51,645 nt of DNA. Source: Rhodospirillales bacterium (GTDB lineage: Bacteria > Pseudomonadota > Alphaproteobacteria > Rhodospirillales > Magnetospirillaceae). The position numbers and the translations under genes are program-made. The stretch's first letter is position 1. Each line of letters opens with the position of its first letter. Location: positions 1 through 51,645 of the forward strand of contig JAATGN010000306.1 of NCBI GenBank assembly GCA_015654615.1. Reading direction: 5' to 3'. Below are positions 1 through 51,645 of this stretch, piece by piece. The notes under the pieces were generated by a model that did no database searches, was not told where the DNA came from, and was given only the letters and a program-made list of their open reading frames with translations.

Positions 1-70
1 TATCGGTAAATGGCGCATCGAGAAGACTTTTTTACTTTCTTACACCTTCTTTCATTGCGGCGAATATTAC

Positions 71-817
71 ATGTATTCCGGCAATATCGGTACTCACCTT
101 CCCAACGATCTGTACATTTCCTCGGATTGCCGCTCCGGCAGGGGCCATGTTCTCCTGGTCGAGGACGATCTCGAAGTCGCGCAGGCGATCGTCGATGCGC
201 TTTCGCGGCAGGGATACCGGGTGAGGCACGTCGCCACCGGAACCGAGGGCCTGGCCGAGGCGGCCCGTCGCGAATACGCCATGATGATCGTCGACAGGGC
301 GCTGCCGGGACTTGACGGCCTGACGATGATCGAAATGCTCCGCAGGAAGAACATTCCGACCCCCGCTTTGGTGCTGAGCGCTTTCGGCGACCTGGAGAGC
401 CGGGTGCTGGGACTGGCGGCCGGCGCCGACGATTACCTGGCCAAGCCGTTCGCCCTGGTCGAACTGAGCGCGCGCGTGGCGGCCCTGCTCCGGCGAAGCG
501 CGATGGGCCGCGAGACGGTGCTGCGCGTCGGACCGCTGGAACTCGATCTGATCGCTCGCGTGGCCCGCAAGGACGGCAAGGCCGTCGCTCTGCTGCCCCG
601 CGAATTCGACCTTCTCGAATATCTGATGCGCCACCCCGGCGAAGCCCTGAGCCGCACCATGCTGCTCGAGCGCGTATGGCATTACAACTTCGCCGCGGTG
701 ACCAACGTTGTCGACGTCTATATCAGCAAACTTCGGCGGAAAATCGAAGGACCGGACGGCGCGCGCCTGATCCAAAGCGTCAAGGGTGTCGGCTTCATGC
801 TCACGCCCGTCCCGTGA
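71..817 (+). CDS. OmpR/PhoB-family response regulator
   Basis: Two-component response regulator of 248 residues. The receiver domain (about residues 26-140) has the acidic cluster VEDD, the phospho-acceptor Asp75 in IVDRALPG and the conserved Lys in AKPF. A winged-helix DNA-binding domain follows (about 150-245) with LLPREFDLLEYL and the C-terminal hairpin SVKGVGF. Its stop codon overlaps the GTG start of the histidine kinase by four bases (GTGA), so the two form a translationally coupled pair. The start at 71 leaves about 24 residues before the receiver core, longer than usual. No better in-frame ATG or GTG is present downstream and the ribosome site is weak, so the start is uncertain. The target genes are not evident. 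Confidence 0.9.
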   Translation: MYSGNIGTHLPNDLYISSDCRSGRGHVLLVEDDLEVAQAIVDALSRQGYRVRHVATGTEGLAEAARREYAMMIVDRALPGLDGLTMIEMLRRKNIPTPALVLSAFGDLESRVLGLAAGADDYLAKPFALVELSARVAALLRRSAMGRETVLRVGPLELDLIARVARKDGKAVALLPREFDLLEYLMRHPGEALSRTMLLERVWHYNFAAVTNVVDVYISKLRRKIEGPDGARLIQSVKGVGFMLTPVP

Positions 818-2292
818 TCGCCGCGGACATCTTCACGCGACTCCGCAGCCTCGTGCGCACGCACGCCTTTCATCTGGCCGCCATCGTCGCCGTCGGGTTC
901 GCCGGCTCGACGCTGCTCTTGTTCGCCTTCATCTTCTGGCAGACCACCACCATCGAGACGATGCGCGTCGATCAGACGCTCGAGCGGGAAGCGGTCATCC
1001 TTGCCAAGGAAACCCCGCACGCGGCCGAGTTGATGATCGAGGAACGGCTGGCCGCCGACCTTCACCGGCTGGCCATCGCGGCGCTGTTCGATAAGGCCGG
1101 ACAGAAGGTGGTCGGCAATATCGAGCGGATTCCGCAGGATTTGCCATTGGACGGCCAGGCCCATCGGCTCGGTCCCGGCCGCCCCTGCTGCGCACGCAGC
1201 GATATCGGAACCGGGCGGATCGTCGCGCTTCGTTTCTCGGACGGGCGCACCCTGGTCATCGGCCGCAGCATCGACGGTTTGGAAGATTTCCGGGTGGTGA
1301 TCATGCGGGCGCTCCGGTTGGGGATGATTCCCGCCGCCATCCTGGCCTTGCTGATCGCGACGATCTTCGGCTACCGCGCCCAGCGGCATATGGCGGCCGT
1401 CCACGGCGCGGCCGAACGAATCCTGCGCGGCAATTTCCAGGAACGCCTGCCGGCCCGCGGCGCCGGCGACGACTTCGATCGGCTGGTCAACAGCGTCAAC
1501 CGCATGCTCGACGAGGTGGGACTGGTCATCGACGCGGTGAAAGACACCGGCCAGCATATTGCGCACGATCTGCGGACTCCCCTGACACGCGTGCGGCTTC
1601 GCCTGGAGCAGGCCTATCATCAGGCCAGCAGTTACGAAGAACTGCGGGGAATGGTCGATCGAGCCATCGACGGCCTGGACCTGACGTTGCGGATCATCAC
1701 CGGCCTGCTGCGGATCGGCCAGATCGACAGCGGACACGCCCGACATCTGTTCCGTTCCTTCGATATCGGCGGCGCCGTCCGGGAAGTGGGAAATCTGTAC
1801 CTGCCGCTGGCCGAGGAAAAGCAGGTCGCCTTCACGGTCGACGCCGCGGACGTCCCGCCGATTTACGGCGACAGGGACCTGCTCGTCGAGGCCATCATCA
1901 ATATCGTCGACAATGCGATCAAATTCACTCCCTCGGGCGGCGCGGTCCGCCTCGAGGCGGGAATCGACGGCGAGGAGGTCTTCGTTCGGGTGACCGACGA
2001 CGGGCCGGGCATCGCCCCCGAGGAAAGAGAGGCGGTGATGCGACGGCGGTATCGATCGGACAGGACGAGCGCCGCCGATGGATACGGCCTGGGGTTGAGC
2101 CTGGTCGACGCCATCGCGCGGCTGCATGGGTTCCGCGTCGTCATTCGGAACGCGACGGTGGGCTGCATCGTGGAATTGATTTGCCCCGCGGCGGAAACGG
2201 CCGGCGGCAGAGACGACCGGGCCGGCGGCATGGCACGAGAGATCAGCCGGACGGCCATCGCCGCGGATCCGGGGGCGGCTAGAGCGCGATGA
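814..2292 (+). CDS. Sensor histidine kinase, partner of the upstream regulator
   Basis: Membrane histidine kinase of 492 residues. The GTG start at 814 overlaps the upstream stop and is preferred because sequence upstream of it in this frame only shadows the regulator. A first membrane segment lies at about 20-45 and a second at about 165-188. They flank a periplasmic sensor region of about 120 residues with no recognised fold. A HAMP-like linker is followed by the H-box HDLRTP with phospho-accepting His251, an N-box (NIVDNAIKF), a G1 box (DDGPGIA) and a G2 box (GYGLGLSL). The last residues, after VELICP, run into the end of an IS630-like remnant. The C-terminal tail may therefore have been altered by insertion; the catalytic domain is intact. 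Confidence 0.88.
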   Translation: MIAADIFTRLRSLVRTHAFHLAAIVAVGFAGSTLLLFAFIFWQTTTIETMRVDQTLEREAVILAKETPHAAELMIEERLAADLHRLAIAALFDKAGQKVVGNIERIPQDLPLDGQAHRLGPGRPCCARSDIGTGRIVALRFSDGRTLVIGRSIDGLEDFRVVIMRALRLGMIPAAILALLIATIFGYRAQRHMAAVHGAAERILRGNFQERLPARGAGDDFDRLVNSVNRMLDEVGLVIDAVKDTGQHIAHDLRTPLTRVRLRLEQAYHQASSYEELRGMVDRAIDGLDLTLRIITGLLRIGQIDSGHARHLFRSFDIGGAVREVGNLYLPLAEEKQVAFTVDAADVPPIYGDRDLLVEAIINIVDNAIKFTPSGGAVRLEAGIDGEEVFVRVTDDGPGIAPEEREAVMRRRYRSDRTSAADGYGLGLSLVDAIARLHGFRVVIRNATVGCIVELICPAAETAGGRDDRAGGMAREISRTAIAADPGAARAR

Positions 2293-2294
2293 GT

Positions 2295-2737
2295 TTAGGT
2301 TCGGCCATAGCCTGAGTTTCTGAAGTAGTTGATGCATTCGTGTGGAGTGTAGGCGTCGAGCAGATTTTTTATCGCGCCGACCACGACATCGAGGCTTCGC
2401 GCAGCGGCTTTACGCAGCAGGTGCTTGAGCTTGGCAAAGACCTGTTCGATGGGGTTGAGGTCTGGTGAGTATTTCGGCAGCAGGAACAGCTTGGCGCCGG
2501 CTGCGCGGATCACCCGGCGGATGGCGGCCCCCTTGTGACTGCCGAGATTGTCCATGATCACGATGTCGCCGGGGCTCAAGGTTGGAACCAGAAGCTGTTC
2601 GACGTAGACCTGGAAGCGCTGGGCGTTGATCGGGCCATCGAGGAGCCATGGCGCATCGATGCGATCGTGGCGTAAGGCGGCCAAGAACGTCTTGGTCTTC
2701 CAGTGGCCGAAGGGAACTTTGGTGCCGGCCAGCCGGG
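2295..2737 (-). mobile_element. IS630-family transposase remnant, 5'-truncated
   Basis: Minus-strand reading continues without a stop from about 2737 down to the TAA at 2295. It gives the C-terminal half of an IS630-type DDE transposase: KVPFGHWKTKTF, then IVIMDNLGSHKG carrying the second catalytic Asp, then LPKYSPDLNPIEQ carrying the catalytic Glu. The N-terminal half with the helix-turn-helix and first Asp is missing, so the element cannot transpose by itself. The outer end is probably near 2284, just after a TA dinucleotide, the target used by this family. At the inner end the transposase reading stops at an MFS-like coding remnant on the opposite strand. A TTG at 2684 could start a shorter frame but is not a likely native start. 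Confidence 0.85.
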
Positions 2738-2923
2738 GGTCGGCGCTGGGTGTCTATTCGGTGTTCATCGACATCTCGATCGGCCTGACCGGCCCGCTGG
2801 GCGGCCTTTCATTGGCCGGTTCGGCTATTCCGCCGCCTTCCTGCTGGCCGCCGTGGCGGTGCGAGCGCGCTGTCCCTCACCCTGATGCGCAGCGCCCGCT
2901 CGGCCGAAGGTTCCCCGACCTGA
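2737..2923 (+). pseudogene. Frameshifted C-terminal fragment of an MFS transporter
   Basis: Translation shows a recognisable piece of a drug-efflux type MFS protein broken over three frames. Frame one gives GSALGVYSVFIDISIGLTG from about 2740. Near 2800 the likeness moves to a second frame with IGRFGYSAAFLLAAVAV. Near 2867 it moves to a third frame with ASALSLTLMRSAR, ending at the TGA at 2921-2923. At least two frameshifts and complete loss of the N-terminal ten or so helices make this a dead gene. The breakpoint coincides with the inner end of the IS630 remnant, so insertion followed by deletion is the likely cause. Confidence 0.7.
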
Positions 2924-3002
2924 TTCGCATTCCCGGCCAGCCGAACCTTTTGGCGGCCGGGACGGCCGCGCTCCCGGCAGCGCGGGCTCCCCGTCCGCAG
3001 AA

Positions 3003-3305
3003 TTACTGGCAGATATAGGTCGCGCAGTAGTTCAACTGATTGCTGACGCAGTCCAGGGGATAGCCGCCCTGCGATTCGAATTGGGCGGTCTTGCCTTGGC
3101 CCCGGCAATATTTCTCGGCGGCAGCCTGGGCGGCGGCGGGTTTGAGATAGCCGCTCTCGTTGTACAGGATGACGTGCGCGCCGTCCGACCTGAGGATCCG
3201 GGCCTCGGGAGTGAAAATGGCGGTCGCGTTGGGCAAGGATGAGCCGGACGAGTTGGAACAGGCGCTGGTCAGCAACGCCATGCCCAACCACAACGCTTTT
3301 TTCAT
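3003..3305 (-). CDS. Small secreted lipoprotein of unknown function
   Basis: A 100-residue protein. The ATG at 3305 is chosen because a GGGAGG ribosome site lies just upstream and the protein then begins with a typical export signal (MKKALWLGMALLTSAC). The lipobox-like TSAC predicts cleavage and lipidation at the cysteine. The mature part has four more cysteines (EKYCRGQG, PLDCVSNQ, NYCATYIC), which could form disulfides in the periplasm. No family is recognised. It lies downstream of the porin on the same strand but behind a terminator, so it probably has its own promoter in the short gap. Confidence 0.7.
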   Translation of the reverse strand: MKKALWLGMALLTSACSNSSGSSLPNATAIFTPEARILRSDGAHVILYNESGYLKPAAAQAAAEKYCRGQGKTAQFESQGGYPLDCVSNQLNYCATYICQ

Positions 3306-3368
3306 GCGGAACCTCCCCTTCCTCTTTTCCGGCAGGGTACTCGATTCCTGCTTTCGCACAAGAGGACT

Positions 3369-3407
3369 AAAAAAAACCGGTGCCGAACAAGACGATCCGG
3401 CACCGGT
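3369..3407 (-). terminator. Rho-independent terminator of the porin gene
   Basis: ACCGGTGCCG pairs perfectly with CGGCACCGGT around an 11-base loop. In the minus direction it is followed by a run of eight T (A at 3369-3376 on the plus strand). It lies about 55 bases beyond the porin stop. Confidence 0.85.
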
Positions 3408-3417
3408 CTGGGATTTC

Positions 3418-3451
3418 GTCGCATGCCCCGGCGGAACGCCGGGCATGCGAC
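3418..3451. repeat. Palindromic hairpin, CATGCCCGG type
   Basis: GTCGCATGCCCCGGC pairs with GCCGGGCATGCGAC with one bulged base and a five-base loop. It closely resembles the hairpin at 7033-7063 (GCCATGCCCGGG stem), so both look like copies of a dispersed palindromic repeat sitting in 3' regions. Confidence 0.65.
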
Positions 3452-3462
3452 CATGTTGTAAA

Positions 3463-5073
3463 TTAGAAGGTGACGCGGGTACGGAACTGGAAGCGGTTGT
3501 CCACCGCGGCATCGCCCGAGATCGGACCAAAGCCGGGAGTGTTACCAGCTGCGCAGACCCCCCCGTTATACGAGGTCATGCCGCCACCGTAATTGCAGAC
3601 CCCATTAACGGCAGCTTCGTGCATCCAGATCCAGGCCAAGCCGAAGTTCAGATAGCTGGTCGGCATCCAGAACACGTTCAGTTCGGTCTGCTGACCCTCT
3701 TTGAACAAGCCGGCGGTGTTCTGCAACCCGGTCTTGTTGTTCACATGCTCAAGACCATAGATCATGTTGGCCTGCCAGTGGTCGTTGAACCAATGCTGGT
3801 AGGCAACGTCGAAGCCGTAACGGTTTTGGGTCTCCAGCTTGCCCTGCTGGTTGATGACCGCCGAGGAGACGGGGTTGTACTGGTCGGAACGGCCGTACCC
3901 CGGCCCCCAGAAGCCGTTGACGATCCCAGCGTTGCGCCGATCGCCGAGGTTGGTATAAACTTTGGCGCCGCCGTTGACGCCGCCGGTCCAGATGCTGTCA
4001 TGGACCGGGTTCGAATCACCCGCAGGGACGATGCCCGCAGCGGTGCCCGAGAGGCCGTTGGAGTTGACCGAGATTTGGCGCAACGTGCCGGCGACGAAGA
4101 AGCGGCCCCAGCTTCCGTTCTCGACATATTTGGCGTTGATGTCAGGAACATGGCTGACGGCGCCCCACTGGTAGGTCATGTCGCCGCCCGCCAGGAAGTC
4201 GCTGTTGCCGACGCCGACGACGTCGTTATAGGGCGCCTCAACGGAGACATAGGCCTGATGCTTCTGGGCCGCGTCGATGTTCCAGCGATACTGGATCTGC
4301 GGCCAGCGGTTGCCCGATTCCTGGCCCATGTAGGAGTTGTTGTCGATCGATCCGACGTTGGTGTAGGGATCATAGGTCAACTGGAAGGTCTGGCCGATCA
4401 GCAGGTTGCCGACGGTGACGAAGGCGCGGCGCACACGCGGGCTGACCGAATAGGTCAGCTTCTGGTTGGCGGTCAGGCCGTCACCGTCGAAATCCATTTC
4501 GACCAGCGTCCCGATGTCGCCGAATTCGCTGGGCGTGTCGGTCTCGAAGTCGATGCGCGAGAAGCGCGGATCCATCTGGAAGCGGCCGACCGCCTTGGCG
4601 GCCGGGGTGCCGGGCAACGCGATCTTGCTGGTGCCGTAGGTGACGCCGTTGGAGCCGGCATTCGTACCGGAGGCGCCGAGGTTATTGGTGTTCGATCTGA
4701 CGTTGGGGGCATTGAAGCCGCCCTGGATGTAACCGGCCGGGCCGATGCTCGAACCGGTGTCATAGGTCGACGACAGGTCGATGAAGCCGCCGACATGCAG
4801 GGTGGTGTGGGTCCCCGGAATGACGAAGGCGCCGCGCGCCGGGTTGGGCATCAGGACGTCATACGGGCTAGCTGTCGGAGTCTCGACCGCCGCCGGAGTG
4901 GCGGCGACCGGAGCGGCGGCCTGCTTCGCCTGCATATCCTTAAGTTGCTGCTGGAGCTGATTGATCTGCTGCTGCAGGCTCTGCAGATCGGCGTCGGCTG
5001 CCTGGGCCACCGTGCCGGACGCCAGCAGGGCGGCGGCGGCCACCATGGTTCCGTATTTATGAAGACTACGCAT
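3463..5073 (-). CDS. DcaP-like outer-membrane porin
   Basis: Outer-membrane porin of 536 residues resembling the DcaP family of trimeric anion/dicarboxylate porins. The ATG at 5073 follows a GGGGAGAAAAG ribosome site and opens a clean signal peptide ending ASGTVAQA. A Gln-rich coiled coil follows (LQSLQQQINQLQQQLKDM, about residues 30-50), as in DcaP proteins, then a Pro/Ala/Thr linker and a long amphipathic beta region ending in FRTRVTF with a terminal Phe, the usual C-terminal signature of beta-barrel proteins. The promoter at 5173-5213 matches those of uxaC, uxaA and eda, so I infer uptake of hexuronates or short uronate oligomers. The substrate is not shown by the sequence. Confidence 0.85.
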   Translation of the reverse strand: MRSLHKYGTMVAAAALLASGTVAQAADADLQSLQQQINQLQQQLKDMQAKQAAAPVAATPAAVETPTASPYDVLMPNPARGAFVIPGTHTTLHVGGFIDLSSTYDTGSSIGPAGYIQGGFNAPNVRSNTNNLGASGTNAGSNGVTYGTSKIALPGTPAAKAVGRFQMDPRFSRIDFETDTPSEFGDIGTLVEMDFDGDGLTANQKLTYSVSPRVRRAFVTVGNLLIGQTFQLTYDPYTNVGSIDNNSYMGQESGNRWPQIQYRWNIDAAQKHQAYVSVEAPYNDVVGVGNSDFLAGGDMTYQWGAVSHVPDINAKYVENGSWGRFFVAGTLRQISVNSNGLSGTAAGIVPAGDSNPVHDSIWTGGVNGGAKVYTNLGDRRNAGIVNGFWGPGYGRSDQYNPVSSAVINQQGKLETQNRYGFDVAYQHWFNDHWQANMIYGLEHVNNKTGLQNTAGLFKEGQQTELNVFWMPTSYLNFGLAWIWMHEAAVNGVCNYGGGMTSYNGGVCAAGNTPGFGPISGDAAVDNRFQFRTRVTF

Positions 5074-5172
5074 TTCGGTCTTTTCTCCCCTTAACTGCTT
5101 ATCCCCGTTCATTCGGAAATGAAGGCGATGCTTAGCGGTGTCGGCATGCAATGAAATCGCAAGTAGGGAGCG

Positions 5173-5213
5173 ACAATGGTCAAAAAAAAAAGGCGGGTCA
5201 AGTGGTAAGGCCG
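5173..5213 (-). promoter_or_regulatory. Porin promoter with hexuronate-type operator
   Basis: On the minus strand a -35 TTGACC (5196-5201) is spaced 17 bases from a -10 CATTGT (5173-5178). Two bases upstream of the -35 lies the operator-like CGGCCTTACCA (5203-5213). The spacer contains a run of ten T. The layout matches four other promoters in this window. Confidence 0.7.
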
Positions 5214-5413
5214 GTTGAATCCGACACGGTCATATGACTGTGGCATTTATGACACGGTTGGGCACACCACCCCCTTAACAGCTTCATCTGCTTGGAATTT
5301 GATAATTTCGCAACCGACATATTTATCACAGTTCGAACCATCTCGCATTCCGCGAGAAAGGCCGAATTTGTCGGGAAACCATCCGATCGGGATATGACGG
5401 CGCGGGCGGCGGT
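5214..5413. other. Intergenic stretch between porin promoter and uxaB terminator
   Basis: This is relatively AT-rich sequence between the porin promoter and the convergent-side end of uxaB. No convincing open frame, hairpin or repeat was seen. Confidence 0.5.
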
Positions 5414-5445
5414 CCCCCTGTCCGGCGGCGGCGCCGGACAGGGGG
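5414..5445 (-). terminator. Strong hairpin after uxaB
   Basis: CCCCCTGTCCGGC pairs perfectly with GCCGGACAGGGGG around a six-base loop, 15 bases beyond the uxaB stop. There is no T run, so it may act with Rho or as a 3' stabiliser. Confidence 0.65.
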
Positions 5446-5459
5446 CGCGAAACGAACCG

Positions 5460-6968
5460 TCAGGCGGCCAGCAGAGCCTGCATGGCGGCCTCGACGCCTT
5501 TGGCTTCGATGGTCGCCAGCGCCTTGCCGGTCTGCTCGGCCAGATCCGGCACCTTGGTCAGATCCTCGCCCCACAGATGGGCGTCGGCCAACAGTTCGGC
5601 GGCCAGGGCGGCGGCCTGCCCGGCCCGCTCGCCCGTCCAGGCGGCGGCCAGGCGATCGATCACGGCGGCGTCGTCCTTGATCGGATAGGGGCCGGCCTCG
5701 CGTTTCCCGGTGTATTCGCCACCCGCCATTTCGCCCTTGTAGAACCACAGCAAGGCGGCCAGGGAAAAGGCCAGCCCGGCCGGCGCCCGGCCATGCCTGG
5801 CGGCATAATCCTTGACGGTCGGCAGGACGCGCACCTTCCACTTCGAGACCGAATTCAGCGCGATGGAAATCAGTTCGTGGCGGATATAGGGATTGCCGAA
5901 GCGTTCCATGATGGTCGCCGCGTAACTCTGGCGCTCCGCCTCGGGCAGGGGAACGAAGGGGACGATTTCCTCGAACATGACCTTTTTCAGGAAAGCCGAG
6001 ACGGTGGCGTCGTCCATCATCGACTTCACGGTATCCAGGCCGGCCCGGTAGGCCGCCAGCGCACTGGCGGTATGGGCGCCGTTCAAAATCCGGACCTTCC
6101 GGGTCCGGTAGGGCTGCATGTCGTCGGTCCACACCACATTCAGGCCGGCCTTGTGCAGCGGGAATTCCTCGGCCAGTTCCTTCGGTCCCTGGATGACCCA
6201 GACGTGGAAGGGCTCGGCGGCGACCACCAGCGGGTCCTGGTAGCCCCACGACCGGCAGAGAGCCGGCGCCTCGGCGGCCGGATAGCCGGGAACGATGCGA
6301 TCGACCAGGGTGTCGAGGAAGTGATTGTGCTGCTCGACCCAGGCGATGAAACCGGCCTCCAGCTTCCAGCGCCCGGCATGCGACAGCACGATGCGCTTGA
6401 GGTTCGTCCCGTTGGCCTCGATCAATTCGCAGGGCAGGAAGATCAGGCCGCTCTCCTTGCCGCCGCCCAGCGCCTGATAGCGGGCGTGAAGCAGGGCGGC
6501 CACCTTGGCCGGGAAATTGTTTTGGCATTGTCCGGGCGTATAGGCTTCGTCGGCGTCGGCGATCCCGGCCTCGGTGGTGTTGGAAACGACGAAGCGCAAG
6601 GTCGGGCTGACCGCCAGGGCCAACATGGCGTCCCATTGCTCGTAGGGATTGAGCGCCTGGCTGACGCAGCTGACGACGCGCCGCTGCTCGACCTCCTGCC
6701 CCGCCTCGATGCCGCGCAGCAGGACGGTGAACAGGCCATCCTGGGCGTTCAACGGTTCGGCCAGCCCCTTCGCCAAGGGCTGAGCGATGGCGACGCCGCC
6801 TTTGAACAGCCCCTGGCCGTTGGCGCAATCGACCATCCAATCGACGAAACCGCGCAGGAAATTGCCGTCGCCGATCTGCAGAATATTGACGGGATGGATC
6901 GGGGCGCCCGGCGTATGCGCTACGCTGAGCTTGCCGCTGGCCAGCAGGTCGCGTCGCAAGGTTTGCAT
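5460..6968 (-). CDS. uxaB: Tagaturonate reductase (altronate oxidoreductase)
   Basis: NAD-dependent reduction of D-tagaturonate to D-altronate, the second step of galacturonate breakdown, in the cytoplasm. The 502-residue protein is the full length for this mannitol-dehydrogenase-like family. The N-terminal nucleotide-binding region contains ILQIGDGNFLRGFVDWM. The C-terminal half carries KVRILNGAHTASA, with the conserved Asn-Gly-x-His that lines the active site, and the family segment RFGNPYIRHELISIALNSVSKWK. An AAGGAAG ribosome site precedes the ATG. It lies 234 bases downstream of uxaC on the same strand. That gap holds a terminator-like hairpin and palindromic repeats, so its expression may depend on read-through or on an unseen promoter. 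Confidence 0.93.
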   Translation of the reverse strand: MQTLRRDLLASGKLSVAHTPGAPIHPVNILQIGDGNFLRGFVDWMVDCANGQGLFKGGVAIAQPLAKGLAEPLNAQDGLFTVLLRGIEAGQEVEQRRVVSCVSQALNPYEQWDAMLALAVSPTLRFVVSNTTEAGIADADEAYTPGQCQNNFPAKVAALLHARYQALGGGKESGLIFLPCELIEANGTNLKRIVLSHAGRWKLEAGFIAWVEQHNHFLDTLVDRIVPGYPAAEAPALCRSWGYQDPLVVAAEPFHVWVIQGPKELAEEFPLHKAGLNVVWTDDMQPYRTRKVRILNGAHTASALAAYRAGLDTVKSMMDDATVSAFLKKVMFEEIVPFVPLPEAERQSYAATIMERFGNPYIRHELISIALNSVSKWKVRVLPTVKDYAARHGRAPAGLAFSLAALLWFYKGEMAGGEYTGKREAGPYPIKDDAAVIDRLAAAWTGERAGQAAALAAELLADAHLWGEDLTKVPDLAEQTGKALATIEAKGVEAAMQALLAA

Positions 6969-7032
6969 TGTCTCTTCCTTCAGATCGAACCGGCCGGATG
7001 CTGTCCGACCGGCTCCGTCACCAATTGCACGT

Positions 7033-7063
7033 CGCCATGCCCGGGCCTGACCCGGGCATGGCG
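7033..7063. repeat. Palindromic hairpin, GCCATGCCCGGG type
   Basis: A perfect 13-base stem (CGCCATGCCCGGG with its complement) around a CCTGA loop, in the uxaC-uxaB gap. It is related to the hairpin at 3418-3451. Confidence 0.65.
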
Positions 7064-7110
7064 AGAAGCGTTCGACAGGACTTGGCGCGACATGATCGCA
7101 CCAAGTCCCA

Positions 7111-7173
7111 AGCTTCGATATGACGCCTCCGCGCCGCTCGCCGCGCGGGCTCGGGCGCCGCTCGGGCTTTAAG
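7111..7173. repeat. Dispersed GC-rich repeat, copy 1
   Basis: About 63 bases beginning AGCTTCGATATGACGCCTCC and ending GCTCGGGCTTTAAG, with internal self-complementary CGCGCGGGC/GCCGCTCGGG blocks. A second diverged copy lies at 32224-32287. Both abut the 3' end of a minus-strand sugar gene. Confidence 0.6.
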
Positions 7174-7208
7174 GATCTGGGACGGCTCTTCCGTCCAGGT
7201 CCTTAAAG
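7167..7208 (-). terminator. Hairpin overlapping the uxaC stop codon
   Basis: CTTTAAGGATCTGG... pairs with CCGTCCAGGTCCTTAAAG through an imperfect stem of about 17 pairs with a short CTCTT loop. The stem includes the uxaC stop codon and may terminate or stabilise the transcript before uxaB. Confidence 0.55.
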
Positions 7209-8621
7209 CTTGTAAGCCTTCTTCACCAAGCGATAGGTCAAGTCCTGGGCGACCTCCAGGGCTTCGTCCATGTCGAGGCGATGCTCGGCGACCAGACGGC
7301 CCAGATAGCCGCAGTCGATGCGCCGCGCCACGTCGTGGCGGGCCGGAATCGACAGGAAGGCGCGGGTGTCGTCGTTGAAGCCGACGGTGTTGTAGAAACC
7401 GGCGGTTTCGGAGACCTGCTCGCGATAGCGCCGCATGCCTTCCGGGCTGTCGTGGAACCACCAGGCCGGACCCAGCTTGAGGGCCGGGAAATGCCCGGCG
7501 AGCGGCGCCAGTTCGCGCGAGTAGCTGGTTTCGTCCAGGGTGAACAGGATGATGGTGAGCTTGCGTTCGTTGCCGAACTTTTCGAGCAGCGGCCGCAAGC
7601 CGTGCACATAATCGGTCTGCGTCGGAATGTCGCAGCCCTTGTCCTTGCCGAAAGTCTTGGCGATCAGCGGATTGTAGTCGCGGAACGAGCCCGGATGAAT
7701 CTGCATGGTCAGGCCGTCGTCGAGGCTCATGCGGGCCATTTCGGTCAGCATCTGGCCGCGGAACAGTTCGGCGTCCTGGGCGCTGACGGCCCCCTTGGAG
7801 ACGCGGGCGAACAAGGCCTCGGCCTCGGCTTTCGGCAGATCGGCGGTAAAGGCGGTCGGATGGCCGTGATCGGTCGAGGTGCAGCCGCCGTTCTCGATGA
7901 AATAGCGCCGCCGGGCGACCAGGGCTTCCAGATAGCCGTTCCAGCTCTTGGTGTCCTTGCCGGTGATCTTGCCGAGCTCGGCCAGATTCCCCAGGAAATT
8001 CGGAAAGTTGGGGTCGACCACCGGATCGGGGCGGAAGGCGGTGACCACGCGGCCTTTCCACGGATCGGCCTTGATCTTCTGATGATGCCGCAGATCGTCG
8101 AGCGGCGATTCGGTGGTCGCCATGACCTCGATGTTGAAGCGTTCGTAGAGGGCGCGCGGACGAAATTCCGGACGCTGCAGGCATTCGGCGATCTGATCGT
8201 AGAGCTTGTCGGCGTTGGCGGCGTCGAGACGCTCCTCGATGCCGAACACCTCATGGAAGGCGTGGTTCAACCACATGCGGGACGGCGTGCCGCGGAACAC
8301 ATGGAAATTCTCGGCAAACCGGCGCCAGATCTGGCGTTTGTCGCTTTCCGTCGCCCCGCCGTCGATGCGCGGCACGCCCAGGGTCTCCAGGGCGACGCCC
8401 TGGCTGTAGAGCATGCGGAAGACATAATGGTCGGGAACGATGAACAGGCTGGACGGATCGGCAAAAGGCGCGTTGTCGGCGAACCAGGCCGGGTCGGTAT
8501 GACCGTGCGGACTGACGATCGGCAGACCGGCAATCGATTGATAAAGCGTGCGCGCGGCGTCGCGCGTCGCGGAATCGGCCGGCAGCAGCCGGTCGGGATG
8601 GAGCGTGAGTGGGGCGGTCAT
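7203..8621 (-). CDS. uxaC: Uronate isomerase (glucuronate/galacturonate isomerase)
   Basis: Isomerises D-galacturonate to D-tagaturonate (and glucuronate to fructuronate), the entry step of the pathway, in the cytoplasm. The 472 residues match the UxaC length. Near the N-terminus IVSPHGHTDPAWF carries the His-x-His pair of this amidohydrolase-fold family. Further conserved blocks are TRMLYSQG-like and RIDGGATESDKRQIWRRF near 100-115, GCTSTDHGHP and the C-terminal SIPARHDVARRIDCGYL. ATG 8621 is chosen over 8672 because the family normally starts a few residues before LHPDRLLP. The GGAT ribosome site is weak. The promoter at 8677-8717 belongs to the shared hexuronate set. Confidence 0.94.
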   Translation of the reverse strand: MTAPLTLHPDRLLPADSATRDAARTLYQSIAGLPIVSPHGHTDPAWFADNAPFADPSSLFIVPDHYVFRMLYSQGVALETLGVPRIDGGATESDKRQIWRRFAENFHVFRGTPSRMWLNHAFHEVFGIEERLDAANADKLYDQIAECLQRPEFRPRALYERFNIEVMATTESPLDDLRHHQKIKADPWKGRVVTAFRPDPVVDPNFPNFLGNLAELGKITGKDTKSWNGYLEALVARRRYFIENGGCTSTDHGHPTAFTADLPKAEAEALFARVSKGAVSAQDAELFRGQMLTEMARMSLDDGLTMQIHPGSFRDYNPLIAKTFGKDKGCDIPTQTDYVHGLRPLLEKFGNERKLTIILFTLDETSYSRELAPLAGHFPALKLGPAWWFHDSPEGMRRYREQVSETAGFYNTVGFNDDTRAFLSIPARHDVARRIDCGYLGRLVAEHRLDMDEALEVAQDLTYRLVKKAYKL

Positions 8622-8676
8622 GGCGACAGATCCTTGAATTGGTTGCTCGGTGCGGAGGCGGCAGCGAGACATCTGG

Positions 8677-8717
8677 ACAATTGTTCAAAAAAGCGGAATG
8701 GTCAAGCGGTAAGGCCA
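8677..8717 (-). promoter_or_regulatory. uxaC promoter with hexuronate-type operator
   Basis: Minus strand: -35 TTGACC (8700-8705), 17-base spacer, -10 AATTGT (8677-8682). The operator TGGCCTTACCG (8707-8717) sits one base upstream of the -35 block and runs into the perfect palindrome GGCCAATTGGCC at 8713-8724. Confidence 0.72.
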
Positions 8718-8771
8718 ATTGGCCAGACGGGTAACCTGGACGTCATACTCCGGCCAAACGGCGACGGTGGG

Positions 8772-8971
8772 CTGGAGCGCGATGCCTTAAATCGGCATCA
8801 CGCTCTGGTTTTTCTTGATGTCCCTCGCCGGGCGCCCGCCTCCGCGCGCTTGGCCGCGGCCTCAATGGCCGCTGGAGCGCGATGCCTCAAATCGGCATCA
8901 CGCTCCGGTTTTTCTTGATGTCCCTCGCCGGGCGCGCGCTTCCGCGCGCTTGGCCGCGGCCTCAATGGCCG
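8772..8971. repeat. Two tandem 100-bp repeats with a third partial start
   Basis: Unit one is 8772-8871 and unit two 8872-8971. They differ at only a few bases, and a third copy starts at 8972 (CTGGAGC) but diverges at once. Each unit begins with an inverted repeat (GGAGCGCGATGCC and GGCATCACGCTC) followed by a T run, so each could form a hairpin resembling a terminator. No coding frame is preserved through it. Confidence 0.85.
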
Positions 8972-9011
8972 CTGGAGCAGCGTGCCAATTCTGTGTAAAA
9001 AAGAAACAAAA

Positions 9012-9035
9012 AAGGCGCCGTGAGGCGCCTTTTTC
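9012..9035 (+). terminator. Orphan intergenic terminator
   Basis: AAGGCGCC and GGCGCCTT pair around GTGA, followed by TTTTC and preceded by an A run, so it could work in both directions. The flanking genes uxaC and zwf both point away or start later, so it ends no annotated gene. Confidence 0.6.
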
Positions 9036-9284
9036 AGATCGGAAGCCGCAGGCGCCGGAGTGAACGGGGAGGCGATCACTCCGGCGGTAAACGCTCAAGC
9101 GTTCTGCGGATCCTGACGACAGGAAGATGGCCCGCTCTGACCGAACAGGGGAGGAAAAAGGGCGCATCGGCCCGGTCAGTTCCATCGCTCTATCGCTGAG
9201 TTGGATATTTACTAATCTTTGGTCTGAAATCAAGCCTAAAATTTCTATGGTTGGGCTACCATTCATCAAAAGCAGCAATTCGCG
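9036..9284. other. Leader region upstream of zwf
   Basis: Contains a perfect nine-base stem (GCCGGAGTG/CACTCCGGC, about 9055-9086) and a small AACGCT/AGCGTT hairpin (about 9091-9104). It then becomes AT-rich from about 9200, where the zwf promoter is likely. No credible gene was seen. Confidence 0.45.
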
Positions 9285-9299
9285 TGTAAATTTTCTACA
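9285..9299. promoter_or_regulatory. Candidate HexR operator upstream of zwf
   Basis: TGTAAATTTTCTACA is a near-palindrome. From memory the HexR consensus in gammaproteobacteria is TGTARTWWWAYTACA; this site agrees at 13 of 15 positions. It lies 137 bases before the zwf start, and hexR is the next gene downstream. Confidence 0.55.
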
Positions 9300-9435
9300 T
9301 GGCTCTTGCCACCCAGGCGATCTCGGCCTAATATGGCATCCTGTCCGGCAGAATATGTGATGTTCCCGCCGGATTTTTCGCGCGGCGTTTCCTGACCCGC
9401 CATGAACCGTGATCGACGAAAAAGGCGGAAGCGCC

Positions 9436-10989
9436 ATGCCTGACCAGGCTCTGCAGGACGTCGTTACCACCCTTGCCGCCGCCGCGCCGATCGGCCAGGC
9501 GAAACGCGGCCCGACCGTTCCGCCCTTCGATTACGTGATTTTCGGCGGTACCGGCGATTTGACGTTCCGCAAATTGCTGCCGTCGCTGTATGCGACGTTC
9601 CGCGACGGTCTGGTCGAGGCCTCCAGCCGCATCATCGGGGCGTCGCGCGCCGCCATGAGCGCCGAAGCCTATCGGGCCCGGGTGCTGGAAGCCCTGACGC
9701 GCCATCTGCCGGCCGACGAATTGGACGCGGAATCCTGCCGCGCCTTTCTCGCGCAAATCGATTATGTCGAGTTGGACGCCCTGGGATCCGGCGGCTGGAA
9801 CGCCCTGGCCGCCGCCCTGGACGGCGACAACGACCATGTGCGGGTTTTCTATCTGGCCACCTCGCCCGATATTTTCGGACCGATCTGCCGGCAGTTGCAA
9901 AACGCCGGACTGATCAACGAAAAATCCCGCGTCGTCCTGGAAAAGCCGATCGGCCACGATCTCGGCACGGCCCGGCAGATCAACCATGACGTCGGCCAGG
10001 TGTTCGCCGAGCCGGCGATTTTCCGGATCGATCACTATCTGGGCAAGGAATCCGTCCAGAATCTGCTGGCCCTGCGCTTCGCCAACTCGCTGTTCGATCC
10101 CTTGTGGAACAGCCGATATATCGAGCATGTCCAGATCACCGTGGCCGAAACCGTCGGAGTCGAAGGCCGCGGCGGCTATTACGACCGGGCCGGGGCGCTG
10201 CGCGACATGGTGCAGAACCATCTCTTGCAGGTGCTCTGCCTGGTCGCCATGGAACCGCCGTCCTATCTCGCCACCGAATCGGTGCGCGACGAAAAGTTGA
10301 AAATTCTGCAGGCCCTGGGGCCGATCGCCCGTGAAGAGGTCCTCCAGCGCACCGTGCGCGGCCAATACCGGGCCGGCGTGAGCCACGGCAAAGCGGTTCC
10401 CGGCTATCTCGACGAACCCGGCATTTCTCCGGACAGCCAGGCCGAAACCTTCGTCAGCCTGAAAACCGAGGTTCATAACTGGCGCTGGGCCGGCATGCCG
10501 TTCTACCTGCGGACCGGCAAGCGCCTGGCCACCAAGACGTCGGAAATCGTCGTGCAGTTCCGCCCCGTCCCGCATTCGATCTTTCCCGGCTATTCCAGCC
10601 AGGAACTGGTCCCCAACAAACTGGTGCTGCGGGTTCAGCCCAACGAGGGCGTGCATCTGCACATGATGGCCAAGGAGCCCGGCCCGGGCGGCCTGCGCCT
10701 GCGCGAGGCCGTACTGAACTTGAGCTTTTCCGATACCTTCAAGCAGCGCTTCCCCGACGCCTATGAACGCCTGCTGCTCGACGTGGTCCGCGGCAACCCG
10801 ACCCTGTTCATGCGACGCGACGAGGTCGAGGCGGCCTGGCGCTGGATCGAGCCGATCCTCGACGGCTGGCGCGAATTCCGCGTCCCGCCGAAGCCCTATG
10901 TCGCCGGCACGTGGGGCCCTTCGGCTTCGGTGGCGATGATCGAACGGGACTTCCGCTCCTGGCACGACGAGGTGACTCCGGAGCGATGA
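9436..10989 (+). CDS. zwf: Glucose-6-phosphate 1-dehydrogenase
   Basis: Oxidises glucose 6-phosphate to 6-phosphogluconolactone with reduction of NADP or NAD, feeding the Entner-Doudoroff and pentose phosphate routes. The protein has 517 residues from the ATG at 9436, preferred over GTG 9409 for the AGGCGGA ribosome site; the first 30 residues are a divergent extension. The nucleotide-binding motif FGGTGDLTFRKLLP is at about 36-50. The active-site segment RIDHYLGKESVQNL is clear. Later family blocks are WRWAGMPFYLRTGKRL, and the ending PYVAGTWGPSA is typical. No pgl or edd gene is adjacent. A candidate HexR site lies upstream. Confidence 0.95.
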   Translation: MPDQALQDVVTTLAAAAPIGQAKRGPTVPPFDYVIFGGTGDLTFRKLLPSLYATFRDGLVEASSRIIGASRAAMSAEAYRARVLEALTRHLPADELDAESCRAFLAQIDYVELDALGSGGWNALAAALDGDNDHVRVFYLATSPDIFGPICRQLQNAGLINEKSRVVLEKPIGHDLGTARQINHDVGQVFAEPAIFRIDHYLGKESVQNLLALRFANSLFDPLWNSRYIEHVQITVAETVGVEGRGGYYDRAGALRDMVQNHLLQVLCLVAMEPPSYLATESVRDEKLKILQALGPIAREEVLQRTVRGQYRAGVSHGKAVPGYLDEPGISPDSQAETFVSLKTEVHNWRWAGMPFYLRTGKRLATKTSEIVVQFRPVPHSIFPGYSSQELVPNKLVLRVQPNEGVHLHMMAKEPGPGGLRLREAVLNLSFSDTFKQRFPDAYERLLLDVVRGNPTLFMRRDEVEAAWRWIEPILDGWREFRVPPKPYVAGTWGPSASVAMIERDFRSWHDEVTPER

Positions 10990-11110
10990 CCGAGGGATTT
11001 AAGATCCCGAGCAGGAAAGACAGATTCGACGCGTTGTGGCAGGATGCCGGCCGGGCCGTCCAAAAATAAAGCGGTTTTCGGGACCAAACGACCAAACTCA
11101 GGTGATCCAG

Positions 11111-11977
11111 ATGACAAGTTTCGAGGGTTCTATTTTCGAGCGCATTCGCACGTCGATGGAGCAAATGCGCCCCTCCGAGCGAAAAGTGGCAGATTACATC
11201 CTGAACCAGCCCGAGAAGGCCATTTCGCAGGGCATCTCGGCGATGGCCGCCGACAGCGGCATCAGCGATCCGACGGTCTTGCGCTTTTGCCGGGCCATCG
11301 GTTACGACGGCTTTCAGGATTTCAAGCTCGGCCTCGCCCAATCGATCGCCGTCGGCACCCCCGGCGTGCATCAGGGCATCGAACCGGACGACCGCGCCCC
11401 GACCTTGGCCGCCAAGATCTGCGCCCAGACCATCAATGCGGTCAACGACCTTTCCAAGAAGGTCGACTGGGACCAGGTCGACCGGGCCATCGACGTGCTG
11501 GCCGCCGCGGCCCGCATCGAATTCCACGGCGCCGGCGCCTCCGGGGCCGTGGCCATCGACGCCCAGCACAAATTCTTCCGCCTCAATGTGCCGGTGGTCG
11601 CCTATGTCGATCCGCACATGCAGATCATGTCGGCGGCCAGCCTGAACTGCGGCGACGCCCTGGTCTCCTTTTCCTATACCGGCCGGGCCCGCGAAGTGGT
11701 CAATGCGGCCCGCCTGGCCCGCGAGCGGGAGGCCAGCGTCATCGCCGTCACCACGGCGGGCACCGCCTTGGCCGAAATCGCCAGCCACCCGATCTGTCTT
11801 CCGGTGATCGAGGATACGGAACAATATACGCCGATGACGTCGCGTCTCCTGCAGCTGGTGGTGGTCGACATCCTCGAGGTCGGCGTCGCCCTGCGGCGCG
11901 GCCCCAGCCTGTCGCACCATCTGCGGCGGCTGAAGGAAGCCCTGCTGCAGGCCCGTCTCGATGCGAACGGAGCCTGA
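11111..11977 (+). CDS. hexR: RpiR-family regulator HexR
   Basis: Transcription regulator of 288 residues. The N-terminal RpiR helix-turn-helix (about 1-80) includes MRPSERKVADYILNQP and SDPTVLRFCRAIGYDGFQDFK. The C-terminal SIS domain (about 125-260) includes IEFHGAGASGAVAIDAQHKFFR and VSFSYTGRAREV, which bind a sugar phosphate. In proteobacteria HexR represses zwf and Entner-Doudoroff genes and is released by KDPG, and the position directly after zwf agrees. The ATG at 11111 begins just before the conserved start of the family. ppc follows after 38 bases, suggesting co-transcription. Confidence 0.88.
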   Translation: MTSFEGSIFERIRTSMEQMRPSERKVADYILNQPEKAISQGISAMAADSGISDPTVLRFCRAIGYDGFQDFKLGLAQSIAVGTPGVHQGIEPDDRAPTLAAKICAQTINAVNDLSKKVDWDQVDRAIDVLAAAARIEFHGAGASGAVAIDAQHKFFRLNVPVVAYVDPHMQIMSAASLNCGDALVSFSYTGRAREVVNAARLAREREASVIAVTTAGTALAEIASHPICLPVIEDTEQYTPMTSRLLQLVVVDILEVGVALRRGPSLSHHLRRLKEALLQARLDANGA

Positions 11978-12015
11978 GTGCCGCCCTACCGAAACGACGA
12001 AAAAGGCAAAATGAC

Positions 12016-14805
12016 GTGACCGCGCCCAACCCCCCGCCCGAAGCCGCCAGCGCCCCCGATTCCGCCGACAAGGACCGCCCGTTGCGCGACGACACCCGAC
12101 TGCTCGGCCGCCTGCTGGGCGACGTCCTGCGCGACCAGGAGGGCGAGGCGGTCTTTTCCGCCGTCGAGCATGTGCGGCAGGCCGCGGTCCGCTTCAATCG
12201 GGACGGCGACGCGGCGGCCCGCCAGGAAATGGCCGATATTCTGGACGGGCTTTCGCTCGACGCGGCCCATTCGGTGGTCCGCGCCTTCTCCTATTTCCTG
12301 CACCTGGCCAATCTGGCCGAAGACCAGCATCACATCCGGCGCAACCGCGACCACGCCATCGCCCATTCGCGCCCGCGCGAAGGCAGCCTGGCCCGCGCGC
12401 TCGAACGTCTGGACGAGGCCGAGGTCACCGCCGACATGCTGAAAAGCTGCGTCGAGACGATGCTGGTCAGCCCCGTGCTCACCGCCCATCCCACGGAAGT
12501 GCAGCGCAAAAGCATCCTGTCGCTGCAACGCCGAATCGCCCTGCTGCTCGACGAACGCGACCGTATCCTTCTGACGCCGGAGGAGGCCGAGGAAAGGGAG
12601 ACCGAACTGCATGCCGCCGTTCTGACCCTGTGGCAGACCCGCCTGCTGCGGCCGCAACGCCTGGCGGTCATCGATGAGGTGAAGAACGCCTTGTCCTTCT
12701 ACGGCGACACCTTCTTCACCCAGCTGCCGATCCTCTACGGCCAGTTGGAAGAGCTGCTCAGGCGGCGCCATCCCAACCGCGACTGGCGGCTGCCGCCGAT
12801 TCTCAAGATCGGCTCCTGGATCGGCGGCGACCGCGACGGCAATCCCTTCGTCACCGCCGCCATCCTCCAGGAGGCGATGCGGCTGCAATCGGCGACCGCT
12901 CTCGGACATTACCTGTCGGAGATCCACGACCTCGGCGCCGAGCTGCCGCTGTCCCTCCTGCTGGTCGACGTCTCGCCGGAACTGGCGGAACTGGCGACAC
13001 GCTCGCCCGATCTTTCGCCGCATCGCGCCGACGAACCCTATCGCCGCGCCCTGACCGGCATCTATTCCCGCCTGGCGGCGAGCGCCTGGGCGCTCGATCA
13101 CCATGCTGCGCTCCGCCATGCCGTCGGCAAGGCCGAGCCCTACGCCGACAGCCGGGAATTCTCGGCCGACCTGGAGGTCCTGGCCAATTCGCTGCGGGCC
13201 CATGGCAGCGCCAGGCTGACGGCGCGGCGGCTGCAGCGCCTGATCATCTCGGTGCAGGTGTTCGGCTTCCATCTGGCACCGCTCGATTTGCGCCAGAACT
13301 CCGACGTCCATGAGCGCTCGGTCGCCGAACTGCTGGCCGCCGCCGGGCGGACCGCCGATTATGCCGGCCTGTCCGAAGACGAAAGGATCGCCCTCTTGTG
13401 CGAAGAGCTGGCCAGTCCGCGGCCGCTCTATTCGCCGCATCTGACCTATTCCGAGGAAACCGCCGGGGAACTGGCGATTTTTCACGCGGCCAAGGAGATC
13501 AGGCAGAAATACGGCGACGGCGCCATCACCAACAGCATCATTTCGAAAACCGACGGCGTTTCCGATCTGCTCGAACTGGCCCTGCTGCTCAAGGAGACCG
13601 GCCTGTTGCGGCCCGGCCCCCAACCGCGGCTCGACCTCAACATCATTCCCCTGTTCGAGACCATCGAGGATCTGCGCCAGGCGCCGGCCATCATGGAACG
13701 CCTCCTGGCGCTGCCGATCTATCGAAGCTTTCTGAAGGCCCGGGCCGGCGAGCAGGAAGTGATGCTCGGTTATTCGGACTCCAACAAGGACGGCGGTTTC
13801 CTGACCTCCGGCTGGGAGCTCTACAAGGCCGAAATCGGCCTGGCCGACGTCTTCGCCCGTCACAAGATCCGCCTCAGGCTCTTCCACGGCCGCGGCGGTT
13901 CGGTCGGTCGCGGCGGCGGCCCCAGCTATCAGGCGATCCTGGCCCAGCCGACCGGCGCCGTTTCGGGACAGATCCGCATCACCGAACAGGGCGAAGTGAT
14001 CGCTTCGAAATATTCCTCGCCGGAAGTCGGGCGGCGCAATCTGGAAGTCCTGGTGGCCGCCACCCTGGAGGCCACCCTGATCGATCTGGAAAACAAGGTG
14101 GAACCGGCCGGCGCCTTCCACGAGACCATGTCCAGGCTGTCGGACCTGGCCTTTCATGCCTACCGCGACCTGGTCTACGAGACCCCCGGCTTCACCGAAT
14201 ATTTTCGGCAGTCGACGCCGATTTCCGAAATCTTCGATCTCAACATCGGCTCGCGCCCGGCGTCGCGCACCAAATCCGACCGGATCGAGGATCTGCGGGC
14301 CATTCCCTGGGTGTTCTCCTGGGCCCAATGCCGCCTGATGCTGCCCGGCTGGTACGGATTCGGCCGGGCCGTCGAGACCTGGCTGGCCGACCATCCCGAC
14401 GGGCTTCCCCTGCTGCGGCGGATGCATCGGGACTGGCCCTTCTTCAAGACCCTGTTGTCCAACATGGACATGGTGCTGGCGAAAAGCGATCTGGTCATCG
14501 CGGCGCGCTACGCCAAACTGGTCAAGGATCCGGCCCTGGGCGAGCGGATTTTCGCCCGGATCAGGGAGGAATGGCTGCTGACCCGGCGCCATCTGCTGGC
14601 CATCACCGGACAGACCGATTTCCTGGCCGACAACCCTTTGCTGGCCCGTTCGATGCTGAACCGCTTTCCCTATCTGGATCCGCTCAACCATCTGCAGATC
14701 GCCCTGCTGCGGCGCTATCGGGCCGGCGAAACCGACGAGCGCCTGAAACGCGGCATTCACCTCACCATCAACGGCGTGGCCGCCGGCCTGCGCAACAGCG
14801 GGTGA
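12016..14805 (+). CDS. ppc: Phosphoenolpyruvate carboxylase
   Basis: Converts PEP and bicarbonate to oxaloacetate, refilling the TCA cycle. The 929-residue length is normal. Catalytic blocks are present in order: VLTAHPTEVQRKS with the essential His (about 160), GSWIGGDRDGNPFVT, GYSDSNKDGGF, and LRLFHGRGGSVGRGGGP (about 620). The C-terminus ends RNSG, the usual XNTG-like end. The GTG at 12016 is the likely start because homology begins soon after and the upstream in-frame sequence only shadows hexR; the ribosome site AAGGCA is weak. Its place between hexR and pyk makes a cluster around PEP and pyruvate. Confidence 0.95.
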   Translation: MTAPNPPPEAASAPDSADKDRPLRDDTRLLGRLLGDVLRDQEGEAVFSAVEHVRQAAVRFNRDGDAAARQEMADILDGLSLDAAHSVVRAFSYFLHLANLAEDQHHIRRNRDHAIAHSRPREGSLARALERLDEAEVTADMLKSCVETMLVSPVLTAHPTEVQRKSILSLQRRIALLLDERDRILLTPEEAEERETELHAAVLTLWQTRLLRPQRLAVIDEVKNALSFYGDTFFTQLPILYGQLEELLRRRHPNRDWRLPPILKIGSWIGGDRDGNPFVTAAILQEAMRLQSATALGHYLSEIHDLGAELPLSLLLVDVSPELAELATRSPDLSPHRADEPYRRALTGIYSRLAASAWALDHHAALRHAVGKAEPYADSREFSADLEVLANSLRAHGSARLTARRLQRLIISVQVFGFHLAPLDLRQNSDVHERSVAELLAAAGRTADYAGLSEDERIALLCEELASPRPLYSPHLTYSEETAGELAIFHAAKEIRQKYGDGAITNSIISKTDGVSDLLELALLLKETGLLRPGPQPRLDLNIIPLFETIEDLRQAPAIMERLLALPIYRSFLKARAGEQEVMLGYSDSNKDGGFLTSGWELYKAEIGLADVFARHKIRLRLFHGRGGSVGRGGGPSYQAILAQPTGAVSGQIRITEQGEVIASKYSSPEVGRRNLEVLVAATLEATLIDLENKVEPAGAFHETMSRLSDLAFHAYRDLVYETPGFTEYFRQSTPISEIFDLNIGSRPASRTKSDRIEDLRAIPWVFSWAQCRLMLPGWYGFGRAVETWLADHPDGLPLLRRMHRDWPFFKTLLSNMDMVLAKSDLVIAARYAKLVKDPALGERIFARIREEWLLTRRHLLAITGQTDFLADNPLLARSMLNRFPYLDPLNHLQIALLRRYRAGETDERLKRGIHLTINGVAAGLRNSG

Positions 14806-14836
14806 CCGGCGGTGGCGAAAAGACCACAAAATGTAA

Positions 14837-14877
14837 CGGCCTTACCGCTTGACCAATTCACGGTTTTCCCCCATTGT
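14837..14877 (+). promoter_or_regulatory. pyk promoter with hexuronate-type operator
   Basis: Plus strand: operator CGGCCTTACCG (14837-14847), -35 TTGACC (14849-14854), 17-base spacer, -10 CATTGT (14872-14877). The layout and bases match the uxaC and porin promoters. The next gene is pyk, about 245 bases downstream. Confidence 0.68.
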
Positions 14878-14940
14878 CTGGCGCCAATCATGGCCTATCC
14901 TCGCCGGTCCTCCGTCGTGCGTCGCTTTTGGACGTGCCAG

Positions 14941-14962
14941 TTGAACAGATCAAATCTGTCAA
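14941..14962. promoter_or_regulatory. Palindromic site upstream of pyk
   Basis: The perfect palindrome ACAGAT-CAA-ATCTGT (14945-14959) is extended by TTGA on the left and CAA on the right. It lies downstream of the predicted pyk start point, where a bound repressor would act as a roadblock. The rest of the 319-base ppc-pyk gap holds only a small CGCCGC/GCGGCG hairpin at about 15086-15103. Confidence 0.45.
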
Positions 14963-15124
14963 ACACCGATCATCGATGCAGACAGCAGCGATCGCGGCAT
15001 ATTGGCCGGATGCCCCTTTTTCTTCGATCGCTGCCATTACCCATTCATCGCCGTATCCCGGCTCTTTTTTTATGACAACCCGACGCCGCCAATCCGAGCG
15101 GCGCCTTTGCTTCAAGGAACCACC

Positions 15125-16570
15125 ATGTCGGTAAGACGACTGCGCAAAGCCAAAATCATCGCGACCCTCGGGCCGGCCAGTTCGACGCCGGAGTCCATCG
15201 AAGGATTGTTCGCCGCCGGAGCCGATGTGTTCCGCTTCAATTTCAGCCATGGCACCCACGCTGATCATCAGGCGCGTTATGAGATCGTCCGGGCCATCGA
15301 GAAGAAGGTCGGCCGGCCGATCGGCGTGCTGGCCGATCTGCAGGGACCGAAGCTGCGCGTCGGCAAATTCGAGGGCGGCAAGATTCGTCTGGAAAGCGGC
15401 GCCGGCTTCCGTCTCGACCTCGATCCGACCCCGGGCAGCGCCAAGCGCGCCCCGCTGCTCCACCCGGAAGTGTTCGCGGCCCTGACCACCGACACCGATC
15501 TTCTGCTCGACGACGGCAAGCTGCGCCTGCGCGTCGTCAAACACGGGACCGATTTCGCCGAAACCCTGGTGATCACCGGCGGCGAACTGTCCAATCACAA
15601 GGGATTGAATGTTCCCAACGTGATCCTGCCCATCTCGCCTTTGACGCCGAAGGATCTCACCGATCTGGAATTCGCCCTCGACATGGGCGCCGATTGGATC
15701 GCGCTGTCTTTCGTGCAGCGGCCGGAAGACGTCGAACAGGCCCGCAAGCTGGTATCGGGCCGGGTCGGCAACCGCGTGCGCATCCTCTCCAAGCTGGAAA
15801 AGCCCTCGGCCATCGAATATCTGGAAGAGATCATCGCCTTGTCCGATGCGGTCATGGTGGCCCGCGGCGATTTGGGCGTCGAATGTCCGCCGGAAACCGT
15901 GCCGATTCTGCAAAAGCGCATCGTCCGCTCCTGCCGCCGGGTCGGCAAGCCGGTGGTGGTCGCCACCCAGATGCTGGACTCCATGGTGCATGCCCCCGCC
16001 CCGACCCGCGCCGAAGCCTCGGACGTCGCCACCGCCGTCTATGACGGCGCCGACTGCCTGATGCTGTCGGCCGAATCGGCCAGCGGCGATTTCCCGCTCG
16101 AATCGGTGGTGATGATGGACCGCATCATCACCCAGGTCGAACAGGACGAGCAATACCGCCTCAACCTCGACGCCTCGCGCCAGCATCCGGAAAACACCAC
16201 CAACGACGCCATCAGCGCGGCGGCCCGGCAGGTCGCCCACACCGTGACGGCGCCGGCCATCGTCACCTACACCACCTCGGGCGCCACCACTCTGCGCGTC
16301 GCCCGCGAGCGCCCGGATCAGCCGATCATCAGCATCACGCCGGACATCGAGGTGGCCCGCCAGCTGGCCATCGTCTGGGGCGCCCACAGCGTGGTCACCG
16401 ACCGGCCGCGCGGATTTTCCGAAATCGTCAGCAAGGCCGAGGAAATCGCCCAGCGCGAAGGCTTCGCCGAGACCGGCGATCGCATCGTCATCACCGCCGG
16501 CGTTCCCTTCGGTTGCCCCGGCAACACCAACATCCTGAGAGTGGCCGATATCGGCACCATCAAGATCTGA
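15125..16570 (+). CDS. pyk: Pyruvate kinase
   Basis: Transfers phosphate from PEP to ADP, giving pyruvate and ATP. The protein has 481 residues with a clear AAGGA ribosome site before the ATG. The barrel begins KIIATLGPASS; RFNFSHG and ADLQGPKLRVG bind substrate and nucleotide; KLEKPSAIEYLEEI carries the catalytic Lys; VMVARGDLGVE binds the metal; MLDSMVHAPAPTRAEASDVATAV is the family signature. The C-terminal domain from about 360 ends with GNTNILRVADIG. The promoter resembles those of the hexuronate genes, so this copy may serve pyruvate and ATP formation from KDPG cleavage. Confidence 0.95.
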   Translation: MSVRRLRKAKIIATLGPASSTPESIEGLFAAGADVFRFNFSHGTHADHQARYEIVRAIEKKVGRPIGVLADLQGPKLRVGKFEGGKIRLESGAGFRLDLDPTPGSAKRAPLLHPEVFAALTTDTDLLLDDGKLRLRVVKHGTDFAETLVITGGELSNHKGLNVPNVILPISPLTPKDLTDLEFALDMGADWIALSFVQRPEDVEQARKLVSGRVGNRVRILSKLEKPSAIEYLEEIIALSDAVMVARGDLGVECPPETVPILQKRIVRSCRRVGKPVVVATQMLDSMVHAPAPTRAEASDVATAVYDGADCLMLSAESASGDFPLESVVMMDRIITQVEQDEQYRLNLDASRQHPENTTNDAISAAARQVAHTVTAPAIVTYTTSGATTLRVARERPDQPIISITPDIEVARQLAIVWGAHSVVTDRPRGFSEIVSKAEEIAQREGFAETGDRIVITAGVPFGCPGNTNILRVADIGTIKI

Positions 16571-16576
16571 AACAGT

Positions 16577-16628
16577 CTTCGCGTCCCCCTGGTCTCCATC
16601 GGAACCCGGGGGACGCGAAGGTCTTTTC
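16577..16628 (+). terminator. pyk terminator
   Basis: CTTCGCGTCCCCC and GGGGGACGCGAAG form a perfect 13-base stem with an 18-base loop, followed by GTCTTTTCTC, six bases after the pyk stop. Confidence 0.85.
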
Positions 16629-16656
16629 TCAAGAAGTCATGGGAGGCAGCGGCGCC

Positions 16657-17151
16657 ATGTCCCTCGAAGACGATCTTCACATTGTCGCAGGCCAGGAACA
16701 GCGTCTGCAGTTCGAACGTTTCGGCCCGGCCGAAGCCTGGGAGCTTGGGCGTCGCCTCAAGGAGGCGGCGGAATCGCGCCGGGCCTGCCTGGCCATCGAC
16801 GTCTCGCTGCAGGTCCAGCAGCTTTTCCATTTCGCCATGCCCGGCGCGGCGCCCAACAATGCCGATTGGATCCGCCGCAAGCGCAACACCGTCTTTCGTT
16901 TCTTCCGCAGTTCCTATGGCGTCGGCCTGCAAATGCTGCAGCGGCAGACCACATTGGCGGCCGCCTATGCCTTGCCGTTGAGCGACTATGCCGACCATGG
17001 CGGCAGCTTCCCCATCGTCGTCGCCGGAACCGGCTGCATCGGCGCGGTGAGCGTCTCGGGTTTGCCGCAGCGCGAGGATCACGGCCTGGTGGTCGAAGTG
17101 CTGGCCGGGATGCTCGGCCGGGAGACCGACGGCATCACGCTTTCACCGTGA
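16657..17151 (+). CDS. UPF0303 / HbpS-like heme-degrading-domain protein
   Basis: A 164-residue cytoplasmic protein of the UPF0303 branch of the DUF336/HbpS-like fold. Family features are an N-terminal helix LQFERFGPAEAWELG, AIDVSLQVQQLFHFAMPG and the strongly conserved ADWIRRKRNTVFRFFRSSY, then FPIVVAGTGCIGAVSVSGLPQREDH at the end. The biochemical role of this subgroup is not settled; some relatives bind heme or small cofactors. ATG 16657 has a GGGAGG ribosome site. It follows the pyk terminator, so it is a separate unit, and the next gene is a Gfo/Idh/MocA dehydrogenase beyond a palindromic repeat. Confidence 0.8.
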   Translation: MSLEDDLHIVAGQEQRLQFERFGPAEAWELGRRLKEAAESRRACLAIDVSLQVQQLFHFAMPGAAPNNADWIRRKRNTVFRFFRSSYGVGLQMLQRQTTLAAAYALPLSDYADHGGSFPIVVAGTGCIGAVSVSGLPQREDHGLVVEVLAGMLGRETDGITLSP

Positions 17152-17172
17152 CGGTTTGAAAAGAAAAAACGT

Positions 17173-17252
17173 CGTCATTGCGAGCAAAGCGAAGCAATCC
17201 AGCAACAGCGGCGGGCTCCTGGATCGCTTCGCCTAAAGGCCCGCAATGACGG
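17173..17252. repeat. Palindromic CGTCATTGCGAG-type intergenic repeat
   Basis: An imperfect inverted repeat of about 80 bases. The left arm holds CGTCATTGCGAGC, GCGAAGC and ATCCAG; the right arm holds CTGGATCGCTTCGC and CGCAATGACG. I recognise this from memory as a widespread mobile-like palindrome in many proteobacteria. Related ends occur at 39811-39840 and 39961-39980. Confidence 0.75.
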
Positions 17253-17311
17253 AAAGGGCAAACAAAGCAATATATTTTAAGGGCACCCGGCCCGCCCCAA
17301 TGGAGGATCTG

Positions 17312-18340
17312 ATGGGAAAAGAACGTCTCCGCCTCGGCATCGTCGGTCTCGGCATGGCGTCGCAGCCGCATGTCCTGGCGCTTGCCGAATTGACCGACCG
17401 GATCGAGGTGGTGGGCGGCTTCAGCCCCTCGGCCGATCGTCGCGCCGCCTTCGCCGGGAAAACCGGATTCCCGGTGGTCGCCTCCTTGCAGGAGCTGCTG
17501 GGGGACGCCGGCGTCGAGGCGATCCTCCTGCTGACGCCGCCGACCACCCATCTCGAACTGGTGAGCCAGTGCGCCGCCGCCGGCAAGCATGTGCTGATGG
17601 AAAAGCCCGTCGAGGTCACCTTGGAGCGTTCGATCGCCCTGGTCGAACGGATGGAGCAGGCCGGGCTGCGCCTCGGCGTCGTCTTCCAGCATCGTTTCCG
17701 GCCCGTCGTACGGCGCTTGCGGAGCGTCCTGGCCGAAGGCGCGATCGGCGATCTGGTCGCCGCCTCGGCGGAGATCCGCTGGTGGCGCCCGCCGGCCTAC
17801 TACGCCCAGCCCGGCCGCGGCATGAAGGCGCGCGACGGCGGCGGCGTCCTGATCACCCAGGCGATCCACAGCCTCGACGTGTTCTGCACCCTGGTCGGCG
17901 CGCCGGTCGAAGTCGGTTGCTTCGCCGCGACCAGCCCGATGCGGCGGATCGACACGGAGGACATCGCCGCCGGAATGCTGCGCTTCGCCAATGGCGCCGT
18001 CGGCACCATCGGCGCCACCACCGCCGCCTATCCCGGCTTTCCCGAACGGATCGAACTGTCCGGCACGCTGGGCACGGCGACTTTGGAGGGCAACGGCCTC
18101 AAGCTCCTCTATCACGACGGCCGGGAAGAGATTTTGGAGGGCGACGGCCCGACCGGCGGCGGCGCCGATCCGATGGCCTTCGATCACGGACCGCACAAGG
18201 CGCTGATCGCCGATTTCGCGGCGGCCGTGACCGAGGGACGCGATCCCGACACCAGCGGCCGTTCGGCCCTGGCGGTGCACCGGCTGATCGACGCGCTGCT
18301 GCGCTCGGCGGCGGAGCATCGATTGGTGACGCTTGCCTGA
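17312..18340 (+). CDS. Gfo/Idh/MocA-family oxidoreductase
   Basis: NAD(P)-dependent sugar or inositol-type dehydrogenase of 342 residues. The Rossmann start GIVGLGMASQPH and the family motif HVLMEKPVEV (about residue 90-100) are clear. The C-terminal Gfo/Idh domain includes GGGVLITQAIHSLDVFCTLVG with the catalytic-type His. The ATG at 17312 is chosen for a GGAGGAT ribosome site four bases away; an ATG at 17300 overlaps that site. Substrate unknown. The convergent LysR gene follows 63 bases later, so this unit appears single. Confidence 0.87.
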   Translation: MGKERLRLGIVGLGMASQPHVLALAELTDRIEVVGGFSPSADRRAAFAGKTGFPVVASLQELLGDAGVEAILLLTPPTTHLELVSQCAAAGKHVLMEKPVEVTLERSIALVERMEQAGLRLGVVFQHRFRPVVRRLRSVLAEGAIGDLVAASAEIRWWRPPAYYAQPGRGMKARDGGGVLITQAIHSLDVFCTLVGAPVEVGCFAATSPMRRIDTEDIAAGMLRFANGAVGTIGATTAAYPGFPERIELSGTLGTATLEGNGLKLLYHDGREEILEGDGPTGGGADPMAFDHGPHKALIADFAAAVTEGRDPDTSGRSALAVHRLIDALLRSAAEHRLVTLA

Positions 18341-18403
18341 AGCTTCGGGACACCGCGCGACTTCCGGGGACACGGCAAGCCGATGGCGGCGGGCCGTGCC
18401 CGG

Positions 18404-19321
18404 TCACCGGGCCGGAGGCGACTCCGCGACGGACGATCCGTCCGGCCCCCGCACGCGCGTGGCAGCCTCGAAAAACGTCTGCTTCACCGCCGTTTCCCGC
18501 GCGACCCAGGCCAATCCGACGCGGGATTTGTGATCCGGCAGCACCAGCGGCCGCACCGCCACATTGGTCGGTTTCGTCGCCATGGTCAGGCGGGGAATGA
18601 TGCCGATTCCCATCCCCGCGGCGATCAAGGCGATCATGGTGGTGAATTCGCCGAACTCGCGAAGAACCTGCAAGGTCAGGCCGCTGCGTTTGAGGGCGAG
18701 CAGGAGTTCGTCGTAAAAGCCGGGGGCGAAGCGTCTGGCCAGAATGAACGAAGGGTGGTCGGCCAGGTCCTGCGGCCGGACGACCGCCAACGCGCATAAC
18801 GGATGGTCTTCCGGCAGGACCACGACGAAGGGTTCCTCGAGCACCTGATGGGTCGAGACCTTCTTGTTCTCGATCGGCAAGCGGACGAATCCGAAGTCTA
18901 TCTTGTTTTCCTTGAGCGCCGCCATCTGATCGGGAGTGGGCATGTCCTTCAGGTCCAGCTCGATCAGCGGATAGCGCGCGTGCAGTTCGAAAATGAGCCG
19001 CGGCAGGTAATATGGCAAAATCGACGAGACGAATCCGAGGCGGATAAGGCCGATTTCACCGCTGTCGGCCGACTTTACGCGCTGTATGGCCCGCTGCGCT
19101 TGCGCCAGCGTGGCCCTTGCCTCCGGCAGAAAGATCTTTCCGGCGCTCGTCAGTTCGACTTTATGTCTGTCCCGGCAAAAAAGTTGTACGCCGAGTTCGT
19201 CTTCCAGCGCTTTTATCTGCATGCTGAGAGCCGGCTGGACGACGCACAGCCGTTCCGCCGCCCGCCCGAAATGCAGATCTTCCGAAAGGACGACAAAGGA
19301 TCGCAGCAGCTTCAGTTCCAT
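18404..19321 (-). CDS. LysR-family regulator of the gluconate dehydrogenase operon
   Basis: A 305-residue LysR-type regulator. The N-terminal winged helix (about 1-60) reads MELKLLRSFVVLSEDLHFGRAAERLCVVQPALSMQIKALEDELG. The effector domain (about 90-295) begins IGLIRLGFVSSILPYYLP. ATG 19321 is the normal family start; 16 extra upstream residues from a longer frame are not conserved-looking. It is divergent from the IdnO-like gene with a 277-base shared intergenic region, the classical layout for a LysR activator and its target. The effector could be a ketogluconate or gluconate, but that is inference. Confidence 0.88.
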   Translation of the reverse strand: MELKLLRSFVVLSEDLHFGRAAERLCVVQPALSMQIKALEDELGVQLFCRDRHKVELTSAGKIFLPEARATLAQAQRAIQRVKSADSGEIGLIRLGFVSSILPYYLPRLIFELHARYPLIELDLKDMPTPDQMAALKENKIDFGFVRLPIENKKVSTHQVLEEPFVVVLPEDHPLCALAVVRPQDLADHPSFILARRFAPGFYDELLLALKRSGLTLQVLREFGEFTTMIALIAAGMGIGIIPRLTMATKPTNVAVRPLVLPDHKSRVGLAWVARETAVKQTFFEAATRVRGPDGSSVAESPPAR

Positions 19322-19598
19322 TCGGGCAACTCCCGTCGCGGACGCCGATGCCGACGGCCCTGGCGGCAATCGGCGCGTCTAACGTATACCAAGCCGATCG
19401 GGAAGCGGAACGGTGGCCGAGCCGATCGGGAAAAAATGCCGTCTCTCCCGCCTGAAATCATGAATATTGATAACGAAAATCACGAAAGGCTATTGGTTCG
19501 CCATCCGTTCGGCACCCTATAAATACCCTTTGATTGCCGGGAATTGCGGCCAAGGCGCCGCGGCCGGCCATCGATTTTTTCGAGGTGGGGAGGCAACG
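19322..19598. promoter_or_regulatory. Divergent control region, lysR / gluconate dehydrogenase
   Basis: AT-rich between about 19450 and 19530, with AATATTGATAACG and TATAAATACCC on the plus strand. A LysR site and overlapping divergent promoters probably lie here, but I cannot assign exact boxes. Confidence 0.4.
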
Positions 19599-20372
19599 AT
19601 GAAAAAGGGAACCAACCTTTTTGACCTGCAGGGCCGCCGGGCCCTGATCACCGGGTCGAGCCGGGGAATTGGGCTTGCCCTGGCTTATGGCCTGGCGGAG
19701 TCGGGGGCTCGGGTGGTGCTCAACGGCCAGGACGAAGCGCGTGTCAGGGCGGCGGCGGACAAGATGAACAGCGCCGGCTTCGCAGCCGATTATGTCGTCT
19801 TCGACGTGACGAAGCAGCCGATGGTGGCCGAAGCGGTCGATCGCATCGAAAAGGAATTCGGTCCGATCGACATTCTTATCAATAACGCCGGCATTCAGCG
19901 CCGGGCGCCGCTCGAGGATTTTCCCGTGGAAAACTGGGAAGCCATCGTCAGCGTCAATCTGTCCAGCGTGTTCTATGTTTCGCAGGCCGTCGCCAGGCAT
20001 ATGATTTCCCGCCAAATGGGCAAAATCATCAATATCTGCTCGGTGCAAAGCAAATTGGCCCGTCCCGGCATCGCCCCCTATGCCGCCACCAAGGGGGCGG
20101 TCGCCATGTTCACCCAGGGCCAATGCACCGACTGGGCCAAATATGGCATTCAGGCCAACGCCGTGGCACCGGGCTATTTTGTGACCGACATGAACAAGCC
20201 GCTCGTGGAAAACGAAGAGTTTTCCACCTGGCTGTGCAAACGCACGCCGGCCGGCCGCTGGGGCCAGGTGGAAGAACTGACGGGCGCCGCGATTTTTCTG
20301 GCGTCCGAGGCCTCGAATTTCGTCAATGGCCAGGTGATCTATGTGGATGGCGGCCTGACCAGCTGCGTCTGA
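19599..20372 (+). CDS. Gluconate 5-dehydrogenase, short-chain family (IdnO-like)
   Basis: Interconverts D-gluconate and 5-ketogluconate with NAD(P)H. It has 257 residues, with a GGGGAGG ribosome site before the ATG. The SDR cofactor motif TGSSRGIG is near residue 18. The NNAG motif is followed by IQRRAPLEDFP, and the catalytic Ser-Tyr-Lys is in ICSVQS...YAATKGA. NAVAPGYFVTDMNK and WLCKRTPAGRWG are highly characteristic of gluconate 5-dehydrogenases, which favours this over KduD. An MFS transporter follows after 104 bases, so import and oxidation or reduction of a sugar acid are linked. Confidence 0.85.
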   Translation: MKKGTNLFDLQGRRALITGSSRGIGLALAYGLAESGARVVLNGQDEARVRAAADKMNSAGFAADYVVFDVTKQPMVAEAVDRIEKEFGPIDILINNAGIQRRAPLEDFPVENWEAIVSVNLSSVFYVSQAVARHMISRQMGKIINICSVQSKLARPGIAPYAATKGAVAMFTQGQCTDWAKYGIQANAVAPGYFVTDMNKPLVENEEFSTWLCKRTPAGRWGQVEELTGAAIFLASEASNFVNGQVIYVDGGLTSCV

Positions 20373-20476
20373 CCGGACCCTTTCAATTTCAAGCCACCCC
20401 AATTCACCCATCTCCATTTCCGAACTTATCGCTCGGATAAGCGCGGAGATCTGAAGATACTCAGCAAGGTGATGAA

Positions 20477-21778
20477 ATGTTCGACAAATTGGCAATAAAA
20501 CAACTGGCTCCGGCCCGCTGGACCCGAATCATTCCTTTGGTCTTCATCTCCTACAGCCTGGCCTTTCTGGATCGGGCGAATTACGGCTTCGGCGCGGCGG
20601 CCGGCCTGGCGAAAGACCTGAACATCACGCCGACGTCGTCTTCGTTGTTGGGCGGCGTCTTTTTCCTGGCGTACTTTTTTTTCCAGATACCGGGCGGCAT
20701 CTACGTCGAGAAGCGCAACGCAAAAGTCATCATGTTCTGGAGCCTGATACTTTGGAGTTGCCTGGCGGCGGCCACCGGCCTGGTCAGCGATATTTCCACC
20801 TTGTATGTCGTCCGCTTCATGCTCGGCGTGGTGGAAAGCGTCGTCATGCCGGCAATGCTGATCATCATCAGCCATTGGTTCACCAAGAAGGAGCGCTCGA
20901 AGGCGAATGCGCTGCTGGTCCTGGGCAATCCGGTGACGATCTTGTGGATGTCGGTGGTGTCCGGCTATCTGATCGACGCCTACGGCTGGCGGCAAATGTT
21001 CGTGATCGAGGCCATTCCCTCCCTCATTTGGGCGGTCGTCTGGTGGGTGATGTTCGTCGATCATCCCAAGGATGCGAAGTGGCTGACGGCCGATGAAAAG
21101 AAAGATTTGGAAGCGGTTTTTGTTGAAGAACAAAAAGATCTGAAGCCGGTAAAAAATTATAGCGAGGCTTTCCGGTCGTCAAAAGTGATAAGCCTATCTC
21201 TTATCCATTTCTCATGGAATATCGGTGTCTATGGATTTATAATGTGGCTTCCCTCCATTATTAAATCCCTGTCGACCATCGGCATTGTCGCAACCGGTTG
21301 GCTGGCCGCCGTTCCCTATGCGTTGGCCGTGGCGGCGTTGATCGGAACGTCTTACTTTTCGGACAAGACGCAGAATCGCAAGGCCTTCGTTTTCATTCCC
21401 CTCATCATCGGCACGGTTTCGCTGTTCGGTTCCTATCTGATCGGCTCGTCGAACTTCTGGCTCTCCTATTTTCTGCTGGTTATCGCCGGTGCCGCCATGT
21501 ATGCGCCCTATGGCCCGTTCTTCGCCATCATTCCCGAGGTGCTGCCCAGAAACGTGGCGGGCGGCGCGCTCGCCTTCATCAACAGTTTCGGCGCCCTGGG
21601 ATCCTTCGTCGGCGCCTATATCGTCGGCTATCTGAACGGCGCCACCGGCAGCCCCAGCGCCTCCTTCGTCTTCATGGCGGGGGCGCTGGTCGTGGCGATC
21701 CTGCTGACCCTCAATATGAAGGTATCGCCTTCGGGAGAGCCGGCGGCGGCTTCGCTGGCCGTGGGCAAGCAGCCGTGA
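20477..21778 (+). CDS. MFS sugar-acid transporter (ACS-family type)
   Basis: Inner-membrane protein of 433 residues with about 12 hydrophobic segments split by a charged central loop (KKDLEAVFVEEQKDLKPVKN, about 205-225). The N-terminal FISYSLAFLDRANYGFG resembles the signature of anion:cation symporters for hexonates, hexarates and tartrate. It sits directly after the gluconate dehydrogenase gene and most likely imports gluconate, ketogluconate or a related acid. The GC content dips in the middle (about 21120-21260). No other gene follows in the operon. Confidence 0.87.
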   Translation: MFDKLAIKQLAPARWTRIIPLVFISYSLAFLDRANYGFGAAAGLAKDLNITPTSSSLLGGVFFLAYFFFQIPGGIYVEKRNAKVIMFWSLILWSCLAAATGLVSDISTLYVVRFMLGVVESVVMPAMLIIISHWFTKKERSKANALLVLGNPVTILWMSVVSGYLIDAYGWRQMFVIEAIPSLIWAVVWWVMFVDHPKDAKWLTADEKKDLEAVFVEEQKDLKPVKNYSEAFRSSKVISLSLIHFSWNIGVYGFIMWLPSIIKSLSTIGIVATGWLAAVPYALAVAALIGTSYFSDKTQNRKAFVFIPLIIGTVSLFGSYLIGSSNFWLSYFLLVIAGAAMYAPYGPFFAIIPEVLPRNVAGGALAFINSFGALGSFVGAYIVGYLNGATGSPSASFVFMAGALVVAILLTLNMKVSPSGEPAAASLAVGKQP

Positions 21779-22102
21779 TCCTCCGGCCGGCATCGGATCC
21801 CGCGACTTGGATCGGCCCGATGCCTTTGCCGCCGGCTTGATGCCTCGGCCGGTGGGGCGGGCTGCCGCGCCGGCCTTTTTTCGAAAAGACGCGGGCGGGA
21901 ACGCCCGCGCCGCCGTGAGGGATATCGGGCTTGAGGGGGCCGTTTCATCACGGTTATGACAGTATTGGAGCAACCAAAGTCGCGCTGAAGCGCGACTCGC
22001 CGTAGCGAGTGGATTTCGGGCGCGGGCCTGAAGGCCGCAAAGCGACCGTTTTTCTTGATTTTCCGGTTTCCCGCCGAGCTCGACGGGATGGCTTCGGATA
22101 TC
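21779..22102. other. Intergenic stretch between MFS gene and fic promoter
   Basis: Holds a GCGGGCG/CGCCCGC hairpin near 21891-21910 that may end the MFS transcript. A pair of linked small hairpins follows: AGTCGCGCT/AGCGCGACT (21978-21997) and ACTCGC/GCGAGT (21995-22010). No gene was seen. Confidence 0.5.
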
Positions 22103-22200
22103 TGCGGAGATGAGCCTGTTTATTCTCCGCAATAATAGCGGAAAACAAGATTTGCCTTTGCGGAGATTGTGACGCGTAATCTCCGCAAAAGGAGCGGAGA
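22103..22200. promoter_or_regulatory. Array of TGCGGAGA palindromes upstream of fic
   Basis: Two inverted repeats of one motif: TGCGGAGA (22103-22110) with TCTCCGCA (22124-22131), and a perfect 12-base pair TTTGCGGAGATT (22157-22168) with AATCTCCGCAAA (22178-22189) spaced by nine bases. Another GCGGAGA abuts the start codon (22194-22200) and doubles as the ribosome site. The pattern suggests an autoregulatory operator covering promoter and translation start. Confidence 0.65.
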
Positions 22201-23331
22201 ATGGCAAGCTATATCCATGAACTGAAAGACTGGCCGAGCTTTCGTTGGAACCACGAAAAGCTGTCGACGCAGTTGGCCGTTGTGCGTCACCATCAAGGCC
22301 GGCTCATTGGACGCATGGAAGCACTCGGTTTCGAACTTCGCGCGGAAGCCGTCTTGCAATCTCTCACCGAAGAGATTCTCAAATCGAGCGAGATCGAGGG
22401 TGAAGTGCTCGACCGGGAGCAAGTTCGCTCTTCCCTCGCGCGCCGCCTCGGTATGGACATCGGCGCGCTCGGGCCCGCCGATTGCGAGATCGAGGGTGTC
22501 GTCGAAATGATGCTCGACGCTACACAGAATTACGCGACACCGCTCACCAAGGAACGGCTCTTCGACTGGCACGCGGCGCTGTTCCCTACGGGGCGTAGCG
22601 GCATGAGCAAGATCAGGGCCGGCGCATGGCGTGACGACACGTCAGGCCCGATGCAGGTCGTGTCCGGCCCAATGGGCCACGAGCGCGTCCATTATGAAGC
22701 GCCGACCGCCGCAAAGCTTGATCGCGAGATGCACGCCTTCCTCACCTGGTTTAACGGGAAGGAATCCGCCGATCCTGTCTTGGGTGCGGCAATCGCCCAT
22801 CTTTGGTTTGTCACGATCCACCCGTTTGAGGATGGTAATGGGCGTATCGCCCGCGCCATCGCCGACATGGCTCTGGCGCGTTCCGAACAAAGTCCGCGCC
22901 GCTTTTACAGCATGTCCGCACAAATTCGCGCCGAGCGAAAAGCTTACTACAACCTCCTGGAGGCCACCCAAAAGGGTGACCTCGACATCACGCCCTGGAT
23001 CGAGTGGTTTCTTGGATGTCTCGACCGCGCCTTTGATGGGGCGGAAATCATCCTTGCAGCCGTCCTGCAAAAGGCGCGGTTCTGGCAAATGCACGCCGGC
23101 GCACAACTCAATGATCGTCAGCGCACCATCTTGAATCGGCTGCTCAATGGTTTTGAAGGCAAGCTCACATCATCCAAATATGCCAAAATCGCGAAATGTT
23201 CCCAGGACACGGCGTCCCGTGACATCGACTCTCTCGTCAAACACCGGCTGCTCGTAAAGAATGCCGGTGGAGGACGAAGTACCAGCTATTCGCTGGCCGA
23301 AACTTTCGACACCACGAGGCCACCTCAGTGA
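22201..23331 (+). CDS. Fic-domain protein, class II, with C-terminal winged helix
   Basis: Probable AMP-transferase of 376 residues. An N-terminal DUF4172-like segment carries the inhibitory motif S62-SEI-E66-G67 ((S/T)xxxE(G/N)), the class II arrangement in which the protein inhibits itself. The Fic core has the complete active-site motif HPFEDGNGRIAR with His207. The C-terminal part (about 300-365) looks like a helix-turn-helix (SSKYAKIAKCSQDTASRDIDSLVKHRLL), so it may bind the palindromes just upstream. Codon use is less GC-biased than its neighbours and it stands alone, which suggests horizontal transfer. No toxin/antitoxin partner gene is adjacent. Target proteins are unknown. Confidence 0.9.
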   Translation: MASYIHELKDWPSFRWNHEKLSTQLAVVRHHQGRLIGRMEALGFELRAEAVLQSLTEEILKSSEIEGEVLDREQVRSSLARRLGMDIGALGPADCEIEGVVEMMLDATQNYATPLTKERLFDWHAALFPTGRSGMSKIRAGAWRDDTSGPMQVVSGPMGHERVHYEAPTAAKLDREMHAFLTWFNGKESADPVLGAAIAHLWFVTIHPFEDGNGRIARAIADMALARSEQSPRRFYSMSAQIRAERKAYYNLLEATQKGDLDITPWIEWFLGCLDRAFDGAEIILAAVLQKARFWQMHAGAQLNDRQRTILNRLLNGFEGKLTSSKYAKIAKCSQDTASRDIDSLVKHRLLVKNAGGGRSTSYSLAETFDTTRPPQ

Positions 23332-23356
23332 CGCGGCGCCCCACCGGGACAGGCGG

Positions 23357-24280
23357 TCACTCGCTGCATCGGGCCGGCGGCAGAAGAGCCAGAAAGGCAT
23401 TGGCCGTGGCGCTGACCGGTTCGTCGCGGCCGGCGTAGATGATGGCCATTTCCCAGCAGATCTCCGGGGGCGCCAGGCGGGCCAGGGCGACGCCGCCCGG
23501 GGCGTTGGACAGGCTTTCCTGAGCCGCGACGATCCGTTCGGGCAGCAAGGCGATGCCGAGGCCGAAGGACACCAGGTCGAGCAGCATCCGCATGTCGTTG
23601 ACCTCGAAGGCGACGTGGCGTTCGACCCGCGCTTCGGAAAAGGCGTGATCGACCAGCTGGCGCGTTCCCCATTCGGGCTGAAAATCGACGAAGGGACAAT
23701 CGGCCAGCGAGGCCAGGGTCAGCCCGTCCCGGCCGGCCAGCCGGTGAGACGGCGCGCAGGCGACCACCAAGGCCTCGCAGACATAGAGTTCGCTGCTGAC
23801 CCCTTCGGGGGCGGCCCCGAACAGGGGAACGAAGGCCAGATCCAGGCGGCCGTCGCGCACCTTGCCGCACAAGGTGGGCGAAGCCCCCTGGCAGAGCCTG
23901 ATCTCCACGCCGGGATAGTCGTCGTGAAAACGCGACAGCAAGGCCGGCAGATCGACGAAGGGCGACAGCGTCTGGGCCATGCCGATGGTCAGGCGCCCGC
24001 GCTGCAGGCCCTGGATCGCGAACACCGCCTCCTTCGCCTTGCGCGCCGCCGTCAGCACGCGCTGGGCTTCCTGGAACAGCACGCGGCCGGCGGCGGTCAG
24101 ATCGACGCGGCGCGTGCTTCGCAGGAACAAATCGGCCCCCAACTCCTCCTCCAGGGTGCGAATCGAGGTGGACAGGCCCGATTGGACGATATTCAGGCGC
24201 CGGGCGGCGCGGGTGAAATGCTGCTCCTCGGCGACCGTGACGAAATGCTCCAACTGCCGCAGATCCATGGGTTTTCTCAT
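23357..24280 (-). CDS. LysR-family regulator divergent from the aldo/keto reductase
   Basis: A 307-residue LysR regulator. The DNA-binding part is MDLRQLEHFVTVAEEQHFTRAARRLNIVQSGLS..., followed by the effector domain starting RLTIGMAQTLSPFVDLPALL. Met1 at 24280 or Met5 at 24268 could be the start. It diverges from the aldo/keto reductase across about 103 bases, an AT-rich gap (TTTTATTACAATATGTTATTGG lies in it, split here only for description). It converges with fic. Regulation of the neighbouring reductase is likely; the signal is unknown. Confidence 0.87.
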   Translation of the reverse strand: MRKPMDLRQLEHFVTVAEEQHFTRAARRLNIVQSGLSTSIRTLEEELGADLFLRSTRRVDLTAAGRVLFQEAQRVLTAARKAKEAVFAIQGLQRGRLTIGMAQTLSPFVDLPALLSRFHDDYPGVEIRLCQGASPTLCGKVRDGRLDLAFVPLFGAAPEGVSSELYVCEALVVACAPSHRLAGRDGLTLASLADCPFVDFQPEWGTRQLVDHAFSEARVERHVAFEVNDMRMLLDLVSFGLGIALLPERIVAAQESLSNAPGGVALARLAPPEICWEMAIIYAGRDEPVSATANAFLALLPPARCSE

Positions 24281-24383
24281 CGTTTGAATATTCGGGAATT
24301 CTGATGAATTTTATTACAATATGTTATTGGACAGATCAATCACGCGGTTTCACCCTACGGGAGGCGAACCGATGGAGGATTTG

Positions 24384-25403
24384 ATGATCGCAACACCGCT
24401 TCCGACACAGCAGCTGGGCACCACCGACATGCAGATCACCCGCGTCGGGTTCGGCGCCTGGGCCATCGGCGGCGCCGACTGGGCCTTTGGCTGGGGCCGC
24501 CAGGAAGACGACCAGTCGGTCGCCGCCATTCGCCATGCCCTGGAGCGCGGCGTCAATTGGATCGACACCGCCGCGGTCTACGGCCTGGGGCATTCCGAGG
24601 AGGTGGTGGCCGCCGCGCTCAAGACGCTGCCGGCCGACCGGCGGCCCTATGTCTTCACCAAATGCGGGCTGGTCTGGGACGAGCGGGATCGCTCGGCCGC
24701 TCCCCGCCGTATCGGCAGCGCCGACAGCCTGCGCCGCGAGGTCGAAAATTCCTTGCGCCGCCTGGGGGTCGAGCGGATCGATCTTTATCAGATGCACTGG
24801 CCGACCGAAGACGGAACGCCGCTCGAAGACTATTGGCAGACCTTGCTGGATCTCAAACGGGCCGGCAAGGTGCGCGCCGTCGGCCTGTCCAACCATACGG
24901 CGCCGCAAATGGCCATCGCCGAGCGGCTCGGCCATGTCGATACGCTGCAGCCGCCCTTTTCGGCGATTCGCCGCAACGCCGCCGCGGCCGAACTGCCCTG
25001 GTGCGCCCTGCATCGCACCGGCGTGATCGTCTATTCGCCCATGCAATCCGGCCTGCTGACCGGCAGTTTCACCGCCGAGCGGGCGGCGAGCCTGGCCGGC
25101 GACGATTGGCGGTCGCGCAATCCCGAATTCTCGGGCGAGGCTCTGAAGCGCAATCTGGCCCTGGTCGAAGCCTTGAGACCCATCGCGGCCGGCCGCGGCA
25201 TTTCGGTGGGAGCCTTGGCGGTGGCCTGGACTCTGGCTTGGCCCGGGGTCACCGGGGCCATCGTCGGCGCCCGCAGCCCCGCGCAGGTGGACGGTTGGCT
25301 GGCCGCCGCCAGCCTGAACTTGAACCACGCCGAATTGGCGCAGATTGCCCGCGCCCTGGACGGCAGCGGCGCCGGCAGCGGCCCGCGCCTGCCGCCCGGC
25401 TGA
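24384..25403 (+). CDS. Aldo/keto reductase
   Basis: NADPH-dependent carbonyl reductase of 339 residues with a TIM-barrel fold. The catalytic tetrad is visible: Asp and Tyr in WIDTAAVYGLGHSE, Lys in VFTKCGLVW, and His in LYQMHWPTED. Cofactor-binding parts include GVIVYSPMQSGLLTG and the late GAIVGARSPAQV. The ATG at 24384 follows ATGGAGGATTTG, which supplies the ribosome site. The same arrangement precedes the Gfo/Idh gene at 17312. The substrate is not known; a sugar aldehyde or ketose is plausible given the region. Confidence 0.88.
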   Translation: MIATPLPTQQLGTTDMQITRVGFGAWAIGGADWAFGWGRQEDDQSVAAIRHALERGVNWIDTAAVYGLGHSEEVVAAALKTLPADRRPYVFTKCGLVWDERDRSAAPRRIGSADSLRREVENSLRRLGVERIDLYQMHWPTEDGTPLEDYWQTLLDLKRAGKVRAVGLSNHTAPQMAIAERLGHVDTLQPPFSAIRRNAAAAELPWCALHRTGVIVYSPMQSGLLTGSFTAERAASLAGDDWRSRNPEFSGEALKRNLALVEALRPIAAGRGISVGALAVAWTLAWPGVTGAIVGARSPAQVDGWLAAASLNLNHAELAQIARALDGSGAGSGPRLPPG

Positions 25404-25456
25404 TCAGGATTTGAATCCTGCTCGGCCCGTTCCCGACGCCGGGACGCGCCTTTCGG

Positions 25457-25500
25457 CGAAACAATCCGGACCAGCGGTCGGTCCGGATTGTTTCGTTTTC
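25457..25500 (+). terminator. Terminator after the aldo/keto reductase
   Basis: CGAAACAATCCGGACC pairs perfectly with GGTCCGGATTGTTTCG around a seven-base loop, followed by TTTTC. Confidence 0.88.
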
Positions 25501-25565
25501 GTTCGCAAGACGCGGAAATCGGCGGCGGCGGCCGACATCCGAAACTTGCCGTTACAAAATGTTAT

Positions 25566-25580
25566 TGATAATGATTATCA
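25566..25580. promoter_or_regulatory. Fur-like box upstream of hemP
   Basis: TGATAATGATTATCA is a perfect palindrome and agrees closely with the GATAATGATAATC core of Fur boxes. It lies 65 bases before the hemP start. Confidence 0.75.
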
Positions 25581-25644
25581 GTTACACTAATAAAGAGCGG
25601 AATATCCACCCGATCCGCGCCCTTCCGGAGACGTCCGACGCAGC

Positions 25645-25818
25645 ATGACAGATCTCGCCGCCGCCCTTGACAAAAAGGCCTCGCCGGCCTCCGAAGACCC
25701 GCCGGTTCTCTCCAGTCAGGAACTGTTGGCCGGACGCCGCGAGGTGATCATTCAGCATGGCAAGGAATCCTATCGGCTGCGCCTGACCAACAACAACAAA
25801 CTCATTTTGTTCAAATAG
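25645..25818 (+). CDS. hemP: Hemin uptake protein HemP
   Basis: A 57-residue protein that translates to a typical HemP family member: after a variable N-terminus come SSQELLAGRREVIIQHGKE and YRLRLTNNNKLILFK, the conserved C-terminal half. In other bacteria HemP helps expression or function of heme receptors under iron limitation. The Fur-like palindrome just upstream fits iron control. No hemin receptor, TonB or hmu genes are adjacent, so it is an isolated copy. The next gene is an EamA exporter 219 bases downstream. Confidence 0.85.
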   Translation: MTDLAAALDKKASPASEDPPVLSSQELLAGRREVIIQHGKESYRLRLTNNNKLILFK

Positions 25819-26037
25819 ATCGCCGTCCTCTCCGGTCAGCCGGCCGGTCAGCCGCGGGCAGCCTCGTTCGGCATCCCGCCGATCGTCTCACCGAACATTC
25901 GACAGAAACCGTCCGCCTTCCCCAAATAGACGTTGAACCCGTGGAAAGCGGAGCGTAAAGCAGTTTGGCCATCCGGACTTTCCTTCTCTTCGGCATCACC
26001 CGACGTTTCCGAACTGCTTCCCTGGATTCCCGGCGAC

Positions 26038-26916
26038 ATGCGTTTTTTCGATCTTCTCGGCCTGCTGCTCATCCAGGTCTTGTGGGGATTTCATTGGGCC
26101 ATCCTGAAGTTCGGTCTCAAGGAGTTCTCGACCTTCCTGCTGATGGGCCTGCGCTTTGCCGCCGTCGCCGCCCTGCTTTGCCCCTTCTTCCGGGTATCGC
26201 GCGACAAGCTCCTGCCCATCCTTGGACTTTCGCTCACCTTCGGCACCTTGAATTTCGGCCTGATGTACGCCGGCGTCGCCCATCTCGACGCCAGCACCGC
26301 CGCCATCGTCGGGCAGGCGCAGGTCCCCTTCTCGGCCGTCCTGGCGGCCTATTTCTACCATGACCGCTTCGGCTGGCGGCGGCTGGCCGGTCTGACGCTG
26401 TCCTTCCTCGGCATCATCCTGATCGTCGGCGAGCCCCGCATCGGCGGAAATTTCCCATGGGTGGCCTGTATCCTCGGCTCGGCCCTGGCGGCGGCTGTCG
26501 GCAACATCCAGATCAAGGCCCTGGGTCCGATCAACAGTTTCGCCCTGTCGGGCTGGATCGCCCTGTTCACCGCGCCCCAAATGCTTCTGGCCTCGGTCTG
26601 CCTGGAAAGCGGACAATGGGACGCCATCGCCCATTCCACCTGGCACGGCTGGAGTTCGCTGGGGTACACTGTCTTCGTCGTTTCGATCGGCACCTATTGT
26701 CTATGGTATCCGCTGATCCGCCGGTATCCGGTCAATCAGGTGATGCCCTTCACCCTGCTGGTGCCGGTTTTTGGCGTGCTCTCCGGAATCCTGATGCTGG
26801 GCGAGACGCTCAATCTGCAGACGCTGCTGGGAAGCGCCGCCACCATCGCCGGCGTCGCCATCATCGTGCTTCGCCGGCCAGGGCGTCTCGTTCCGGCCGA
26901 TGAATTGAGGAGATGA
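26038..26916 (+). CDS. EamA/DMT-family exporter
   Basis: Inner-membrane protein of 292 residues with about ten hydrophobic segments in two EamA repeats. It opens MRFFDLLGLLLIQVLWGFHW and contains the family block LDASTAAIVGQAQVPFSAVLA. The second half ends with PFTLLVPVFGVLSGILMLGE. The general likeness is to O-acetylserine/cysteine-type exporters, but substrates of this family are poorly predicted by sequence. ATG 26038 precedes the first membrane helix. The next gene starts two bases after its stop, so it is co-transcribed with a Gfo/Idh oxidoreductase. Confidence 0.87.
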   Translation: MRFFDLLGLLLIQVLWGFHWAILKFGLKEFSTFLLMGLRFAAVAALLCPFFRVSRDKLLPILGLSLTFGTLNFGLMYAGVAHLDASTAAIVGQAQVPFSAVLAAYFYHDRFGWRRLAGLTLSFLGIILIVGEPRIGGNFPWVACILGSALAAAVGNIQIKALGPINSFALSGWIALFTAPQMLLASVCLESGQWDAIAHSTWHGWSSLGYTVFVVSIGTYCLWYPLIRRYPVNQVMPFTLLVPVFGVLSGILMLGETLNLQTLLGSAATIAGVAIIVLRRPGRLVPADELRR

Positions 26917-26917
26917 A

Positions 26918-27925
26918 ATGTCTTTTGACCCTGTCCGCTGGGGCGTTCTCGGAGTGGCCAAGATCGCCAACGAGAAAGTCATTCCGCCGCTGAAGTCCTC
27001 CCCCCTCGTCACCGTCGCGGCCATCGCGTCGCGGGACCGCGCCCGCGCCGAAGCCGCCGCCCGCGCCCACGGCATTCCGCGGGCCTACGACAGCTACGAG
27101 GCCGTGCTGGCCGACGATGCCGTCGAGGCGGTCTACATCCCCCTGCCCAATCATCTGCATGTGGAGTGGGCGGTCAAGGCCGCCGAGGCCGGCAAGCATG
27201 TGCTTTGCGAAAAGCCGCTGGCCCTGACCGCCGACGGCGTCGCCACCTTGGCGAAAGCCGCGGCGGAGAACGGCGTCCACATCATGGAAGGCTTCATGGT
27301 GCTGAGCCATCCGCTCTGGCAGAAAGCCCGCGAGATGATCCGGGCCGACCGGATCGGAACCGCGCAGGCCCTGCACATGAGCTTCGCCAGCCCCAATTAC
27401 GATCCGGCCAACATTCGCAACCGCGCCGAGGTGGGCGGCGGCTCGCTGACCGACAAGGGCTGTTATACGGTGGCCTTGGCCCGCTATCTCTTCGACGCCG
27501 AGCCGGATCGGGTGATCGCCGCCATGGATATCGATCCCAACTTCCAGGTCGATCGCCTGACCACCGCCCTGATGGCCTTCCCCAAGGCTCAGGCCTCGTT
27601 CAATTGCGCCAGCCAGCTCGGCGCCTACCAGCATCTGGTCATCATGGGGACCAGGGGGCGGATCGAGATGGAAATCCCGGTCAATTTGCCCGACGACGTT
27701 CCGACCCGCCTCCGGCTGGTCACCGGCGCCCTGCCGGCCGAACTGGTGACCGAATTCGTCGAAAGCGTGCCCTGCAATCAATATCGTCTGATGTTCGAGC
27801 AGTTCTCGCAGGCCGTGCGCGGCGACGGCGCGCCGTCGGTGAGCCTGGATTTTTCCGCCGGCAACGCCCGGGCCATCGAGGCCCTGTTCCGCTCGCAGGA
27901 CAGCGGACACTGGGAAAAGCCGTAG
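26918..27925 (+). CDS. Gfo/Idh/MocA-family oxidoreductase, dihydrodiol-dehydrogenase type
   Basis: A 335-residue NAD(P)-dependent oxidoreductase. The N-terminal RWGVLGVAKIANEKVIPPL is the Rossmann segment typical of the glucose-fructose oxidoreductase and dihydrodiol dehydrogenase branch. YIPLPNHLHVEWAVKAAEAGKHVLCEKPLAL carries the EKP motif at about residue 93, and GGGSLTDKGCYTVALARYLF lies in the substrate domain. It has only weak overall likeness to the other family member at 17312. Directly coupled to the EamA exporter (stop and start two bases apart). Substrate unknown. Confidence 0.87.
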   Translation: MSFDPVRWGVLGVAKIANEKVIPPLKSSPLVTVAAIASRDRARAEAAARAHGIPRAYDSYEAVLADDAVEAVYIPLPNHLHVEWAVKAAEAGKHVLCEKPLALTADGVATLAKAAAENGVHIMEGFMVLSHPLWQKAREMIRADRIGTAQALHMSFASPNYDPANIRNRAEVGGGSLTDKGCYTVALARYLFDAEPDRVIAAMDIDPNFQVDRLTTALMAFPKAQASFNCASQLGAYQHLVIMGTRGRIEMEIPVNLPDDVPTRLRLVTGALPAELVTEFVESVPCNQYRLMFEQFSQAVRGDGAPSVSLDFSAGNARAIEALFRSQDSGHWEKP

Positions 27926-28074
27926 CAAACTCGGTGGCGCGGGGCGTCCCGGGCCGGAAAAGGCGGGCGCGGAGGCCCGCCCCACTGGGGCCGCGGTCGA
28001 CAGGATTTTCTTTTGGAAAAACCGCCGGCCCGCGAAGAGAGAGAGCTCAGAGTCCAATCCCGTGGAGGGCCGCC

Positions 28075-30195
28075 TCAACCGCCGCGGATCTGGCCGAGGA
28101 AACGGGTGACCTCTTTTCCCAGCGCCTCGGTATCGGCCGACAGGCGCGACGCCGCGGTGCGCAGGGTGACCGCCGTCGTCTCGTTGGAATGCGTGCTGTG
28201 ATTGACGGTGTCCATGCCGGCATGCACGGAGGAGATCAGTTGGGCCATCTCGTTCATGCTGCGCGCGATCTCCTGGGTGGCGGCCGATTGCTGCTCCAAC
28301 GACCCCGAAGCCGACATATTGAGTTCATTGACATTCTCGACGGCCTTCAAGATCACCTCGATCGACTGCACCGAATCGCCGGTCGCCGTCTGAATGGCCC
28401 CGACCTGCCGCTCGATCTCCTCGGTGGCCGAGGCGGTCTGGTTGGCCAGGCTGTTCACCTCGCCGGCGACGATGGCGAAGCCCTTGCCGGCTTCGCCGGC
28501 CCGCGCCGCCTCGATGGTGGCGTTCAAGGCCAGCAGATGGGTCTTGGCGGCGATGCCGCGGATCAGCTGCACGATGTCGCCGATCTTCTCGGCGGCCTCC
28601 TTCAGGCGCCCCACCTTGTGCTGGGCCGTGCCCGCCTCGTCGCGCGCGTTCCCCGAGGCGGAGGTCGACCCCGCCACATGCCGGGCGATCTCCTGGATGC
28701 AGGCAGCCATTTCCTGGGCCGCCCCGGCCGCCGAATCCACCTTGACCGCCGCCTGGTTGGTGGCGTCGGCGACGGTATCGGCCTCGCGACTGGCGGCCTC
28801 GGCATTGCTCGACATCTCGCCGGCCGAACCGTTCAGCTGGGCCGCCGCCGCCGCCACCTGGGACAGCAGCCGGCCGGCCCCCGATTCCAGGGCGTCGGCC
28901 ATCGAAAGGAGGGCTTGCCGGCGTTCCCGTTCGGCGGCCTGGCGCGTTTCCTCCTGCGCCTGCTGCAACTGTGCGATCTTGCGGGCATTGTCGCGGAAGA
29001 CCGCCAGGGCCTCGGCCATCGAGGCCAGTTCGTCCTGGCCGCTCACCGCGACGCGAAAATCGAGATCGCCGCCGGCGATGGCCCGCATCGCGTCGCGCAG
29101 ATGCAGCATCCGGCGGACCAGATTTCTGCGGACATAAAGCCAACCGATCAGCCCGGCGGTCACCAGGGCGGAGAAAGCCAGGATGGCCTGGACCCCCATC
29201 GCGGTGCGGATTTCGCCGACGGTGCTCTGCACCGCCCCGGTCGTCGCGGTCGAGCGCGTTTCGGCGAATTGGCCGAGCGCCTTGGTCAATTGGTCGCCGG
29301 CCTGACTGCTGGCGGACACCGCCTGATCGATATCCTGCAAAGCGACGAGTTCGGCGGCGCGGGCATCGATGATGCTGTCCGGCGGCGCCGTGAATCCGGC
29401 CAGCGCCTCGATCGAGGCGGTGAATCCGGCGGTGAAGGGGGTATCGGGCAGCCCCGCGGTATTTTTCAGATGGGGAACCGCCATCGCCACCTGGGCCTCG
29501 GCGCCGCGCAAGGTCGCCTCGTCGGCGGCGGCCGCCGCCGACGTCAGCATATTGACCAGATTGTCCGCATCGCTCCGCAGACTTTGCACGGTGATCAGCC
29601 AGGCCACCTCGTTCTTGTCGAGGTCCTGCAGACGCCGGAGATCCCCCGCCGCCGCCAGGCTGCCGATCCGCCCCGCCAGTTGCTCGCGAAGCGCCGCCGC
29701 CAGAGGAACGGCCATCGACCGCGCGGCGCGGCCGGCGCTTTCCATGTTCCCCACCAGGGATTCGCGCTTGGCGTGCGCCTCGATCCGATGGACCGTCGCC
29801 ACCTCGACGGTGTTCAGACTGGTCTCGAAACGATCGATCAGCGGACGCAGCTCCGCCGCCACATCGGCGGCGCCCAACGCCTGCAGCCTTTCCGTGGACA
29901 GGGCGCGCAGCTTGGTCAATTGGCTCCGCGCCGCCGCCTTGCGCTTGTCGAGATCCTCCGCCTCCTCGGTTTTCGCCAGGGCGCGGGTGGCGTCGATCAA
30001 GGCGCTCTTGGCGTCGAGCATATTCTGCGCCGCCACCATCTGCGGCAACGTTGCGGTTCCGAAATGTTGGATCGTCGTCGACAACTGGCTGTCGGACACC
30101 AGGGAAATCATCGCGCCGAAGACGCTGACGGCCGCAACCGCGATGAAGGCCAGCCACAGGCGCACCTGGATGGGCTGAAGAAAAGCAAACCGCAC
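28075..30195 (-). CDS. Methyl-accepting chemotaxis protein
   Basis: Membrane chemoreceptor of 706 residues. The GTG at 30195 has a GGGGGGA ribosome site. A first membrane helix (about 10-32) is followed by a periplasmic helical sensor of about 300 residues, a second helix at about 333-355 (ILAFSALVTAGLIGWLYV), HAMP with LRDAMRAIAGGDLDFRV, and the cytoplasmic signalling rod. The tip is conserved: NATIEAARAGEAGKGFAIVAGEV. No CheW-binding pentapeptide tail was noticed at the C-terminus (QIRGG). The ligand is not predictable; location beside uxaA hints at sugar-acid sensing but is weak evidence. Confidence 0.9.
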   Translation of the reverse strand: MRFAFLQPIQVRLWLAFIAVAAVSVFGAMISLVSDSQLSTTIQHFGTATLPQMVAAQNMLDAKSALIDATRALAKTEEAEDLDKRKAAARSQLTKLRALSTERLQALGAADVAAELRPLIDRFETSLNTVEVATVHRIEAHAKRESLVGNMESAGRAARSMAVPLAAALREQLAGRIGSLAAAGDLRRLQDLDKNEVAWLITVQSLRSDADNLVNMLTSAAAAADEATLRGAEAQVAMAVPHLKNTAGLPDTPFTAGFTASIEALAGFTAPPDSIIDARAAELVALQDIDQAVSASSQAGDQLTKALGQFAETRSTATTGAVQSTVGEIRTAMGVQAILAFSALVTAGLIGWLYVRRNLVRRMLHLRDAMRAIAGGDLDFRVAVSGQDELASMAEALAVFRDNARKIAQLQQAQEETRQAAERERRQALLSMADALESGAGRLLSQVAAAAAQLNGSAGEMSSNAEAASREADTVADATNQAAVKVDSAAGAAQEMAACIQEIARHVAGSTSASGNARDEAGTAQHKVGRLKEAAEKIGDIVQLIRGIAAKTHLLALNATIEAARAGEAGKGFAIVAGEVNSLANQTASATEEIERQVGAIQTATGDSVQSIEVILKAVENVNELNMSASGSLEQQSAATQEIARSMNEMAQLISSVHAGMDTVNHSTHSNETTAVTLRTAASRLSADTEALGKEVTRFLGQIRGG

Positions 30196-30445
30196 GGTCC
30201 CCCCCTTTGGCCGGGCCTTCGAGTCGGCCCGTGTCCAATTCTGTTATTTCAAAGTTTGAAAAAACGATCGGTCGAGAATTGCCTCCACCTTTGTTCCCCG
30301 TCTGCGGGGACTGTAAGAATTCATGGTAGCGTGAACCGCAGCAGATGAGAACACAAACGCGGATTCTGCTATTCCAGCGGTTCATTCATCCATAATTTGC
30401 GACCTGGACGCATATAATACGCGATAACCTGCCGTATCTTCGAGG
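30196..30445. other. Gap between the chemoreceptor and uxaA
   Basis: About 250 bases containing the chemoreceptor promoter and the end region of uxaA. A small CCCCG/CGGGG hairpin occurs near 30296-30309. Nothing else was recognised. Confidence 0.4.
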
Positions 30446-31969
30446 CTACATCACCGCGCCGATTTGCCAAGGCGCAAATTCGTCCGAACCCACGCCCAAT
30501 TCCTCGCTCTTGGTACGCCGGCCCGAGGCCGTCGCCAGGATCGCCTCGAAGATCAGCCGCCCGGTTTCCTCGATGGTGGCCTCTCCGGTGGCGATCGGAC
30601 CGCAATTGATATCCATGTCGTCCCGCATGCGGTTGAACATCGGCGTGTTGGTGGCCAATTTAAGGCTGGGCGCCGGTTTGCAGCCATAGACCGAACCGCG
30701 TCCGGTGGTGAAACAAATGATGTTGGCCCCTCCGGCGACCTGGCCGGTGGCCGACACCGGGTCGTAGCCGGGCGTGTCCATGAACACCAGGCCGTGGGCG
30801 GGAATCGTTTCGGCATATTTCACCACATCGACCAGATTGGTGGTGCCGGCCTTGGCCACCGCGCCCAGGGACTTTTCCAGGATGGTGGTCAGGCCGCCCT
30901 TCTTGTTGCCCGGCGACGGATTGTTGTTCATCTCGTCACCGGTCCGCGCCGTATAGGCTTCCCACCATTTGACCCGCGCGACCAGCTTTTCGGCGATATC
31001 GGGCGTGACGGCGCGACGGGCCAGCAGATGTTCCGCCCCGTAGATTTCCGGCGTTTCGCTCAACACCGCCGTCCCGCCGTTCCTCACCAGCAGATCGACC
31101 GCGGCACCCAGGGCCGGATTGGCGGTGATGCCCGAATAGCCGTCCGACCCGCCGCATTGCAGCCCGACGGTGATATGGCTGGCCGAGACGGTCTGGCGGC
31201 GCACCTGATCGACCTGCGGCAGGATGGCCTGGATGCGGGCCACGGCGGCGTCGACGGTGGCCCTGGTGCCGCCCATCTCCTGGATGATCAGCGGTTGCAG
31301 CAGATTGCTGACCTCGAGATGCTCGGCCTCGGCCAGACGGGAGAATTGGTTGTTTTCGCAGCCGAGGCCCAGAATCACCACGGCGGCGAAATTCGGATGG
31401 CGCGCGTAACCGCCGATGGTGCGCCGCAAATTGTCCATGCCGTCGCCTTCCTGGACGCCGCCGCAGCCGAGACCATGGGTCAGCGCGACGACGCCGTCGA
31501 CATTGGGGAAGGCCTCGAGGGCCGGGCCGCGGAACCGGTCGGCGACCAGCCGGGCCGCCGTGGCCGAGCAGTTCACCGTGGTCAGGATACCGATGTAATT
31601 GCGCGTCGCCACCCGGCCGTCGGCCCGGACGATTCCCTGGAACGTCGCCCGTTCGGCTTCCGGCAGCAGCACCGTCGGCTTGGCGTCGGCCCCGACGTCG
31701 AAGGCCCGGGCAAAGGTTTCCCCCATCCCCATGTTGTGCACATGCACATGCTCGCCGGCGGCGATCGCCCGGGTGGCGAAACCGATGATCTGGTCGAACT
31801 TGCGCACCGGTTCGCCCGAGGCGATGGCCTTCACGGCGACCTTATGGCCGATCGGCACGATGTCCTTGCAGACCACGTCGATCCCCGGAAGGGCGGTCCC
31901 CGGAGACAATTCCTCGATGGCGACGACGACGCTGTCGCGAGGATGCAACCGAATGAAAAGTGACGCCAT
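30446..31969 (-). CDS. uxaA: Altronate dehydratase
   Basis: Dehydrates D-altronate to 2-keto-3-deoxygluconate, third step of galacturonate catabolism. The 507 residues are the full two-part form. An N-terminal SAF domain (about 1-95) contains HVHVHNMGMGE; the main dehydratase domain begins with GRVATRNYIGILTTVNCSAT and includes GLGCENNQ and GLQCGGSDGYSGITANPA. The cysteines in these motifs are likely iron-binding. Galactarate dehydratase is a relative, but linkage to uxaB, uxaC and kdgK in one promoter set supports altronate. An AGGTAGG site precedes the ATG. Transcribed alone from the promoter at 32024-32064. Confidence 0.92.
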   Translation of the reverse strand: MASLFIRLHPRDSVVVAIEELSPGTALPGIDVVCKDIVPIGHKVAVKAIASGEPVRKFDQIIGFATRAIAAGEHVHVHNMGMGETFARAFDVGADAKPTVLLPEAERATFQGIVRADGRVATRNYIGILTTVNCSATAARLVADRFRGPALEAFPNVDGVVALTHGLGCGGVQEGDGMDNLRRTIGGYARHPNFAAVVILGLGCENNQFSRLAEAEHLEVSNLLQPLIIQEMGGTRATVDAAVARIQAILPQVDQVRRQTVSASHITVGLQCGGSDGYSGITANPALGAAVDLLVRNGGTAVLSETPEIYGAEHLLARRAVTPDIAEKLVARVKWWEAYTARTGDEMNNNPSPGNKKGGLTTILEKSLGAVAKAGTTNLVDVVKYAETIPAHGLVFMDTPGYDPVSATGQVAGGANIICFTTGRGSVYGCKPAPSLKLATNTPMFNRMRDDMDINCGPIATGEATIEETGRLIFEAILATASGRRTKSEELGVGSDEFAPWQIGAVM

Positions 31970-32023
31970 CGTAGGCCTACCTTTTTTGCTGATCGAAAAT
32001 CTGCGGTTGTGCGTTAACGCTAT

Positions 32024-32064
32024 AAAATGGGCCGCGGAATCGCTGTGGTCAAGTGGTCAGACCA
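32024..32064 (-). promoter_or_regulatory. uxaA promoter with hexuronate-type operator
   Basis: Minus strand: perfect palindrome TGGTCTGACCA (32054-32064), one base, then a -35 TTGACC (32047-32052), 17-base spacer and -10 CATTTT (32024-32029) about 55 bases before the start codon. Confidence 0.72.
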
Positions 32065-32152
32065 ATACCGGCCATTCCTCAGGGAGCCTTCGTTCCCTTC
32101 CGCAAAAGAAACAGGCTTCGCCGCGCAAACGAGAGAGAACGCTGGAGACGAA

Positions 32153-32224
32153 AAACACTGACGCGGCTGTTCCCGCGTCAGTGTTTCAAGAACCTGGAGC
32201 GAAACGATCGCTCCAGGTTCTTGA
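32153..32224 (-). terminator. Two back-to-back hairpins after kdgK
   Basis: AAACACTGACGCGG/CCGCGTCAGTGTTT (32153-32186) and a perfect 17-base stem beginning TCAAGAACCTGGAGCGA (32186-32224) sit side by side between the kdgK stop and the uxaA promoter. They probably insulate the two units. Confidence 0.8.
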
Positions 32225-32287
32225 GCTTCGCGATGACGCCTCCGCTCCGCTCACCCGAGCGGGCTCAGGGCGCCCGCTCGGGCTTGA
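32224..32287. repeat. Dispersed GC-rich repeat, copy 2
   Basis: AGCTTCGCGATGACGCCTCC through GCTCGGGCTTGAG, with a CCCGAGCGGGC/GCCCGCTCGGG hairpin inside. It is the diverged partner of 7111-7173 and again abuts the 3' end of a sugar-acid gene (kdgK). Confidence 0.6.
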
Positions 32288-32290
32288 GCG

Positions 32291-33397
32291 TCAGCGGATC
32301 ACCCGGGCGCCCTTGCCCTTCATGATCGCTTCGACTTCCTTGACATTGACCATCGAGGTATCGCCCGGCGTGGTCATGGCCAGGGCGCCGTGCGCCGCGC
32401 CATATTCCACCGCGGCCTGCGGTCCCTTGCCCTCGAGGAATCCATAGGCCAGACCGGAAGCGAAACCATCGCCGCCGCCGACGCGGTCATAGATCTCGAG
32501 ATCCTCGCGCAGCGGCGCCTCGTAGAACTGGCCGCCGGCATAGATCACCGCGCCCCAATCGTTGAAGCTCGCCGTCTTGGCATTGCGCAAGGTGGTGGCG
32601 GCCACCTTGAAATTGGGGAATTCCTTGACGGCCTGGGCGATCATCTTCTTGAAGTTGGCCGGATCGATCTTCGAGATATGCTCGTCCAGGCCCTCGACTT
32701 CGAAGCCCAGGCAGGCGGTGAAGTCTTCTTCGTTGCCGATCATCACGTCGACATGCGGCGCGATGGTCCGGTTGATCTTCTGCGCCCCTTCCTTGCCGCC
32801 CTGGCTTTTCCACAGGGAGGCCCGGTAGTTGAGGTCGTAGGACACCACGGTGCCGTATTTGTGGGCGACTTCGACGGCCTCGATCACCGCTTCCGAGGTG
32901 CCCGACGACAAGGCGGCGAAGATGCCCCCGGTGTGGAACCAGCGCACCCCTTCCTCGCCGAACAGCTTTTCCCAATTCACCTCGCCCGGCTTGATCTGCG
33001 AGGCGGCCGAGTGGCCGCGGTCGGAACAGCCGAGCGCGGCGCGCACGCCGAAGCCCTTTTCGGTGAAATTCAGGCCGACGCGGGTATTGCGGCCCAAGCC
33101 GTCGAAATCGCGCCAGATCAGATGCGAGGTGTCGACGCCGCCCTGCCAGATCAGATCCTGAACCAGCCAGCCCAGATCGTTCTGCGGCAAGGCGGTCACC
33201 ACGGTGGACCGCTTGCCCCAGCATTTGCGCATGGCGCGCGCCACATTGTATTCGCCGCCGCCTTCCCACACCTGGAAACTGCGCGCATTGCGCACCCGGC
33301 CGAAGCCGGGGTCGAAACGAAGCATCACTTCGCCGAAGGACGCGCAATCCCATTTGGTCTCGGAGGCCGGGCGGATTTTCAGAATGTCGTCGGCCAT
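32291..33397 (-). CDS. kdgK: 2-keto-3-deoxygluconate kinase (PfkB family)
   Basis: Phosphorylates KDG to KDPG with ATP. The 368-residue protein is a PfkB sugar kinase. The N-terminal substrate segment has FGEVMLRFDPG and VWEGGGEYNVARAMRKCWG; the C-terminal catalytic motif is DRVGGGDGFASGLAYG, a GGGDGF variant of GAGDSF with the catalytic Asp kept. It differs clearly from the second kinase at 34603. A GGGGGAAG ribosome site precedes the ATG. It starts three bases after the eda stop, so eda and kdgK form one operon running KDG to KDPG to pyruvate. Confidence 0.87.
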   Translation of the reverse strand: MADDILKIRPASETKWDCASFGEVMLRFDPGFGRVRNARSFQVWEGGGEYNVARAMRKCWGKRSTVVTALPQNDLGWLVQDLIWQGGVDTSHLIWRDFDGLGRNTRVGLNFTEKGFGVRAALGCSDRGHSAASQIKPGEVNWEKLFGEEGVRWFHTGGIFAALSSGTSEAVIEAVEVAHKYGTVVSYDLNYRASLWKSQGGKEGAQKINRTIAPHVDVMIGNEEDFTACLGFEVEGLDEHISKIDPANFKKMIAQAVKEFPNFKVAATTLRNAKTASFNDWGAVIYAGGQFYEAPLREDLEIYDRVGGGDGFASGLAYGFLEGKGPQAAVEYGAAHGALAMTTPGDTSMVNVKEVEAIMKGKGARVIR

Positions 33398-33400
33398 CTC

Positions 33401-34072
33401 TTACTTCCCCCGAATGGTGCGGATCAGGGCGATGGTGTCGCGCACCTTCTTCTCGATGCCGTCATAATCCTGGGCGTCGAGCAGTTGCTTGGTGATGAGG
33501 TTGCTGCCCATGCCGACACAGACCACGCCGGCCTTGAACCATTTGGTGAGCGACTCTTCGGTGCAATCGACACCGCCGGTCGGCATGATGCGGGTCCACG
33601 GACACGGGCCCAGCATCGACTTGACGAAATCCGGGCCGCCGACCGAGCTGCCGGGGAACACCTTGACGATTTCGCAGCCGAGTTCCTCGGCGTAACCGAT
33701 CTCGGAAGCCGAGCCGCAACCCGGGCTGTAGGCGATCTTGCGGCGGTTGCAGACCTTGGCGACGTCGGCATTCAACAGCGGGCCGACGACGAATTTGGCG
33801 CCGTTGGCGATATAGATGCCGGCGGTCGGCGCGTCGACGATCGAGCCGACGCCCATGATCACGCTCGGATCCGCCTTGGCGAAATGACGGGTCACCTCGA
33901 AGAACACATGCGAGGCGAAATCACCGCGGTTGGTGAATTCGATGCATTTGGCGCCGCCGTTGGCGCAGGCTTGGATGACCTTTTTACAGACCTCTGCATC
34001 GGGGTGATAGAAGACCGGGATCACGCCCTGGTCCATCATCGCAGACAATACCGTCATGCGGTCAGTTGCCAT
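33401..34072 (-). CDS. eda: 2-keto-3-deoxy-6-phosphogluconate aldolase
   Basis: Cleaves KDPG to pyruvate and glyceraldehyde 3-phosphate, the last step shared by hexuronate breakdown and the Entner-Doudoroff path. It has 223 residues of class I aldolase. The general acid/base Glu45 is in CIEFTNRG; the Schiff-base Lys137 is in IVKVFPGSSVGG; IMPTGGVD near 165 binds phosphate. A GAGGAGTAAGGA ribosome site precedes the ATG. The promoter is unusually far upstream (about 330 bases) and carries the hexuronate operator. Upstream partner edd is not in the window. Confidence 0.92.
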   Translation of the reverse strand: MATDRMTVLSAMMDQGVIPVFYHPDAEVCKKVIQACANGGAKCIEFTNRGDFASHVFFEVTRHFAKADPSVIMGVGSIVDAPTAGIYIANGAKFVVGPLLNADVAKVCNRRKIAYSPGCGSASEIGYAEELGCEIVKVFPGSSVGGPDFVKSMLGPCPWTRIMPTGGVDCTEESLTKWFKAGVVCVGMGSNLITKQLLDAQDYDGIEKKVRDTIALIRTIRGK

Positions 34073-34403
34073 TTTCCTTACTCCTCAATCTCAATCTCAA
34101 TCTTCAAATTCCGGCATCAACGCCCTGGACCATCGTCCTCCGCCCCCGGCCCGGTTCCCCCAATAGGCATAATCCCACACCGCCCCGCTGCCCACCCAAA
34201 AATGGATGCGGCCGCGTCGGCAACCGGGTGGTCGGCAAGACGGGGGAGGGAAGCTTAAGGGCCATCCTTGCACGAACATCGCCGCAACGGAGGAACGACC
34301 CTTTGAAAAACAACGCCAAGACTCTATGCTCCTCGGCCGAATGGCAACCGCAACGCCCGGGACAAGCCGTCATTTGGTGACGATGACCCTACGCGACATC
34401 TTG
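34073..34403 (-). other. Long untranslated leader of eda
   Basis: About 330 bases between the predicted -10 and the eda start. Near the gene is a short tandem CTCAAT run (about 34083-34102, plus strand). Short open frames exist on both strands but lack coding character. No known riboswitch was recognised. Confidence 0.45.
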
Positions 34404-34444
34404 ACATCCGGCAGGAAACGTTAAATGGTCAAGTGGTCCGACCA
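34404..34444 (-). promoter_or_regulatory. eda-kdgK promoter with hexuronate-type operator
   Basis: Minus strand: perfect palindrome TGGTCGGACCA (34434-34444), -35 TTGACC (34427-34432), 17-base spacer and a poor -10 GGATGT (34404-34409). The operator also lies about 160 bases upstream of the divergent second kdgK and may control both. The remaining 34445-34602 stretch shows no other clear site. Confidence 0.68.
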
Positions 34445-34602
34445 ATTGGTGTCACAGCATTCCGGCTCTGTCAACCACCACGGACCCGATGCCGCCGCGC
34501 CTTCGGCAAACAGGCATCGGTTCCCGCTCGTGCTGGCTGGAGCCGTCCGGCTTGACGGGATCGGCAAGGGGTCCCAACGGCGTTGGTCGAGGTAAGGAAT
34601 AG

Positions 34603-35601
34603 ATGACGACCGGAATGAAACTGAGCCAGGCGGCGACCACATTTTCCGGCGCCGCCGCCAAGCGGCCGCGCCGCATCGTCTCCATCGGCGAATGCATGAT
34701 CGAAATGGCCGACCGCGGCGACGGCACCATGACCATGGCTTATGCCGGCGACACCCTGAACACCGCCGTCTATCTGGCGCGGATCAACGGCCCGGCCCTG
34801 GCGGTCGACTATGTGACGGCGCTGGGCGACGATCCCTACAGCGACGCCATGCTGGCCTTCTGGCGGACCGAGGGCATCAGCACCGACTGGGTCGCCCGGC
34901 TGCCCGGCCAATTGCCGGGACTCTATCTGATTCGCACCGATGCCGCCGGCGAGCGCAGCTTTTATTATTATCGCTCGGCCGCCCCGGCGCGGTCCCTGTT
35001 CGACCTGCCGGAAACCGTCGATCTGCTGGACCATCTGGCCGACGCCGACATGGTGCATTTTTCCGGAATCACCCTGTCGATCCTGTCTTATCCGGCTCGC
35101 GACCGGCTGGCCGAAGCCTTGGAAAAATTGCGCCGCGGCGGCACCCGCATCGTCTTCGACGGCAACTATCGCCCGTCCCTGTGGCCGTCGGCCGACGTCG
35201 CCCGCCGGGTGGTCACCCGCTTCCTGTCGTTCGTCGACCTGGCCCTGCCGTCGGCCGACGACGAGGAGCTTCTGTTCGGCGACAAGAGCTGCGAGGCGAT
35301 CGCCGATCGCATGCACGCCTCGGGCGTCAACGAGGTTCTGGTCAAGCATGGCGCCGAGGGCTGCTTCATTTCGCAAGACGGCCAGCGGCTTCATGTCCCG
35401 GTCACCGAAGTGGTCAAGCCGGTCGACACCACCGGCGCCGGCGACAGCTTCAACGCCGGCTATCTGAGCGGCCGTCTGGCCGGCATGAGCCCGGTGGAGG
35501 CGGCCCGCATCGGCAGCCGCCTGGCGGCGACGGTCATTTGCCACCGCGGCGCCATCATCCCCCGGGACGCCATGAGCGAATTGCTGGGCTGCCTGGCTTA
35601 A
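34603..35601 (+). CDS. kdgK: Second 2-keto-3-deoxygluconate kinase (PfkB family)
   Basis: A 332-residue PfkB kinase with the classical KdgK features: SIGECMIEMADRGDG, AYAGDTLNTAVYLARI near residues 45-60, FDGNYRPSLW (about 185) and the catalytic motif DTTGAGDSFNAGYLSG. It is closer to well-known KdgK proteins than the kinase at 32291. An AAGGAAT ribosome site precedes the ATG. Divergent from the eda-kdgK operon. Having two KDG kinases may reflect different substrates (KDG against 2-keto-3-deoxygalactonate) or conditions; sequence alone cannot decide. It ends near a large inverted repeat facing the GntR gene. Confidence 0.88.
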   Translation: MTTGMKLSQAATTFSGAAAKRPRRIVSIGECMIEMADRGDGTMTMAYAGDTLNTAVYLARINGPALAVDYVTALGDDPYSDAMLAFWRTEGISTDWVARLPGQLPGLYLIRTDAAGERSFYYYRSAAPARSLFDLPETVDLLDHLADADMVHFSGITLSILSYPARDRLAEALEKLRRGGTRIVFDGNYRPSLWPSADVARRVVTRFLSFVDLALPSADDEELLFGDKSCEAIADRMHASGVNEVLVKHGAEGCFISQDGQRLHVPVTEVVKPVDTTGAGDSFNAGYLSGRLAGMSPVEAARIGSRLAATVICHRGAIIPRDAMSELLGCLA

Positions 35602-35628
35602 GCCGTCCCGACGGAAACAAAAATAAAT

Positions 35629-35750
35629 CACCACAGAGACACAGAGATCACAGAGGGTTTCCAAACCGTAAGGAATTTCCTTCACGGAATGATCTTACGA
35701 ACGGCGTCAGCCGGCCGCGTTTCCTCTGTGATCTCTGTGTCTCTGTGGTG
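35629..35750. repeat. Large inverted repeat, CACCACAGAGACACAGAG type
   Basis: Perfect 28-base arms (35629-35656 and 35723-35750) containing CACCACAGAGACACAGAG, extended by mostly paired A/T bases outside, around a 66-base loop that includes AAGGAATTTCCTT. It lies between convergent genes and could end transcription both ways. I recall the arm motif from many unrelated prokaryotic genomes. Confidence 0.88.
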
Positions 35751-35792
35751 AACTATTTCCCGAAGGGCGACTCTGGCCCTTGAGCGTGTGTT

Positions 35793-36506
35793 TCAAGCGG
35801 TCTCGTCGTCGCGCATCAGCACGGCCAGCACCTGTTCCAGATGGGCGTGCATGGCGGCGCGGGCGCTGGCCGGGTCGCGTTGCAGCAGGGCTTCGGCGAT
35901 CCGCCCGTGGGACGCCAGGGTGGCGGCCCGATTCTCCGACAGCCCGGTCCGTTTGCTCAAGACCGAAAAGACCGGCGCGAATTGGTTGGTCCACAGGCCC
36001 TCGACCAGCGTCGGCAGCACGGTATTGTGGGTGGCCCTGGCGATCCGCTCGTGAAAGAGCCGGTCCGAATCCTGCGACGGCTCCCCCGCCACCATCTGCC
36101 GCGTCATTTCCTGGTGAATGGCGGCGATCTCCTTCAACTCGTCGTCCGTCGCCTCTTTCGCCGCCAGGAAGGCCACCTCGCCCTCGAGCAGCACGCGGGC
36201 CGAAATGATGTCGAAGGGGCTGGGCCCGACGTCGCCCAGGATGATCGGCAACGGGCGCGCGGTCGACGAATTGACGCGCGCCTTGACATAGGTTCCGGAA
36301 CCGGTCCGCACCTCGACCAATCCGGCGATCTCCAGGGCGATCATCGCTTCGCGCACGACCGGACGGCTGACCCCCAGAGCCTTCGCCAGGTCGCGTTCAG
36401 GCAGCAGCCGATGCCCGACCGGAAATTCCCGGACACGGATCAACTCGCTGATCTGATCAGCCACTTGCTGGTACAGCCGCTGGGTATCAACAGGTTGGAA
36501 CGGCAT
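35793..36506 (-). CDS. GntR-family regulator, FCD subfamily
   Basis: A 237-residue regulator. The N-terminal winged helix (about 10-75) contains HRLLPERDLAKALGVSRPVVREAMIALEIAGLVEVRTGSGTYV. The C-terminal FCD domain (about 90-225) has the metal/effector His set in LFHERIARATHN and RAAMHAHLEQVL. FCD regulators such as ExuR, UxuR and LldR bind TGGTNNNACCA-like palindromes, and the five promoters described here carry TGGTCNGACCA or close variants, so this is the best candidate for the hexuronate regulator. Located downstream of the dehydrogenase/MFS pair on the same strand, after 207 bases. No such operator was found before itself. Confidence 0.88.
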   Translation of the reverse strand: MPFQPVDTQRLYQQVADQISELIRVREFPVGHRLLPERDLAKALGVSRPVVREAMIALEIAGLVEVRTGSGTYVKARVNSSTARPLPIILGDVGPSPFDIISARVLLEGEVAFLAAKEATDDELKEIAAIHQEMTRQMVAGEPSQDSDRLFHERIARATHNTVLPTLVEGLWTNQFAPVFSVLSKRTGLSENRAATLASHGRIAEALLQRDPASARAAMHAHLEQVLAVLMRDDETA

Positions 36507-36713
36507 AAAAATTCAACTTCGGGTCATCGGGGAAAACATTCTGCCCATAATTACGGGCTCCGATGCCTGATGTCAATATGGCGGCAAGAACAAATAAAGA
36601 ACAAACTCATCGCAATCCAATGTATCGGCGGATCGTCGCCAATGCAGAGGCGAGCCGGATCGACCAGGCGAAGACTTGCCTTATCGAAGGTCTTCGGCAA
36701 CGCTCTCCATGGC

Positions 36714-37664
36714 TTATCCCTCCGCGGGAATCGGCGTCGGGACCGGCCGGCCGGCGAAGTGCGCTTCGAGGTTGTCGAAAGCCAGGGCGGCCATGGCGTG
36801 ACGCGTCTCGACCGTCCCGCTCGCCATGTGGGGCGACAGGACGACATTGTCGCGGCCCAGCAAGGCGGCGGGCACATTCGGTTCGTCGGCGAAGACATCG
36901 AGGGCGGCCCCGGCGATCCGCCCGGCTTCCAGCGCCGCCACCAGGGCGGCCTCGTCGACCACGCTGCCGCGGGCGATATTGATCAGATAACCTTTCGGCC
37001 CGAGGGCGGTGAGCACCGCGGCGTCGATCAGGCCCCGGGTGGCCGGCCCGCCGGGGGTGATGACCAGCAGAAAATCCACCTCGGCGGCGAGCTTGGCCGG
37101 ATGATCGTAATAGGGATAGGCGACATCGGCCGCCGGCCGCCGGCTGCAATAGGCGATCCGCATCCCGAAAGCCTCGGCCCGCCTGGCGACGGCCCGGCCG
37201 ATCCGGCCCAATCCGACGATGCCGAGGCGGGCGCCGCCGACCCGGCGGGTGAAATGGAATGGCCCCTTGTTCCACAGCCCGGCCCGCACGAAGCGATCGG
37301 CTTCGGGAATGGCCCGGGCGATCGACAGCAGAAGGCCGATGCCGAGATCGGCCACCTCGTCGGTCAGCACATCCGGCGTATGGGTGACGATGATGCCCCT
37401 TTCGCGCGTCGCCGGAACATCGACGCCGTCATAACCGACGCCGAAGATCGAGACGATCTCGACAGCCGGCAGCGATTCGAGCAGGGCCCGGGTGATCAGC
37501 GATTCTCCGGTCCCGGCGATGCCGCGGATCTGCGGGGCGACGGCCAGAATGTCGTCGCCCGCCGGAGGGTGCAGGATATGGTGATAGGAGAAGGCGGCCT
37601 GCAGCCGCTCGGCATAGAAGGGAGCGATTTTTCCAACGGCGAGGAGTTCTATCTTCTTCGACAC
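36714..37664 (-). CDS. D-2-hydroxyacid dehydrogenase
   Basis: A 316-residue NAD(P)-dependent D-isomer hydroxyacid dehydrogenase. The coenzyme motif GIVGLGRIGRAVARRAEAFG is at about 150-170. Catalytic residues are Arg in INIARGSVVDE, Glu in DVFADEPNVP and His in LSPHMASGT. Members of this branch reduce glyoxylate, hydroxypyruvate or 2-ketogluconate. The neighbouring MFS sugar-acid transporter, 26 bases upstream on the same strand, favours a keto-sugar acid such as 2-ketogluconate, but this is inference. The start is a GTG with an AGAAGG site. Confidence 0.88.
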   Translation of the reverse strand: MSKKIELLAVGKIAPFYAERLQAAFSYHHILHPPAGDDILAVAPQIRGIAGTGESLITRALLESLPAVEIVSIFGVGYDGVDVPATRERGIIVTHTPDVLTDEVADLGIGLLLSIARAIPEADRFVRAGLWNKGPFHFTRRVGGARLGIVGLGRIGRAVARRAEAFGMRIAYCSRRPAADVAYPYYDHPAKLAAEVDFLLVITPGGPATRGLIDAAVLTALGPKGYLINIARGSVVDEAALVAALEAGRIAGAALDVFADEPNVPAALLGRDNVVLSPHMASGTVETRHAMAALAFDNLEAHFAGRPVPTPIPAEG

Positions 37665-37690
37665 GACCTTCTCCCAAGGTTTGGGGTCTT

Positions 37691-39028
37691 TTAAGAATTC
37701 ACCGCCAGGCTGTCCTTGGCGGCACGCGGCTGACCATCGTCGCGCGGCGGGGCCAGACGCAGGCCCAGCACGCCGCCGATCACCAGGGCCGCGGCGATCA
37801 TCAACACACCATAATCATAACTGTTGGTGACGTCTTTGATCCGACCGATCAACGGCGGCAGCGCCAGTCCGGCGATATTCGCCGTGGCGTTGATCAGGGC
37901 GATCGAAGCCGCCGCGGCGACACCGGAGACATGTTCGGTGGTCACCGCCCAGAATACCGGGGTCGAGGCCCAGTTCAAGCCGACAGCGCTGACCAGCAGC
38001 ACATAGGCCGGCAGCAGCAGTCCGCCCTGCGCGGCGAACACGGCGGCGGCCATCAGCACGCCGGCGGCGGCGAGCGGCAGGCCGAGATGCAGGGCGCGTT
38101 CGCCGGTCTTGTCGGAATGGCGGCCGTTCCAATACATCAGCACGCAGGCCAGCAGGAAAGGCAGGGCCGAGAGCAGGCTGACGGCCAGATTGCTCTGCCC
38201 GGACAGGCCCTTGACGATGAGCGGCATGAACAAGGTGACGCCGATGGTGCCGAAGGCCTGCAGCAGCCAGAACAGGGCGAGCAGCAGCACCTTCGGGTTG
38301 GTCAGCGCCTTGGCCCAGTGATGGTCGTGCTTCAGGGGCAGGGAGGCATTCTCGGTGGCGATGGTTTCGGTCAGCCAGGTCGCCTCGTCGGCGCCGAGCC
38401 AGCGGGCCTGCTTGGGCGAATCGGGAAGATAGGCCAGGACGACGAAGCCCAGAATCACCGCCGGGATGCCTTCCAGCAGGAACATCCAGCGCCAACCGGC
38501 GAAATCCATGACGCCGTTCATGCCGAGCAGCAGGCCCGACATCGGCATGCCGATCACCGAGGCCAGGGTCGCCCCGATGTAGAAAAAGGACAGGGCCCGG
38601 CCGCGTTCCCGTTTCGGATACCAGCAGGACAGATAATAGATGATGCCGGGCGTGAAGCCGGCTTCGGCCGCTCCCAGCAGCAGGCGCACGCCATAAAGCT
38701 GATTGGCCGAATGGATCAGGCTGACGCAGGAGGCGATGATGCCCCAGCTGATCATGATGCGGGCGATCCACCGCTTGGCGCCGAACCTGGCCAGGGCGAG
38801 ATTGCTGGGAACCTCGCACAGGATGTAGGTGACATAGAACAATCCGGCGCCCAGGCCATACATCGCGGCGGTCAGGCCGAGATCCTGATTCATCGACAGG
38901 GCGGCCACCGCGATGTTCGACCGGTCGACATAGGCGACGAGATAACACAGCATCAAAAAGGGCAGAAGCCTGAGGCTGATCCGTCGGATAGTATTGGCGC
39001 CCTGTGGTCTTTCAGCTTGGTGGGCCAT
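37691..39028 (-). CDS. MFS transporter, anion:cation symporter type
   Basis: Inner-membrane transporter of 445 residues with 12 predicted helices. The start ATG 39028 has a CAGGGAG ribosome site; an apparent longer frame upstream is not coding. The first helix reads LLPFLMLCYLVAYVDRSNIAVAAL, matching the ACS family (tartrate, glucarate, phthalate, galactonate). The loop between helices 2 and 3 has NLALARFGAKRWIARIM, and the central loop has PDSPKQARWL, also typical. It forms an operon with the hydroxyacid dehydrogenase. It is not closely similar to the MFS protein at 20477. Confidence 0.89.
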   Translation of the reverse strand: MAHQAERPQGANTIRRISLRLLPFLMLCYLVAYVDRSNIAVAALSMNQDLGLTAAMYGLGAGLFYVTYILCEVPSNLALARFGAKRWIARIMISWGIIASCVSLIHSANQLYGVRLLLGAAEAGFTPGIIYYLSCWYPKRERGRALSFFYIGATLASVIGMPMSGLLLGMNGVMDFAGWRWMFLLEGIPAVILGFVVLAYLPDSPKQARWLGADEATWLTETIATENASLPLKHDHHWAKALTNPKVLLLALFWLLQAFGTIGVTLFMPLIVKGLSGQSNLAVSLLSALPFLLACVLMYWNGRHSDKTGERALHLGLPLAAAGVLMAAAVFAAQGGLLLPAYVLLVSAVGLNWASTPVFWAVTTEHVSGVAAAASIALINATANIAGLALPPLIGRIKDVTNSYDYGVLMIAAALVIGGVLGLRLAPPRDDGQPRAAKDSLAVNS

Positions 39029-39288
39029 GATTTTCACTCCCTGATTTGTTTGTTTCCGGCTCATCAATTTCGTCCGGCGGCGTTCGAAGGAAGCCCGGGC
39101 ACCACCATCCTGACCGGCGGTGCGCCCCGTTCGCGCTGCCTCGCCCGGAGCGCAAGGGCAATTCCTCGCAAGAGCACGCTCCACCGGGCCGGCGAACCTC
39201 CCCGCCCATCATCGCGAAGCCGAGGTTTCGGTCTTGGCTCTTTCGGACGCTCTTTCCCCCGCGGACGAGAGAAGCCGTCGGGGTCATA

Positions 39289-39346
39289 CGATAACGACCT
39301 CGATAGCGAATGGTCAATATATAAAACATCGTCCCAATATATGGGA
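39289..39346 (-). promoter_or_regulatory. Promoter and palindrome of the MFS/dehydrogenase operon
   Basis: Minus strand: -35 TTGACC (39312-39317), 17-base spacer, -10 TTATCG (39289-39294). Upstream is the palindrome TCCCATATATTGGGA (39332-39346), different from the hexuronate operator, so another regulator may act here. The rest of 39029-39416 holds no gene that I can support. Confidence 0.5.
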
Positions 39347-39416
39347 TACCTGTCGAGTCTCGAGGAAGACGCGCCGCGCGAGCAGCCCCGAGCGGGGGCG
39401 ACGGATGGAATCCGAA

Positions 39417-39454
39417 GGCCCGGGACACGACGCATCTTCGTCGTGTCCCGGGCC
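39417..39454 (-). terminator. Hairpin at the end of the envelope gene cluster
   Basis: GGCCCGGGACACGACG pairs perfectly over 16 bases with CGTCGTGTCCCGGGCC around CATCTT. It lies about 70 bases after the last gene of the cluster. No T run is present. Confidence 0.7.
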
Positions 39455-39520
39455 CGTCAGTTGTCACGGGAAAGCTCGAAGCGGCGGCACGCCCTCATTT
39501 GCCGGAGGGGGGCCCCGGGC

Positions 39521-39847
39521 CTATTTGGCGGGCGGCACGGCCCTGACGCGGCACAGCGATTTGCCGTCGACAAAAATCTCGAAGCGGCTGTCGTCGCCGT
39601 TGCTCCAGATCAGGCGCGACGCCGTGGCGACGGAGAGGGCGCCGGACCGCCTTTCGTCGATGATTTTCACGCCGTCCTGGAAACACTGAATTTCGAACAG
39701 AGGGGGCTGCTGGGGTGGGAGCGGACCGGAGGGGGCATCGGCCGAGACCGGCTGATTGTCCGATCTGATCTCGGCGCAGGCGACGCCGCCCATGAGGAGG
39801 AGAAGCAGAAGATTCGTCGCCACGCTCCCCGCGATGACGAGTGGCAC
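39521..39847 (-). CDS. Small exported protein of the envelope cluster, unknown function
   Basis: About 108 residues from a GTG at 39847, with an export-type hydrophobic core (NLLLLLLMGGVACA). The mature part contains a proline-rich stretch (SGPLPPQQPPL) and FEIQCFQDGVKII, then SRFEIFVDGKSLCRVRAV, probably a small beta domain with two cysteines. The start is uncertain: the GGGAGG site is only three bases from GTG 39847, and the first codons lie inside a CGCGATGACGA-type repeat (39811-39840), which may have replaced the original 5' end. It is the last gene of the cluster, 155 bases after the repeat protein. Confidence 0.55.
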   Translation of the reverse strand: MPLVIAGSVATNLLLLLLMGGVACAEIRSDNQPVSADAPSGPLPPQQPPLFEIQCFQDGVKIIDERRSGALSVATASRLIWSNGDDSRFEIFVDGKSLCRVRAVPPAK

Positions 39848-39980
39848 CGGCCTCCCTGCCGATGGAACGGACTCCGCCGCCGAGCGGCGGACACCGGCAG
39901 GGACGCCGGCGCCTCTTTGCCTTTTCGTCCAGGATGGGGCGGCCACCGGCCGGCGCGGAACTCGCAATGACGGCACTCCC
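39811..39980. repeat. Ends of CGTCATTGCGAG-type repeat
   Basis: GATTCGTCGCCACGCTCC...GCGATGACGA (39811-39840) and CTCGCAATGACGG (39961-39973) match the right end of the palindrome at 17173-17252. They occupy the gap between the last two cluster genes and overlap the presumed start of the 39521-39847 gene. Confidence 0.55.
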
Positions 39981-40002
39981 TTCAGTCGAAATGCCCAAAA
40001 CC

Positions 40003-41190
40003 CTAACGGCCGATGATCTGGTGGCTGGTGTCGGAATAGAGATAACAGACGCCGATTTCATCGACATAGCGGGGCGGGCACGGGTCGTCCGCCGGTTTCG
40101 GGAAAAAGTTGAGCACGCATAGGGCGTTGTGGATGTCGACGCAGCATTGGCCGTTGCGATAGGCCTTGCAGGCGCCGACGCTGCCGATCTCCAGATTGCC
40201 GCCTTTGTTGATGACGCTGCCTGAAATGGAGACGGTGCCGGTAACACGGCCGGCGTTCTCCGAGGTCGCGGTGCCGAGCAGGGTGGTGGCGTTCTGTCCC
40301 TTGGCAAGGGTCGTCACCTCGCCGCCCACCGAGACATTGAGGCGGGCGGAGCCGTCCGCCGCGCCGATTTCGGTCTTTCCGACGGCGCCGTTGGCCAGCG
40401 TCGTCACGCTGCCGCCCACCTGGGCGTTGATGGTGGCGTTGCCGCACTTGGCGGCGCCGATGCGCGTCTCGGCCATGCCGTTGTCGTTGGCGGCATTGGT
40501 GATGGATTGGGCGCTGGCATCGATATGGCCCTGGAAGCCGCAGCCTCCGCCGCCGCCGCCGCCGCCCCCGCCGCCGCTTGCCTTGTTCAATGGGAACAGG
40601 GCATCCCCGGCGGCATTCGCCACCGGCGTGATGACATAGCGGTCGACCAGGCTTTCCAGGATCGGCGCCGCGATCAGGCTGACCGCCCCGCAAGCGAGAA
40701 TTCCGGTGCCGGCGGTCATCGCCATGCAGATGGTGAACAGATTGCGCGGGTTGATCAGGACCGAGCCGAGCGATTCCAGGAAGGTCTGCACGGCGACGAC
40801 CGTCGCCGCGTGATCGTTGCCGTGAACCAGAAGGTCGGCCGCCCGCCGCATTCCGGCGAACAGATCGGCGTCCTTGAGCATGGTCTTCGCGGCGCCCTTG
40901 AGCGCCGACTTGCTGATCATCCCCGACAGACTGGCCGCCATCGACCCGGCCGAGGCGAAGCGCGTTCCGGCCAGGGACTTGGCCAGGCCGTCCTTCTGCG
41001 CAACCGTGAGAATCTGTTTGGTGATCGAATTCTTGTCGCTCAGGTCGCTCTTGAGATCGTTCCCGGCGTTCTCGAAGACATTGCCGCTGATGCCGCGGGT
41101 GTTCTGGGCGCCAAGCGGGGCGGCCAGGCCGCACAGCAGCATGACGGCGCCCAGCAGCGCCACGACGGCGCGACAACGGCGGCCGATCAT
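40003..41190 (-). CDS. Secreted repeat protein with polyglycine linker, candidate export substrate
   Basis: A 395-residue exported protein of no recognised family. Signal peptide about 1-28 (ALLGAVMLLCGLAAPLGAQ). An N-terminal region (30-203) includes a hydrophobic stretch near 150-180. Then eleven glycines (206-216), four degenerate repeats of about 30 residues (222-340: SITNAANDNGMAETRIGA, SVTTLANGAVGKTEIGA, EVTTLAKGQNATTLLGT, and one ending NLEIGSV) and a Cys-rich tail (341-395) with seven cysteines. The repeats resemble those of the small protein at 44497-44823, so both look like beta-repeat surface proteins. The start codon overlaps the previous gene's stop (ATGA). Export by the CsgG-like protein of the cluster is inferred. 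Confidence 0.75.
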   Translation of the reverse strand: MIGRRCRAVVALLGAVMLLCGLAAPLGAQNTRGISGNVFENAGNDLKSDLSDKNSITKQILTVAQKDGLAKSLAGTRFASAGSMAASLSGMISKSALKGAAKTMLKDADLFAGMRRAADLLVHGNDHAATVVAVQTFLESLGSVLINPRNLFTICMAMTAGTGILACGAVSLIAAPILESLVDRYVITPVANAAGDALFPLNKASGGGGGGGGGGGCGFQGHIDASAQSITNAANDNGMAETRIGAAKCGNATINAQVGGSVTTLANGAVGKTEIGAADGSARLNVSVGGEVTTLAKGQNATTLLGTATSENAGRVTGTVSISGSVINKGGNLEIGSVGACKAYRNGQCCVDIHNALCVLNFFPKPADDPCPPRYVDEIGVCYLYSDTSHQIIGR

Positions 41191-42152
41191 TTCGCCCCCC
41201 CTTGCAACAGGTCCACGAAGGCCAGGCGCGACAGGCCGAACTGGCCGTCCGGCTGTATTTTGTAGCCCGCCAGCAGCAGCCAGCGGCCGTTTTCGGGCAG
41301 CCCGGCCCAGATCAGGAAGCCGCCCTCCGCCACCTCGACCAGGCTGACCTCCAGCCGCGTGCGGAAGGCGGCGCCGTTTATGAAGGGCGAGAAATCGATC
41401 CGCGACTGGGCGTCGAGCTGTTGCGAAAGCTTCAGGCCGTCGCCCTTGGCGAGGCTGTCGAGCGTCTGATTGACGGCGCGCGCGGCTTGGGGATCGTTTT
41501 CCAGCCATTGCAGGGTGACATAGACCGAGGCGACCCGATCGATCAGCGCCGGCAGGTCGGGCCTGGCCGAAAGAGGAACCCGCCGATTCGACCCCGGCGG
41601 ATAGCGGCCGATGAATTCGGCCACGGCCGCGGTCGCCGAGGACTGCATGGCCTGGACCATATCCATCGAGGCCGGCTGCAGGGCCCAGCGCGGGCGCTCG
41701 CCGCCGCCCTTGCCCAGGCTGTTTCCCTTCACGGGGACGGCTTCGGCCAGCTTGGCGACGGCGCCCCGGAATTGCCAGCGGGTCAGCAGCCAGCAATCGA
41801 CGATGGAGTTGTAATAGCCGACGATCGGCGTCTCGGAATTTTCGGCGCCGAAAATCATCTGCGTCTTGCGAAAGAACAGCGACCACAAGCCGCTGGAACC
41901 GTCGGCGGTGACGTTCGGCAGCACGCTGGGGAAAACCGTTCCGCCTTCCCCGAAGCGCTGATTGATCTCCAGGGCGTTGGAGACGCCTTGCGTCCTCAGG
42001 CCCAGAGCCGCCTGCATCAGGGCGGCCTGCCTGGGATCGACCTTCGCCGCCGGAGGAGGCAGGCCCCCGTCCTGGGCCCGCGCCCCGTCCGGGTCCGGCA
42101 AGATGGCGGCAAGGGACAGGGCCAGAAGCAGGATGCGGGCGAGACGGCTCAC
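41187..42152 (-). CDS. Exported protein of the envelope cluster, unknown function
   Basis: A 321-residue protein that I do not recognise. The GTG at 42152 overlaps the upstream stop (GTGA), and its own stop overlaps the next start, so three genes are translationally linked. Signal peptide about 1-27 (ARILLLALSLAAILPDPDGARA). The mature part has a conserved-looking block QMIFGAENSETPIVGYYNSIVDCWLLTRW (quoted here in two parts of interest: the Glu-Asn-Ser motif and the Cys-Trp), then a mostly helical middle and a beta-rich end (RLEVSLVEVAEGGFLIWAG). It may be a periplasmic accessory factor for the repeat protein encoded next. No enzyme motif was seen. Confidence 0.75.
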   Translation of the reverse strand: MSRLARILLLALSLAAILPDPDGARAQDGGLPPPAAKVDPRQAALMQAALGLRTQGVSNALEINQRFGEGGTVFPSVLPNVTADGSSGLWSLFFRKTQMIFGAENSETPIVGYYNSIVDCWLLTRWQFRGAVAKLAEAVPVKGNSLGKGGGERPRWALQPASMDMVQAMQSSATAAVAEFIGRYPPGSNRRVPLSARPDLPALIDRVASVYVTLQWLENDPQAARAVNQTLDSLAKGDGLKLSQQLDAQSRIDFSPFINGAAFRTRLEVSLVEVAEGGFLIWAGLPENGRWLLLAGYKIQPDGQFGLSRLAFVDLLQGGAK

Positions 42153-42586
42153 TTCGCGCCTCCGGTGCAATCGGAGCGGGGCGTCTCGACGGTGCCGATC
42201 TGAATGCAGGAATTGTCGCCCTGGGTCTTCTTGATGGAATAGATGCCCTGGGCTTCGATGGTCGTCTCGACATGCCCCAATCGCGGCGGCTGGTCGTCCG
42301 GAACGGCATTGCCGGCCTTCAGCTGCTGCTCGGCGCGCAGGCGGGCCAGCCGCGCGGCATCCTGCTGCACCGGGTCGAGGAGCAGACCGGGCCGCTGCCC
42401 CTGTTGCAGCATCTTCACCTGGCCGTCGATGATGACGGTGGTCTTGGCCGGGCCGCCGTCCTGCTGCTGGGCGTCGGGCTGAACCATCGGCGTCGCCGTG
42501 GTGATGCCGATGTCCGAGGCCAGAGACGGCGGCGACAATACGACCAGACAAAGAACCCAGGAAACGGGACGAGACCTCGCGCTCAT
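42149..42586 (-). CDS. Small exported protein with one 'C-x-x-IG' repeat unit
   Basis: A 145-residue protein with a signal peptide (about 1-24). A central strand-like VIIDGQVKMLQQGQRPGLLL precedes a helical stretch (AARLARLRAEQQLKAG). The last 40 residues contain TTIEAQGIYSIKKTQGDN followed by SCIQIGTVETPRSDC, which matches one unit of the repeat seen in the other secreted proteins of this cluster. The start ATG 42586 is 14 bases after the CsgG-like gene's stop. It is probably a minor subunit or nucleator; that role is inference. Confidence 0.7.
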   Translation of the reverse strand: MSARSRPVSWVLCLVVLSPPSLASDIGITTATPMVQPDAQQQDGGPAKTTVIIDGQVKMLQQGQRPGLLLDPVQQDAARLARLRAEQQLKAGNAVPDDQPPRLGHVETTIEAQGIYSIKKTQGDNSCIQIGTVETPRSDCTGGAK

Positions 42587-42600
42587 GTCGGCCTGTCCCG

Positions 42601-44139
42601 TCACTTGACCTTGATCGTCACCACCTGGACGGTGGAATCGAATTTGTCGATGTCCAGATGCTGGTTCAGGATGTCCTTCAGCGTTCCTTCCTTGAGCGGG
42701 GTCAGGTCGGTTTCCTCCAGGGCGGCCGGCCTGATGCCGCCATAGGGTTTGGCGGTGGCGACGCAGGCCACGGCCTCGGCCGCCCCGGCCCGGTCCAGCA
42801 CCAGGCTGAACTTGTTGCCGGGAGGAATGGTGACCTTCTCCCCGGCGCCCACCGAGGGGCTGGGGCGGAAACGATTGGGAAATATCCGGGCGACGGTCCC
42901 GTCGGCCGACTGGTAATAGCAATAAAGGTCGACCGCCTTGGCCGTGTTGGCCGTCAGAAGCAGCTTGTCGCCCATATGGTATTCGGGGGCATTGGGAAGC
43001 AGCGACAGCCGGATGGCCTCGCCGCCGCCGGTAAGCCGGGCCGGCCGGTCCAGCGGCGGCTGCGGGACGGGTCTGCCCGATCCCCGGTCGTCGCTGCCGC
43101 CGCTGGTGACCAGTCCCTTGATCAGCATGGCGTAATAAAGATCGAAGCTGGGCCGCCCATTGGCGATCAGGTCGTTGGCGACCTGGTATCTGTTCACGGC
43201 GGTCAGCAGGTCGGGATTCATCCTGCCGTCGATCGGACCGGAATAGGAACCGTCGCGCTGCAGGCCGGCCTGTATCTGGCGGACACGATCCGGCTCGGTC
43301 ATCTGGTCATACCAGTCGCGGGCCTGGGTCATCATCTCCGGGTTGGTCGAATCGATGCCCAGGCAGCGCCAATACGGCACGCGGGCCAGTTTGCCCAGCA
43401 CCTCGATCACCCCCAATTCCACCAGGGTGCGGACGGCCTGGTTCGATCCCTCCGAGGTGTCGGACGACAGATTGAAGGTCAGGCTGGCCTTGGCGATCAG
43501 CCCCTGCACGTCGGCGCTGTCCTCGCGTCGGACCGTGGCGATCGTGTTGGTGGAGGAATAACCCGGCATGATCTGGCGGGTCCGGGTGTCGCCCAGGTTC
43601 AGATCCATCGAGACCAGCGACACCAGTTGATCCCGCGATGCTCCGACGGACAGGAACGGCAAGGCGAGGCCCGCGCCCTGTTTGTCGTTCATCACCCCCT
43701 GGTCGGCCTGGGTGATCGATCCGCGGACGTAATAGGTCGGGATGGTGATCTGGCTGGTGCCGACCCACTGGTCCTCGATGTAGAACACGGTATCGCCGTG
43801 ACGCTCCACGTCGACGAAGCGGTAGGCGCCGCTTTTCGCGGACATCTTGGCGATGGCGCTGATCATCATCTCCTTGGTGCCGGCCTTGATCTTGCCGGTA
43901 TCGTCGGGGATGCCGTCGCTGGTTATGACGATGTTCTGCTTGCCATAGGCCAGGAACATGTCGTCCATGCAGCGCAGCGCCTCGCTGAAGCTGGTCACGT
44001 TCTTGACCACCGGGGTTTTCGGCTGCACCGCCACCTGGGCTTTTTGCGGCGAGGGCTGTTGACACCCGGCCAGGAGCAGGCACCCGCAGAGAACCGCACG
44101 GCCGATGGAAGATCGCCAGGAATAGTTCGGCACGGCCAT
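42601..44139 (-). CDS. CsgG/HfaB-like outer-membrane lipoprotein with PG-binding and DUF4384-like domains
   Basis: A 512-residue lipoprotein: signal and lipobox LLLAGC place lipidation at Cys26. Residues about 45-260 resemble the CsgG/HfaB curli-type export channel (SFSEALRCMDDMFLAYG, YYVRGSITQAD, SLVSMDLNLGDTRTRQIMPG). About 280-345 looks like a peptidoglycan-binding repeat (GLQRDGSYSGPIDGRMNPDL), and about 370-465 like DUF4384 (YHMGDKLLLTANTAKAVDLY, VARIFPNRF). Canonical CsgG lacks the two extra domains. It may form the secretion pore for the neighbouring small repeat proteins. The ATG at 44139 touches the AAGGGG site, so the GTG at 44133 may be the true start. Confidence 0.78.
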   Translation of the reverse strand: MAVPNYSWRSSIGRAVLCGCLLLAGCQQPSPQKAQVAVQPKTPVVKNVTSFSEALRCMDDMFLAYGKQNIVITSDGIPDDTGKIKAGTKEMMISAIAKMSAKSGAYRFVDVERHGDTVFYIEDQWVGTSQITIPTYYVRGSITQADQGVMNDKQGAGLALPFLSVGASRDQLVSLVSMDLNLGDTRTRQIMPGYSSTNTIATVRREDSADVQGLIAKASLTFNLSSDTSEGSNQAVRTLVELGVIEVLGKLARVPYWRCLGIDSTNPEMMTQARDWYDQMTEPDRVRQIQAGLQRDGSYSGPIDGRMNPDLLTAVNRYQVANDLIANGRPSFDLYYAMLIKGLVTSGGSDDRGSGRPVPQPPLDRPARLTGGGEAIRLSLLPNAPEYHMGDKLLLTANTAKAVDLYCYYQSADGTVARIFPNRFRPSPSVGAGEKVTIPPGNKFSLVLDRAGAAEAVACVATAKPYGGIRPAALEETDLTPLKEGTLKDILNQHLDIDKFDSTVQVVTIKVK

Positions 44140-44144
44140 CCCCT

Positions 44145-44471
44145 TCAGTGGCACACGTTCACGACATTGCCCCGGATCACGACCGTATTGTCCTGATTCA
44201 AAGGTTGATTTCTGGAGGTCTGGGTGTTGCCGATCTGCAGCGGTCCGCAGGTATTGTTGATGACGTCCTGCGGCACCAGTCCCTGCTTGGTGTTTTCCTC
44301 GATGGCCGAATGAGAGAGGACACGGTTCATCTTGGCGTCGGCTTCGGGGGCGGATTGCGTTCGATCGTTCAATTCCTGCGCGGCGGCGCCGGCGGCGAAG
44401 CCTCCGACGCAAAGGAAGCAACCCAGCGCAAGCCGCCGCGCCGCGCGGAAGCGGGAATTTTTCGAAGCCAT
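44145..44471 (-). CDS. Small exported protein with Asn-rich 'IG' unit
   Basis: A 108-residue protein with a long signal peptide (about 1-31, ending GAAAQ). The middle is charged and helical (SAPEADAKMNRVLSHSAIEE). The last 40 residues contain DVINNTCGPLQIGNTQTSRN and then NQDNTVVIRGNVVNVC, with a Cys and an 'I-G' pair spaced as in the other secreted proteins here. It is five bases before the CsgG-like gene and 25 after the repeat protein gene, so it is part of one operon. Role unknown; a curlin-like minor subunit is one option. Confidence 0.7.
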   Translation of the reverse strand: MASKNSRFRAARRLALGCFLCVGGFAAGAAAQELNDRTQSAPEADAKMNRVLSHSAIEENTKQGLVPQDVINNTCGPLQIGNTQTSRNQPLNQDNTVVIRGNVVNVCH

Positions 44472-44496
44472 CCTTACCCCCCTTGCCGCCACCGGC

Positions 44497-44823
44497 TTAT
44501 TTTTCGCAGGCGTTCGTGCCGATCGAGCCGACGTCGACGCAGGCCTTGGAATTGTTCTTGGCCGAGTTGGTGATCTCCTGGGCGTTGGCGTTGATGGTGG
44601 TATTGCCGTTGATGGTGGTGTTGCCGTTGATGCGGCCGACCCCGACGTCCGCCGTCGAATTGTTTTCGGCCGAGTTGGTGATCTGCTTGGCCGTGGCGTT
44701 GATGGTGGTGTTGCCGTTGATCTTGACGCCCCCGGTTTCCTGCGCGACGGCGACCCCGCAAAACATCGACGTCGCGGCAAGCAGCGCGATCGCCGTCAGC
44801 GACGCTCTCGATTTTTGAATCAT
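44497..44823 (-). CDS. Small secreted repeat protein, candidate main surface subunit
   Basis: A 108-residue exported protein with signal peptide 1-28 (ending GVAVAQ). Two near-identical 30-residue repeats follow: INGNTTINATAKQITNSA... at 35-64 and INGNTTINANAQEITNSA... at 71-101, with one extra INGNTT at 65-70. The second ends ACVDVGSIG with a Cys. Regular Asn/Thr/Ser-rich repeats with alternating small and polar residues suggest a beta-solenoid or amyloid-like fold, functionally like curlins but with a different consensus. First gene of its operon, with a good GGGGAGAGGG site and a promoter at 44883-44910. Confidence 0.75.
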   Translation of the reverse strand: MIQKSRASLTAIALLAATSMFCGVAVAQETGGVKINGNTTINATAKQITNSAENNSTADVGVGRINGNTTINGNTTINANAQEITNSAKNNSKACVDVGSIGTNACEK

Positions 44824-44882
44824 GGCCCTCTCCCCACTTCAATGTAAGGCTGTATACTCACAAAGACATTCTATCAAAAATA

Positions 44883-44910
44883 ATAATATCGCCCCGATCA
44901 AGGTCTTCAA
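44883..44910 (-). promoter_or_regulatory. Promoter of the repeat-protein operon
   Basis: Minus strand: -35 TTGAAG (44905-44910), 16-base spacer, -10 TATTAT (44883-44888), in an AT-rich 124-base gap, about 60 bases before the start codon. Confidence 0.6.
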
Positions 44911-44947
44911 AGGCAAAACCTCGACGATCGATGGCATTTTCGTGAAA

Positions 44948-45607
44948 TCAGTTCCTCAACCGGATTTGCACCCGGCGATTTTCGCCGCTGGCGGGATCGG
45001 TTTCCGGCAGGGGCTCCTTCGGACCCTTGCCCAGCGCCACCAGCCGGTCCGGGGCGATGCCGTACTGGCTTTCCAGGGCGTCCCGCACCGTTCCGGCCCG
45101 GCCGCGGGAAAGGGTCATATTGTGCGCGAACTCTCCCGTCGCGTCGGTATGGCCTTCGATAATCAGCCTGGTCTGCGGATCGGCCTGGAGAAATTTGGCG
45201 ATGCTTTCCAGATAGGGGCCGGCTTCCGGTCGCAGCCGGGCGGAATTGAGATCGAAATGGATCTGAACGGCGACGGCCTTTTCCGAAACCGTCTCGGTCT
45301 GCCGCGGGGCTTGCGGGGCGGGCGCCTGGGCCTGGGGCGTCTCTCCCGCCGACGCGGGCTGGATCGACGGGCCGGCGGCAGGACCGGCGGGAGCCGCCTC
45401 GTTCAGGTCGATGACGATGGAGCGCGTCTTCATGTGCGGCGCGCCGCTGCCCAGGGCCGTCCGCAATTCGGACACGGACGGCGGCGAATGGAAGACGGTG
45501 ATGTCGTCGGCCCTGGCCGGGAAGGTCCCTGCGGCCAGGACCAGCCCGCCCGCCAGCGCGGCCATGGCGACCCGGGCGGACAAAACACGGTCAAAGGAAC
45601 AGGCCAT
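44948..45607 (-). CDS. OmpA-family periplasmic/outer-membrane protein
   Basis: A 219-residue exported protein. Signal peptide about 1-33. A Pro/Ala-rich spacer (about 75-105) leads to a C-terminal OmpA peptidoglycan-binding domain (about 110-219): IHFDLNSARLRPEAGPYLESIA, IIEGHTDATGEFAHNMTLSRGRA and ENRRVQIRLRN. The Asp of HTDATG and the Arg of the SRGRA/NRRV segments bind diaminopimelate in the family. There is no N-terminal beta barrel. It is the last gene of the caspase operon (24 bases after it). It likely anchors the system to the cell wall, together with the PG-binding domain of the CsgG-like protein. Confidence 0.88.
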   Translation of the reverse strand: MACSFDRVLSARVAMAALAGGLVLAAGTFPARADDITVFHSPPSVSELRTALGSGAPHMKTRSIVIDLNEAAPAGPAAGPSIQPASAGETPQAQAPAPQAPRQTETVSEKAVAVQIHFDLNSARLRPEAGPYLESIAKFLQADPQTRLIIEGHTDATGEFAHNMTLSRGRAGTVRDALESQYGIAPDRLVALGKGPKEPLPETDPASGENRRVQIRLRN

Positions 45608-45631
45608 CTTCGCCTCCTGCTTGGAACAAGG

Positions 45632-47266
45632 TCATTGGGGGGCGCTGAACGAGACGTTCACCCCGATCTGAAAAGGTTTGTCGCGCAGTTCGTTTTCCAG
45701 GGCGGCCATCAGCCGGAGCGTTCCGGGCTTGCCGTCCAGCTTTTCGAAGACGCGGTGCAAGCCGGTCAAGGGCTGGGCGGTGGCGACGGCCAGCAGATGG
45801 TCCGCACCGAAGGGTGGGCCCACCTTCAGCTCCAGCGAAAAGGCGCGGTCGAACGAAACCTCGAGCGGATCCCTGGCTCGCTCCGAATTCAGCGGATAGA
45901 GGAAATTGACGGTGCCGTCCGAGGACAGATTGAACACCGTCAGAAAGGTCAGCTTCTGGCCGGCGATGCTGAAGCGGACGCTCTGGCCGTCGCGGTGAAC
46001 CTTGTCGTCGGGGGCCAGGGCCATGTCGATGCCGCTGTGTTCGGCCAGGCCCTTCAGAGTGTCGACCATCAGCATCTTGTCGACGACCATCTGCACGCGG
46101 CCGAGGTCGGCTTGCGGATCGGCGGCCGGCGGCGTGGCGCCGTTCACCCTCACCAAGGCCCGGACCTCGCTGGTCGGGCCATAGGCGATGACGTCCCCCA
46201 ACTGGTTGGTGATCTCCCCGCGCGCCGCGTCCCACGTCAGGGCGGCCGCGCCGGGCGGGGCCAGGGCGACGCCGCGCAGCTTTTGCGCCAGGGCCTCCGG
46301 GCCGCTCGGGCCGGCGTTGATGATGGAGAGCGACAGCGCGCGCGGCTTGTCGAGGTCGGTCTTGACCGTGTTGGACGGGTCTTGCGCCGGCAGGGCGAGC
46401 TGGAAATCGCCGCGGATGGCGATTTCCGGATGCTGCTGCCCGTCGGTTTTCATCCGGACCACCCGGCGAATGAAGCTTTCGAGATCGGCCGATGCCAATA
46501 CGCCGCCCTTGCCGTCGCCGGCCTCGCCTTCCAGCGCCCTGGCGACGGCGTAGCTGAGAGCGCCGCGGGGGGCGCCGTCGATGAGGATCTCGGGATCGAG
46601 TTCGTCGGGCGGCACCGCGCCCAGATGGGCGACATGGGACAGTCGGACGTTGCCGTCCTCCTCGGCCGGACCCCGCATGCCCGGGCGGTTCGAAACCGGC
46701 GGCAGACGGTCGTCCTGCAGCGGCGGCAGGATGACGGAACGCACCTTGAACCCGGGTGACGCCCCATAGCTGCGGGTCATGGTGCCGGCATGGCAGGTGT
46801 CGACCACGAAAACGATGTGCAGCCGCGGCGCGCTTCGCAGCATTTCGCCGAATTCGGCGTCGATGATGCGTTGGTAGGTGCCCTCTCCCCTGACGTTGAA
46901 GTCCGCCAGCAGGACGAACTGCTGGAAGCCGGTTCGACCCGGCAGCGGCACCTTGGCGCCATGCCCGGCGAAGGTCAGGAACACGGTGTCGCCCGGCTTG
47001 GCCGTGCCGACGATGTCCTTCCAGGCGGCCAGGACGCTGTCGCGGTCGGCTTGGCGGTCGAGCAACAGGCGGACCTCCTTGGCCTTCAGCTTGCGCAGGG
47101 CCTGGGCGATGTCGCGGGCATCGTTGGCCGCGCCGTCCAGTTTGTCGACGTGCTGATAATCGTCGATGCCGATGACCAGACCGTAATACTCGGCCCGCGC
47201 CGCGCCGCCGAACCCGAGCATGGCCATGGCGGCCGCCACGGCGAGCAACAGGCGGCGGGCGGTCAT
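45632..47266 (-). CDS. Exported caspase-fold (peptidase C14) protein with DUF4384-like C-terminus
   Basis: A 544-residue protein. Signal peptide 1-25 (ending GGAARA). The caspase p20-type domain (about 26-260) starts YGLVIGIDDYQHVDKL and keeps the catalytic dyad His102 (TFAGHGA) and Cys158 (VVDTCHAG). The C-terminal third (about 400-520) has LTFLTVFNLSSDGTVNFLYP and ADHLLAVAT, like DUF4384. Caspase-like proteins usually act in the cytoplasm; the signal peptide puts this one in the periplasm. Its start overlaps the stop of the WD40-caspase gene (ATGA), so the two are made together. Confidence 0.87.
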   Translation of the reverse strand: MTARRLLLAVAAAMAMLGFGGAARAEYYGLVIGIDDYQHVDKLDGAANDARDIAQALRKLKAKEVRLLLDRQADRDSVLAAWKDIVGTAKPGDTVFLTFAGHGAKVPLPGRTGFQQFVLLADFNVRGEGTYQRIIDAEFGEMLRSAPRLHIVFVVDTCHAGTMTRSYGASPGFKVRSVILPPLQDDRLPPVSNRPGMRGPAEEDGNVRLSHVAHLGAVPPDELDPEILIDGAPRGALSYAVARALEGEAGDGKGGVLASADLESFIRRVVRMKTDGQQHPEIAIRGDFQLALPAQDPSNTVKTDLDKPRALSLSIINAGPSGPEALAQKLRGVALAPPGAAALTWDAARGEITNQLGDVIAYGPTSEVRALVRVNGATPPAADPQADLGRVQMVVDKMLMVDTLKGLAEHSGIDMALAPDDKVHRDGQSVRFSIAGQKLTFLTVFNLSSDGTVNFLYPLNSERARDPLEVSFDRAFSLELKVGPPFGADHLLAVATAQPLTGLHRVFEKLDGKPGTLRLMAALENELRDKPFQIGVNVSFSAPQ

Positions 47267-50200
47267 TGCGCGGCCCCGCTCAGGGGAAAGGGGGAAAGCT
47301 CGCCGCCGTCGCCGCCGAATTTGAAGACGGCCTTCTGCGTGTGGCGAGGGTTTTGCTCCGCGACCAGTTCGGGCACGCGCATGGTGACATAGGCCCCCAG
47401 GCCGATCTGGCTGACCGAGCCGCGTTTGTCGCTGGCCTCGCCGTTCAGCCCCTCGATCACGGCATAGGCGAAGGGGCCGTTGATCCCCTTGTAGCTGTCC
47501 AGGGCGGTTTGATCCGCCGATGCGGCGCCCAGGATGTAGAAGCTCTTGCCGAAGTCCTCGTGAATCTTGTCGATGACCGAGGTTTTCAGAGCTCCCGAAT
47601 GGCAGGTATCGAGAAGAAGAAAGATGTTTCTGGTGGGAATCTTGGCCAGATTGCTCTTGAACATGAATTGCGAGAAGGCGGTCTGGTCCAGGCGGTCGAT
47701 GTCGGTTTCCGACGTGATGAAGTAGTAAGGCGAGGTATTCTGCCGATCGTCGACGAAACCATGCCCGGCGAAATACAGGAAGACCGTGTCGTCGGGGCCG
47801 GCCTCGCGGGCCAACCGGTCGAAGGCCTTTTCAAGATTGCCGACGGTGACGTCGGAGTCATTCAGGACGGTTTCCTGGATGTCGCCATAGGATGCGGCGT
47901 GTTTCCGCTCCAACACCTGCACCACGTCGTGCATATCCTTGACGGCGAAACGCAAGGCGTTGGGGCCGCCATATCTGTCGATGCCCGCCGCCAGGATCAT
48001 CAGGCGGGGCTTGGTCGCGGCCTGGAGCGGAGCGTCCTCGTTCCGGGCGGCGACGATGAAGTCCACCCGCGTCGACACGGCGTCCACGGCGTTGCCTTCG
48101 TTGTAGGCGCGCACCCACACTTCATTGCGGCCCGGCGGCAGGCCGATATCGCGTTCCCGGACGCCGTCCCGAGGTGCGGAGGACCCGGCCCGACCGAAGC
48201 CCCGCGTGTTGTCCACCAGGCGCCCGTTGACGAAGATATCCACATCGCCGATGCCGCCCTGGCGGTCGCTTACCTTGAAGCGGAGCCTGATGCCGTTGGT
48301 TCCGGCGGGAAGCGTGGCGACGGCGATGGGCGTCTCGCCGTTCTGGCCCGAAGGCGACGCCTCCTGGCGGGAGAAGCCGCGCGTCGCCGCGGCCTCGACC
48401 GACACGCAGGCGCCGGCCTTGGCGCCGGCCGAGGGTTTCAGGTCGGCGCGGGCCAGGCCGCGCGTGCCCTCCATGCTCAGGGGGCAGTATTCGACCAGTT
48501 CCACCGACGGCGCCGGCCTTTCGCCCAGAACTTTGGTGATCGAGCCGATCTTGGCCAGCTTGGCCCTGATCTCGTCGTCCGCCGAACCGTTCACCTTTCT
48601 GGCGATCAGTTCGGGCGCGTAGAACAGCTGATAAAGGCGGTCGAACTCGACCCATTCCGGGGTGGATCGGGCCCCATGGTTGATCTGGTAGCCGACGATG
48701 TCGGCGTTTCCGCCGTCGGAATGGGCAAAGAAACCCTCATGAGTCCAGGCCATCCAGCGCGATCCGTCGCCGCGCACGAACAGCACGGCCAGTTCGGACA
48801 GCGGATCGGGACCGTCCAGGCTAACCCAGCGCAGGGTGCCGTCGCCCAGTGCGGCCACGGCCACCTTGCCCAGGCGGGCGGCGGCAATCCCCCAGACTTC
48901 TCCCGGCATGACGACCGAGGCCACAACCTGGCCCCGGGCGTCCAGGAGTTTCAATCCTTCCGACGTGCCCAGCAAAACTCGGTCGCCGCCCGGCAAGACG
49001 GCGACGCTGCGCGCCAGTTCGCCGGGATGCAACGCGACCGGCCGGCCGTTGAGCTTGGGCCGGGGCGCGTTTTTCCAATCGCTGACGGAGATTTTGCCGG
49101 CCGAGGCGGCGGGCCGGTCGATGTGGGGGTCCCCGGGCGGGTCGGCGGTCAGTTTGAGCTGGACCAGATCGGCTCGCACCGACCGTTTGCCGCCTTGACC
49201 GAGGCCGAAATCGACAATCGTGCCGTCTTCGGACAGGCCGAAACGGCCGTCGGCGATGTCGCGGAAATCGGCGATCTGGCCGTCGACCACGGGCCCGAGC
49301 TTTCCTTCGCCGTTCATCCATCCCCAGGAGGGATCGGCCGAAGCGAACAGCACGCCGCCGGCCTTGGGCGCGAAAAGGTGCATGACGGCGTCGCGGGCGA
49401 CCTCCACGTCCCGGGCGGCACCCGAACCGCCGTCCCCCCACCGTCGCACGACCACCTTGCCGGCCTTGTCGCGGGCCGAGCCGGCAGCCATCAGGTCGCG
49501 TCCGTCGGCGCTCCAGGCCACCGCGGCGAGGTTGCCGCCGGTCAGCCCCCGCGAGTCGACGCTGTAGAGCGGTTTGGCGGTGGCGGCGGCCGTCAGCACG
49601 TCCACCCGGCCGACATCCTCGTATCCCACCGCCAGCTTGGTTCCATCGGGGGAAAAGGCCGCCGACAGGGGCTTCCTGCCGGCGGTCCTGGTTTTGACGA
49701 CCAGCTTGTAGGCGGCGTCATACAATCGAATGAAACCGTCCCGGCTGACCGTGGCGACGCGGCCCGAGCGGTCGAAGCACAGCGCCGTGGCGACGTCCGC
49801 ATAGTCCTTGTCTTCGCGCAGCAGCTTTCCGTCGGCGGCGTTCCAGACGGCGAAACCGCCGTGGCCGCTGAACACGGCGGCGAAGACGGTGCCGTCCGGT
49901 GAAAAGGCAAGATCGTTGGCCAGATCCGGCAGGTGCGACAGGCGGGCCTTCAGCTGCCGCCGGTCGACGTCGAAGACATAGATGGAATAGGTGCCGTCCC
50001 AGCTGCCGCCGGTATATCCGCTCGCCAACAGCGTTTTGCCGTCGGGAGACAGGGCGGTGGAATAGAGGCTGCCTTCAGGGCCGTCGCCGATCGGAACCCG
50101 CAAGGTCGCGTTCAGGCGGCCGTCGGGAAAGCTCCACAACCGTACCGTCTTGTCGAGGGATGCGGTCGCCAGCACGGTCTGGTCGGCATTCATCGCGAGA

Positions 50201-50343
50201 TGGGTGACGACGGCGGTGTGACGTCCGATCTCGATGCGCAGGATCGGGTCGGAGGACGGGGACGCCGCCTGGGCCGCGCCGGCGAAGGCGAGACACAGCC
50301 CGACCGCCAGAAAGAACGCGCCGACCCGCCGCGCTTCCGTCAT
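47263..50343 (-). CDS. Exported WD40-repeat caspase-fold protein
   Basis: A 1026-residue protein. ATG 50343 is chosen (a GGGATGG site lies upstream and a clean signal peptide ends AGAAQA); ATG 50361 would add six residues. The N-terminal half has WD40-type propeller repeats (LATASLDKTVRLWSFPDG, DLAFSPDGTVFAAVFSG, VATVSRDGFIRLYD, AAFSPDGTKLAVGYED), then a middle domain that includes a WVRAYNEGNAVD-like Ig segment. The C-terminal caspase domain (about 770-1000) keeps His861 (FLYFAGHG) and Cys914 (LLLDTCHSG). The propeller probably senses or binds a partner; its substrate is unknown. Coupled to the second caspase gene. Confidence 0.88.
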   Translation of the reverse strand: MTEARRVGAFFLAVGLCLAFAGAAQAASPSSDPILRIEIGRHTAVVTHLAMNADQTVLATASLDKTVRLWSFPDGRLNATLRVPIGDGPEGSLYSTALSPDGKTLLASGYTGGSWDGTYSIYVFDVDRRQLKARLSHLPDLANDLAFSPDGTVFAAVFSGHGGFAVWNAADGKLLREDKDYADVATALCFDRSGRVATVSRDGFIRLYDAAYKLVVKTRTAGRKPLSAAFSPDGTKLAVGYEDVGRVDVLTAAATAKPLYSVDSRGLTGGNLAAVAWSADGRDLMAAGSARDKAGKVVVRRWGDGGSGAARDVEVARDAVMHLFAPKAGGVLFASADPSWGWMNGEGKLGPVVDGQIADFRDIADGRFGLSEDGTIVDFGLGQGGKRSVRADLVQLKLTADPPGDPHIDRPAASAGKISVSDWKNAPRPKLNGRPVALHPGELARSVAVLPGGDRVLLGTSEGLKLLDARGQVVASVVMPGEVWGIAAARLGKVAVAALGDGTLRWVSLDGPDPLSELAVLFVRGDGSRWMAWTHEGFFAHSDGGNADIVGYQINHGARSTPEWVEFDRLYQLFYAPELIARKVNGSADDEIRAKLAKIGSITKVLGERPAPSVELVEYCPLSMEGTRGLARADLKPSAGAKAGACVSVEAAATRGFSRQEASPSGQNGETPIAVATLPAGTNGIRLRFKVSDRQGGIGDVDIFVNGRLVDNTRGFGRAGSSAPRDGVRERDIGLPPGRNEVWVRAYNEGNAVDAVSTRVDFIVAARNEDAPLQAATKPRLMILAAGIDRYGGPNALRFAVKDMHDVVQVLERKHAASYGDIQETVLNDSDVTVGNLEKAFDRLAREAGPDDTVFLYFAGHGFVDDRQNTSPYYFITSETDIDRLDQTAFSQFMFKSNLAKIPTRNIFLLLDTCHSGALKTSVIDKIHEDFGKSFYILGAASADQTALDSYKGINGPFAYAVIEGLNGEASDKRGSVSQIGLGAYVTMRVPELVAEQNPRHTQKAVFKFGGDGGELSPFPLSGAAQ

Positions 50344-50386
50344 GATGTTCCATCCCGCCATCCCCGGACGATCCTTAGTTTCGCGC

Positions 50387-51445
50387 TCAGAGGCTGCTCC
50401 GGCATTCGGCGGAAGCCAGATACCGTGGTTGGATCACAAGGCTCGTCTTCGCCGCCGCCGGCAAGGCGCTTTCGAAGCCGTCGGGATTGCTGGCCATGGC
50501 GGCCTGCTTCTTCTGGTCCGCCGAGGCCGTTTCCACCGCTGCCTTGTAGGACTGGATGCGGACCTGCGCCGTCGTGGTCGGCACCGTCGCCGTGGCCTTG
50601 ACCCTCAGGGCCGCCAGTTCGGCACTGTGATCGGCATCCTTCTGTTTCCGCAGATCGTCGTATTCCTGGATCTTCTTCTTGTTATGAGCCTTCCTGGCGG
50701 CGGTCTTCTTCTTCTCGATGTCGTCGTTCTCGGCGACCTGCTTGGCTCTCAGCTCGTCCGTCTGCTTCTTCAGCTCGGCCTCCTGGGCATCGCTCCACGG
50801 CAACGCCCCTATTTTCTGGCTAGCGTCGTCGAACTGGGACAGGTGCTCGCTCATATGCTTGCCCATGGCGTCGGCGATTTCGATGTCCTTGGCCTTGCGA
50901 TCGACCAGGGTACGCCAGCGGACGGTCGCCTCTTCACGGCTGATGCGTTTGGCGTTGTAGTCGGCGACCACCTGGGCCATCGCCTGGTTACGGCAGTCGG
51001 TCAGCTTCTTGAAGGCCAGGTCGGCCTCGTCGATCTTGGCCAGTTCCCGATCGTAATCGGACATGACGGACTGATAGAGGACGGCCTTGTCCTTCTCCTG
51101 CTGCATCTTGCTGTAGATGTAGCCGCCGGCGGCGCCGGCCGCCGCGCCGGTCAGGGCGCCGATGGCCGCCCCCTTGGCGGCGTCCTTCGAAACCAAGGCG
51201 CCCGTCAGCGCGCCGGTCACCGCGCCGGTGAGCATTCCGGTCAACATCGATTCGGCGAAATAATCGCCCGTGGCGTCCAGCGCCACCAGATTGGCCCGGC
51301 AGACATCCGTTCCGTCGTCGATGCCGATGCGCCCCGCCTGGGTGGTGACGCAGGCGGACAAGAGAAACGATGAGGAAACCACGACAGCCACGGTGCGGCG
51401 GGCCCGGCTGGGACGCCGATTGTTGCAGGCATGAACGACGCTCAA
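50387..51445 (-). CDS. Glycine-zipper lipoprotein with long coiled coil
   Basis: A 352-residue lipoprotein and first gene of the caspase operon. The TTG at 51445 is preferred because a GGGGGAT site lies seven bases upstream. The lipobox LLSAC follows a short hydrophobic stretch (TVAVVVSSSFLLSAC). A glycine-zipper segment GMLTGAVTGALTGALV and AIGALTGAAAGAAGG (about 70-115) could span or pack in a membrane. The rest (about 120-300) is rich in Lys, Glu and Ala, predicted as a long coiled coil (EAELKKQTDELRAKQVAEND, EKKKTAARKAHNKKKIQE). No enzymatic motif. It may bridge the envelope layers for the caspases and OmpA protein. Confidence 0.82.
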   Translation of the reverse strand: MSVVHACNNRRPSRARRTVAVVVSSSFLLSACVTTQAGRIGIDDGTDVCRANLVALDATGDYFAESMLTGMLTGAVTGALTGALVSKDAAKGAAIGALTGAAAGAAGGYIYSKMQQEKDKAVLYQSVMSDYDRELAKIDEADLAFKKLTDCRNQAMAQVVADYNAKRISREEATVRWRTLVDRKAKDIEIADAMGKHMSEHLSQFDDASQKIGALPWSDAQEAELKKQTDELRAKQVAENDDIEKKKTAARKAHNKKKIQEYDDLRKQKDADHSAELAALRVKATATVPTTTAQVRIQSYKAAVETASADQKKQAAMASNPDGFESALPAAAKTSLVIQPRYLASAECRSSL

Positions 51446-51645
51446 TCTGAAATCCCCCAAGTGTTTTTCAGGATCGTCTGATGATGATTTTCAAAGATTG
51501 TGCAGGCGACAGGACAACCGAAACATCACGGATTCGTATAGTAGTTCCCCCCGTAGTTGGCCAAGCATAGCCGAATTCTCGGTCAAGCGGTAGACGAAAC
51601 GGACCGTGTTTCAAGCAATCGGATGGGGGACGGCGCGAACCGGCA
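51446..51645. other. Upstream region of the envelope cluster, window edge
   Basis: About 200 bases before the first cluster gene, with no gene seen. On the minus strand a TTGGCC and a TATACG (18 apart, about 51535-51565) are a weak promoter candidate. The window ends here, so the true control region may extend further. Confidence 0.35.

Follow-up and report, generated by a model that had tools for sequence, protein, structure and literature searches.

The window analysed here is one entire contig of 51,645 bases, which bounds any view upstream of g1. On its minus strand, from 39521 to 51445, it carries a run of 11 consecutive open reading frames (g1 to g11, from the ORF list with starts examined). 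The earlier description of 11 same-strand genes, some of them overlapping, holds: there are 4-base overlaps at three junctions, namely g2/g3 (47263/47266), g8/g9 (42149/42152) and g9/g10 (41187/41190). The remaining intergenic gaps measure 5–43 bases, with the exceptions of 124 bases between g4 and g5 and of 26 or 155 bases before g11, two values that arise because the start of g11 is uncertain (39976 or 39847). Export or lipoprotein signals were read by eye for the products of all 11 genes, which are listed below together with one promoter-like site.

50387..51445, minus strand: g1, glycine-zipper lipoprotein, 352 aa, distantly TagQ-like (Pfam Gly-zipper_YMGG 5.6e-9; NCBIfam TagQ 2.6e-16)
47263..50343, minus strand: g2, WD40 propeller plus caspase (Peptidase_C14), 1026 aa, probably exported (Pfam WD40 9.8e-19, Peptidase_C14 6.2e-13)
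45632..47266, minus strand: g3, probably exported caspase of 544 aa with a DUF4384-like domain at the C terminus (Pfam Peptidase_C14 1.9e-15, DUF4384 1.2e-5)
44948..45607, minus strand: g4, OmpA-domain protein of peptidoglycan-binding type, 219 aa, probably exported (Pfam OmpA 1.6e-16)
44883..44910, minus strand: weak promoter-like site of sigma-70 type preceding g5 (consensus scan)
44497..44823, minus strand: g5 (REP), small secreted protein, two repeats of ~36 residues, Cys pair in the last (REP profile E 5.6e-21)
44145..44471, minus strand: g6, small secreted protein with a conserved terminal G(D/N)V(I/V)N.C motif (G6 relatives near g7)
42601..44139, minus strand: g7, HfaB/CsgG-like lipoprotein with PG_binding_1 and DUF4384, 512 aa (hhalign to HfaB; Pfam)
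42149..42586, minus strand: g8, secreted, 145 aa, C-terminal SC..IG.V......C motif resembling the last REP repeat (REP profile)
41187..42152, minus strand: g9, secreted, 321 aa, no family (no Pfam or NCBIfam match)
40003..41190, minus strand: g10, secreted, 395 aa, repeats similar to REP, C-terminal part rich in Cys (relatives in L090, L091 and L094)
39521..39976, minus strand: g11, small, probably exported, start 39976 or 39847 (weak relatives in L044, L049, L138 and L140)

The consensus scan of the region found four promoter-like sites against 1.5 expected and gives no evidence of function; the weak site at 44910–44883, within the g4–g5 gap, could possibly mark the start of a second operon. 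Among four genus mates searched, g7 was found in none, and the locus is therefore accessory. Pfam, NCBIfam and PADLOC scans covered ten proteins, g1 to g10. The profile search suggested in the earlier note recovered the glycine zipper of g1, WD40 and Peptidase_C14 in g2 and OmpA in g4; it also placed DUF4384 on g7 and, below threshold, on g3, but the Pfam CsgG model missed g7.

The g7 lipoprotein is built from an N-terminal HfaB-homologous domain followed by PG_binding_1 (Pfam 1.8e-7) and DUF4384 (5.4e-14), and its lipobox cysteine, Cys26, which all 10 of 10 alignment rows share, predicts lipidation. Alignment to HfaB with hhalign extends over 241 columns (Prob 98.5, E 1.9e-15), and the NCBIfam HfaB equivalog NF037935 matches at 4.9e-11, its 42.3 bits lying below the cut-off of 300. 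The HfaB profile finds CsgG structure chains at 9.4e-20, and a joint g7 and HfaB profile, which contains HfaB rows, aligns to CsgG structures at 1.4e-14 across CsgG 45–243, a stretch that passes through the CsgG pore region. Since g7 and its relatives do not match the Pfam CsgG model, and the g7 family profile alone found no CsgG chain among solved structures, the homology between g7 and CsgG needed HfaB as a bridge. The CsgG/HfaB-like lipoprotein of the earlier note is thus borne out, but via HfaB alone, and by homology across the CsgG domain g7 is a member of the CsgG/HfaB superfamily. An AlphaFold2 model of g7 from a two-sequence input (g7 and one relative) reached a pLDDT of 38 and is unusable.

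Both g2 and g3 score above the Pfam cut-off for Peptidase_C14 and have intact His/Cys dyads (AGHG / DTCH), which are preserved in the comparison of loci. The claim of two exported caspase-fold proteins with intact dyads is therefore confirmed for fold and dyad, while export rests on signal peptides read by eye; with a p20 domain and the dyad, both belong by sequence to Peptidase C14, and proteolysis is predicted. The DUF4384 match of g3 stands at 25.7 bits, under the cut-off of 27. For g1, a lipobox (LSAC) was read by eye, its TTG start is uncertain, and its NCBIfam TagQ score is 59.8 bits, below the cut-off of 300. With the GLYZ profile, a g1 relative adjoins a WD40-caspase gene in 6 of the 6 loci where it was found, the WD40 gene of one of them (L092) being cut by the contig end ahead of any caspase part. 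In PADLOC the caspase model matched g2 and g3, HEAT-ARM_XIII gave a weak hit to g2 (2.6e-4) and ZorB/MotB models hit g4; a known defence system was rejected as their source, as the hits reflect shared domains and no complete set was present among the ten proteins scanned.

A REP profile made without the window has g5 as its sole match in the whole genome (E 5.6e-21) and also matches g10 relatives in two genomes (E 7.3e-5 and 6.9e-4). Scores on the other window proteins are low, at 9.3 bits for g8 (reached by 0 of 500 shuffles), 4.8 bits for g10 (1 of 500) and 6.0 bits for g6 (3 of 500); the scores of g9 and g4, which served as controls, were reached by 19 and 76 of 500 shuffles. The short repeat formerly attributed to four proteins accordingly stands for g5 and g10, is likely for g8 and is marginal for g6. 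A single-sequence AlphaFold2 model of g5 has a mean pLDDT of 70 (near 80 in the repeats), a pTM of 0.45 and three strands per repeat, with two of the five models near 70 and three at 38–47, and Foldseek found no match to it in the PDB. With their repeats, g5 and g10 are candidate functional amyloid subunits. The window copy of g10 has ~170 additional N-terminal residues relative to its relatives, a g8 counterpart was seen by eye in L091, and g9, with no Pfam or NCBIfam hit, has one recognised relative, in L092. Several leads were set aside: a likeness of the g5 model to HET-s (VIA-align Z 2.9, rmsd 5.8), which involved one compared chain and is flagged by the tool as uninformative; weak Pfam hits among REP members to OMP_b-brl (6 of 11, best 4.5e-4) and to the YdcK beta-solenoid (2 of 11, best 0.012); and a by-eye cleavage site, Lys/Arg before the Cys of the last repeat, as Lys also occurs in some internal repeats.

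Conservation was examined in samples of 385 genomes (class search) and 398 genomes (phylum search), with sixteen profiles applied to the loci, none of them for polysaccharide or HfaD-like genes. The tally profiles came from the window and nine loci (L002, L043–L050), not every locus giving rows to each profile, and cut-offs were set profile by profile, so that an L044 REP hit of 2e-3 fell outside. The tally includes L143, where the contig end cuts g7 to 445 residues. It leaves out L051–L053, among them L052 (G062) for its lack of DUF4384, as well as L096 and L097 (examined, without the full g7 architecture) and the partial or weak matches in G698, G793, G850, G382, G729 and G795. Within 10 kb of g7, the 36 loci hold OmpA in 22, G6 in 17, REP in 16 and a caspase in 14, the other 22 having no caspase at that distance; six loci without REP or G6 have a different secreted family in common. 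The independent loci fetched later (L136–L149, n = 14) gave OmpA in 8, REP in 7, G6 in 10 and a caspase in 4. Of 20 genomes, 8 have a caspase at most 10 kb from g7, where chance predicts 0.28, and 13 have OmpA there, where it predicts 1.22.

Most of the set recurs in L090, which belongs to another family and carries REP, REP, G6, g7, G10, OmpA, glycine-zipper, WD40-caspase and caspase genes in one same-strand run, with the 4-base caspase overlap of the window; no counterparts of g8, g9 or g11 were recognised there. The order REP(-REP)-G6-g7-OmpA recurs outside the window's class (L137–L141), and at L141 a WD40-caspase and a caspase lie immediately upstream. No caspase was found at several loci outside the class with ~9 kb on each side (L137–L139, L144, L146–L148). 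Linked caspases come in three architectures (WD40, FGE and plain), and in G015, G527, G560 and G135 the sole C14 match of the genome is in the g7 locus. Other genomes differ: G271, rated 100% complete, has g7, REP, G6 and OmpA without any C14 match; G030, like G271 one of the 20 genomes, also lacks C14 matches; the only caspase of the single-contig G386 is ~2.6 Mb from g7; the caspase trio of G530 is ~14 kb away; and in G572 and G573, whose assemblies are fragmented, caspase-type genes are on contigs other than that of g7. The earlier note had made its grouping depend on co-conservation, and the grouping survived: parts of the gene set are co-conserved, and the caspase linkage to g7 is above chance. 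We read the caspase module as often linked to the export apparatus, yet dispensable.

These observations point to an undescribed surface-protein export system, one that may use caspases. The reading that we favour, with a probability of roughly 0.55, is that the locus combines an HfaB/CsgG-type outer-membrane export and surface-assembly apparatus with a caspase module; DUF4384 on g7 and, sub-threshold, on g3 was counted for it. Judging from their signal peptides, g5, g10 and probably g6 and g8 would reach the periplasm via Sec, and homology suggests that the small secreted proteins then cross the outer membrane through a g7 oligomer. The exported proteins may form a surface polymer or adhesin layer of ~36-residue beta-solenoid-like repeats, while the domains of g7 (PG_binding_1) and g4 (OmpA) would attach the apparatus to the wall. 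Together with the TagQ-like g1, g2 and g3 would constitute a periplasmic module whose genes are linked to those of the apparatus in many genomes, but not in every one. In the least certain step, the caspases would most likely cleave or inspect the exported subunits or components of the apparatus according to the state of the envelope. We infer export, fibres and proteolytic control. As regards the last, the caspases look exported, have their dyads and lie near export genes far above chance, yet 22 of 36 loci have none within 10 kb. The more specific proposal, that the periplasmic caspases are working parts of the system, processing the repeat subunits or gating the channel when g1, as an outer-membrane lipoprotein, senses envelope damage, we regard as unlikely on present evidence.

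Two other readings are tenable without being probable. In one, g7 would be mainly an HfaB-like outer-membrane anchor that, with the repeat proteins, fastens an exopolysaccharide or an adhesin produced elsewhere, small-protein secretion merely building the anchor; g7 is nearer to HfaB than to CsgG, its PG_binding_1 domain and the OmpA domain of g4 fit an anchor, and HfaABD anchors the holdfast polysaccharide (PMC6707917). We consider it somewhat improbable, and give about the same weight to the idea that g1 and the caspases work apart from the export genes, as an envelope-damage or cell-death module that is merely their neighbour. The TagQ likeness of g1 speaks for separateness, as P. aeruginosa requires TagQ if its T6SS is to respond when the outer membrane is damaged (PMC11881912). 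So do the G271 and G386 arrangements, the trio standing apart from g7 in G530 and the PADLOC caspase matches of g2 and g3. Against it, g7–caspase linkage exceeds chance and recurs with all three architectures, and exported caspases fit poorly with the known cytosolic defence systems.

A further reading, in which REP proteins are an amyloid signal that activates the caspases, in the manner of the amyloid motifs of certain cell-death pathways, draws on the regular repeats, the beta-solenoid-like g5 model and the presence of REP and caspases together at part of the loci. It is very improbable: the lone structural comparison is the uninformative one with HET-s, Foldseek gave no match, and REP proteins and caspases alike look exported, unlike the partners in the known pathways, which are cytosolic.

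Should the caspases prove to be working parts of the export and assembly apparatus, this would be, as far as we know, the first bacterial surface-polymer pathway under the control of a caspase-fold protease. For most caspase homologues of bacteria no role is known beyond presumed cell death and defence in the cytosol; a caspase pair that recurs, looks exported and is tied to an outer-membrane export gene with candidate substrates offers a concrete, testable set of partners. The locus also broadens secretion of the HfaB/CsgG kind by new families of subunits and by domains for anchoring to the wall, inside and outside the window's class.

Among known systems, TagQRST, the T6SS pathway for envelope damage, includes TagR, an FGE-like protein; the locus resembles it in g1, far under the TagQ cut-off, and in the FGE domain of some linked caspases. 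The ten proteins scanned gave no credible match to other T6SS families, T6SS OmpA-domain models hitting g4 below their cut-offs. Metacaspase/orthocaspase operons (Asplund-Samuelsson et al. 2012) likewise encode homologues of caspases that carry WD40 or FGE domains, OmpA is reported in 14 of 217 of them, and operons with multiple metacaspases are known in Alphaproteobacteria (PMC3501461, as far as its text was available). Unlike those operons, this cluster includes an export gene and secreted repeat proteins, CsgG having 0 occurrences in the same available text. Among the matches listed for open-licence PMC literature, subscription papers excluded, none joined CsgG/HfaB with bacterial caspases, which is weak evidence of absence.

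Curli share with the locus a CsgG-superfamily lipoprotein and short-repeat subunits, and the description 'curli-like' is apt as regards the HfaB/CsgG superfamily, but not for curli proper. Curlin repeats (PF07012) have no match in the window genome and occur in 1 of 12 genomes searched, there outside the g7 locus, and CsgE is in 0 of the 12, the window genome included. CsgE is also absent from alphaproteobacterial curli systems according to a survey whose main text, by word search, has nothing on caspase or OmpA (PMC3521004). With HfaABD, the holdfast anchor of Caulobacterales, in which HfaA and HfaD depend on HfaB for reaching the outer membrane (PMC6707917), the locus shares an HfaB/CsgG-superfamily outer-membrane lipoprotein beside small secreted proteins (by eye). 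Unlike HfaABD, this locus has repeat proteins without a credible family match, additional PG_binding_1 and DUF4384 domains on g7, and linked OmpA and caspase genes; in one genome (G014) a canonical HfaB-type gene (L098) occurs alongside a g7-type gene.

The eleven same-strand genes of the earlier note are minus-strand open reading frames running from 51445 to 39521, and the overlapping gene ends it reported were recovered as 4-base overlaps at three junctions (g2/g3, g8/g9 and g9/g10, with genes numbered g1 to g11 from the 51445 end). All eleven products carry, by eye, a Sec-type or lipoprotein signal at the N-terminus. The window is the complete contig C44 (51645 bases); the assembly to which it belongs totals 5.7 Mb across 466 contigs. 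A Pfam and NCBIfam scan of g1 to g10 found no credible family for g5, g6, g8, g9 and g10; Pfam assigned the following domains:

g1, minus strand: glycine zipper
g2, minus strand: WD40 and Peptidase_C14 (WD40-caspase)
g3, minus strand: Peptidase_C14, with DUF4384 below threshold
g4, minus strand: OmpA
g7, minus strand: PG_binding_1 and DUF4384

On profile evidence, we conclude that g7 is best classed as a member of the HfaB/CsgG superfamily and not as an HfaB or CsgG orthologue, since its matches are bridged by HfaB, whereas a g7-only profile, Pfam CsgG and the NCBIfam cut-off all miss. Profile-profile alignment joined the g7 family, with probability 98.5 and E 1.9e-15, to four proteins of HfaB type across 241 columns; one of the four, from locus L025, matches Pfam CsgG at 5.8e-18, and its gene adjoins, by eye, hfaA- and hfaD-like genes. 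The HfaB profile reached solved CsgG chains at 9.4e-20, and a profile combining the relatives of g7 with those of HfaB reached CsgG at 1.4e-14, spanning CsgG residues 45-243. Against the assignment, the g7-family profile without HfaB matched no CsgG chain among solved structures; Pfam CsgG, applied to the window genome with a threshold as loose as E 10, had no match, and NCBIfam HfaB scored g7 at 42.3, below its cut-off of 300. In the named genome collection, g7 had a single relative, 42% identical, in an uncultured Rhodopila MAG, so the source organism is probably an alphaproteobacterium close to the acetic acid bacteria.

Besides its own g7-type locus, G014 holds a canonical CsgG/HfaB protein (L098, contig C221; Pfam 1.3e-28) whose gene precedes a large secreted ORF that is HfaD-like by eye, so the canonical and g7 types coexist. 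G386 encodes curlin repeats (C1:5483213-5485684; 14 matches, 13 above cut-off) distant from its g7 locus, showing that one genome can hold both a curlin-repeat locus and a locus of the g7 type. At the G527 locus, a second CsgG-domain protein (L091:14092-15189; Pfam 3.6e-7, L102) lies directly downstream of the caspase gene.

Co-conservation was assessed at 36 loci: 16 from the order (all g7 relatives at E <1e-100, window included, in 15 of 317 genomes), 5 from the class, the Rhodopila MAG and 14 from the phylum search. Within 10 kb of g7, tallies, which are lower bounds because several contigs end inside that distance, were OmpA 22, relatives of g6 (G6) 17, relatives of g5 (REP) 16, caspase 14, CHASE2 9, Crp-type regulator 8, WD40-caspase 5, caspase with an FGE domain (FGE-caspase) 5, relatives of g10 (G10) 4 and g1-like 4. 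Among Pfam-counted genomes, and assuming randomly scattered genes and independent genomes, OmpA was linked to g7 in 13 of 20 (1.22 expected; simulation maximum 9) and caspase in 8 of 20 (0.28 expected; maximum 5 in 200,000 simulations), a count that omits L043, whose adjacent WD40-caspase Pfam missed at 1e-5. Across the order, a C14 gene was present in 14 of 15 genomes with g7 versus 95 of the 302 that lack it (Fisher p 1.9e-6, genomes taken as independent), and the sole C14 match lies inside the locus in each of G015, G527, G560 and G135. Two genomes count against linkage: G271, rated 100% complete, lacks any C14 match and has g7, REP, G6 and OmpA, and the only C14 match of G386 is ~2.6 Mb from g7.

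Gene arrangements divide the locus into an export module made up of REP, G6, g7 and OmpA and a caspase module made up of g1, g2 and g3, which travel together often, not always. L090, from another family, holds most of the window set on one strand (REP, REP, G6, g7, G10, OmpA, glycine-zipper, WD40-caspase, caspase), with the same 4-base caspase overlap; no counterparts of g8, g9 and g11 were recognised there. The glycine-zipper, WD40-caspase and caspase trio stands ~14 kb from g7 in L106 and on a short contig without g7 in L107, again with the caspase overlap, and a locus from outside the class, L141, contains in succession WD40-caspase, caspase, REP, REP, G6, g7 and OmpA.

In a second locus type (L002, L044, L047, L085), g7 stands together with FGE-caspase, CHASE2 and Crp regulator genes; neither REP nor G6 was found in these four, and a different secreted family is common to them and to L086 and L088. 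The separation is imperfect: L049 combines an FGE-caspase with REP, G6 and OmpA, and in L050 a non-FGE caspase stands next to CHASE2 and Crp. The FGE-caspase of G514, G520 and G521 is on a contig other than that of g7, still beside CHASE2 and Crp genes, and that of G386 neighbours CHASE2 and a G6-like gene. Two second-type loci (L002:3401-3991, L047:18032-18727) also encode a secreted protein that looks like a fibre subunit, its tandem repeats being rich in Asn, Gln and Gly (ANQST.T.GG.A.G). Close to g7 in L047 (14519-15964) is an MscS-type channel that contains a cyclic-nucleotide-binding domain and has relatives in L002, L044 and L046; together with the cyclase domain of the L044 CHASE2 protein, the only one scanned, this channel suggests that loci of this kind use cyclic-nucleotide signalling.

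The secreted protein g5 has two ~36-residue repeats (pattern like V.I.GN...N.A.G....A...IG.I), with a Cys pair in the last. A REP profile built exclusively from other genomes matched a single gene of the window genome, g5 (E 5.6e-21). Of 14 genomes carrying g7, 10 have REP proteins by this profile, many encoded at the g7 locus, and G015, G560, G041 and G393 have none; the profile also matched the relatives of g10 in G527 and G596. Window g10 (40003-41190) has ~170 additional residues and a Gly-rich linker ahead of its repeats, missing in the L090, L091 and L094 relatives. G6 proteins end in G(D/N)V(I/V)N.C or near variants. Beyond the class, REP proteins have a high content of N, Q and G, and the Cys pair is absent from almost all of them; it is therefore no general feature of REP proteins. 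Modelled from its sequence alone, g5 shows three strands per repeat (pLDDT near 80, pTM 0.45), at most suggestive of a beta-solenoid.

Both dyad residues, His and Cys, align in 25 of 27 caspases; of the other two, L043 shows the Cys by eye and L111 is truncated at a contig end. All seven additional caspases of an independent set (L136-L149) have both motifs. Such conservation argues for kept catalysis, not for any known substrate. The window genome has a third caspase gene on a separate contig (861-aa open frame, L110:5484-8069, C35), and genus mates G001, G003 and G004 have a single C14 match apiece of similar score.

The homology between g7 and HfaB/CsgG is directly supported, as are the linkage, the dyads and the repeats. 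The secreted proteins would be exported through g7 and may form a surface polymer, with the apparatus presumably anchored to the wall and possibly controlled by proteolysis. NCBIfam shows a TagQ likeness in g1, and TagQ takes part in sensing outer-membrane damage according to PMC11881912, suggesting envelope sensing as a lead only.

Non-specific matches to the CsgG model are likely paralogues within a larger family (Dueholm et al. 2012, PMC3521004), and the main text of that curli survey mentions neither caspase nor OmpA. Of the 217 metacaspase operons reported by Asplund-Samuelsson et al. (2012, PMC3501461), 14 contain OmpA, and their text does not mention CsgG. DUF4384 is found in one clade of alphaproteobacterial pseudo-orthocaspases (PMC6426788). 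On these comparisons, the locus is rated as an apparatus of the known HfaB/CsgG type that has new subunits as well as wall-binding domains and a frequently attached caspase module.
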